A stretch of 35,655 nt of DNA from a bacterium. Its GTDB lineage: Bacteria > Bacteroidota > Ignavibacteria > Kapaibacteriales > UBA2268. The notes under the pieces were generated by a model. That model was not told the DNA's origin. It worked only from the letters and a program-made list of their open reading frames with translations, and ran no database searches. Location of the stretch: contig JAUIIX010000033.1 in NCBI GenBank assembly GCA_030431515.1, positions 1 to 35,655 of the forward strand, in the 5' to 3' direction. Position 1 is the stretch's first letter; each line of letters begins with the position of its first letter. Made by a program: the position numbers and the translations under genes. Below are positions 1 to 35,655 of the stretch, piece by piece.

Positions 1-1184
1 AATTAGTTTTTGTTGTATCTAAATACTGTTGAAACTCATCTCTAACATTATCAAACAATATATACCCATAAGATTTTGCTAAAGAATCGTTAAAGATTTT
101 TAATTCTTTAGTATAAAATACTTTTTTAAATAATTCTTTAACTTTTTTTAATTCCCTTTCTAAATCTAATGATTTCGTTTTATATTTTTTAATTAGGTGT
201 AAACCATATTCAGTTTCAACTACATCAGAAACTTCACCATCTTTAAGTGGAGTAAAGGCATCTTCAAATTTTTTCACTAAAGGAGAGCCATTATTTTCAA
301 ATCCAGTTGCTCTATTATACCAATATGAAAATACACCACCGGAGTCTTTAGTTGATAAATCTTCAGAATATATTTTTGCTAAATCCTCAAACTTTTTACC
401 ACTTTTTAATTCTTTTTGGATTTTTTTAATTTTATCATAAGCATCAGTAGTATCTTTTTCTGTTTGTCCAGCATATTGGATTAGTATATGTCCACCTTTA
501 AATACTTTGCGTTCTTCTTTTGCAATCAATTTAACTATAAAATAACCATAATTAGTTTCGATTACATTAGGATATACTTCACCTGGCTTTAAAGTCATTA
601 ATGGTTGTTCAAGTTGTAATTGTAATTGACCACCTGTAACCCAACTATTAACAACTCCCCCATTTTCAGAAGATTTTAAATCTTTTAGCAACCTCTCCAA
701 AATCATCACCTTGTTTAATCCTTTCTAAAGCTTTGTAAGCATTTCCTCTTGCACTTCCAGAAGCAGAATCATTTTGGTAAGGAATAATAATATATGCAAA
801 TTTGAATTCAGTCTTACGTTTATCCAATATTTCTTGAAGTCGAGGTGATTCAAATTCTTTATCTAAGAAATATGATTTTGCAATCATTTGTCTATTTGTT
901 TCTATTTCATTAATTACTTCAGGGTCATTTAAAAAACCTTTATCTTTAGCATCAACTACTTTGAGTTTGTAATCGATATAAAGATTAAGGAATCTTTCAA
1001 ATTCTTTTTTATCGTTTTCGATTAAACCTTTTTCACCAGAAGCTAAATTTTTCTCATAAGCTCTTTTTAGTTCAGAGATTGTAATTTTTTCTTTGCCAAC
1101 TTCTGCAACTACTTCATTGTTAATATTAGATTTAAGATTATTACTTAATAAAGTAAGAATAAAAAAGAAAATAAAATATTTCAT
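1..1184 (-). pseudogene. Frameshifted two-domain parvulin-type peptidyl-prolyl isomerase (partial at left edge)
   Basis: The protein would be a periplasmic SurA/PpiC-like chaperone-isomerase that helps fold exported proteins. The ATG at 1184 follows the murC stop directly and opens a signal peptide (MKYFIFFFILTLLSNN). A helical N-terminal domain and the start of the first parvulin domain follow, ending in GDDFGEVAKRF and a stop at 666-668. From about 682 down to position 1 a different minus frame stays open. It continues the same domain (LKSSENGGVVNSW, then a typical end NYGYFIVKL), followed by a second parvulin domain (GGHILIQYAG, FEDLAKIYSED, YGLHLIKKY). One reading-frame change near 677-686 therefore splits a single gene. 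Removing one base restores the frame but leaves the AK-to-NGG spacing four residues short, so an 11-base deletion fits better. It could be real decay, a strain variant or an assembly error. The C-terminus lies outside the window. Confidence 0.85.
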
Positions 1185-2564
1185 TTAATTAACTCCATTT
1201 TGTTTGACTAAATTTTCACCAATTTGCCAGATATTACCAGCACCCATTGTGATTAAAATATCACCTTTTTGTAAAATTGATTTTAAATGATTTTCAATTT
1301 CATTATAGTTTTCAATATACACTACATTTTTATGACCAAATTGAACAGCAGAATCAGAAATTAGTTTTCCTGTTACACCTTCAATGGCTTTTTCTCTTGC
1401 AGGATAAATATCAGTAACAACTAATACATCTGCATCATCAAAGGATTTTGCAAAATCTAAATATTGATCTTTAGTTCTAGTAAATGTATGCGGTTGAAAT
1501 AAACATACTATTCTATTTTCAAAACTATCTTTTGCACCTTTTAAACATGCTTTAACTTCAGATGGATGATGTGCATAATCATCTATTATTAATACATCAT
1601 TATATGTACCTTTTTCTTCAAATCGTCTAAATACACCCGAGAATTTATCGAGTGCAGTTTGAATTGTTTCAAAAGGTATTTTCATAGAACGAGCAATACT
1701 TACTGCAGCTAAGGCATTTTTTAAATTATATTCACCAGGAATACGTATTTTAATGGTTCCAAGTTTCTTTCCAAACTCAAAAACTTCACAAGATGCTGAC
1801 CTTTTATCATACATAGGAGAATCTCCTCTGTAGTCACAGTTTCTATTGAATCCAAATGTAATATGTTTCTTATTAATTTTTGGTAATATATTTTTAACAC
1901 CATCATCATCTAAACCAAGAGAAACAAATCCATAAAATGGAACTTTATTTGCAAATTCTGTAAAAGTATCTTCTATATCTTCTATATCACGATAAACATC
2001 TAAATGTTCAGATTCAATATTATTGATTATAGATATTGTTGGAGTTAGCTGTAAAAATGATCTATCAAATTCATCAGCTTCTACTAAAGTCCATTCGCCT
2101 TTACCAAGTCTCGCGTTAGTACCGCCAAAATCACTAAGCCGACCACCTACTATTACTGTAGGATCTATATTTGCTTCAATTAGAATTAATCCTAACATTG
2201 AAGTCGTAGTAGTTTTGCCATGTGTACCTGCAACTGCAATACTATAGTTTAATCTTGAAACTTCGGCGAGCATTTCAGCTCGTCTTATTAATGGTATTTT
2301 ATGTTGTAGGGCGTATAATGTTTCAGGATTTTCTTTAATTTTAACAGCACTTGAATAAACTATCACTTCACTATTAATAACATTTTCTTCAGAATGTCCA
2401 ATATAAATGGTTGCTCCTTTGCCTCTCAAATACTCAGTATTATGAGATTCAGACATATCAGAACCAGAGATATTAAAACCTTGATTGAGTAGTACTTCGG
2501 CAATACCTGACATTCCTATACCACCAATACCTACGAAATGAATATTTTTAATTGACTTAAACAC
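1185..2564 (-). CDS. murC: UDP-N-acetylmuramate--L-alanine ligase
   Basis: MurC catalyses ATP-dependent addition of L-alanine to UDP-MurNAc, the first amino-acid step of cytoplasmic peptidoglycan precursor synthesis. The 459-residue length is normal. The N-terminal Rossmann-like nucleotide motif GIGGIGMSGIAEVL is followed by the Mur ligase P-loop GTHGKTTTTSML, the central-domain ESEHLDVY region, DDYAHHPSEV, and the C-terminal FQPHTFTRTKD and MGAGNIWQIGE motifs. All expected motifs are present. The start at 2564 leaves a 5' leader containing a good -7 box at 2598-2605. The gene stands apart from other division and cell-wall (dcw) genes, and the damaged isomerase gene begins at the base after its stop. 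Assignment is firm. Confidence 0.97.
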   Translation of the reverse strand: MFKSIKNIHFVGIGGIGMSGIAEVLLNQGFNISGSDMSESHNTEYLRGKGATIYIGHSEENVINSEVIVYSSAVKIKENPETLYALQHKIPLIRRAEMLAEVSRLNYSIAVAGTHGKTTTTSMLGLILIEANIDPTVIVGGRLSDFGGTNARLGKGEWTLVEADEFDRSFLQLTPTISIINNIESEHLDVYRDIEDIEDTFTEFANKVPFYGFVSLGLDDDGVKNILPKINKKHITFGFNRNCDYRGDSPMYDKRSASCEVFEFGKKLGTIKIRIPGEYNLKNALAAVSIARSMKIPFETIQTALDKFSGVFRRFEEKGTYNDVLIIDDYAHHPSEVKACLKGAKDSFENRIVCLFQPHTFTRTKDQYLDFAKSFDDADVLVVTDIYPAREKAIEGVTGKLISDSAVQFGHKNVVYIENYNEIENHLKSILQKGDILITMGAGNIWQIGENLVKQNGVN

Positions 2565-2597
2565 TTTATATATAATTCTAATTAATTTTTAAAAATA

Positions 2598-2605
2598 CAA
2601 AATTA
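2598..2605 (-). promoter_or_regulatory. Putative Bacteroidota-type -7 box for murC
   Basis: The minus strand reads TAATTTTG, an exact match to the Bacteroidota consensus TAnnTTTG, 33 bases before the murC ATG. A TTG lies 23 bases further upstream at 2629-2631 and could serve as a weak -33 element. The same 8-mer precedes several other genes here. Confidence 0.5.
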
Positions 2606-2627
2606 CGATTTTTAATCTAATTAAATA

Positions 2628-3761
2628 TCAATAAACGAAATTGTTAATTATTCTTTTGTTACACTGTGATGATATAATTGGAATTTGAATTAATCTTGTT
2701 CCCATTTCTAATGAAAATCTTTTAATATCTATATCCTTAATATTGTTTTTTATTTTTATATTATTGTCTGAAAAATCTTTAAATGTTAATTTATTAGGGA
2801 TTTGTTTGTAATAATCAAATCTAGAGAAGCCACATTCTAATTTTTTTAACATATTGTAAGCTATCCAGCCATTAATTAATGGAGTTGGCTCACATTTAAC
2901 CATGTGGAATTTTTCAAATCTGTCTTTAAAGTCTGATACTAAAACATCATTATAAGACTCTTTTGTTTGCTCACATCGTTTTTCAATTTCAGTGAAGAAA
3001 TCTTCTCGTAAATCTGTTATATATTCTCCAAATGATGTTTTATGAAGTTTATTTAGATAATGCTCTAATGATTTATTATCTAATAAGTCATACATCTTTA
3101 TTGCATCATTTATTAATCTATTTTTTATAGGTAATTTATTTAAATAGCAATTAATTTCTTTTTGACGAGATGCTTTTAATACATTTGTGAATTGCTTTGA
3201 TTCAGGATAAAATTTGGAGATTGAACTTGAGATATTTTCATCGATTTTACTTATGAAAGATTCAATTTGTATATCTCTTTCGCTTAAGTTTGAAATAAGT
3301 TTATCCCAAACATCATCAGTGTTAGAAATAGAAATCTCATAAGATAATATAAATGAAGATACTGCATCTACTGCGATTGCTAAATAATTATTATTACAAT
3401 CATCATGATCACAGTTGCATGAAAAGTTTTGACCTATCAGATAAACAACATTATGAGTTTTATTTAAGCCAATATTATCTATATAATCTAACCAATTAGG
3501 TGCCTCAGATAAGAAAGTTCTAATTGTTTTATTAATTTTTTGAGGAGAAGAATGATAAAATGGTACTAATTTACGAACAGAATCCCCTTCATAGTATTTT
3601 TCAACTAATAAGTGTTTATCAGGTCTTTCTATTAAAACTTTGTCATCAACCCAAGTTTTATTACAATTTTTACATTTTAATCTTTTGCTTCCAGATTTAG
3701 TCTTACCAAACTTTATGACTTCATCTTTTTTACAAAAAATACAAATTGGTCTATCTTTCAT
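2628..3761 (-). CDS. Zinc-ribbon transposase-like protein
   Basis: This 377-residue protein opens with a zinc ribbon (C7-x2-C10 and C30-x2-C33, with KLKCKNCNKTW-like spacing) typical of IS1- and IS1595-type transposases. A short helix-turn-helix-like stretch (GDSVRKLVPFYHSSPQKI) follows. Next comes a strand pair resembling the RNase H-fold core, with a candidate catalytic acid D132 (YLAIAVDAVSSFILSYEIS), a second at D174 (SKIDENIS), and a possible C-terminal acid E309 (KKLECGF). An extra cysteine cluster, CNCDHDDC, sits near residues 115-122. It lies on the same strand between adk and murC. I see no terminal inverted repeats or target-site duplication around it. It could be an intact minimal insertion sequence, a remnant, or a domesticated DNA-binding protein. 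The family is assigned by pattern only. Confidence 0.6.
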   Translation of the reverse strand: MKDRPICIFCKKDEVIKFGKTKSGSKRLKCKNCNKTWVDDKVLIERPDKHLLVEKYYEGDSVRKLVPFYHSSPQKINKTIRTFLSEAPNWLDYIDNIGLNKTHNVVYLIGQNFSCNCDHDDCNNNYLAIAVDAVSSFILSYEISISNTDDVWDKLISNLSERDIQIESFISKIDENISSSISKFYPESKQFTNVLKASRQKEINCYLNKLPIKNRLINDAIKMYDLLDNKSLEHYLNKLHKTSFGEYITDLREDFFTEIEKRCEQTKESYNDVLVSDFKDRFEKFHMVKCEPTPLINGWIAYNMLKKLECGFSRFDYYKQIPNKLTFKDFSDNNIKIKNNIKDIDIKRFSLEMGTRLIQIPIISSQCNKRIINNFVY

Positions 3762-3792
3762 ATCTTTTTTTCTTTTTATAGACGAAAAAGAC

Positions 3793-4461
3793 TTAATTTG
3801 CTTTTAAATTTTTAGTTTTATGTATAGAATTCAAGATAGTTTTAATGCGATTATAAACATCAACTAACTTTCCTGTCCCATCAATTTTAAAAGCAATCTT
3901 TTTCTTCTTATAGTAATCAATCAAAGGTTTTGTTTCATTGTCATAGATTTTTAACCTTCTAAGTACAGTTTCTTCTTTGTCATCTTCTCTTTGAATCAAA
4001 TCTTCCATATTAACTCCATCAGCTTCTGTAGGTGGATTATATTCTAAATGAAATGATTTTCCAGTTTTTTGACAAACTCTTCTACCAGATAGTCTTTTTA
4101 CTAATTCTTGAGTTGGAACATCTAAAATTAAAACTGCATCTATATAGTCGTCTTGTTCAGCAAGCATTTTGTCAAGTGTAGTTGCTTGACCAAGGGTGCG
4201 TGGAAATCCATCTAATAGATAACCAGTATCAGTATCAGAATATTTTAATTCTTTATTAATCATTTCAACTATAACTTCATCTGGGACTAAATTGCCATCA
4301 TTGATATATTGTGCTGCAATCCTACCTAAATCAGTATCTTGTCTGATATGAGATCTAAGCATATCACCAGTTGAAATTTGACTTACTCCGTAGTCCCTCA
4401 TAATTCGTTGTGCTTGTGTACCTTTACCAGCACCTGGAGGTCCGAGAAAAATTAAATTCAT
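3793..4461 (-). CDS. adk: Adenylate kinase
   Basis: Adk interconverts ATP plus AMP with two ADP in the cytoplasm and maintains the nucleotide energy balance. The P-loop GPPGAGKGT is at residues 7-15. The AMP-binding segments STGDMLR and DGFPRT and the LID-domain region GRRVCQKTGKSFHLEYNPP follow, with the arginine-rich REDDKEETVLRRL stretch. The LID lacks the four-cysteine zinc site, so it is the non-zinc type. The length of 222 residues is normal, with a short lysine-rich C-terminal extension. The gene has its own candidate -7 box at 4504-4511 and reads towards the transposase-like gene, whose start is 31 bases beyond its stop. Confidence 0.97.
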   Translation of the reverse strand: MNLIFLGPPGAGKGTQAQRIMRDYGVSQISTGDMLRSHIRQDTDLGRIAAQYINDGNLVPDEVIVEMINKELKYSDTDTGYLLDGFPRTLGQATTLDKMLAEQDDYIDAVLILDVPTQELVKRLSGRRVCQKTGKSFHLEYNPPTEADGVNMEDLIQREDDKEETVLRRLKIYDNETKPLIDYYKKKKIAFKIDGTGKLVDVYNRIKTILNSIHKTKNLKAN

Positions 4462-4503
4462 AAAAATCCATTAATTTTTTTTAATTTCGGAAATTATAAA
4501 CAA

Positions 4504-4511
4504 CAAAATTA
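4504..4511 (-). promoter_or_regulatory. Putative -7 box for adk
   Basis: The minus strand reads TAATTTTG, 42 bases before the adk ATG, with a TTG 23 bases upstream at 4535-4537. On the plus strand the near-match TAATTTTA at 4514-4521 may serve the divergent DUF3078 gene, so this 88-base gap probably holds two promoters. Confidence 0.45.
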
Positions 4512-4549
4512 ACTAATTTTATTTATATAATTAAACAAGTGGATAAATT

Positions 4550-5422
4550 ATGAAAAAATTTCTTTTATTATGTTTAGTATTGTTTACTACAAATATAATG
4601 TATTCTCAAACTGATACAACTTTCTGGAAAACTGGAGGAGATTTTAGTTTTCAAATTAATCAATCATATTTTGATAATTGGGCTGCAGGTGGTGAAAGAT
4701 CGTGGGCAATGGGAAGTATTTTAAATGGTTTTGCCAAATATAATGATGGAGTTCATTCTTGGGACAATACATTATTTATGGGAATTGGATATATTGGAAC
4801 TCAAGGAGCAGATGCAAGAAAAACAGATGATAAAATAGAACTTAACTCCAAGTATGGAAGACAAGCTTATAAAAAATTCTCTTATGCAGCTCAAATGAAT
4901 TTTAAAACTCAAATGTTAGAAGGTATTGATGTTGCAAATGGTTTAGTATTATCAGATTTTATGGCACCAGCATATTTGAATTTATCTTTGGGGATGGATT
5001 ATAAGCCAGATGATAGATTATCTGTTTTTTATTCTCCTTTATCTGGTAGAATAATTTTTGTGATGAATGACTCACTTTCAGATATAGGTGCTTATGGTGT
5101 TAAAAAAGGGCAAAAGATTAGACCTGAATTAGGTTCTTACTTTGTTGTACAATCGAAATATGAATTAGTAACAAATGTATTTTATCAATCTAAATTAGAT
5201 ATGTTCTGGAATTACACTCCTGAAAATGCTGATAAAGATTTGTTTAATATTGATGTAATGTGGGATAACTCTTTGATGTTTAAAGTTAATAGTATTTTAT
5301 CATTTATAATTACAGCAAATATCATATATGACCATGATATTTATTCCAAAGATGAAGATGGTAAAAAACATTGGCTTCAATTGAAGCAAACTCTTGGTGC
5401 AGGAATTACTATTAAGTATTAA
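4550..5422 (+). CDS. DUF3078 family outer-membrane protein
   Basis: This is a 290-residue exported protein with a clear signal peptide (MKKFLLLCLVLFTTNIMYSQ, cleavage probably near residue 20). The mature part carries the DUF3078 hallmark FWKTGGDFSFQINQSYFDNW-AAGG followed by alternating hydrophobic and polar strands. Examples are WDNTLFMGIGYIG, KFSYAAQMNFKTQ and LNLSLGMDYKP, consistent with an outer-membrane beta-barrel. The protein ends with a strand, LGAGITIKY, with aromatic residues near the end as barrel proteins usually have. DUF3078 proteins are common in Bacteroidota and their function is unknown. The gene is monocistronic, divergent from adk, and ends at a strong hairpin terminator. 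Confidence 0.85.
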   Translation: MKKFLLLCLVLFTTNIMYSQTDTTFWKTGGDFSFQINQSYFDNWAAGGERSWAMGSILNGFAKYNDGVHSWDNTLFMGIGYIGTQGADARKTDDKIELNSKYGRQAYKKFSYAAQMNFKTQMLEGIDVANGLVLSDFMAPAYLNLSLGMDYKPDDRLSVFYSPLSGRIIFVMNDSLSDIGAYGVKKGQKIRPELGSYFVVQSKYELVTNVFYQSKLDMFWNYTPENADKDLFNIDVMWDNSLMFKVNSILSFIITANIIYDHDIYSKDEDGKKHWLQLKQTLGAGITIKY

Positions 5423-5432
5423 GAAATTATAT

Positions 5433-5463
5433 AAAAAAGACCTTTAATTTAAAGGTCTTTTTT
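5433..5463. terminator. Bidirectional rho-independent terminator
   Basis: Arms 5433-5445 (AAAAAAGACCTTT) and 5451-5463 (AAAGGTCTTTTTT) pair perfectly over 13 bp around the loop AATTT. T-runs flank the stem on both strands. It lies between the convergent DUF3078 and GWxTD genes, ends just before the GWxTD stop codon (5465-5467), and should terminate both transcripts. Confidence 0.85.
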
Positions 5464-5464
5464 T

Positions 5465-6784
5465 TTACTCTTCAATTTTAATTAATTTGAAAATACCACT
5501 CGAAACAGATTTGAAATAATATTTTTTCTTAAGATTTTTATATTCCCATACAATACCTGGTTTGCCATCTATGTTTTTATCAGCAATTTTGTCAGGAGCT
5601 CCATTTAATATAAATATTTTACCTCTGTCTGTCTCTGCCCCATCTTTTTCTGCTAAAGTAGAAAAGTTAAAAAATGCAAAATCTACTCTATCAAAATACT
5701 GAAACATTGATTCATTAAATGGTGTTGAAGGTGTTGGATCTAATTTTTTCCAATACTCCATTAATTTCTTTTCTTTATCTGAACTACTACCTTCGTTTAA
5801 ATATTCTAATTCTTCATCTGTAAGTATATAATACATTTTGTTAATTGCATAATCAATATTATCTAATGCAAGTGATTTGCTTTCCCATTCAACTTGAAAA
5901 TAGATAGTTTGTTCGACATCATTTTCACTTTTTACAACAAGTTTATACTCACTTGGAATAATTCTTTCAAATGGTAATGTTATTTTGAGATAATTATCAT
6001 TTCCATTCTTTAAATCAAAAGTAGATTTACTAAATTCATTATTAAATACAAGTTCTTTGTTTTTTAATAATTCTGCTTTACCATCAATTAGTATTTTGTT
6101 AGATTCCCAATAACTATAAATACTTGTATTTTTAGAATCAGTCAAATATTCAATTGTATATAAATATTGCGATTCTGGATTATTCAAATAGCATAAAATA
6201 CTAATTATATTGTTATCAAAAAGTGCTGAATTCTTAATAATATAAGGGCTTAAATTATATAAATTCTTTTGAGCATTATCTCTATACATTATTATACTTT
6301 CTGAAATAAATGAAGATTCAGAATTAATATCTTTTACTTTAAGATTTAAAGATTTTTTATTTTTTTGAGTATATAGATTAAGTACTAAATTATAATCATT
6401 TTTAGCTAATGTTATATCAAAAAATGTTTCGTGATAAAGGGATTTTGAGTTTGTTGATTCATAGTTTGTTGTATATACGGTATCTTTGATTTGACTTCTA
6501 TTTCTAATTATACCACCATTGTCAGTAGAAACTAATTCTAACTCTAAGTAAGCAGTATAAATACTTTTTTTATCATCTGAATATGATTCTTCAAATGATA
6601 AAATATCAAATAATACTCTAACTGGAACTTTGATAATCAATGAATCTTTAGATTTATTTAGTATTGTTATTGTTGTTGCATCTAACTCATTACCATAAGA
6701 ATAGTAATTAGTTTTATCTAATGAGTATAAGTTTGTTTGAATTGAAATTAAAATAAATATTATTAATAATTTAATAGTTTTCAT
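5465..6784 (-). CDS. GWxTD-domain exported protein
   Basis: This 439-residue protein has a signal peptide (MKTIKLLIIFILISIQTNLYS). A long beta-rich central region is followed by a C-terminal GWxTD domain. The domain is recognised from EYWKKLDPTPSTPFNE, then FDRVDFAFFNF, TDRGKIFILNGAPDKI, and a final strand-rich segment ending VWEYKNLKKKYYFKS. In the eponymous motif the sequence reads DGAETDRG, so alanine stands where tryptophan is expected. GWxTD proteins occur mainly in Bacteroidota, Chlorobiota and relatives and have no established function. The start overlaps ruvX by 14 bases, so it is probably translationally coupled and last in the operon from 10608. The terminator at 5433-5463 follows. 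Confidence 0.8.
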   Translation of the reverse strand: MKTIKLLIIFILISIQTNLYSLDKTNYYSYGNELDATTITILNKSKDSLIIKVPVRVLFDILSFEESYSDDKKSIYTAYLELELVSTDNGGIIRNRSQIKDTVYTTNYESTNSKSLYHETFFDITLAKNDYNLVLNLYTQKNKKSLNLKVKDINSESSFISESIIMYRDNAQKNLYNLSPYIIKNSALFDNNIISILCYLNNPESQYLYTIEYLTDSKNTSIYSYWESNKILIDGKAELLKNKELVFNNEFSKSTFDLKNGNDNYLKITLPFERIIPSEYKLVVKSENDVEQTIYFQVEWESKSLALDNIDYAINKMYYILTDEELEYLNEGSSSDKEKKLMEYWKKLDPTPSTPFNESMFQYFDRVDFAFFNFSTLAEKDGAETDRGKIFILNGAPDKIADKNIDGKPGIVWEYKNLKKKYYFKSVSSGIFKLIKIEE

Positions 6785-7199
6785 TTTGTAAGTACTCCTC
6801 TAATATTATTGCAGCGGCAAAAGAGTCAATATTGCCTTTTTGACTTCTATACTTTTTCTTTTTACCTGACTCTATCATTTTGTCCATTGCTTTTACTGAA
6901 CTATAAGATTCATCTACTATTACTATTTCTTTTTTACAAAGTTCCAAAAGTTTTAAAGAAAAATTATTTATTTCTTTAACTAAACTTTCGTTTTGCTTAT
7001 TTTCTTCTGGGCAACCTAAAACAATTTTTTCAATATTTTCAGATATCACAAAAGAATTTATCTTATTAAGTACATCTTCTTCATTAGTATTTAAAATATG
7101 TTCTTTTGCTTGAACAATAATTCTCATAAGGTCTGTTACTGCTATGCCTATTCTCTTTCTACCATAATCTATTGCCATAATTCTATAATAATCAGTCAT
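6771..7199 (-). CDS. ruvX: RuvX/YqgF family RNase H-fold Holliday junction resolvase or 16S rRNA maturation nuclease
   Basis: The family has an RNase H-like fold. In Escherichia coli, YqgF is implicated in 16S rRNA 5'-end processing, and other members resolve Holliday junctions. The 142-residue length is typical. The first catalytic acid D11 lies in AIDYGRKRIGIAVTD. VLGCPEENKQNES matches the family G-x-P region, VDESYSS corresponds to the usual DERLT acid, and GNIDSFAAAIILEEYL supplies the last catalytic aspartate. The usual arginine of DERLT is serine here. The start overlaps the histidine kinase stop as TAATG, and the 3' end overlaps the GWxTD gene, indicating one transcript. Confidence 0.92.
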   Translation of the reverse strand: MTDYYRIMAIDYGRKRIGIAVTDLMRIIVQAKEHILNTNEEDVLNKINSFVISENIEKIVLGCPEENKQNESLVKEINNFSLKLLELCKKEIVIVDESYSSVKAMDKMIESGKKKKYRSQKGNIDSFAAAIILEEYLQNENY

Positions 7200-9262
7200 T
7201 ATTTACTTCTATAATATGGGATTTTAAAAATAACTTCTGTGCCTATATTTTTTTGAGATTGAATTATAAACTCTCCCCCATGTTGTTCCATTACTTTTTG
7301 CATAATAATAGTACCTATTCCTGAACCACCTTTTGAATCTTTCGTTGTAAAATAAGGGTCTTTCATTTTCAATAAGGTTTCTTTATCCATTCCTTTTCCA
7401 TTATCTTTTATGCTAAGATATACAAAACGATTATCTCTTCTAAAGATTATCTCAATAATACCATTTTTATGGTCAAAGATTTTAATTGCATTTTCAAAAG
7501 CATTTCTTAATGCTCTAATAATTTTGTCTTTGTCAGCTACAAAGTTAAACTTTTCTACTTTCTTTTCAATTTGAATGTTTGGGTAATAATTCAAATCAAA
7601 TTCGTTCATCAATTCATTAAATATCTCATCAGATGAATAGTTAACTTTATTAAGTGAGTTGCTTCTACCAACTGTTACAATATCTCTAATTCTCTTAATT
7701 AATAGGTTAGTCTGACTTATTATTTTACTTTTCCTGGATATATCTTTTTCATTAGTCGATTCCATTTGTTCAATATTGAGCTTGATAGTGGACAAATTTG
7801 TTTGCATATCATGAGCTAACTGAGCCCAATTGCTCATCCTTTTATTTTCAAGCTCTTCAGTTATGTCAGTACCTGTTATTAATAGCCCTCTAAATAAACC
7901 TGCAAAGTTTTGAATTGAAATAACATTACACATCAGTTCAAGCATATTATTATCAACTTTTAAATTTATTTTCTGCTTAAAACTTTGTCTTAAATGTAAA
8001 GCTTTGTTAATTAATTCATTAAACTCATTTGTTTCATTGTTAGAAATATATTTTTTAAAATATTCTCCGAGTTTTACAGAATCTGGAATAGAGAAAATAT
8101 GTCTTGAGAATTGATTAAGGTTTATTAACTCACCTTTATCATTTAAGTGAATTATTAATCCGGTTGATGGTAAATCAAATATAGTACGGAAAATTATCTG
8201 TTTTTGTTGATACTTAAAGAATAATCGTAAAATTATAATAATCAATATTCCAATAAAAATATAGAAGATGTTATCAATAAATAGCATTTCAAACATCCAG
8301 TAGTCATTTTTATCATAAGCTAATATTTTTAACTTGCCGTCTGATAACAAATAAATTTTAGATTGGTTTATTTTAAAATCATCAATTCTAAAGTCATTTT
8401 CATATTTTAATTGAATATTTCCATCAAATTCTATAAATTCTAATGTATTTGCATTTTTAATGATCAATTTATCATCATTCAAGATATAATTGTCAAACTT
8501 GTTAATATAAGAAAACAACTCTTCATTTTCATCAAATAAAGATTTGAATTTAAGTTCTATTAAATCATAGTAAATTAACTTCTCAGAAATACTCAAGTAT
8601 TCATACGTTGTATTTAACCAATAATTACTTGTTATTTCACCAGATGTATTTATTTCTTTAAGCAACAATCTATCTTGATAAGAGTTAATAAGTAATAAAG
8701 ATTCTTTGTAGTTTAGTAAGTTTACTGAATAAAAATACTCGTATCTGTTAATTATTTCATTGTTTTTTAATAAAGTTAAGTTGTTTTGATTTTGAATCAT
8801 AATGAAAAGGGATTCATTTAAGTAAATTATATTTATAGCATTATTGTGTATTAACTCCCCATCTTTATAATAATTATTATTTATAAGTAGATGTGATGTA
8901 GTATCGAATTGGATATATTTAAAATTATCAATAGCATATTCTTCTTTTAATTCGAGAAGATATTTATATTTATCATTGAGGATATCGTATAAATATAATG
9001 AATTATTTTTTTGAGCAACTATAAATTTATCTTCTTTATTTATAAACTTAAGCTGTGCATCATCTAATACATTCACATTAGTAATATTATTATAGATTGT
9101 TTTGATTACAATTTTATTTTCATAAAATTCATCTTGAATTGCAAAAATAGAGTCATTCTGAAATATAAAATAATCTACTTTATCATAAATTTTCTCTTCG
9201 ACAATTTCTAATTCGAATGAAGTTGAAAATACAAAAAGATTGAATATGTATAAAAGAAGCAT
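7199..9262 (-). CDS. Membrane sensor histidine kinase with extracytoplasmic sensor and PAS-like domain
   Basis: This 687-residue two-component kinase has a signal-anchor N-terminus and a roughly 300-residue beta-rich periplasmic region. One transmembrane helix lies around residues 325-350 (IFYIFIGILIIIILRLFF). A PAS-like domain (FDLPSTGLIIHLNDKGELIN to GLLITGTDITEE) follows, then a histidine phosphoacceptor domain with H484 in LAHDMQTNLS. The C-terminal HATPase has an N-box (RALRNAFENAIK), G1 (DNGKGMD, about residue 620), F-box (YFTTK) and G2 (GGSGIG). The phosphoacceptor motif carries HDMQTN rather than the commoner HEIKNP, as in some Bacteroidota kinases. No response regulator is adjacent, so its partner is elsewhere. 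It follows the 9286 gene by 23 bases and overlaps ruvX by one base. Confidence 0.92.
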   Translation of the reverse strand: MLLLYIFNLFVFSTSFELEIVEEKIYDKVDYFIFQNDSIFAIQDEFYENKIVIKTIYNNITNVNVLDDAQLKFINKEDKFIVAQKNNSLYLYDILNDKYKYLLELKEEYAIDNFKYIQFDTTSHLLINNNYYKDGELIHNNAINIIYLNESLFIMIQNQNNLTLLKNNEIINRYEYFYSVNLLNYKESLLLINSYQDRLLLKEINTSGEITSNYWLNTTYEYLSISEKLIYYDLIELKFKSLFDENEELFSYINKFDNYILNDDKLIIKNANTLEFIEFDGNIQLKYENDFRIDDFKINQSKIYLLSDGKLKILAYDKNDYWMFEMLFIDNIFYIFIGILIIIILRLFFKYQQKQIIFRTIFDLPSTGLIIHLNDKGELINLNQFSRHIFSIPDSVKLGEYFKKYISNNETNEFNELINKALHLRQSFKQKINLKVDNNMLELMCNVISIQNFAGLFRGLLITGTDITEELENKRMSNWAQLAHDMQTNLSTIKLNIEQMESTNEKDISRKSKIISQTNLLIKRIRDIVTVGRSNSLNKVNYSSDEIFNELMNEFDLNYYPNIQIEKKVEKFNFVADKDKIIRALRNAFENAIKIFDHKNGIIEIIFRRDNRFVYLSIKDNGKGMDKETLLKMKDPYFTTKDSKGGSGIGTIIMQKVMEQHGGEFIIQSQKNIGTEVIFKIPYYRSK

Positions 9263-9285
9263 TTTATTTTATTTTGAAGTAAATC

Positions 9286-10608
9286 CTATAAACCATATTC
9301 TTTAATATAATTTAGGATTTTATTATTATATATATTTTCAGATTTACCATACCAATTCTTTTCAGATATAAAGATGATTCTACCAAAATATCTTGGTTCC
9401 ATTGCTTTAAATTTAGAACTAGCAATTTCTGTTTTCATATTTGGTTTAAATTCATCATCTATATCATTTACAATAATAGTACAAGATAATTCTAAACCAT
9501 CTACATCTGATTTATTGATACTATCAATTCCTAGTAAATTATATGGGATTTTAAGTTTAGCTATATACCCACCTTCATTTTCTAATGCAACAGATTTTAC
9601 TTTAGAAACATTTGCTTTTATATCCTTAGGAATTTCTTTGTTTGAAGATAAAGTGACATAAGACTTTTCTTCAGCAAAATCACCTAAATATAAGGAAAAT
9701 TTATAGAAAATACTATCAAGGTTGTTAGTGTATTCAACCTTCTTATTCTTTTTTGTTATTAGATTTTTTGAATTTATATTATCTATATTAAACCATAAAT
9801 CAATATAATCTGAAGTACATTCTTCACAAGATGGAACAACAATTTCATCATCTTTAACATCGATAGTTAGATAGAGAAATTCTTCATCATAAGCAGAAGA
9901 AACAAAGAAAGATGCGTCTTTTTCGCCTTGCCAATCATAAGCACCTTTAATTACATAATCTATGTCATAGATAAAGGCACTATTATTAAAGCCCTTGTAA
10001 ATAACGTTGCCTCTTGGGTATGATGGTATTGTAAGGAACTCAACCTCGTATTTTGTATTCCCTGACTTGGTATCAATATATTTTTCTTTAGATTTTAATT
10101 CTAAATAGTTTTTATAAGTTTCTTTAGTATAATTTGTTAGTTTTTCTGTTTCAAATTTATCTACTAATATAATATTCCCATTATCGAATGTGAAGCCCTC
10201 AACATTCCAATGGTAAAGTTTTTCTTTTTGAGTTATATAACAAACATTATCTTTGATAACAATTCCTACTTCAAGTGGAATTTCAAAAAAGTCTTTTTCA
10301 TATTTAGCAACATTAACTAAATATCCTTCTATATCACAAAACATATAGACATCAACTTTCTTGTTACCTACTCCAAATTTTCTAACAGCAAATGATAAAT
10401 CATAATATCCATCTCCTGAGAAATCTCCTACATCCCATCCCCATATTCTATAATTCTCTTCAGAGGGTAACTCTTTTATTATATCATTTATTAAAGTCTC
10501 ATCAAAGTAATTTGAAACCTTATCTTTTAATTCATCAAAGGTCATTCCATTCTGAGAAAAAAGCAATGTTGGAAAAATAATTAATAAAAATAATAAATGT
10601 TTAGTCAT
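9286..10608 (-). CDS. Secreted protein with CBM9/DOMON-like C-terminal domain
   Basis: I chose the ATG at 10608. It opens a classic signal peptide (MTKHLLFLLIIFPTLLFSQN), and a -7 box lies about 30 bases upstream. The longer frame to 10728 would add a hydrophobic, low-complexity stretch and overlap the divergent pirin gene. The mature N-terminal half holds a VCBS/FG-GAP-like segment (GDFSGDGYYDLSFAV). The C-terminal half has a DOMON or family-9 carbohydrate-binding-like pattern (SSAYDEEFLYLTIDVKDDE, then SDYIDLWFNIDN). The SCEEC pair could form a disulphide. Substrate is unknown. It is first in the operon with the histidine kinase, so it may supply or influence the kinase's periplasmic input; that link is inference. 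Confidence 0.7.
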   Translation of the reverse strand: MTKHLLFLLIIFPTLLFSQNGMTFDELKDKVSNYFDETLINDIIKELPSEENYRIWGWDVGDFSGDGYYDLSFAVRKFGVGNKKVDVYMFCDIEGYLVNVAKYEKDFFEIPLEVGIVIKDNVCYITQKEKLYHWNVEGFTFDNGNIILVDKFETEKLTNYTKETYKNYLELKSKEKYIDTKSGNTKYEVEFLTIPSYPRGNVIYKGFNNSAFIYDIDYVIKGAYDWQGEKDASFFVSSAYDEEFLYLTIDVKDDEIVVPSCEECTSDYIDLWFNIDNINSKNLITKKNKKVEYTNNLDSIFYKFSLYLGDFAEEKSYVTLSSNKEIPKDIKANVSKVKSVALENEGGYIAKLKIPYNLLGIDSINKSDVDGLELSCTIIVNDIDDEFKPNMKTEIASSKFKAMEPRYFGRIIFISEKNWYGKSENIYNNKILNYIKEYGL

Positions 10609-10638
10609 ATTCGTCGATAATGTTAATATATTAAAATA

Positions 10639-10646
10639 CAAATTTA
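10639..10646 (-). promoter_or_regulatory. Putative -7 box for the 10608 operon
   Basis: The minus strand reads TAAATTTG, matching TAnnTTTG, 30 bases before the ATG at 10608. It supports the shorter start, because it would lie inside the coding region of the longer frame. No convincing -33 element is visible. Confidence 0.4.
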
Positions 10647-10669
10647 CATAAAAATTTGAAATAGATTCA

Positions 10670-10677
10670 TAATTTTG
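10670..10677 (+). promoter_or_regulatory. Putative -7 box for the pirin gene
   Basis: The plus strand reads TAATTTTG, 42 bases before the ATG at 10720. This exact 8-mer recurs before other genes in the window. The nearest TTTG upstream (10655-10658) is too close to be a normal -33 element. Confidence 0.4.
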
Positions 10678-10719
10678 TAAAATTAAAATAATCAACAAAA
10701 AAAAGAAGTCAAAAATACT

Positions 10720-11487
10720 ATGCCACACAAGGTATTACTATATGAAAATCAAAACAAAACTCTATTAGCTAATGGAGTTATTGAAGAGAATAAGCCCGTT
10801 GGCTTTTCTCATGATAATAAGTCCATAAGACCATATTCAAATATTTTTTTTTGGTCAAGAATTTGGACTGATGTTGGTGGAGAGATTAAAGAGCATCCCC
10901 ACAAAGGTTTTGAAATTTTGACTTATGTTATAAAAGGTACTATTGAACATTATAATCCTATTAAAAAAGAATGGGTAAAGATTACCTCTGGTGATGTTGA
11001 GATTTTAAAAAGTGGAGGTGGGATTAATCAAGCTGTTAAAATTGCTAAGAACTCTGAAGTCATGCAAATTTGGTTTGATCCTGACATTAAAAAATCTTTA
11101 GCAAAAGTATTTGATTGGAAAGTTTATGATTCAAATGATTTCCATCAAATAGAATTACCTGGTAAAACTATTAAAGTAATTGTTGATGAAGATTCTAAAA
11201 CTCAATTAGATAGTGAAGGTGTAAAAGTTTCAGATTATAAGTTATCACCTGGAAATTTCACTTTTAGATTTAGTGAAGAAAAGTTTTATTCTATTTACAT
11301 AATTAAAGGTGAAATAGAATTAGATGGAAAATTCATAACTGAGAATTCATATATTATAATTAAAGATGAAGCAAAATTTGAAATGTTTGTATCTTTACAT
11401 ACAAGATTGATTATGGTTGAATCTCCTGTCAAACCAAGTTATAAAACATATTTACAATTAAAATCAGACGCTAATTCAAATAAGTAA
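10720..11487 (+). CDS. Pirin family bicupin protein with degenerate metal site
   Basis: Pirins are cytoplasmic bicupin metalloproteins. Some bacterial members have quercetinase activity or regulate pyruvate metabolism. This 255-residue protein shows the N-terminal cupin pattern FFWSRIWTDVGGEIKEHPHK, then GFEILTYVIKGTIEH, SGDVEILKSGGGI and VMQIWFDP, and a second beta-rich cupin half (IYIIKGEIELDGKFI). The first two metal ligands, H59 and H61, are present. Where pirins have GIVHSE, supplying the last His and Glu ligands, this sequence has GINQAV, so those ligands are Q104 and V106. Metal binding and dioxygenase activity are therefore doubtful. The last 12 bases overlap the 3' end of convergent hflX. 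Confidence 0.85.
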   Translation: MPHKVLLYENQNKTLLANGVIEENKPVGFSHDNKSIRPYSNIFFWSRIWTDVGGEIKEHPHKGFEILTYVIKGTIEHYNPIKKEWVKITSGDVEILKSGGGINQAVKIAKNSEVMQIWFDPDIKKSLAKVFDWKVYDSNDFHQIELPGKTIKVIVDEDSKTQLDSEGVKVSDYKLSPGNFTFRFSEEKFYSIYIIKGEIELDGKFITENSYIIIKDEAKFEMFVSLHTRLIMVESPVKPSYKTYLQLKSDANSNK

Positions 11488-12744
11488 ATCTTTAAATATA
11501 CTATTAAATTTACCGATTTTAGCATTTGGTACTCGAACTTTTATTCGGTATCCTTCATCATTATCGTTTCTCATAATAACTTCTGATAATTCATAAAGTG
11601 AATTTAATAGCTTTGTTGAAGTATAAGGAATTAGTATATCATAGTCCTTACTTAATTCATTATATTTATTCTGAAGTAAATTTAATAATTGGTTGATATT
11701 TATTTCTTTAACTGCAGAAATAAAAATGGAATTTGGGTATTCTTCTTTTATCATTGAAAATTCATCATTATCTTCAATAGCATCTATTTTATTAAAAACA
11801 ATTATATTATTTTCATGCTTAATATCTAATCGTTCTAATGTTTCGTTAACAGTTGCAATATGATCTCTAAAATATTGATGTGAAACATCAACAACATGTA
11901 ATAGAAAATCAGATTCTTTTGCTTCAGCTAAAGTACTTTCAAATGATGCAACTAAATGTGCAGGTAATTTTTTAATAAAGCCAACAGTATCTGATAATAA
12001 TGCTTCTTGACCTAAGGGAAGTTCGAATTTTCTTGTAGTAGTATCTAAAGTTGCGAATAATTTATTTTCAATATAAACATTCTCTTTAGTTAATAGTTTC
12101 ATTAATGTAGATTTACCAGCGTTGGTATAGCCAACTAAACCAAATCTTGGAAGTTTACTTTGCCCTTTTCGTTTTTGTTCATTTTGCTTACTTATTTGTG
12201 CAAGCACTACTTTCAAATGATCAATTCTATTTCTTAAAAGTCGTCTATCTGTTTCTATTTGAGTTTCTCCAGGACCTTTGGTACCTATACCACCAAATTG
12301 TTTTGACAAGTGAGTCCACATTCGAGTTAGTCTTGGTAGTAGATATTGTAATTGTGCTAATTCGACTTGTGTTTTTGCCTGTTTAGTTTTTGCTCTTGAT
12401 GCAAAAATATCAAGAATAACACCACTTCTATCTAGCACTCTTATATCAAGTCCTTTTTCCAGATTTTTCATTTGAACTGGAGTCAATTCATTATCAAATA
12501 CTATTAAGTCTATTTTATCTATAGAAGCTAATTGTTTAATTTCTTCAATTTTACCTTTTCCAATAAGAGTTGATATACTTTTTTTCTCAACTTCTTGATA
12601 AATTTTATCAATTATCTCAGCACCAGCTGTTTCAGCTAAGAAAGCCATTTCATTCATATTTTCAAATTCAATATCTCTTCTATTTCCTTTTTTGAAACAT
12701 GATACTATATATGCTCTTTCTTTTTTCTTTTCTAATTCAATCAT
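11476..12744 (-). CDS. hflX: Ribosome-associated GTPase HflX
   Basis: HflX is a translational GTPase-like factor that binds the 50S subunit and can split or rescue stalled ribosomes under stress. The 422-residue protein has the HflX N-terminal domain, the linker helices LPRLTRMWTHLSKQFGGIGT and GPGETQIETDRRLL, and a GTPase domain. That domain has G1 GYTNAGKST (about residue 205), switch I LFATLDTTTR, G3 DTVGFIKKLP and G4 NKID. All are diagnostic. Its 3' end overlaps the convergent pirin gene by 12 bases. Upstream, TAATTTCG at 12775-12782 is one base from the -7 consensus and may be its promoter. Confidence 0.96.
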   Translation of the reverse strand: MIELEKKKERAYIVSCFKKGNRRDIEFENMNEMAFLAETAGAEIIDKIYQEVEKKSISTLIGKGKIEEIKQLASIDKIDLIVFDNELTPVQMKNLEKGLDIRVLDRSGVILDIFASRAKTKQAKTQVELAQLQYLLPRLTRMWTHLSKQFGGIGTKGPGETQIETDRRLLRNRIDHLKVVLAQISKQNEQKRKGQSKLPRFGLVGYTNAGKSTLMKLLTKENVYIENKLFATLDTTTRKFELPLGQEALLSDTVGFIKKLPAHLVASFESTLAEAKESDFLLHVVDVSHQYFRDHIATVNETLERLDIKHENNIIVFNKIDAIEDNDEFSMIKEEYPNSIFISAVKEININQLLNLLQNKYNELSKDYDILIPYTSTKLLNSLYELSEVIMRNDNDEGYRIKVRVPNAKIGKFNSIFKDLLI

Positions 12745-12817
12745 TCAATTCTAATAGTTAATTTTTATATAAAGCGAAATTATGATATTTTTATCAGATT
12801 TTTAAATATTTTATTAA

Positions 12818-12863
12818 ATAAACACAAAATCTTTCTTAGGAATAAGTTTTAAATTGTGTTTAT
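12818..12863. repeat. 10-bp inverted repeat in the hflX-hpt intergenic region
   Basis: Arms 12818-12827 (ATAAACACAA) and 12854-12863 (TTGTGTTTAT) are perfectly complementary and separated by 26 bases. They lie in the 203-base gap between divergent hflX and the HPt gene, ending 18 bases before the candidate -7 box at 12882-12889. That position suits an operator or a transcript hairpin. There is no T-run, so it does not look like an intrinsic terminator. Confidence 0.45.
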
Positions 12864-12881
12864 GATGTAATTGGAAAAATA

Positions 12882-12889
12882 TAATTTTG
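12882..12889 (+). promoter_or_regulatory. Putative -7 box for the HPt operon
   Basis: TAATTTTG on the plus strand, 58 bases before the ATG at 12948, matches TAnnTTTG exactly. The next plus-strand genes follow at short distances, so it may drive a long transcript. Confidence 0.4.
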
Positions 12890-12947
12890 ATTTTTTAATA
12901 TAAAGTATTAATTTGAATCTTATTATACACAATTTTTGGAAAAGAGA

Positions 12948-13244
12948 ATGAATATTCCTGAAGATCCAGTTATTCAAGAGTTGATTGGAGAATTTGTTGA
13001 TACTTGGATACTTGATATTGACAATGACTTTAAAAGACTTGTAGAAACTAAAAATAGCGAGGACTTATATCGCCTGGCACACACTTTAAAAGGTTCATGT
13101 TTTCAATTTGGCTTAGATGATATTGCTCATTTAGGTATAGAATTGATGGATAAAGCCAAAGCAAAAGAGTGGGATATTGCTTTAACTTATGAACAACCAC
13201 TTCGAGAAAAATTTATTGAAGTGAGAAATTTTTTAAATAAATAA
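12948..13244 (+). CDS. Stand-alone histidine phosphotransfer (HPt) protein
   Basis: HPt domains shuttle phosphoryl groups between response-regulator receivers in multistep phosphorelays. The 98-residue protein is a single four-helix HPt domain with phospho-accepting H45 in RLAHTLKGSC and the following GLDDIAHLGIELMDKAK helix. I start it at ATG 12948, preceded by the purine-rich GGAAAAGAGA. An in-frame TTG at 12936 would add four residues but would bury this ribosome-binding sequence. No hybrid kinase or receiver protein is encoded nearby, so its phosphorelay partners are elsewhere. Confidence 0.88.
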   Translation: MNIPEDPVIQELIGEFVDTWILDIDNDFKRLVETKNSEDLYRLAHTLKGSCFQFGLDDIAHLGIELMDKAKAKEWDIALTYEQPLREKFIEVRNFLNK

Positions 13245-13256
13245 TATTGGGAAATT

Positions 13257-13736
13257 ATGAAAATTATTTTTACTATAGTGTTTATGTTTTTTATTTCTAT
13301 CTTAAACTTAAGTTCCAAAGATAGAATTACTGTATTACCATTTAGTAATTCAGATGGAAATCTTGAATATCAAATCTATTGCTATGATTTGCAGGACTCC
13401 TTATATAAAATGTTAGAAACTATTGATTCTGACAAATTTGAATTAGTACCTGTTTTGGAAGTAGAAAGTGTATTAGCTGAGTTAAACATTGACCCTTCTA
13501 ATCCACAATATCAATCTGACGTTTGGAAAGCATGTAAGATGTTAAAAGCTAATAAAGTTATAACAGGGACATTTAATTTTGAAGCTGGGAAGTTTTTGAT
13601 TAATGCCTATATCTATGATGTTAGGATGAAACTACCAAATCCAAAGTATCAAGCAAAAGATTTGTTCAAAGACCCTGAAAATATTTTTGAAGTAATTCAA
13701 GAGATTTTTGATAGTTTAAAACCAGCAATTGAATAA
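13257..13736 (+). CDS. Small exported protein with CsgG/FlgO-like N-terminal fold (tentative)
   Basis: This 159-residue protein has an N-terminal signal sequence (MKIIFTIVFMFFISILNLSS). It is followed by DRITVLPFSNSDGN, a helix, FELVPVLEVESVLAELNI, and a later segment MLKANKVITGTFNF. That order is typical of CsgG, FlgO or TolB-N-like periplasmic domains: an ivlPF strand, then an elvpr...ve..laeL strand-helix, then an a..vi.G strand. No lipobox cysteine is visible. It follows the HPt gene by 12 bases and probably shares its transcript. The fold is my inference from the pattern and the function is unknown. Confidence 0.6.
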   Translation: MKIIFTIVFMFFISILNLSSKDRITVLPFSNSDGNLEYQIYCYDLQDSLYKMLETIDSDKFELVPVLEVESVLAELNIDPSNPQYQSDVWKACKMLKANKVITGTFNFEAGKFLINAYIYDVRMKLPNPKYQAKDLFKDPENIFEVIQEIFDSLKPAIE

Positions 13737-13768
13737 TCAATAGTAATAATTAACAATAAAGGATAAAT

Positions 13769-13978
13769 ATGAAAAAGAATATGGGAAATATTGATAAAGT
13801 ATTAAGAATTATAGCAGCTGTTGTAATGTTGTCATTATATTTTATGAATATTGTTGAAGGAACTTTAGGGATTGTTTTAGTAGTTTTAAGTATTGTTTTT
13901 GTTGTAACAAGTTTGATAAATTTCTGTCCATTATATACTCTTTGTGGAATGAATACTTGCAAAATATCAAAAGACTAA
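13769..13978 (+). CDS. DUF2892 / YgaP-type transmembrane protein
   Basis: This 69-residue inner-membrane protein opens with MGNIDKVLRIIAAVVMLSLY and has two hydrophobic helices. It ends with the family signature FCPLYTLCGMNTCK, whose cysteines are typical of DUF2892 (YgaP-like) proteins. In E. coli YgaP this region anchors a rhodanese domain, but here it stands alone. The ribosome-binding site is AAAGGA, seven bases before ATG. The antisense frame over the same bases is a shadow. Role is unknown; membrane topology is clear. Confidence 0.85.
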   Translation: MKKNMGNIDKVLRIIAAVVMLSLYFMNIVEGTLGIVLVVLSIVFVVTSLINFCPLYTLCGMNTCKISKD

Positions 13979-14018
13979 ACTAAAACCAATTTTTTTTAAT
14001 TAAACAAGATGTTCGTTT

Positions 14019-14453
14019 GTGAGTGAATTTGAATTAGAATTTAAAAGAAATTTATTTATGAAGACATTAGTTTCGACTATGCTTCACATGGCTTTGATAG
14101 ACGGGGTTTATTTAGATTCTGAAAGAGATTACATTGAATCTGTAATAAATGCATATCCTGAATATCAAGGTCAGATTTATCATGCAATTGATGATTTTTA
14201 CCAATCTCAAATAAAAGAAGAATATATTTCTGATTTATTAAGAGATTGTCGTAAATATTTAGAAACAAGAGAATTAAAAGAATTAGTAAAGCATTCTTTT
14301 AAGGTTTTAGCTATTGATGGAAAAGTTTCCCAAGATGAAAAATTTTTAATTAAATCTTACTTATTGGCATTTGGTTTACCTTCCAATTATTTTGATAAAT
14401 TTATGGAAAAAATTGGAGACGATAATTCTATTTCACCAGAGTTGAAAAGTTGA
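14019..14453 (+). CDS. TerB-like helical protein
   Basis: This 144-residue all-helical cytoplasmic protein has the repeated acidic helix pattern of TerB/DjlA-type domains. The first copy is MLHMALIDGVYLDSERDYIESVI and the second HSFKVLAIDGKVSQDEKFLIKSYL, where the DGxxxxxE motifs form the putative metal-binding loops. Family members are associated with tellurite resistance and envelope stress, but their biochemistry is unclear. The start is GTG at 14019. An ATG at 14059 (MKTLVST) is a possible shorter start. The stop codon overlaps the TTG start of the transporter gene. Confidence 0.65.
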   Translation: MSEFELEFKRNLFMKTLVSTMLHMALIDGVYLDSERDYIESVINAYPEYQGQIYHAIDDFYQSQIKEEYISDLLRDCRKYLETRELKELVKHSFKVLAIDGKVSQDEKFLIKSYLLAFGLPSNYFDKFMEKIGDDNSISPELKS

Positions 14454-15346
14454 AAAAAGAAAACTTAGGTTTAATCTACGCAGGATTCACTTCTATTTTA
14501 TGGGGTTTTTTAGCTGTATTTCTAAAGTTTAGTTTAGTAGATTTAGATTCTATAACTATTGTTTGGTTCAGATTTTCTTTTGCATTTGTTGTATTATTTT
14601 CAATCCTGTATTTTAAGAAGAATTCTTCGATTTCCATTTTAAAAAAACCGCCAATTCTAATAATATTTGCAGGTATTGCTTTAGGATTCAATTACCTCTT
14701 TTTTATGTTAGGTTTAAATTATACTAATCCGACAATAACAAATATAGTTATACAAATCGGTCCTGTTTTATTAGCAGGAGTTGGAATTTATATTTATAAA
14801 GAAAAAGTAAGTTTAAAACAAGTTTTTGGATTTATATTTGTAATTTTTGGATTTATTTTGTTTTTATATGACCAAGTAAATAATGCTTCCTTTATATATA
14901 AAGATTTGAATTTAGGATTGGTTCTGATTATAATTGCTGCAGTTTCTTGGGTTTTATATGCATCTTTCCAAAAAAGACTTAGTAAAGATTATGAGCCACA
15001 ACAATTAAATTTGATTATTTACTTAATACCCATGATTATGTTTGCTCCATTTGCTAATTTTGGTAGTTTTCTAAATCTAAATCAATCTTCAACATTAGTA
15101 TTATTATTTTTAGGTGTCAATACTTTGCTAGCTTATGGTTTTATAGGTGAAGCATTAAAATATGCTCCTGCAAATAAAGTTAGTGTAATTATTACTTTAA
15201 ATCCAATTATTACTATTACAACTATGGCTATTTTAGACAAATTTAATTATGTATGGTTAGGTAAAGAAGCTACTTCCTTATTTGGCTATATTGGAGCAAT
15301 TCTTGTTATTTTAGGTGCAATATTAGCAATTTATAAAGGAAAATAG
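14450..15346 (+). CDS. EamA/DMT-family transporter
   Basis: This 298-residue inner-membrane protein has about ten hydrophobic helices arranged as two EamA repeats. Markers include GLIYAGFTSILWGFLAVFLK at the N-terminus, NYTNPTITNIVIQIGPVLLA at the end of the first repeat, and ITLNPIITITTMAIL in the second. DMT transporters export amino acids, sugars or other metabolites; the substrate cannot be read from sequence. Translation appears to start at TTG 14450, overlapping the TerB stop as TTGA. The next gene starts at GTG overlapping this stop, so TerB, transporter and propeller protein are coupled. Confidence 0.88.
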   Translation: MKKENLGLIYAGFTSILWGFLAVFLKFSLVDLDSITIVWFRFSFAFVVLFSILYFKKNSSISILKKPPILIIFAGIALGFNYLFFMLGLNYTNPTITNIVIQIGPVLLAGVGIYIYKEKVSLKQVFGFIFVIFGFILFLYDQVNNASFIYKDLNLGLVLIIIAAVSWVLYASFQKRLSKDYEPQQLNLIIYLIPMIMFAPFANFGSFLNLNQSSTLVLLFLGVNTLLAYGFIGEALKYAPANKVSVIITLNPIITITTMAILDKFNYVWLGKEATSLFGYIGAILVILGAILAIYKGK

Positions 15347-16386
15347 TGTATATCTATTTAATAATATTAAATGTTTTATTTGGACAAGTTGAATTTGAGA
15401 ATCCAATTTCGAAGGGTAAATTGACACAAACAAATTTAAAAGAAATTTCTGGTTTGGAGAGAAGTAGTTTTCATGATATTATTTGGTCTCATAATGACTC
15501 TGGTGGAAAAGGAATTATATATGGATTAAACGATTCTGGAAAAATTATTTGTAATTTAATTTTGAAAGATATTGTTAATAGAGATTGGGAAGATATAAGT
15601 TATGGGTTTATAGAAGGCAAGAATTATATCTTTGTTGGTGATATTGGAGATAATGATAAAACATATCAAACAAAGTATATTTATTATTTTGAAGAACCAC
15701 TTAACTTGAAAGATACAATAATAATTAATGATGTAAAAAGAATTGAATTCAAATATCCTAGTTCAAATTATGATAGTGAATGTTTAATGTTTGATCCTAT
15801 TAGTAAAGATTTAATAGTAATCTCTAAAAGGGAAACTAATGAAAAAGTATTTTCTATAAGCTATCCTTATAATAACAATGATGTAGTTATTGCTGAATAC
15901 AAGACAGAATTGAAAATAGGTTCGAGCGATAATTTATTAAGCTGGGTTACAGCAGGCGATATTTCAGCAGATGGTAATCATATATTAATTAAGAATTATA
16001 CTAATGTTTATTACTGGAAAAGAGGTACAGATTTATATAATACTTTAAATGGTTCAGGTCAAGATATTGTAAATTACAAATTAGCAAGTGAACCACAAGG
16101 TGAATCTATTTGTTGGGAAAATAATATTAGTGGATTTTATACAGTAAGCGAAGAAGTCTTTGGTATTACTCCTGAAATAAAATATTTCAAAAAGAAAGAA
16201 ATAGTAAATGGGGTTGATAAGAAGTCATTAAATGATATAAAGTTTGATGATGTAAATTTTAGATTTTATGATTTAATTGGAAATTTATATTCTTATAATG
16301 AATATTTGAATTCTCAAAATAATATGTTTATAGTATTAGATTTGAAAAACTTCAAATCTATAAAACTATTAAGGCATAAATTTTGA
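15346..16386 (+). CDS. Exported beta-propeller-like protein
   Basis: This 346-residue protein has a short signal-like N-terminus (MYIYLIILNVLFGQ). It carries a propeller signature common in uncharacterised secreted proteins: ISGLERSSFHDIIWSHNDSG, then YGLNDSGKI, RDWEDISYG, and IFVGDIGDNDKTYQ. Later segments, DSECLMFDPISKDLIVISKR and SEPQGESICWE, fit further blades. The C-terminus (FRFYDLIGNLYSYNEYL to KSIKLLRHKF) resembles a shortened T9SS sorting domain, which would make it secreted or surface-bound. The GTG start at 15346 shares one base with the transporter stop. Ligand and activity are unknown. Confidence 0.6.
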   Translation: MYIYLIILNVLFGQVEFENPISKGKLTQTNLKEISGLERSSFHDIIWSHNDSGGKGIIYGLNDSGKIICNLILKDIVNRDWEDISYGFIEGKNYIFVGDIGDNDKTYQTKYIYYFEEPLNLKDTIIINDVKRIEFKYPSSNYDSECLMFDPISKDLIVISKRETNEKVFSISYPYNNNDVVIAEYKTELKIGSSDNLLSWVTAGDISADGNHILIKNYTNVYYWKRGTDLYNTLNGSGQDIVNYKLASEPQGESICWENNISGFYTVSEEVFGITPEIKYFKKKEIVNGVDKKSLNDIKFDDVNFRFYDLIGNLYSYNEYLNSQNNMFIVLDLKNFKSIKLLRHKF

Positions 16387-16418
16387 TTGATGAATATTTT
16401 TTAGATAATTGAGTAAAA

Positions 16419-18662
16419 ATGTTTAAAAAAATAAGATATTGGGCTAAAAATTCAGATACATTCGAGGTAATGGCGATTGTTGCTATCATAATTGGTGCAA
16501 TAATTATGGTTACTTCTTTTTGGCTTGGTTCTGTAAATGATATTAAATTAAAAGATGCAACTGCTAACATAGTTGATTTAAGTGAATTTATTGGTGGTTT
16601 AGTAGGTTCATTGTGGTCATTAGCAGGGGTTTTGTTATTTTACGCTTCCCTATCAAGTCAAAAAGAAGACTTAGAAAGACAAAAAGAACTACTTGTAAAA
16701 CAAATCGATGAAGTTGTAGCTCAAACGAAAGAATTTAGAATTCAGAATGAAATGGCTAAAGAACAGAAGAATGAAGAAACTTTCTTTCAACTTCTTAGAT
16801 TTCACAGTGAGATTATTTCAACAATTACAATCGAACAACAAGAAGTAGATTTTGTTACAGGTGAGAATGTTAGTAAAAATATTGAAGGTAGAAAAGCTTT
16901 TGTTGAATATTATGATATTTATAAAAGATTCTTTCAAGAAGCAGCTGAGATGACGACAAGCCAAGATGAAGATAGTTTAAGTAAAATTTTTGATAAAGCA
17001 TATAATTCATTCTACTTAGAATATCAAGCAGATTTAGGTCACTACTTTAGGAATCTTTATAACATAATATTCTTTATTGATAGTTTGAAAAAAACTCAAC
17101 ATACCTTCTATTTTGGACTATTAATGGCTCAATTATCAAACTATGAATTAACTTTATTATTTTTTCATTGTCTTAGATCAACAAGTAAAGACTTTAAAGC
17201 ATTAGTTGAAAAATATGCAATATTAGATCAAGTCCCTAAAGATGAAGTAACTACTATGGCTCATACATTATATGATCCTGGAGCATTTGGTGAAAGTGGT
17301 TTTGGTTCTGGAGATATTATAGAAGATGAGGATGATGGATTAGATGAAAGTGGATTAATATCCTCAGAAGAAACGGATTCTATATTAAGTAAATTTAACT
17401 TACCTAATATGTATAGCGAACCTGATGAAGTTGATCTAAACACTAATATTAGTAGTGAAAAAGCTGATTCTGCTTTAGGTTCTATGGATGATATTTTAAG
17501 TAAACTTAAAAAAATATCATCTGAAAAATTTCCTGAAATGGATGAAATTGATGAAATAACAGATGAATTTGAATTAGAAGAGGATAGTCCTTTACAAAAA
17601 TTAAAAGATAAATCAACTATTAAAAAAGAGCAAGCTAAGTTAGAAGAAGAGAAAGATGATTCTGAAAGTTTAAGTTTTGAAGATTTTTTTGATGATGATT
17701 TTGGTGGTGATTCCGCAGACGATACTAATAATGAAATAATCGATATTGAACAAATTGAGAAAATTGAATCCCAAGGTATTGACAATTTATTAAAAAAACA
17801 AAAAGAAGAATCAGTTGAAGAAAAGTCAAAGATAGATTTAGATGATGATTTTGGTGATTTATGGAATGATGAAAGTGAATTTGATGATATTGAAAAATCA
17901 GATGATGAATTAGAAATTCTTAAAAGTAGTATAGACAGTACTTTAGATGATGAGTTTGCTGAATTAAAATCAAAAGTTTCAAACAATGAAGATAATGATA
18001 TAGATTCTAAATTTAATGATTTAAAAAGTAAATTAGATTCTGATATGGATTTAGATAATATGCTTTTCAATAAAGATGCTGATATTGAAAATGATATTAA
18101 AGATAAAGCTACTAATTTAAAAGAAGAAAATATTTTTGAAGAAGATATTGACTTAGATAAAGTAAAAAATAAGTTTAATATTAATTTTGATGAATTAGAA
18201 AGTAAAAGTGAAAGTATTGATGACTTTAGCTTTGATGATACTGAAGAGTTGATTGATGAGAACGAAATAAGTAATGTAGAAGATTATCAGACATCGGCTA
18301 CAGAAGATTTTGATAGTGAATTTGATGATATGTTTAGTGATGAAGAATCTATTGAATTTGAGGTAGAAGATACATTAGATAGTGAAAATTATGACTCTAT
18401 TAAAGATAAATTTAAAAATAATTTAGAAGAAATAGATAAAGAAAATAATTTAGAAGAAGTGATAAATGAAGTTGATTCTGATTCTGTTTCTGAAGAAAAT
18501 AATATTTTAGAAGACTTGTTAGAAAACGAAACTGATGAAGAAACAAAAAAAGTAGTTGATGAAAAGAAAGATAAACAAAGCAAAAAAATTAAAATCAAAG
18601 TGAATAAAAAGAAAAATGATAAAGGTAAAGATGGCTCTGGATTTTTATCTAAATTAAAATAA
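16419..18662 (+). CDS. putAbiC-like membrane protein fused to a long acidic disordered tail
   Basis: This 747-residue protein has two N-terminal transmembrane helices (about 17-37 and 57-79). A coiled coil (residues 80-115, QKEDLERQKELLVKQIDEVV) leads into a helical domain to about residue 285. Motifs there resemble the putative phage abortive infection family: NEETFFQLLRFHSEII, GRKAFVEYYD, DLGHYFRNLYNIIFFID, LMAQLSNYELTLLFFHCL and FKALVEKYAIL. After that, about 430 residues are extremely rich in D, E, S and K. They contain recurring motifs such as LDDDFGDLW, LDDEFAELKSKV, DSKFNDLKSKL and DMFSDEE, and end in a basic stretch closing with GFLSKLK. The tail is predicted to be cytoplasmic and disordered. 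Family members are proposed phage-defence proteins; the tail is not part of the family as I know it. Confidence 0.7.
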   Translation: MFKKIRYWAKNSDTFEVMAIVAIIIGAIIMVTSFWLGSVNDIKLKDATANIVDLSEFIGGLVGSLWSLAGVLLFYASLSSQKEDLERQKELLVKQIDEVVAQTKEFRIQNEMAKEQKNEETFFQLLRFHSEIISTITIEQQEVDFVTGENVSKNIEGRKAFVEYYDIYKRFFQEAAEMTTSQDEDSLSKIFDKAYNSFYLEYQADLGHYFRNLYNIIFFIDSLKKTQHTFYFGLLMAQLSNYELTLLFFHCLRSTSKDFKALVEKYAILDQVPKDEVTTMAHTLYDPGAFGESGFGSGDIIEDEDDGLDESGLISSEETDSILSKFNLPNMYSEPDEVDLNTNISSEKADSALGSMDDILSKLKKISSEKFPEMDEIDEITDEFELEEDSPLQKLKDKSTIKKEQAKLEEEKDDSESLSFEDFFDDDFGGDSADDTNNEIIDIEQIEKIESQGIDNLLKKQKEESVEEKSKIDLDDDFGDLWNDESEFDDIEKSDDELEILKSSIDSTLDDEFAELKSKVSNNEDNDIDSKFNDLKSKLDSDMDLDNMLFNKDADIENDIKDKATNLKEENIFEEDIDLDKVKNKFNINFDELESKSESIDDFSFDDTEELIDENEISNVEDYQTSATEDFDSEFDDMFSDEESIEFEVEDTLDSENYDSIKDKFKNNLEEIDKENNLEEVINEVDSDSVSEENNILEDLLENETDEETKKVVDEKKDKQSKKIKIKVNKKKNDKGKDGSGFLSKLK

Positions 18663-18733
18663 TTTTTAAAGCAATGATAAATTTTGTAATTTGTGCTTTT
18701 AATTTTTAAATTTTAAAAAATTAAATACTGAAT

Positions 18734-19603
18734 ATGGCAATTATAGATGCAATTAAGAAAAATCAAGATTTAGCATCTCTTCCACATGTAGCTGGAAGAG
18801 TTTTGAAATTAATTCAAAATAAAAATGCAGAACTTAATGAAATAGCTAAACTTATAGAAGCAGACCCAATTCTAACAATGAAGTTGTTAAGAGTTGCTAA
18901 CTCCCCTATTTTTGCTACAAGGAATGAAATAAGGTCAATCCAACATGCATTAATGCTATTAGGAATGAAAAGAATTTCAAATATTGTACTTTCAGTTTCA
19001 ATTTATTCTAAGTTTTTTATCAATGCTCATAAAGATGCCGCTATTTTAATGGAAAGATTTTTTCAACATTCTTATCTAACTGGAATGACTTCTAAAACTC
19101 TAACACAGATTTTAAGAAAGAATTTTGAAGATAATGAATTTGTTGGTGGTTTACTTCATGATATTGGTAAAATGGCTATGTTGCAAGTCCATCCTAAAGA
19201 GTATTCTTTAGTCAGACAATTAATTTCACAAGAAGGGCTAAATGAACTTGCTGCTGAAAAAGAGGTATTTAACGAAAATCATATTGAAGTTGGACTGCAA
19301 ATGGCTCATTTGTGGAAATTACCAGAAGAAATTCATAGAATTATTGCATTTTACAAATTTCCTGCTCAAAACGATGCCTCAATTGATTTAGTTGCAATAG
19401 TTAGCTTTGCAGATGCATTTACTAAGATTAGAGCTAATTTAATTAATCCTGATGAAGATGAGTTTAATTATGGTAGTATAGAAGCTTGGAGAGTGTTAGT
19501 TAAACAAATGCCAGAACTAAGGAAAATAAATGTTAAGAAATTAACGTCACATTTGGATCATACATTAAGAAAATCACCAGACAACTTTGATTTATTGAAA
19601 TAA
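18734..19603 (+). CDS. HDOD domain protein
   Basis: This 289-residue cytoplasmic protein is a single HDOD domain, a catalytically degenerate HD-like signalling module. Hallmarks are LPHVAGRVLKLIQNKNAEL, IEADPILTMKLLRVANSP, IRSIQHALMLLGMKRISNIV and FVGGLLHDIGKMAM. An HD-like pair remains in LLHDIGK. HDOD proteins in other bacteria act in chemotaxis, c-di-GMP or stress signalling, usually by protein contact. The gene starts at ATG 18734, 71 bases after the putAbiC-like gene, and is followed within one base by trmB. No partner domain is fused. Confidence 0.9.
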   Translation: MAIIDAIKKNQDLASLPHVAGRVLKLIQNKNAELNEIAKLIEADPILTMKLLRVANSPIFATRNEIRSIQHALMLLGMKRISNIVLSVSIYSKFFINAHKDAAILMERFFQHSYLTGMTSKTLTQILRKNFEDNEFVGGLLHDIGKMAMLQVHPKEYSLVRQLISQEGLNELAAEKEVFNENHIEVGLQMAHLWKLPEEIHRIIAFYKFPAQNDASIDLVAIVSFADAFTKIRANLINPDEDEFNYGSIEAWRVLVKQMPELRKINVKKLTSHLDHTLRKSPDNFDLLK

Positions 19604-19604
19604 T

Positions 19605-20285
19605 ATGGCAATTGATTATAATAAATATCCTTTTGATGTAAGAATAAGACATCATGTATCTTCAAATTTATATTTCCCTCTGAACAAACAATCTATAAAA
19701 ATTACAGAAACATATCCCCCATTAGTTGAAAATGTTAATTGGGCAGAATACTTTGGAGATTCAAAAGCTCCTGAAATTCTTGATATTGGGTGTGGAATGG
19801 GTAAATTTCTTTTAGATTATTCATTAGAATTAAAAAATCAAAATATTTTAGGAATTGAAGTTCGCATTCACCCTGTTAATTGGATTAATGAAGTAATTAA
19901 AGGTGAGAAATTACCTAATGTTCATGCTCTCTGGTATTCTGTTGTTAATAGAATTAATTTTATTGAAACTGAAAGTATTGAGAAGATTTTTTATTTCTTT
20001 CCTGACCCTTGGTTTAAAGAAAAACATAAGAAAAGAAGAGCTTTCAAATTAGAATTTATTGAAGATTGTTACAGAGTATTAAAAAAGGGTGGAACTTTAT
20101 ACCTTCAAACAGACATTGAAGATGTTTATAATCACCAATTGAAACTTCTTAATAAGTTTAATAGTGATAATCAAAAATTTAGAATATATACGCCTGATAG
20201 TTGGGATTTTCCAAAAACTGATCAAGAAATACATTGTATTAAAAAGAGTTTTCCATATTGGCGACTTTGTGTTGAAAAAATATAA
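19605..20285 (+). CDS. trmB: tRNA (guanine-N7-)-methyltransferase
   Basis: TrmB uses S-adenosylmethionine to methylate N7 of G46 in the variable loop of tRNAs. The 226-residue length is typical. The SAM-binding motif is ILDIGCGMGKFLLDYS, followed by NILGIEVRIHP. The tRNA-specific FFPDPWFKEKHKKRRAF signature, with conserved lysine and arginine residues, is intact. GGTLYLQTDIEDVY and the C-terminal aromatic and charged segment complete the fold. The ATG lies one base after the HDOD stop (TAAT-ATG), so the two are probably co-translated. Confidence 0.95.
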   Translation: MAIDYNKYPFDVRIRHHVSSNLYFPLNKQSIKITETYPPLVENVNWAEYFGDSKAPEILDIGCGMGKFLLDYSLELKNQNILGIEVRIHPVNWINEVIKGEKLPNVHALWYSVVNRINFIETESIEKIFYFFPDPWFKEKHKKRRAFKLEFIEDCYRVLKKGGTLYLQTDIEDVYNHQLKLLNKFNSDNQKFRIYTPDSWDFPKTDQEIHCIKKSFPYWRLCVEKI

Positions 20286-20299
20286 TTCGTGAGTAAATA

Positions 20300-20770
20300 A
20301 TGAATATTACAAAATTATCTATCCTTGGATACTGGGATTTAGTAAAATTTGAGGCAATTGCCGATGATGGAGATATTTTCCTTCCTTTTGGTCAGAATGT
20401 AAGAGGATTACTTCATTATGCTGATAATGAAATAATGTCTGCTCAATTAGGTTCTACAATGAGAGCAAATTTTAAAAATGAAGACTTTAGATTTGGAGAA
20501 GATGACGAAATAAGAGAAGCATTTAATGGCTTCATCTCATATTTTGGTAAGTATTCGATTAACGAGAATAGAAATTATATTATTCATGAAATTGATTTAT
20601 CTTTGTTTCCAAATTGGATGAATAACAGAGTAAAAAGATTTTATGAATTTGATAATGGTCATTTGCTATTGAAAGCACCTCAATTAGAATATTTTGGAAT
20701 AAAAAGAACCCCTATTCTTACTTGGAAAAAAATAGAGGATTTAAAATCTAGTTATAGATGGCATTCTTAA
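20300..20770 (+). CDS. Lipocalin-like domain protein
   Basis: This 156-residue cytoplasmic protein matches the lipocalin-like domain pattern (Lipocalin_5 type). It has LSILGYWDLVKFEAIADDGD, PFGQNVRGLLHYADNEIMSA, FNGFISYFGKYSINENRN, HEIDLSLFPNWMNNRVKRFY and HLLLKAPQLEYFG. Such proteins often appear as small-ligand or hydroxysteroid-type binding proteins, and the ligand here is not predictable. It follows trmB by 14 bases, and its last four bases overlap the convergent oligopeptidase gene. Confidence 0.8.
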   Translation: MNITKLSILGYWDLVKFEAIADDGDIFLPFGQNVRGLLHYADNEIMSAQLGSTMRANFKNEDFRFGEDDEIREAFNGFISYFGKYSINENRNYIIHEIDLSLFPNWMNNRVKRFYEFDNGHLLLKAPQLEYFGIKRTPILTWKKIEDLKSSYRWHS

Positions 20771-22866
20771 TTTTCTAATAATTTTAATAAGAAAGCATAC
20801 TCTAAAGCGGTTTCTTTATATTTTTGATAACGACCAGAAGCTCCACCATGACCTGCTTCCATTTGCATGTGTAATAGTAGTAAATTACTTTTATTAGTCC
20901 TGTAATCTCTCAATTTTGCAATCCATTTTAATGGCTCCCAATACTGAACTTGACTGTCGTGATAACCACTTGTAATTAATAAGTTTGTATAAGCCTTGCT
21001 TTCAACATTATCATAAGGTGAGTAGGAAAGCATATAATCATAATATGTTTCATTATTCGGGTTTCCCCATTCGTCATACTCGCTTGTAGTTAGCGGTATA
21101 GATTCATCGAACATTGTAGTCATTACATCAACAAAAGGAACTGCGGCAATCATACCTTTAAATAAAGTTGGTTCATAATTCAAAACTGCACCCATTAATA
21201 ATCCACCAGCACTTCCGCCCATTGCAAACATTTTGTTAGAGTTGGTATATTTTAGTTTGATTAATTCTTTTCCACAATCAATAAAATCGTAAAAAGTATT
21301 TTTCTTGTTCAATAATTTTCCGTCTTCATACCAAGACCTACCTAAGTCTTCCCCACCTCTAATATGAGCAATAACATAAATGAAGCCCCTATTTAGAAGT
21401 GAAAGTCTGTCAAAGTTAAATCCTGCATCAATTGTATAGCCATAACTTCCATATCCATAAAGTAATAATGGATTAGAGCCGTCTTTTTTAAGACCTTTTT
21501 TATAAACTACAGAAACTGGAATTTTTTTGCCATCTCTTGCTGTAAGTTGTAATCTTTCAACTTGATAATTATTTTTATTAAAATCACCAAGTACTTCTTT
21601 TTCTTTAAGTAAAGTTTTTTCTTTGGTTCTCATATCAAACTCAAAAGTTGAATTTGGAGTAGAAAGCGAAGAATACACAAATCTTAATTTATCAGTATCA
21701 AATGTAGGGTTTGTACTAAGCGAAGCAAGGTAAGATGGTTCATCAAAGTCAATATTATAATCTATGTTTGAGTTTGATTTATCAATAATTCTAATATTTA
21801 ATAATCCTGCTTTTCTTTCTTCAATTACAAGATAATTGTTAAATAATTCAAATTCTTCGAAAAGCACATCTTCCCTATTTGGAATAACTTCTATCCATTT
21901 ATCTTTAGAAAAATTATCAACTTTACATTTCATTAATCTGAAATTTTTTGCTTTCCAGTTAGTTTTAATATAAAATGTATCATCAATATTACTAACATCA
22001 TATTCATGGTCTTTTTCTCTTTTACTAATTATTTGTAGTTTAGAATTTGGATTATCAGCACTTAGGAATTGAACTTCAGACGATAAAGTGCTATGAGATT
22101 GTACCCAAATATATTTACCACTTTTAGATCTATTTACATAAACATCAAAAGTGTCATCAAGTTCTTCGAATACGACTTCGTCTTTAGTTATATCAGTACC
22201 TAAAGTATGTTTCATAACTTTATATGTTCTTAATGTTTGAGCATCTTTCAAAACATAAAATAGAGTTTTATTATCATTAGCCCAATAAGCAATACCATTT
22301 GTGTTCAGTATCTCATCTTTAAAATATTCACCAGTTTCTAAATTAATAATCTTAAGCTTATATTGTCTTCTGGAAATATCATCATATCCATAAACTAATA
22401 ACTTATTATTTGGGGAAACTTGCATTCCACCTACTGCAAAGTATGCTTTTCCTTCGGCAAGCAAATTTTGGTCAAGTATAACTTCTTCTTTAGCATCTAA
22501 TGTTTTATGTTTTCTATAAGAAATTTGATATTCTTTTCCTTCTTCGTATCTTGAATAATACCAATAATCATTATGGAAGTAAGGAACAGTTTCCTCTCTT
22601 TCTTTAATTCTACCTGTGATTTCAGTAAAAAGTTCGTCTTGAAGTTTTTCAGTACTTTTTAGGATTGTATTTGTGTAATTATTTTCTTCTGTAATATAAT
22701 CAATTACTTCTTTGGAATCTCTTTTATTCATCCAATAGTAAATATCTATTCTTTGCTTTCCAAACTCTTCAAAAATATGTTTGATTTTCGGTGCTGATGG
22801 TTCTTGTAATTGGCTCATTATATTCATATTAGTTAGTAATATTAGTATTGCAATTGATTTTATCAT
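20767..22866 (-). CDS. ptrB: Oligopeptidase B-type S9 serine peptidase (probably exported)
   Basis: Oligopeptidase B cleaves short peptides after basic residues. This 699-residue protein has the S9A layout: an N-terminal beta-propeller (about 70-420, with WMNKRDSKEV near the start) and a C-terminal alpha/beta hydrolase. The catalytic serine is S552 in GGSAGG, preceded by IRGGEDLGRSWYEDGK and NTFYDFIDCGKELI. The triad is completed by D637 (SGYHDSQVQYWEP) and H673 (EAGHGGASGR). The conserved DEWGNPN segment supports oligopeptidase B over prolyl oligopeptidase. An N-terminal signal-like sequence (MIKSIAILILLTNMNIMSQ) suggests export. A -7 box lies 21 bases upstream. It is monocistronic or first on its strand, and convergent with the lipocalin-like gene. 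Confidence 0.88.
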   Translation of the reverse strand: MIKSIAILILLTNMNIMSQLQEPSAPKIKHIFEEFGKQRIDIYYWMNKRDSKEVIDYITEENNYTNTILKSTEKLQDELFTEITGRIKEREETVPYFHNDYWYYSRYEEGKEYQISYRKHKTLDAKEEVILDQNLLAEGKAYFAVGGMQVSPNNKLLVYGYDDISRRQYKLKIINLETGEYFKDEILNTNGIAYWANDNKTLFYVLKDAQTLRTYKVMKHTLGTDITKDEVVFEELDDTFDVYVNRSKSGKYIWVQSHSTLSSEVQFLSADNPNSKLQIISKREKDHEYDVSNIDDTFYIKTNWKAKNFRLMKCKVDNFSKDKWIEVIPNREDVLFEEFELFNNYLVIEERKAGLLNIRIIDKSNSNIDYNIDFDEPSYLASLSTNPTFDTDKLRFVYSSLSTPNSTFEFDMRTKEKTLLKEKEVLGDFNKNNYQVERLQLTARDGKKIPVSVVYKKGLKKDGSNPLLLYGYGSYGYTIDAGFNFDRLSLLNRGFIYVIAHIRGGEDLGRSWYEDGKLLNKKNTFYDFIDCGKELIKLKYTNSNKMFAMGGSAGGLLMGAVLNYEPTLFKGMIAAVPFVDVMTTMFDESIPLTTSEYDEWGNPNNETYYDYMLSYSPYDNVESKAYTNLLITSGYHDSQVQYWEPLKWIAKLRDYRTNKSNLLLLHMQMEAGHGGASGRYQKYKETALEYAFLLKLLEN

Positions 22867-22887
22867 TTTAACTCACAATTTAAAAAA

Positions 22888-22895
22888 CAAAATTA
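22888..22895 (-). promoter_or_regulatory. Putative -7 box for oligopeptidase B
   Basis: The minus strand reads TAATTTTG, 21 bases before the ATG at 22866. The plus-strand context CAAAATTAAGGAA is repeated exactly at 24160-24172, upstream of the next gene on the strand. Confidence 0.45.
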
Positions 22896-22932
22896 AGGAA
22901 ATTATCTATTTAAAAATTTATTTTAATACCGA

Positions 22933-24135
22933 TTAACTAATACTTTTTCCACAAACATAGCCAGAAGACCAAGCCCATTGAAAATTATAGCCACCTAACC
23001 ATCCAGTTACATCAACTACTTCTCCAATGAAGTATAGTCCTTTATGTTTTAGTGATTCCATTGTTTTTTGATTAAGTTCTTTTGTGTCAACACCACCTAT
23101 TGTAACTTCTGCTTTAGCATAACCTTCTGTTTCAATTGGTGTTACTATGAAGTTATTTATTAAATCAATAATCTTAACTTTATCTTTTTTAGATAATTGA
23201 TTGATAGGTTTATGAATATTTAATTCATAGCACAAATAATCAGCAAATCTTTGTGAAACTAAATCAGCAAGCAATAATCGTAATTCTTTATTTGATTTAG
23301 AATTATCTTCAAGTAACTTTTCAATATCTAAGTTAGGTTCAATTTTTATTTTAAGATTATCTCCTTTTTGCCAATAAGAAGATATTTGCAAAATAGCAGG
23401 TCCACTCATACCTTTATGAGTAATTAATACATTTTCTGAAAAATTTATTTTTTTATTTTTACTTCTTGGCTTGTTATTAAAAATCAAGGAAATATTCGAG
23501 TCGAAAGAAATACCGCTTAGCTCTGATAACTTCTTCATTTGTGGAACTGGTAATACAAAAGGTACTAAAGCTGGGTAAGTAGCGATAATTTTATGATTAA
23601 ACTTTTTTGCTATTCTATAACCAAGGTCAGTTGCACCTTTTTTGGGGAAAGATAATCCACCACAAGCAATAACTAATTTGTTTGATATATTATAGCCATT
23701 ATCTGTTAACACTTCGTAGCAGTCTTCTAATTTATTTACGTCATTCACTTTTGTTGAAGTTTTAATTTCAACATTGTAAAGCTCTGCTTCATCAATAAGT
23801 AAGTTAATTATCTGCTTTGAAGATTTTCTGCAAAATATTTGACCCAACTTTTTTTCATAATATTCAATATCATATTTTTCAACTAAAGATATAAAATCTG
23901 ATGGAGTATATTCTGAAAATGCTGAACGTATAAAATGTGGGTTTGATGAGATATAATTTTCTGGAGATGCATAAATATTAGTAAAATTACATCTACCACC
24001 ACCAGAAATTAAAATTTTATGTCCAATTTCAGAGTTATGTTCTAATACTAATACTTTTTTATTATTCTTACCAGCTTCAATTGCAGCCATCATTCCTGCT
24101 GCACCTGCTCCTATTATTATTACATCGTATTTAAT
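22933..24135 (-). CDS. HI0933/BaiN-family FAD-dependent oxidoreductase, apparent ATT start
   Basis: This is a cytoplasmic flavoprotein of the HI0933 family, which binds FAD; the substrate is usually unknown. The first ATG (24093) opens MMAAIEAGKNNKKVLVLEHN and would lack the dinucleotide-binding motif. In the same frame upstream lie the codons for KYDVIIIGAGAAG, the missing Rossmann strand and GxGxxG, with an ATT at 24133-24135 directly before them. An in-frame TAG at 24139-24141 rules out anything longer. The leader has AAAGGAAA 8-9 bases before the ATT and a -7 box at 24160-24167. I therefore call the start ATT at 24135, giving 400 residues. Family motifs SGGGRCNFTN and GGVDTKELNQKTMESLKH-KGLYFIGEV follow. 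No ATG, GTG or TTG in frame would restore the motif. Confidence 0.85.
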   Translation of the reverse strand: MKYDVIIIGAGAAGMMAAIEAGKNNKKVLVLEHNSEIGHKILISGGGRCNFTNIYASPENYISSNPHFIRSAFSEYTPSDFISLVEKYDIEYYEKKLGQIFCRKSSKQIINLLIDEAELYNVEIKTSTKVNDVNKLEDCYEVLTDNGYNISNKLVIACGGLSFPKKGATDLGYRIAKKFNHKIIATYPALVPFVLPVPQMKKLSELSGISFDSNISLIFNNKPRSKNKKINFSENVLITHKGMSGPAILQISSYWQKGDNLKIKIEPNLDIEKLLEDNSKSNKELRLLLADLVSQRFADYLCYELNIHKPINQLSKKDKVKIIDLINNFIVTPIETEGYAKAEVTIGGVDTKELNQKTMESLKHKGLYFIGEVVDVTGWLGGYNFQWAWSSGYVCGKSIS

Positions 24136-24159
24136 ATGCTATTTCCTTTAATTTATTTT

Positions 24160-24167
24160 CAAAATTA
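24160..24167 (-). promoter_or_regulatory. Putative -7 box for the flavoprotein gene
   Basis: The minus strand reads TAATTTTG, 24 bases before the proposed ATT start at 24135. From this box a promoter position would leave a leader of only about 18 bases, fitting the ATT start better than the ATG at 24093. Confidence 0.45.
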
Positions 24168-24206
24168 AGGAAAAATTAGAAGATAATTTAATAATTATAA
24201 TATGAG

Positions 24207-27200
24207 TTAATTGATTACAACAAATTTTTCGTAAAAGGTATATATCTGCATTGTCTTTTCATCAGATATATTGATTTTAACAAGGTACACTCCGTTATTT
24301 AACTTGTGTTTAATTGGGATTTTAAGTTTATCTGCTATATATTGATTATTTATAGAATAAGAATTAAATCCATTCATATCAAATACATCAATAGTTATGT
24401 TAGAATTATTTGGAATAAAGATGTCTAAAGAAAGATTTTCACTTATTGGATTTGGCGATATTTTTTCTACAAAAGGTAAATTATGAGATTTATATAGACG
24501 AGTACCACCAATTTGACAAAGGTCTATTACTCTTAATAGTCCATTTGTAAAATCTATAATTTTTGCTTCGTCATTTTCAATAAATTCTATATCTGATATA
24601 TTTAACTCAGAAGTTGAGTCATTCCCCCAAAGAACAGTATTTGGAAAAATAGTCCATTTATTATTCTTTAACTCATCGAAGTTTAATGTATAATTTTCAT
24701 ACATTAAGTCATTGTTGTATAGCAAATCATTATTTGAGGTTTTTAATAAACTTGGATTGTAGGATAGTTTAAATTTTAATCCTTGTTTCTCTTTAAAATC
24801 AAATTTATCATAACTGATTAAGTTTATATTTAAAGGAACTTCATCACCTACATTTGAATTAATATCATCTATCGAAATACTTAATTGAGGAATATCACCC
24901 AAGTAAAACTCTAAAAGAATTGAATCAGATTTACCACATTCATCTTCAATTAAAAAATCTACTATTCTTGGAGTCAATTCTGAATATTCAATGTAAAATG
25001 TAGAACTTGAATTAATCGGAGTAGATAGTGGTTGAATATCAGTAATTTTAACTCCTTCAAAAATATAACTGATATAATTCCAATTAAGTTCAGTATTCCC
25101 TAAATTTTCTACTACAAAATATGACTCACTTTTTTGACTACTTTTTATTTCAACTTGTTTGTAAGTTTCAAAAATATTAAATCTTACATCTTCTCTATCT
25201 ATTTCTAAATCAATATTATATTCAATTCCATTAATCTCAAATGTTATAATTTCAGAATAAAAACCATATTTAGTTAATTTTAAATTTAATAAAATACTTT
25301 CTTGAATATTTGATTTTAAAGTAATGGGATAAGTTATATTATTAGTAATTTCAAGAGTGCTTGTAATTTTTGATATTTCAATATTTTCTGAATTAAGATT
25401 TTTGATTTGTAAGTTTAAATTTAATATACTATCGCATTTACTTTTAAGAGAATAACTCTTTTGATATTCAATATTATTTGAATTCTGCATCATTTTTGAA
25501 CTTAATTTAATGCTTTGTTGTATATTGCAATTATCAACTAAATCAAACAGTTCAATCTCTTGATTATTAGTTAAATTAGTGTATTCAAATATAAATGTTG
25601 AACTTTCATTTTTATTTATTTCTATATTTGTGATATTAATTAATTTGAAGTCAGAATTATTAATAGAATAAGGTAATTGGTAGTCCCATTTAATTAATTT
25701 ATCACCTGTATTAGTAACTACTAACTCTTGGTTAACTTGCTGATTTAATTGATTAACTTCAAAAATTAATTCACTTGTACTATAATTATACTCTGTTAAG
25801 TTATTTATGAAGTTTATACTATCTTTAACAATTATATAATTATTATCATTTGATTTAAATTGAAAGTCTAAATCAAAGGTTCCAGAATTATTTTCATTTA
25901 TAGTTGCAATTATTATTTCTTCGGAAGAAGGAGAAATCTCAAAATTAAACTTATCAAAATTAATATTATTTGCAGATAAATCAGATATTTGTAAAATAGA
26001 TTTACCGTTATTTCTAAATTTTATTTCAAAAGTTTTATTTAGATTACATTCAGAAATCAAAGTATCTTGAAAAGTAAATTCTAATTCAGGTTTGATTCCA
26101 ATTCCAGATAAACTAATTCTTGAAGGTGCATTTTCTTCATTAAAATATATTAAAGCTATTGAGTTAGTCCTTAGGGCTTGTTTTGTTTCAAATTCAAATA
26201 CAAGCAATTTTGTATTCTGATTATTAGATTTTAAAGTTGAGGATGCACCACCTTGTATAATTTTATAAGAAATTAAATCTGGACCTACTATTCTAATACT
26301 ATCAACTATTATGTCATTAATACTTGAATTAGAAATCTCTAATTGCTTTCTTATTGGAGTATTCAATTCTACTTCTCCAAAATCTAAATTATAATCTTTT
26401 ATACCATTTGAGTATCCGATACCAGATATACTTGTGGAATACTTATTTAATTCTGTGAAGATCTCAATCCTTGAATTATAATTATTTTCACTTTTTGGTG
26501 TAAAAGATACTTCTAATTTTAAGTATTTATCAGATTCTAAAGAAATATTTTTAATAGATTGTATAGTAAAGACATTATTAAAATCATTTAATAATCTAAT
26601 TGAATCAATTTTAACAGGAATTAAAGAAGTAATTTTAATGAAATTAGTTATGCTATCTACTTTTGTTCTATTTATTAATACCTTTCCGAAATCAAAACCA
26701 TTAATATCAATATTTGCATTTACTAAGCTAAAATTAGAATTTGATGTAGTTCTAAATTCAGGATATTGATCTACAGCATTAAATTTTACTGTTTGACCAC
26801 TATTTTTACCAAAAGAACTAACTGCAATTCTTGAGTTATCAGGACTCCAACATAGATCATTATTTCGCCATGAAGATTCACTATTTATATCATATTTCTC
26901 ACTATAATCATCTGCACTATAAATATATGTTTTTCCTCTATCACCAGTAAAAGTAAACAATTTACTATCAAGATTTGCTCTTACTTTACTTAATGTTTCG
27001 TTTACTTTAAATGAATAAACTTCTGCACCAAGATTAGAAGATGAAATAATTAATTGATTATTAAATGCTTGAGAACTCACGGATACAAGTCTATCATTAT
27101 CAAGCCAATCTAAAGATGTAACTTCTCCTCTATGAACAGGATATTTAGAAACAGGAAGGTAATTACTTGCAAACAATACTGAAATACTTGTATCACCTAA

Positions 27201-29096
27201 AGCGATGGCAATTTTACTCCCATTAGGTGAAAATCTTATATCATTGATACTTTTTTGAGATACTTTTTCAGTTTTAATAATAGATAAGTCAGAGGAATTC
27301 CAAACCTTTAAGTTTCCATATTTATCACCTGACAATATTTTTGATCCATCTGGACTCCATTCTATAACACTTACTTCATCTGGATATGCTTGAATGCTAT
27401 CTACGGGAGTATCATTATTATCTAACCATAATTTAATTTTCCCATCACTTCCAGCGCTTGCAAACCTAATTGCATCTGGTGACCACTCAACATCAGTAAC
27501 AACAGGATGAGCATATATTTTCTTAGTTTGAGAATGATTAAATCCACTAACAAAACGAATATATCCATCATTTCCACCAAGAATTAAATTCAAACCACTC
27601 TTCTGCCAAGATATAGAAGTGTTATTTATCGAATCTGTATTTATAACTTTGTATTCATAAGCAGACGAGTCTGACAATTTTGTTATTCTTATCAAACATT
27701 CATTACTAGTTATAAATGGATATTTATATTTATAACTATACCCGGAATATTGTTTTACAACTTCTTGCCATTTATTCCCATTATCAGAAGAAAATTCAAT
27801 AAGCAATTTATCATCTGGGTAATTAGCTTGCCATTTAATAAGCGAATCAGCCCCTCTATAATAAATTTCACCTCCATTTGGTTCAATGATATCAATGTAT
27901 GATTCATTTGCTCCTTCTGGCTTCCCACCACTTGCAAAGAAAGTATTATCCTGACATACATTTGAGTTAATAGTAAATTCGCTAAATTGAAATCCTTCTT
28001 CATCGTATTCAAAATCAATAAATAAACTGATTTCAGTATCTTTAGGAATTGTTATTGGATAATTAATACCAGTTGGTAAAACTATCTTAAATTTAGAATT
28101 AGAAGAAACAATTGAATCTATAACTAAAGTATCAACTCTTGCTTCTAACTTTAATATTCTTCTACCACTTGTATTTATTTTTGTATCATTGAAGGAATAG
28201 AATTGACTGTTAGGATAATAAAATGAAGAAAGTAAATTTTCTTCAACTTTATATTTTGAACTATTGTTAGAATTAGAGTAATTATAGTTTACAGTTCTTT
28301 CTATATCACAATTATTACTAAACCATTCTATCGAACAAGTATTTTCAATTTCAGATAATTTATAAATTGTTTGATAAATATTAACTATTTGTTTTAAGGT
28401 AGTAACGTTATCATAAATTATACCACCTGTGTTATTACTAACTTCTTCAAGAAACTTAGGAACTTCATTAAATAATACAATAGAATAAACAATAGCATTT
28501 ATTTTTTTTGCTTCATCAATAACTTCTTGATACTTACCTGTAGATACTCCATCAGTTAGAAAAATTATTATAGGTTGATTCTTTGCTCTTTTTGCTAAAG
28601 CTATTGCTCCATTATCCTTATTTAAAAAAGCTTTTTCAAAATTAGTTCCACCCAATAAAATCATGCTTCCTAATGAAGTTAAAAGTAAATTCTTATCAGA
28701 AGTAAAATCATTGACCAATAAGGCGTCATCAGAAAATCCAGAAATAGCAACTTCACTTTTGCTATTGATTAATTCGATTAAACTATTAGCTCCTTGAATA
28801 GCAAGATTAAAAGATATTCCTTTCATTGATAATGATAAGTCCATAGAAAGTATAGTAGATGTTGCTTTCTTTTCAGGTATATTACCACATTCTAAAGAAA
28901 TTACTTCTCTTTCAATACCATTTTCAAATAAATTAAAGTAGTCTTTATTTGGTGAATATATAACATTACCATTTACATCTAATAATAAAATATTACTTTT
29001 TATTAAAGGATAATTTGAAGCATCTATATTAAATAGTTGTACGCTTTGAGAATAAACAAAGTTAGTTAAAGTTATTATTAGTAAAAATATTTTCAA
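24207..29096 (-). CDS. Giant secreted protein: VWA, WD40, Hydin/ASH-like repeats, T9SS C-terminal domain
   Basis: This 1629-residue exported protein has a signal peptide (MKIFLLIITLTNFVYS). A von Willebrand A domain follows with MIDAS residues D86-x-S88-x-S90 (SMDLSLS), TNFEKAF and FLTDGVS. An Ig-like PNGGE segment (YIDIIEPNGGEIYYRG) leads to seven or so WD40 blades at residues 520-770 (DVEWSPDAIRFASAGSDG, VIEWSPDGSKILSG). About 700 residues of repeated beta-sandwich modules of choice-of-anchor or ASH/Hydin type come next (DFGKVLINRTKVDSI, DYNLDFGEVELNTPIRKQL). A cohesin-like domain (about 1400-1500) precedes a T9SS sorting domain (ISPNPISENLSL, NNGVYLVKINIS). WD40 repeats in a secreted bacterial protein are uncommon. 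It may bind surface ligands or sense them by scaffold assembly; its partners are unknown. Confidence 0.85.
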   Translation of the reverse strand: MKIFLLIITLTNFVYSQSVQLFNIDASNYPLIKSNILLLDVNGNVIYSPNKDYFNLFENGIEREVISLECGNIPEKKATSTILSMDLSLSMKGISFNLAIQGANSLIELINSKSEVAISGFSDDALLVNDFTSDKNLLLTSLGSMILLGGTNFEKAFLNKDNGAIALAKRAKNQPIIIFLTDGVSTGKYQEVIDEAKKINAIVYSIVLFNEVPKFLEEVSNNTGGIIYDNVTTLKQIVNIYQTIYKLSEIENTCSIEWFSNNCDIERTVNYNYSNSNNSSKYKVEENLLSSFYYPNSQFYSFNDTKINTSGRRILKLEARVDTLVIDSIVSSNSKFKIVLPTGINYPITIPKDTEISLFIDFEYDEEGFQFSEFTINSNVCQDNTFFASGGKPEGANESYIDIIEPNGGEIYYRGADSLIKWQANYPDDKLLIEFSSDNGNKWQEVVKQYSGYSYKYKYPFITSNECLIRITKLSDSSAYEYKVINTDSINNTSISWQKSGLNLILGGNDGYIRFVSGFNHSQTKKIYAHPVVTDVEWSPDAIRFASAGSDGKIKLWLDNNDTPVDSIQAYPDEVSVIEWSPDGSKILSGDKYGNLKVWNSSDLSIIKTEKVSQKSINDIRFSPNGSKIAIALGDTSISVLFASNYLPVSKYPVHRGEVTSLDWLDNDRLVSVSSQAFNNQLIISSSNLGAEVYSFKVNETLSKVRANLDSKLFTFTGDRGKTYIYSADDYSEKYDINSESSWRNNDLCWSPDNSRIAVSSFGKNSGQTVKFNAVDQYPEFRTTSNSNFSLVNANIDINGFDFGKVLINRTKVDSITNFIKITSLIPVKIDSIRLLNDFNNVFTIQSIKNISLESDKYLKLEVSFTPKSENNYNSRIEIFTELNKYSTSISGIGYSNGIKDYNLDFGEVELNTPIRKQLEISNSSINDIIVDSIRIVGPDLISYKIIQGGASSTLKSNNQNTKLLVFEFETKQALRTNSIALIYFNEENAPSRISLSGIGIKPELEFTFQDTLISECNLNKTFEIKFRNNGKSILQISDLSANNINFDKFNFEISPSSEEIIIATINENNSGTFDLDFQFKSNDNNYIIVKDSINFINNLTEYNYSTSELIFEVNQLNQQVNQELVVTNTGDKLIKWDYQLPYSINNSDFKLINITNIEINKNESSTFIFEYTNLTNNQEIELFDLVDNCNIQQSIKLSSKMMQNSNNIEYQKSYSLKSKCDSILNLNLQIKNLNSENIEISKITSTLEITNNITYPITLKSNIQESILLNLKLTKYGFYSEIITFEINGIEYNIDLEIDREDVRFNIFETYKQVEIKSSQKSESYFVVENLGNTELNWNYISYIFEGVKITDIQPLSTPINSSSTFYIEYSELTPRIVDFLIEDECGKSDSILLEFYLGDIPQLSISIDDINSNVGDEVPLNINLISYDKFDFKEKQGLKFKLSYNPSLLKTSNNDLLYNNDLMYENYTLNFDELKNNKWTIFPNTVLWGNDSTSELNISDIEFIENDEAKIIDFTNGLLRVIDLCQIGGTRLYKSHNLPFVEKISPNPISENLSLDIFIPNNSNITIDVFDMNGFNSYSINNQYIADKLKIPIKHKLNNGVYLVKINISDEKTMQIYTFYEKFVVIN

Positions 29097-29104
29097 ATTT
29101 AACT

Positions 29105-29129
29105 CATTTTAGAAAAAACATTTTAGAAA
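29105..29129. repeat. Tandem-spaced direct repeat CATTTTAGAAA in divergent promoter region
   Basis: CATTTTAGAAA occurs at 29105-29115 and again at 29119-29129, one copy every 14 bases. It lies between the divergent giant T9SS protein and purB, upstream of the candidate purB -7 box. Either gene could use it as an operator, or it may be chance in AT-rich DNA. Confidence 0.3.
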
Positions 29130-29154
29130 TATGTAACAATTATAATATATATCG

Positions 29155-29162
29155 TATTTTTG
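29155..29162 (+). promoter_or_regulatory. Putative -7 box for purB
   Basis: TATTTTTG matches TAnnTTTG and lies 31 bases before the ATG at 29194. No clear -33 element is seen. Confidence 0.35.
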
Positions 29163-29193
29163 TAAAAATTATTTGATTTTAAAGGAAAAAATT

Positions 29194-30489
29194 ATGGTTG
29201 AGAGATATACTTTACCTGAAATGGGTGCAATTTGGACAGAACAGAATAAGTATAATACTTGGTTAGAGATTGAAATATTAGCAGTTGAAGCAATGGCCGA
29301 GTTAGGAATTTTAACAAAAGAGACTGCTCAACATATTAGAAGTACTGCAAAGTGTGATGCTAATAGAATATTAGAAATAGAAGAAGTAACTAAACATGAT
29401 ATAATTGCTTTTTTAACAAATGTAGAAGAGCATGTTGGCGAAGATTCAAGATTTATACATTTGGGTATGACTTCTTCCGATGTTTTAGATACTGCATTAT
29501 CTGTGCAATTAAAACAAGCATCTGAGATTATATCAAAAGACATTGATAATTTAATTGAAGTATTAAAAAGAAGAGCAATTGAATTTAAACATACACCTTG
29601 TGTAGGTAGAAGTCACGGTATTCACGCTGAAGCGATGACTTTCGGAATAAAGTTTGCCTTATGGTTAGATGAATTATATCGCCTTAAAAAAAGATTTGAT
29701 TTAGCTGTTGAAGATGTTTCTTTATGTATGATTTCTGGTGCTGTTGGTACTTATGAACACATGGAACCATTCATTGAAGAATATGTTGCTAATAAATTAG
29801 GACTTAAACCAGTAAATGTTTCAACTCAAGTAATATCAAGAGATGTTCACTCAAGTTATATGCAGGTATTGGCTTCGATTGGTTCATTAATTGAAAAAAT
29901 TTCAATTGAAATTAGACATCTACAAAGAACTGAAGTAAGAGAAGCAGAAGAATTCTTCTCAAAAGGACAAAAAGGAAGCTCTGCAATGCCTCATAAGCGT
30001 AATCCTATTGCTTCTGAAAATCTTACTGGTCAAGCAAGATTATTACGTTCTAATAGTATGGCTGCCATTGAAAATAATGCTTTATGGCACGAAAGAGATA
30101 TAAGTCATTCTTCTGTTGAAAGAGTTATAATGCCTGACTCTACAATTATAGCAAATTATGCTTTAAGAAGAATTACTCGAGTCCTTGATAATTTAGTAGT
30201 ATATCCAGAAAGAATGATGGAGAATTTAGAATTAACTCATGGTTTGATTCACTCACAAAAAGTTTTGTTGTCATTAGCAAAAAAAGGTGTTAAACGTCAA
30301 GAAGCTTATGTATGGGTGCAACGTAATGCAATGAAAACTTGGGACGAAAAAATTCCATTAATGACAAATTTATTGAATGATGAAGATATAATGAAATACT
30401 TTACAGAAAAAGAATTAAATGATTTATTTTCATTTGAAAAAGTGTTCCAATCAGTTGATTATATGTTTAAAAGATTAGGAATAAGTTAA
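29194..30489 (+). CDS. purB: Adenylosuccinate lyase
   Basis: PurB catalyses two purine-pathway cleavages: SAICAR to AICAR, and adenylosuccinate to AMP, each releasing fumarate. The 431-residue protein has TSSDVLDTALS, the catalytic-histidine segment CVGRSHGIHAEAMTFG, and the signature loop GSSAMPHKRNPIASENLTG. All are expected for an active enzyme. I start at ATG 29194, seven bases after AAAGGA. An in-frame TTG at 29173 would add seven residues, including the ribosome-binding site itself. It is monocistronic, with a candidate promoter upstream and a strong terminator after the stop. Confidence 0.97.
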   Translation: MVERYTLPEMGAIWTEQNKYNTWLEIEILAVEAMAELGILTKETAQHIRSTAKCDANRILEIEEVTKHDIIAFLTNVEEHVGEDSRFIHLGMTSSDVLDTALSVQLKQASEIISKDIDNLIEVLKRRAIEFKHTPCVGRSHGIHAEAMTFGIKFALWLDELYRLKKRFDLAVEDVSLCMISGAVGTYEHMEPFIEEYVANKLGLKPVNVSTQVISRDVHSSYMQVLASIGSLIEKISIEIRHLQRTEVREAEEFFSKGQKGSSAMPHKRNPIASENLTGQARLLRSNSMAAIENNALWHERDISHSSVERVIMPDSTIIANYALRRITRVLDNLVVYPERMMENLELTHGLIHSQKVLLSLAKKGVKRQEAYVWVQRNAMKTWDEKIPLMTNLLNDEDIMKYFTEKELNDLFSFEKVFQSVDYMFKRLGIS

Positions 30490-30513
30490 CTTAAACTTTA
30501 TACTTTTACTTAA

Positions 30514-30546
30514 AAAAAAAACGACTCTTTATGAGTCGTTTTTTTT
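30514..30546 (+). terminator. Rho-independent terminator after purB
   Basis: Arms 30514-30527 (AAAAAAAACGACTC) and 30533-30546 (GAGTCGTTTTTTTT) pair over 14 bp around the loop TTTAT, with a GC-containing core CGACTC/GAGTCG and a T-run. It begins 24 bases after the purB stop. Confidence 0.85.
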
Positions 30547-30626
30547 ATTTGTTTAACCTTTTCTTTTTCATTTAAAATTATTTTCTAATAAATATACAAT
30601 TACTTTTATATTATCTCGTATTTTAG

Positions 30627-30634
30627 TAATTTTG
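30627..30634 (+). promoter_or_regulatory. Putative -7 box for the barrel/RsbW-like/ATPase operon
   Basis: TAATTTTG lies 21 bases before the ATG at 30656, after the purB terminator. It is the same 8-mer seen before murC, adk, pirin, HPt, oligopeptidase B and the flavoprotein gene. Confidence 0.45.
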
Positions 30635-30655
30635 AATTATTAAATCAATTTTTTA

Positions 30656-32491
30656 ATGTTTAAACTATTTTCATTATTGTTAATTTCAAATGTGCTTCTA
30701 CTTTCAACTGAAATTAGCTATGTAAACTATGGATTTAACAGAATTAATGAAAATATAAATTTTAATTTGAATGCTGATATAAACTTTAATAATTCATTTG
30801 GGGATTTTAAAATTCAACAAGAATATTACGGAAATTCTTATCTCCTAAATAAAAACATTAATGATAATCAAAAATTTACTTTTAACTGGGAAAAAAAAGC
30901 AATTAGCAAACTTTATTATACATTAAAGAATCATACTCAATATGTAGGAAATAATTTTAATGTAAGCAATAACAACAATTTGCTTAATTATAGTTTTATG
31001 CCTGGTTTGATGTATCACTTTGAAGAATCTAATTTCTTAACTTTTTATTATGGTTTAGATTACCATAATCAATCAAATGTACTTTCTAATGCTTCAGCAT
31101 TTGCTTCTGACTTTGATTATAGTTTTAATTTTGATGATTTCTTAATAAGTACACAATATGAAAATTATTACACAAATCGAAGTCTTAATAGAGATTATAA
31201 TACTAATAATGCTGAAATAAGTATATCGAAAGTTGATGAAAATTCTAGTTTAAATATTAATTCTAATTACAATTCTATTAAAAATGACTTCATTCGTTCA
31301 TTTGATGAAGATGAAGTTCAAATTGAAAACAGAAATGAGGATAAGTTAAATTTATCTTTAGATATGTCTTATTATTTATTCAATAGTTTGAAAAATGAAA
31401 TCAGAGTTCACTATTTACAGACTTCAAGAGATAATTCCTATAGGAACTTTGATTTGAATAATTCAAGATCTGGTTTAAAAGAAGTTAGATTTTTAAATAC
31501 TTATGATTTATATACTCGTTTTACATATACTATTGATAAATCATTCTTAAGATTTGCTATTCAATATAAAGATGAAGATTTATCTAATGAAGCATTACAA
31601 AAATTTGATATTAGTCCTAATGACTTGATTAATCAACAGAATAATATTTCTTTACTTGATTATAAAAATAGTTTTACCAGATTATATTTTGAAAATATTA
31701 TCTACTTAAATAATAGAAACTTGCTAATTAGTGATTTTGTTTTTGAAGTAAATAGATACGATACGCCCAGTAAAAATGAACATAGAGATAGAGATCAGCT
31801 TATCATAAGGTACAATCAAAAATATGAGCATATTTTCTCTTCAATTTTTCAAGGTGGAGTTGAACTTGAAGGAAGATTTCGACATTTAGTATATTTAAAA
31901 AAAGAAAATTCAATCAATAACGTCAAAGAAAGAAGTATAAAGTTTATTCCTTATTTTAAGTATGATTATAATGACTTAGAATTTAGTCCAGAATTTCAAA
32001 TATTTGTAAATTTTAGAAGTTATGACTATGAACATCTATTTCAAACAATAAAAAGTGATATACAAAGGTCTTTGACAATTAGAGATTCAGTTAATTATAA
32101 GTTTAATTCTCATTTTAGAATTAATGTATCTTACTTATTTAGATATAGGGAAACTGGATTATTCAGTTGGGATAGATTTTCTCAATCAGTATCTGACGAA
32201 AAATTAGAATTTTATACTAATTCTTTGATTTATTACTATGATAGAGATAATTTTTATGGTGTTGGGATTAGATATTATAATCTCAGTTTAGAAAGTCAAA
32301 GAAACTTAGGTAATCTAGGTAATGATTCGTTCTTTTTAAAATCTATTAGTCCTGTAGTAGATTTAGGATTTAAGCTTAATGATAGGACAAGTTTAGCATT
32401 ATACGGTTGGTACGAATATCAGAAAATAGGCGATAATTCAAGAATTATTCCTAATTTGCGTTTAGAAACAAAAATTGATATTAATAAATGA
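30656..32491 (+). CDS. Outer-membrane beta-barrel protein (uncharacterised)
   Basis: This 611-residue protein opens with a signal sequence (MFKLFSLLLISNVLLLSTE). Dozens of short alternating strands rich in Y, F and N follow, such as NFLTFYYGLDYHNQ, NSLKNEIRVHYLQ, SFLRFAIQYKDED, FYGVGIRYYNLSLES and TSLALYGWYEYQ. That pattern is typical of a large outer-membrane barrel. There is no TonB plug and no recognised enzymatic domain. It ends in a strand-like LRLETKIDINK rather than a C-terminal aromatic. Its stop overlaps the next start (ATGA), so it is coupled to the RsbW-like and ATPase genes. No specific family is recognised. Confidence 0.7.
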   Translation: MFKLFSLLLISNVLLLSTEISYVNYGFNRINENINFNLNADINFNNSFGDFKIQQEYYGNSYLLNKNINDNQKFTFNWEKKAISKLYYTLKNHTQYVGNNFNVSNNNNLLNYSFMPGLMYHFEESNFLTFYYGLDYHNQSNVLSNASAFASDFDYSFNFDDFLISTQYENYYTNRSLNRDYNTNNAEISISKVDENSSLNINSNYNSIKNDFIRSFDEDEVQIENRNEDKLNLSLDMSYYLFNSLKNEIRVHYLQTSRDNSYRNFDLNNSRSGLKEVRFLNTYDLYTRFTYTIDKSFLRFAIQYKDEDLSNEALQKFDISPNDLINQQNNISLLDYKNSFTRLYFENIIYLNNRNLLISDFVFEVNRYDTPSKNEHRDRDQLIIRYNQKYEHIFSSIFQGGVELEGRFRHLVYLKKENSINNVKERSIKFIPYFKYDYNDLEFSPEFQIFVNFRSYDYEHLFQTIKSDIQRSLTIRDSVNYKFNSHFRINVSYLFRYRETGLFSWDRFSQSVSDEKLEFYTNSLIYYYDRDNFYGVGIRYYNLSLESQRNLGNLGNDSFFLKSISPVVDLGFKLNDRTSLALYGWYEYQKIGDNSRIIPNLRLETKIDINK

Positions 32492-32898
32492 AAGAGTATT
32501 TTGAAATAAGGAAAGTTAAAAGTAGTAAAAATATCATTAGAGATTTTGAAGATTTATTTTTGGATTATAAAGATAAATACAATGTTAAAGATGATATTTA
32601 CTTTAAAATAATGGTTGCTGTTACAGAAGGCATTAATAATGCAGCAGGACATGGCAATAAGTACGACCCTTCTAAGTTAGTTACTGTTGAACTAAAAGGT
32701 GATAATACATATATTAACTGTAAAATTCAAGATGAAGGATTAGGATTTAATCCTGAAAAAGTGGCTGACCCTAGAAATCCTGAAAACTTACTAAAAGACA
32801 ATGGTAGAGGCGTATTCTTAATGAAAGAATTAGCAAATGATTTTAATGTAACCAAACTTAATAATGGTACTTTAGTCGAATTAATCTTTAAATTTTGA
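32488..32898 (+). CDS. RsbW-like anti-sigma / serine kinase-type HATPase protein
   Basis: This 136-residue cytoplasmic protein is a stand-alone GHKL ATPase of the anti-sigma regulatory type. The N-box is E47-x-x-x-N51 in VTEGINNAAGHGN, G1 is DEGLGF, and G2 is GRGVFLMKEL. RsbW/SpoIIAB relatives bind ATP, phosphorylate an anti-sigma antagonist, and sequester a sigma factor. No STAS antagonist, PP2C phosphatase or sigma factor is encoded next to it. The start overlaps the barrel gene stop as ATGA, and the ATPase ATG follows one base after the stop. Confidence 0.9.
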   Translation: MKEYFEIRKVKSSKNIIRDFEDLFLDYKDKYNVKDDIYFKIMVAVTEGINNAAGHGNKYDPSKLVTVELKGDNTYINCKIQDEGLGFNPEKVADPRNPENLLKDNGRGVFLMKELANDFNVTKLNNGTLVELIFKF

Positions 32899-32899
32899 A

Positions 32900-34909
32900 A
32901 TGATAGAAAAAATAAAAGAATTAGATAGTTGTTTTTATAAAGAACATAAAGTTTTATTACTTACTGGTGGTATGGCTTCTGGTAAGTCTTTATTAATTTC
33001 AAAATTTATTGAAAATAGAAAAAGTTTAATTTTTAATACAAATGATTTTCAAGGAAATTTTATTTGTGAGTTAGCAAATTATTTTGCCGAGAAATTTATT
33101 GAACAACACCCCGATGCTGTTTTCAATGAAACTGCTATTAATTTGAATAGATTTATGGAAATTCTTAATCATTATAAAGAATCAAATGAAGAATTATATA
33201 CTAAAATCCTAAATCATAACTTTATTCAGAATAATTTTGACTACTTTTACAATGAGAAAGTAGATATTTCACAATATAAAGACTCATTTATAAATAAAGC
33301 AGATCAAAAAATTGTTTGGGAACAAGGAAAAATAGTAGTTGAGTCTTTACTTGTTGATATCATCAATTTCCTTTACCCTAATTTTAATTTTGAAGATATA
33401 TCTAAAGCAAGTAAAACTAAACAGATAATATTTGTAATAGATGAGGTTGACCATATTCTCAATTTTATTGATAACAACTTTATTAGTTATCTAATTGAAC
33501 ATATTGATACTAACTTAAATAAATTTGAAAATTATGACTTTACAAAAGATAAAGATTTAAAACTTTCTGACTTAATCGACATTAGAATTATTGTTTCATC
33601 AAGGAATAAATCTTTTGAAAAATATCAATCTAAAATCGAATTAGACTCTAAGTTTTATTTGAATGATGACTATATTTTCGAAGAAATACCATTTATTAAA
33701 GAGTATAAAGAAAATTATCCTAATTCCGAGTTTAATGAATTTCAATATGCTGAAGAATTGTTTTTCAAATATTCATCTAATTATGAAAGACAGTTCCTAA
33801 CTGTTGCTATAATTTTAAATAAATTCAACGCTACTTCCTTTGCTATGTTCCCTGAACTAAAACTTTCTGATAAAATAATTAATAATTATATTAGTAATTT
33901 TTACTTTGTTAATATTGAAAATGGTATCTTTCATATTGAGCCAGAAATAAATAGATATATTAATTATATTTATGAAATTAATAATCAAGAACTATTTAAT
34001 GAGTTAAGTGGTAGAGCTAAATTAAATACTTTTATACTTAATTTTTTAACTAAAATGCCAATCGAAGATTTTAATATCTTTAGAAAATTAGCTTACTATA
34101 ATTATTTTGATACAAATACTGCTTTAAGTAATATATTTCCAGATTTATATAAGAAATTAATAGTCCTGATTGATAAGTATAAAAACTTACTTAATAAAAA
34201 CAATTTTCATCTAAGTATTAAAAAAGAATATGATTCTCAGCTTGATAGATATAATAAAATAGTTGATGATAAGAATTATGTGATGCTAAAGAAAAGGGTA
34301 AAGGAAAATTGGCTAACAACTAAGAAAACCCTTTATGATAAGAAAAGTGAATTTGATAATAATATTAAAGTAACTAAGGATAGTATTAAAAATTATCAAA
34401 AAGATCATGATAAATTTACTAAAGAATTAGAAAATATATGTAATGAAATATTTCAAGAAGAGAATACATTGGCTTCATTAGAAAAAACTCTAAAGCCATA
34501 CAAACATAAAAGACCTGTTATTCAAACTTTAACTATTTCTTTATTATCTATTATACTTATTACTTTAAGTTTTTTTGATAGTTTTCTATTAAATTTAATT
34601 GATTCTGAAATATTTATAAATATCTTAAATTGGATATTCAGAATAGCAAGTATATTAGGATTAATATTTACTTCTAAGTCTTTATATCGTATCTATATTA
34701 GAAATAGAGATAAAGAAAAACGTAAAGAATTAGAAGGCAAAATTGAAAATGTCAATATTAAAATTAAAGATCAACAGGAAATTAAATCTGTGATAAACGC
34801 AGATATAAAAGCAACAGAAGCTAAAATTCAAGAATTAAAATCAGATATTCAGAATTATACTAATGAAATAGAAGAAATTGAATTAAGATTGAATGAACCT
34901 TTTATTTAA
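32900..34909 (+). CDS. Membrane-anchored coiled-coil P-loop ATPase
   Basis: This 669-residue protein has a Walker A GGMASGKS (residues 23-30) and Walker B with a DEVD (IIFVIDEVDHIL, about residues 176-187). An AAA/STAND-like ATPase region is inferred from these and from VSSRNKSFEKYQ. A helical middle region follows. Two long coiled coils (about 435-535 and 600-665) flank two transmembrane helices (about 538-595: TLTISLLSIILITLSFF and ILNWIFRIASILGLIF). The coiled coils therefore probably sit on the cytoplasmic side with the ATPase. No KAP-family or SMC hinge motif is seen. It is third in the barrel/RsbW-like operon, and convergent with the sugar kinase gene, one base apart. Confidence 0.75.
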   Translation: MIEKIKELDSCFYKEHKVLLLTGGMASGKSLLISKFIENRKSLIFNTNDFQGNFICELANYFAEKFIEQHPDAVFNETAINLNRFMEILNHYKESNEELYTKILNHNFIQNNFDYFYNEKVDISQYKDSFINKADQKIVWEQGKIVVESLLVDIINFLYPNFNFEDISKASKTKQIIFVIDEVDHILNFIDNNFISYLIEHIDTNLNKFENYDFTKDKDLKLSDLIDIRIIVSSRNKSFEKYQSKIELDSKFYLNDDYIFEEIPFIKEYKENYPNSEFNEFQYAEELFFKYSSNYERQFLTVAIILNKFNATSFAMFPELKLSDKIINNYISNFYFVNIENGIFHIEPEINRYINYIYEINNQELFNELSGRAKLNTFILNFLTKMPIEDFNIFRKLAYYNYFDTNTALSNIFPDLYKKLIVLIDKYKNLLNKNNFHLSIKKEYDSQLDRYNKIVDDKNYVMLKKRVKENWLTTKKTLYDKKSEFDNNIKVTKDSIKNYQKDHDKFTKELENICNEIFQEENTLASLEKTLKPYKHKRPVIQTLTISLLSIILITLSFFDSFLLNLIDSEIFINILNWIFRIASILGLIFTSKSLYRIYIRNRDKEKRKELEGKIENVNIKIKDQQEIKSVINADIKATEAKIQELKSDIQNYTNEIEEIELRLNEPFI

Positions 34910-34910
34910 T

Positions 34911-35655
34911 TCATTCCATTTCATTAATTAAATCTAATGCCATTTTATACGCTCCATTTAATGCAGTACCTTTTGGCTCTACTAATTCTATTTCTTTATC
35001 TTTTTTGATTTCTTCGATAAGTAAGTTTGCTAATAAAGTATCATTATCAATAATCCCACCCATCAAAGCAACTTGAACAGGTTTTTTCTTAAAATTACCT
35101 TTCAATGCTTGAGGTAATTCTGCTAAGTGTTTAGCACTACGATTAATTATCTTTAATGCAACTTCATCACCTTCTTCAGCACATCGCATCACAGTCGGAG
35201 TTAACATGTGATATTTGAAAGCACCTTCATTATAAGCTTTCACAATTGTTCTTGGGTTAGCAATACTGATAGTCGGATATAAATCTTCAACCAAGTCCGT
35301 CATCATAGTTTTTTGACCTCTACCGTCAATTGCTCTAACTACTGCTGTTAATCCTTCTCTACCAATCCAAGCTCCACTACCTTCATCATCTAATTCAATA
35401 CCCCATCCACCACATCTTGAAAAGCCATCCTTATTTTTACCTAATGCGATTGAGCCAGTTCCAACGATTGTAATAATACCATCTTCACCTTCAAATGCAC
35501 CTTCTAAAGCAATTTCTGCATCAGATGTTACAATCAAATCATTTAATTCAAATTTATAACCTCTACCCAAAGTTTTTAATAAATGAGCAGATCTCTTTTT
35601 TTCTTCTTCTAACCAAACACCAGCTAATCCCACAACAACTGCATCAATTTCTGTA
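34911..35655 (-). CDS. BadF/BadG/BcrA/BcrD-type kinase, probably N-acetylglucosamine kinase (partial at right edge)
   Basis: The reading frame is open to the window edge. Codons for TEIDAVVVGLAG precede the GTG at 35633, so that GTG is internal and the true start lies beyond 35655. Visible motifs are VTSDAEIALEGAF, TIVGTGSIALGKN, GGWGIELDDEGSGAWIGREG and VALMGGIIDND, typical of the BadF/BadG/BcrA/BcrD ATPase family. In Bacteroidota the commonest members phosphorylate N-acetylglucosamine or glucosamine, feeding peptidoglycan recycling and amino-sugar use. The N-terminal phosphate-binding loop is outside the window, so the substrate is an inference. Confidence 0.8.
   Translation of the reverse strand, partial: TEIDAVVVGLAGVWLEEEKKRSAHLLKTLGRGYKFELNDLIVTSDAEIALEGAFEGEDGIITIVGTGSIALGKNKDGFSRCGGWGIELDDEGSGAWIGREGLTAVVRAIDGRGQKTMMTDLVEDLYPTISIANPRTIVKAYNEGAFKYHMLTPTVMRCAEEGDEVALKIINRSAKHLAELPQALKGNFKKKPVQVALMGGIIDNDTLLANLLIEEIKKDKEIELVEPKGTALNGAYKMALDLINEME

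What the first reader, a model, noticed from the sequence alone, without database searches (positions are those of the whole stretch)
16419..18662. putAbiC-like membrane module fused to a ~430-residue acidic repeat tail
The first 285 residues carry two transmembrane helices, a coiled coil and motifs resembling the putative phage abortive infection family. They are followed by a very long D/E/S/K-rich tail with recurring short motifs (LDDDFGDLW, LDDEFAELKSKV, DSKFNDLKSKL, DSIKDKFKNNL) and a basic end closing with GFLSKLK. I do not know this fusion in the family. The tail could recruit partners, bind a basic protein or nucleic-acid machinery, or act as an entropic brush. An antiphage or envelope-signalling role is inference.
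Basis: partly seen in the sequence, partly recalled or inferred. Interest (0 to 1): 0.65.

Follow-up and report, generated by a model that had tools for sequence, protein, structure and literature searches.

The report
Membrane protein with long acidic tail
A membrane protein of the 'putative phage abortive infection' family has, in a few uncultured bacteria, grown a long floppy negatively charged tail and sits beside a regulatory gene rather than among defence genes, so it looks more like a signalling scaffold than a phage-defence gene.

Summary
ORF 16419-18662 encodes 747 residues: a two-helix membrane anchor running into a coiled helix, a helical domain matching Pfam putAbiC (66.3 bits, cut-off 22), then 457 strongly acidic (net -100), predictedly disordered residues with a basic end. 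The fusion is rare but not unique: of 17 genomes of its family with a homologue, 4 have a tail, 12 stop near residue 290 and one holds a fragment. Tails differ in length and repeat unit; three of four share an [IF][LM]x[KR][LFM] motif, and the GFLSKLK end is one copy. The genome belongs to the Kapabacteria group.

The defence reading is not supported for this clade. An HDOD regulator gene follows in nine genomes, tailed and tail-less alike (one across a contig break), and flanking genes give hardly any defence hits. Relatives in other Bacteroidota do adjoin Gabija, bSEFIR and Old-like genes. Best reading: a membrane scaffold working with the HDOD protein, the tail being a flexible recruiting arm. 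HDOD proteins beside tails are less acidic than those beside tail-less genes; this is post hoc, with two independent contrasts. New variant of a known kind.

The parts
16419..18662 (+). putAbiC-type membrane protein with acidic tail, 747 aa
   Evidence: ORF; PF16872 match
16467..16529 (+). first membrane helix (about residues 17-37)
   Evidence: hydrophobic stretch read from the sequence; helix 14-42 in the model
16590..16652 (+). second membrane helix (about residues 58-78)
   Evidence: hydrophobic stretch read from the sequence; within helix 48-135 of the model
16653..16823 (+). long charged coiled helix (residues 79-135) running out of the second membrane helix
   Evidence: model; Q/E/R-rich pattern in alignment A1
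17019..17246 (+). putAbiC Pfam match (residues 201-276), holds the LGHYFRN motif
17289..18659 (+). acidic disordered tail (residues 291-747, net charge -100)
   Evidence: composition and charge-hydropathy; absent from tail-less homologues
17379..17396 (+). tail motif copy 1, SILSKF
17490..17507 (+). tail motif copy 2, DILSKL; aligned with DILGRL in the same-genus tail
18585..18659 (+). basic C-terminal stretch ending in tail motif copy 3 (GFLSKL at 18639-18656)
   Evidence: the same-genus homologue ends GKGFLSKM
18734..19603 (+). HDOD regulator gene, 71 bases downstream, same strand
   Evidence: PF08668 E 5.7e-53; pair conserved
15346..16386 (+). upstream gene (346 aa) that recurs before the pair in G017 and genus g24; the G017 homologue has a type IX secretion sorting domain
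   Evidence: blastp E 2e-49 to 9e-45; Por_Secre_tail in the L058 homologue, no Pfam match in the L059 one

Best explanation
This is a chromosomal, apparently vertically inherited membrane protein that works together with the HDOD regulator encoded just downstream. The two membrane helices anchor it with both ends in the cytosol; the long coiled helix and putAbiC domain probably form an oligomeric cytosolic platform. In part of the clade the platform gained a long, disordered, acidic arm that grows by in-frame tandem duplication, mostly carries short [IF][LM]x[KR][LFM] docking motifs and ends in a basic peptide. The arm most likely captures and concentrates a partner at the membrane, first candidate the HDOD protein, so that membrane state and HDOD output are coupled. 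Shown: gene, domain match, tail, its spread, the conserved pair, lack of defence context. Inferred: topology (from the basic N-terminus), oligomerisation, partner binding, signalling role.
For: HDOD directly downstream on the same strand (11-139 bases) in the window and in 7 of the 16 genome-contig loci that belong to this family, plus G017, whose tail is cut by a contig end and whose HDOD follows the tail's other end on a second contig starting inside the same repeats: nine genomes. No other gene is shared by all of these loci. None of the putAbiC loci outside the family listed has an HDOD gene in the held flank. The pair probably predates the tail (trees). Tails in 4 genomes, with islands shared by window and G001 and motif enrichment in 3 of 4. 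HDOD beside tails: net charge +3, +2, 0, -2; beside tail-less genes: -7, -7, -9, -9, -10; unpaired in the same subfamily: 28 of 29 at -5 or below. HDOD proteins affect motility in other bacteria (PMC11004494, passages seen).
Against: The charge link was noticed first and then extended; it amounts to two independent contrasts (G016 against G006; window, G001, G017 against g24, whose bootstrap had not settled). One unpaired HDOD in G016 is +7, and 16 more distant unpaired HDODs range from -8 to +6, so neutral HDODs are not rare. Tail-less proteins keep the HDOD neighbour, so the tail is not needed for the pair as such; and 7 of the 16 family loci have a full-length homologue and no HDOD in the held flank. 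The G016 tail lacks the motif. The window/G001 match at the tail's end is no better than shuffles. No interaction could be modelled. The core keeps the family's near-invariant residues E119, H208 and Y209, so a defence-type activity is not excluded.
Confidence: 0.42

Rival explanations
1. It is a phage-defence (abortive infection) effector: the membrane-anchored putAbiC domain responds to infection and damages the membrane or arrests the cell, the acidic tail being a regulatory or sensing arm.
For: PF16872 match. Relatives in other Bacteroidota adjoin GajA/GajB (L084), bSEFIR (L085) and an Old/AriA-like gene (L067), or lie one gene from RT_UG17 (L078). A relative is carried by an inovirus and the core matches phrog_8999 at 2.4e-31. 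Near-invariant core residues are kept.
Against: No PADLOC hit to the protein itself. Flanks at loci of this family: 8 PADLOC families, each in one of 72 proteins, six of them from two proteins. Stable pairing with HDOD across several genera is unlike mobile defence genes. The family name is an annotation; no paper in the library holds 'putAbiC' or 'PF16872'.
Confidence: 0.2
2. The tail is a near-neutral or purely physical acidic spacer (entropic brush or solubility tag) that expands and shrinks by tandem duplication and has no specific partner.
For: Tail length varies from 235 to at least 457 aa and repeat units differ: 144-bp and 69-bp units in G017, 63-bp in G016, none strong in the window. 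It is missing in genus g24, which falls among tailed species. Between window and G001 only the start of the tail aligns significantly, and that match includes the last core residues.
Against: Islands such as DDILxxLKK shared by window and G001; motif enrichment in three tails; HDOD charge contrast.
Confidence: 0.22
3. The tail binds another basic partner (nucleic-acid machinery, ribosome, or a cell-envelope protein) rather than HDOD, using the motif as docking peptide.
For: Net charge -100 with hydrophobic clusters along it; HDOD pairing is kept without the tail.
Against: No candidate partner found; a tail-only search of the own genome found only this gene. The HDOD charge contrast favours HDOD.
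Confidence: 0.16

Closest known systems
putAbiC, Pfam PF16872 (putative phage abortive infection protein)
   Same: Same C-terminal helical domain with LGHYFRN motif, same two-helix anchor and coiled helix as relatives in Bacteroidota and others; plasmid relatives in Vibrio and Falsirhodobacter carry this name
   Different: 457-residue acidic tail; HDOD gene as neighbour; hardly any defence neighbours in this family
HDOD domain proteins (PF08668), for example GsmR, CJ0248 and SadB as described in PMC11004494 (passages seen)
   Same: The downstream partner is a full-length HDOD protein
   Different: Pairing with a putAbiC membrane protein was not mentioned in the little I saw on HDOD; the HD residues are kept in most partners but altered in some (LLHKIG, LLYQIG)
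Proteins with a disordered linker and a C-terminal docking peptide, such as FtsZ or SSB (recalled, not tested)
   Same: Folded core, long disordered linker, short terminal peptide
   Different: No sequence relation tested or claimed

Membership tests
putAbiC (PF16872) | Score above the Pfam gathering cut-off | tested here: met
   66.3 bits against 22, positions 1-79 of 80
putAbiC (PF16872) | N-terminal membrane anchor and coiled helix as in relatives | tested here: met
   Alignment of 45 sequences and model
putAbiC (PF16872) | Ends soon after the putAbiC domain, as most relatives do (not a Pfam criterion) | tested here: not met
   457 further residues; most homologues end within about 50 residues, eight loci outside this family have 79-172 extra
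Phage abortive infection system | Reduces phage infection | not testable with these tools
   needs phage plating
Phage abortive infection system | Lies among defence genes | tested here: not met
   72 flanking proteins at loci of this family: 8 PADLOC families, each in one protein; mad3/mad8 and IetA hits come from a 939-aa and a 705-aa protein that I read as UvrA-like and FtsH-like (reading by eye). Window neighbours: only TrmB better than 1e-10, to mad2 at 2.1e-12
Lactococcal AbiC | Sequence or fold relation to AbiC itself | not tested
   No AbiC sequence was compared
Known solved fold | Significant match of the cytosolic domain to a solved structure | tested here: inconclusive
   0 Foldseek matches at E 0.001 or less for core and for domain alone; best VIA Z 5.7, rmsd 5.8, 96 aligned for the domain
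HDOD (PF08668), downstream gene | Score above the Pfam cut-off | tested here: met
   179.8 bits against 22.9

The most novel reading that the evidence does not exclude
A defence-family membrane protein was recruited into a resident signalling module with an HDOD regulator, and in part of the clade the two co-evolved electrostatically: the membrane protein grew a multivalent acidic arm by tandem duplication while its HDOD partner lost negative charge, giving a membrane-tethered capture device of a kind I know from neither family.
Probability: 0.22. Interest if true: 0.66.

Novelty: new variant of a known kind. Interest (0 to 1): 0.45.

Why it matters
putAbiC carries a phage-defence name, and the paper library that I searched has no text with that name or its accession. 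A clade where it forms a stable two-gene unit with an HDOD regulator suggests that the family also has a resident, non-defence role, and gives a testable partner for two domains of unclear mechanism. The tail is a clear natural example of a bacterial disordered region growing by tandem duplication.

Tried and rejected
Artefact: rejected; the frame is open for 747 codons in AT-rich DNA and tails recur in other genomes. The antisense ORF 17261-18070 (269 aa, Ser-rich) mirrors the acidic tail and was not treated as a gene.

Single-copy oddity: rejected, four tailed homologues. Tail as a mobile module in the same genome: a tail-only search found only itself. Other proteins ending in the same peptide: a degenerate DNA pattern gave the gene itself and one place whose codons include a stop; the backward-read control gave 2 and 2.

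Fold relatives: Foldseek against solved structures and viral models gave no match at E 0.001 or below; VIA-align best rows were MscK at Z 8.1, rmsd 4.5, 97 aligned (residues 10-106 only) and a Habc domain at Z 5.7, rmsd 5.8, 96 aligned; I read these as common helix arrangements. Profile search of solved-structure sequences: 0 at E 1 or below. The first genome-contig scan with the single core gave no relative; the scan with an alignment gave 61 loci. Paper searches for putAbiC and PF16872 gave nothing; searches on HDOD, AbiC, Kapabacteria and disordered tethers gave listings of which I looked into one paper only (passages).

Rows dropped: for flanking PADLOC counts I gave 72 of the 99 listed proteins of the family loci (99 came from 15 of the 16 loci; the near-identical L060-L062 were then left out, and the fragment locus L113 was not used) and 115 of 122 listed proteins from 15 of the 45 other loci, chosen mostly from the better-matching ones; ORFs under 90 aa, over 1300 aa or cut by a locus end had been left out before. 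The 166 families found in the second set are inflated by many overlapping models of the same system. In the charge table one distant HDOD row (L147) was scored on an 18-residue stretch for the matched-part column and the rank test; the counts I quote use whole proteins.

Full report
Observation. The ORF at 16419-18662 is real, 747 codons from ATG to stop. Pfam gives one match, PF16872 putAbiC at residues 201-276, E 3.6e-18, 66.3 bits against a cut-off of 22; NCBIfam and PADLOC give none for this protein at E 0.1. An AlphaFold2 model of residues 1-300 on 45 sequences has mean pLDDT 88 and pTM 0.66: helix 14-42, a single helix 48-135 that holds the second membrane segment and the coiled stretch, two strands at 137-156 and a helical domain to about 290; the block 291-300 falls to 47. 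The domain alone models at pLDDT 92.6, pTM 0.86. The tail (291-747) is 34% D+E, 12% K+R, net -100, without Cys or His, on the disordered side of the charge-hydropathy line.

Who has it. The own genome has a second, tail-less putAbiC of 303 aa. In the family, 17 of 54 genomes have a match at E 1e-10 or better; in the order, 17 of 123 at 1e-20, all of them from this family; a weaker one at 5.6e-5 exists elsewhere in the order. Four have a tail: the window, G001 of the same genus (525 aa), G016 (722 aa) and G017 (699 aa, cut at the contig end). The G017 tail continues on another contig for 165 residues, starting inside the same repeats and ending in a stop, with the HDOD gene 116 bases further; how far the two pieces overlap is not known. 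Twelve others have open frames of 294-328 aa and G077 only a fragment of 127. Named records place the group in Candidatus Kapabacteria / Kapaibacterium and related 'Ignavibacteriae' or 'Bacteroidetes' MAGs. A tree of 20 cores, rooted at the midpoint, puts window and G001 together (100/97), with G017 (95/90), then tail-less genus g24 (97/93), then tailed G016 (100/99): one gain and one loss, or two gains.

The tails. Lengths 457 (window), 235 (G001), 430 (G016) and 404 and 165 for the two G017 pieces; net charges -100, -34, -65, -68 and -27. G017 has 144-bp x 3.4 and 69-bp x 4.9 tandem repeats, G016 63-bp x 3.5; the window has only weak ones. The pattern [DNSEQG][ILVMF][LMIF]x[KR][LFM], written after inspection, occurs 3, 2, 0, 8 and 2 times in window, G001, G016 and the two G017 pieces, against 0.25, 0.11, 0.25, 0.14 and 0.07 in shuffles. 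Window and G001 align from residue 281 on, thus including the last ten core residues, at E 7e-9 and 42.0 bits, with DDILxxLKK in the tail part; their ends (GxGFLSK) align at E 0.034 and 21.2 bits. Shuffled G001 tails reached 25.8 bits, so the end match alone is not significant; other pairs do not align significantly. By eye all four tails end in a basic stretch.

The neighbour. An HDOD gene follows directly on the same strand in the window and in 7 of the 16 genome-contig loci that are genomes of this family (L057, L059-L063, L065; identity with the G handles); L058 is the cut G017 gene, completed by L126; seven have none in the held flank (L064, L066, L068-L072), nor has the fragment locus L113. 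That makes nine genomes with the pair, four tailed and five tail-less. In G002 the HDOD gene sits at a contig edge and cannot be judged. No HDOD was found at the loci outside the family listed. Among genes of the paired loci only putAbiC and HDOD are shared by all; the 346-aa upstream gene is shared by the window, G017 and g24, and its G017 homologue carries a Por_Secre_tail domain. HDOD genes are common in the family (49 of 54 genomes), so the pair uses one HDOD among several.

Charge contrast. I saw that HDOD proteins beside tails were less acidic and then extended the sample to 55 HDOD proteins. Beside tails: +3, +2, 0, -2. Beside tail-less putAbiC: -7, -7, -9, -9, -10. The G002 one, pairing unknown: +4 over 280 residues. 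Unpaired in the same subfamily (E below 1e-70): 28 of 29 at -5 or below, one at +7 (in G016). More distant unpaired: 16, from -8 to +6. A rank test gave p 0.007, but rows are related; on the HDOD tree of 29 rows there are only two independent contrasts, both in the predicted direction. I treat this as a lead.

Defence context. Of 72 flanking proteins at 12 loci of this family, PADLOC at E 1e-10 gave 8 families, each in one protein. When I looked at ten such flanking proteins singly, the four IetA hits came from one 705-aa protein at L064 and mad3/mad8 from one 939-aa protein at L065; I read these by eye as FtsH-like and UvrA-like, thus cross-hits. The subtilase and ZorB hits were not traced. 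For 115 flanking proteins from 15 loci outside the family PADLOC gave 166 families, many of them overlapping models. Of ten of these proteins looked at singly, five had hits at 1e-20: GajA and GajB directly downstream of putAbiC in Sunxiuqinia (L084), bSEFIR directly upstream in an uncultured Tenacibaculum (L085), an Old/AriA-like gene directly upstream in Aquimarina (L067), and RT_UG17 one gene upstream in Maribacter luteus (L078). So the wider family does occur beside defence genes, and a tail-less relative is carried by an inovirus, but the family of the window does not show this. Because the core keeps the near-invariant residues, I cannot exclude a defence-type activity.

Mechanism. Shown: a membrane-anchored core by sequence and model, an acidic arm, conserved pairing with HDOD, tandem repeats in two of the arms. 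Inferred: N-in/C-in topology (basic N-terminus), oligomerisation through the coiled helix, and recruitment of HDOD or another partner by the arm. HDOD is described as a domain of unknown function with roles in regulation and motility (PMC11004494, passages seen by 'find'). I commit to a membrane scaffold that works with HDOD at 0.42.

Novelty. Membership in putAbiC is met by score; the tail and the HDOD pairing are departures. No paper in the library holds the words putAbiC or PF16872. I call it a new variant of a known kind.

Noticed in passing
L084 7860-12654, L085 6488-8915, L067 5991-8894, L078 5558-8843: Tail-less putAbiC genes in other Bacteroidota lie directly beside GajA/GajB, bSEFIR and an Old/AriA-like gene, or one gene from RT_UG17, as if putAbiC were an unlisted companion of several defence systems.
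   Followed up: partly
L179 3001-3627 (MT188664.1): An inovirus of Vibrio parahaemolyticus carries a tail-less putAbiC relative annotated as hypothetical protein, perhaps a superinfection or defence cargo gene.
   Followed up: no
L081, L089, L099, L105, L109, L111: Another set of putAbiC homologues has a further 109-172 residues at the C-terminus; not examined.
   Followed up: no
window 12936-20770: A same-strand run of genes around the finding: Hpt domain, unknown, TerB-like, EamA transporter, unknown, putAbiC, HDOD, TrmB-like methyltransferase, Lipocalin_5.
   Followed up: partly
window 24207-29096 (-): A 1629-aa protein with VWA, WD40-type propeller and secretion-tail matches.
   Followed up: no
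G016:C56:40327-41196 (L135): An unpaired HDOD in a tailed genome is unusually basic (net +7), the one exception in its subfamily.
   Followed up: partly
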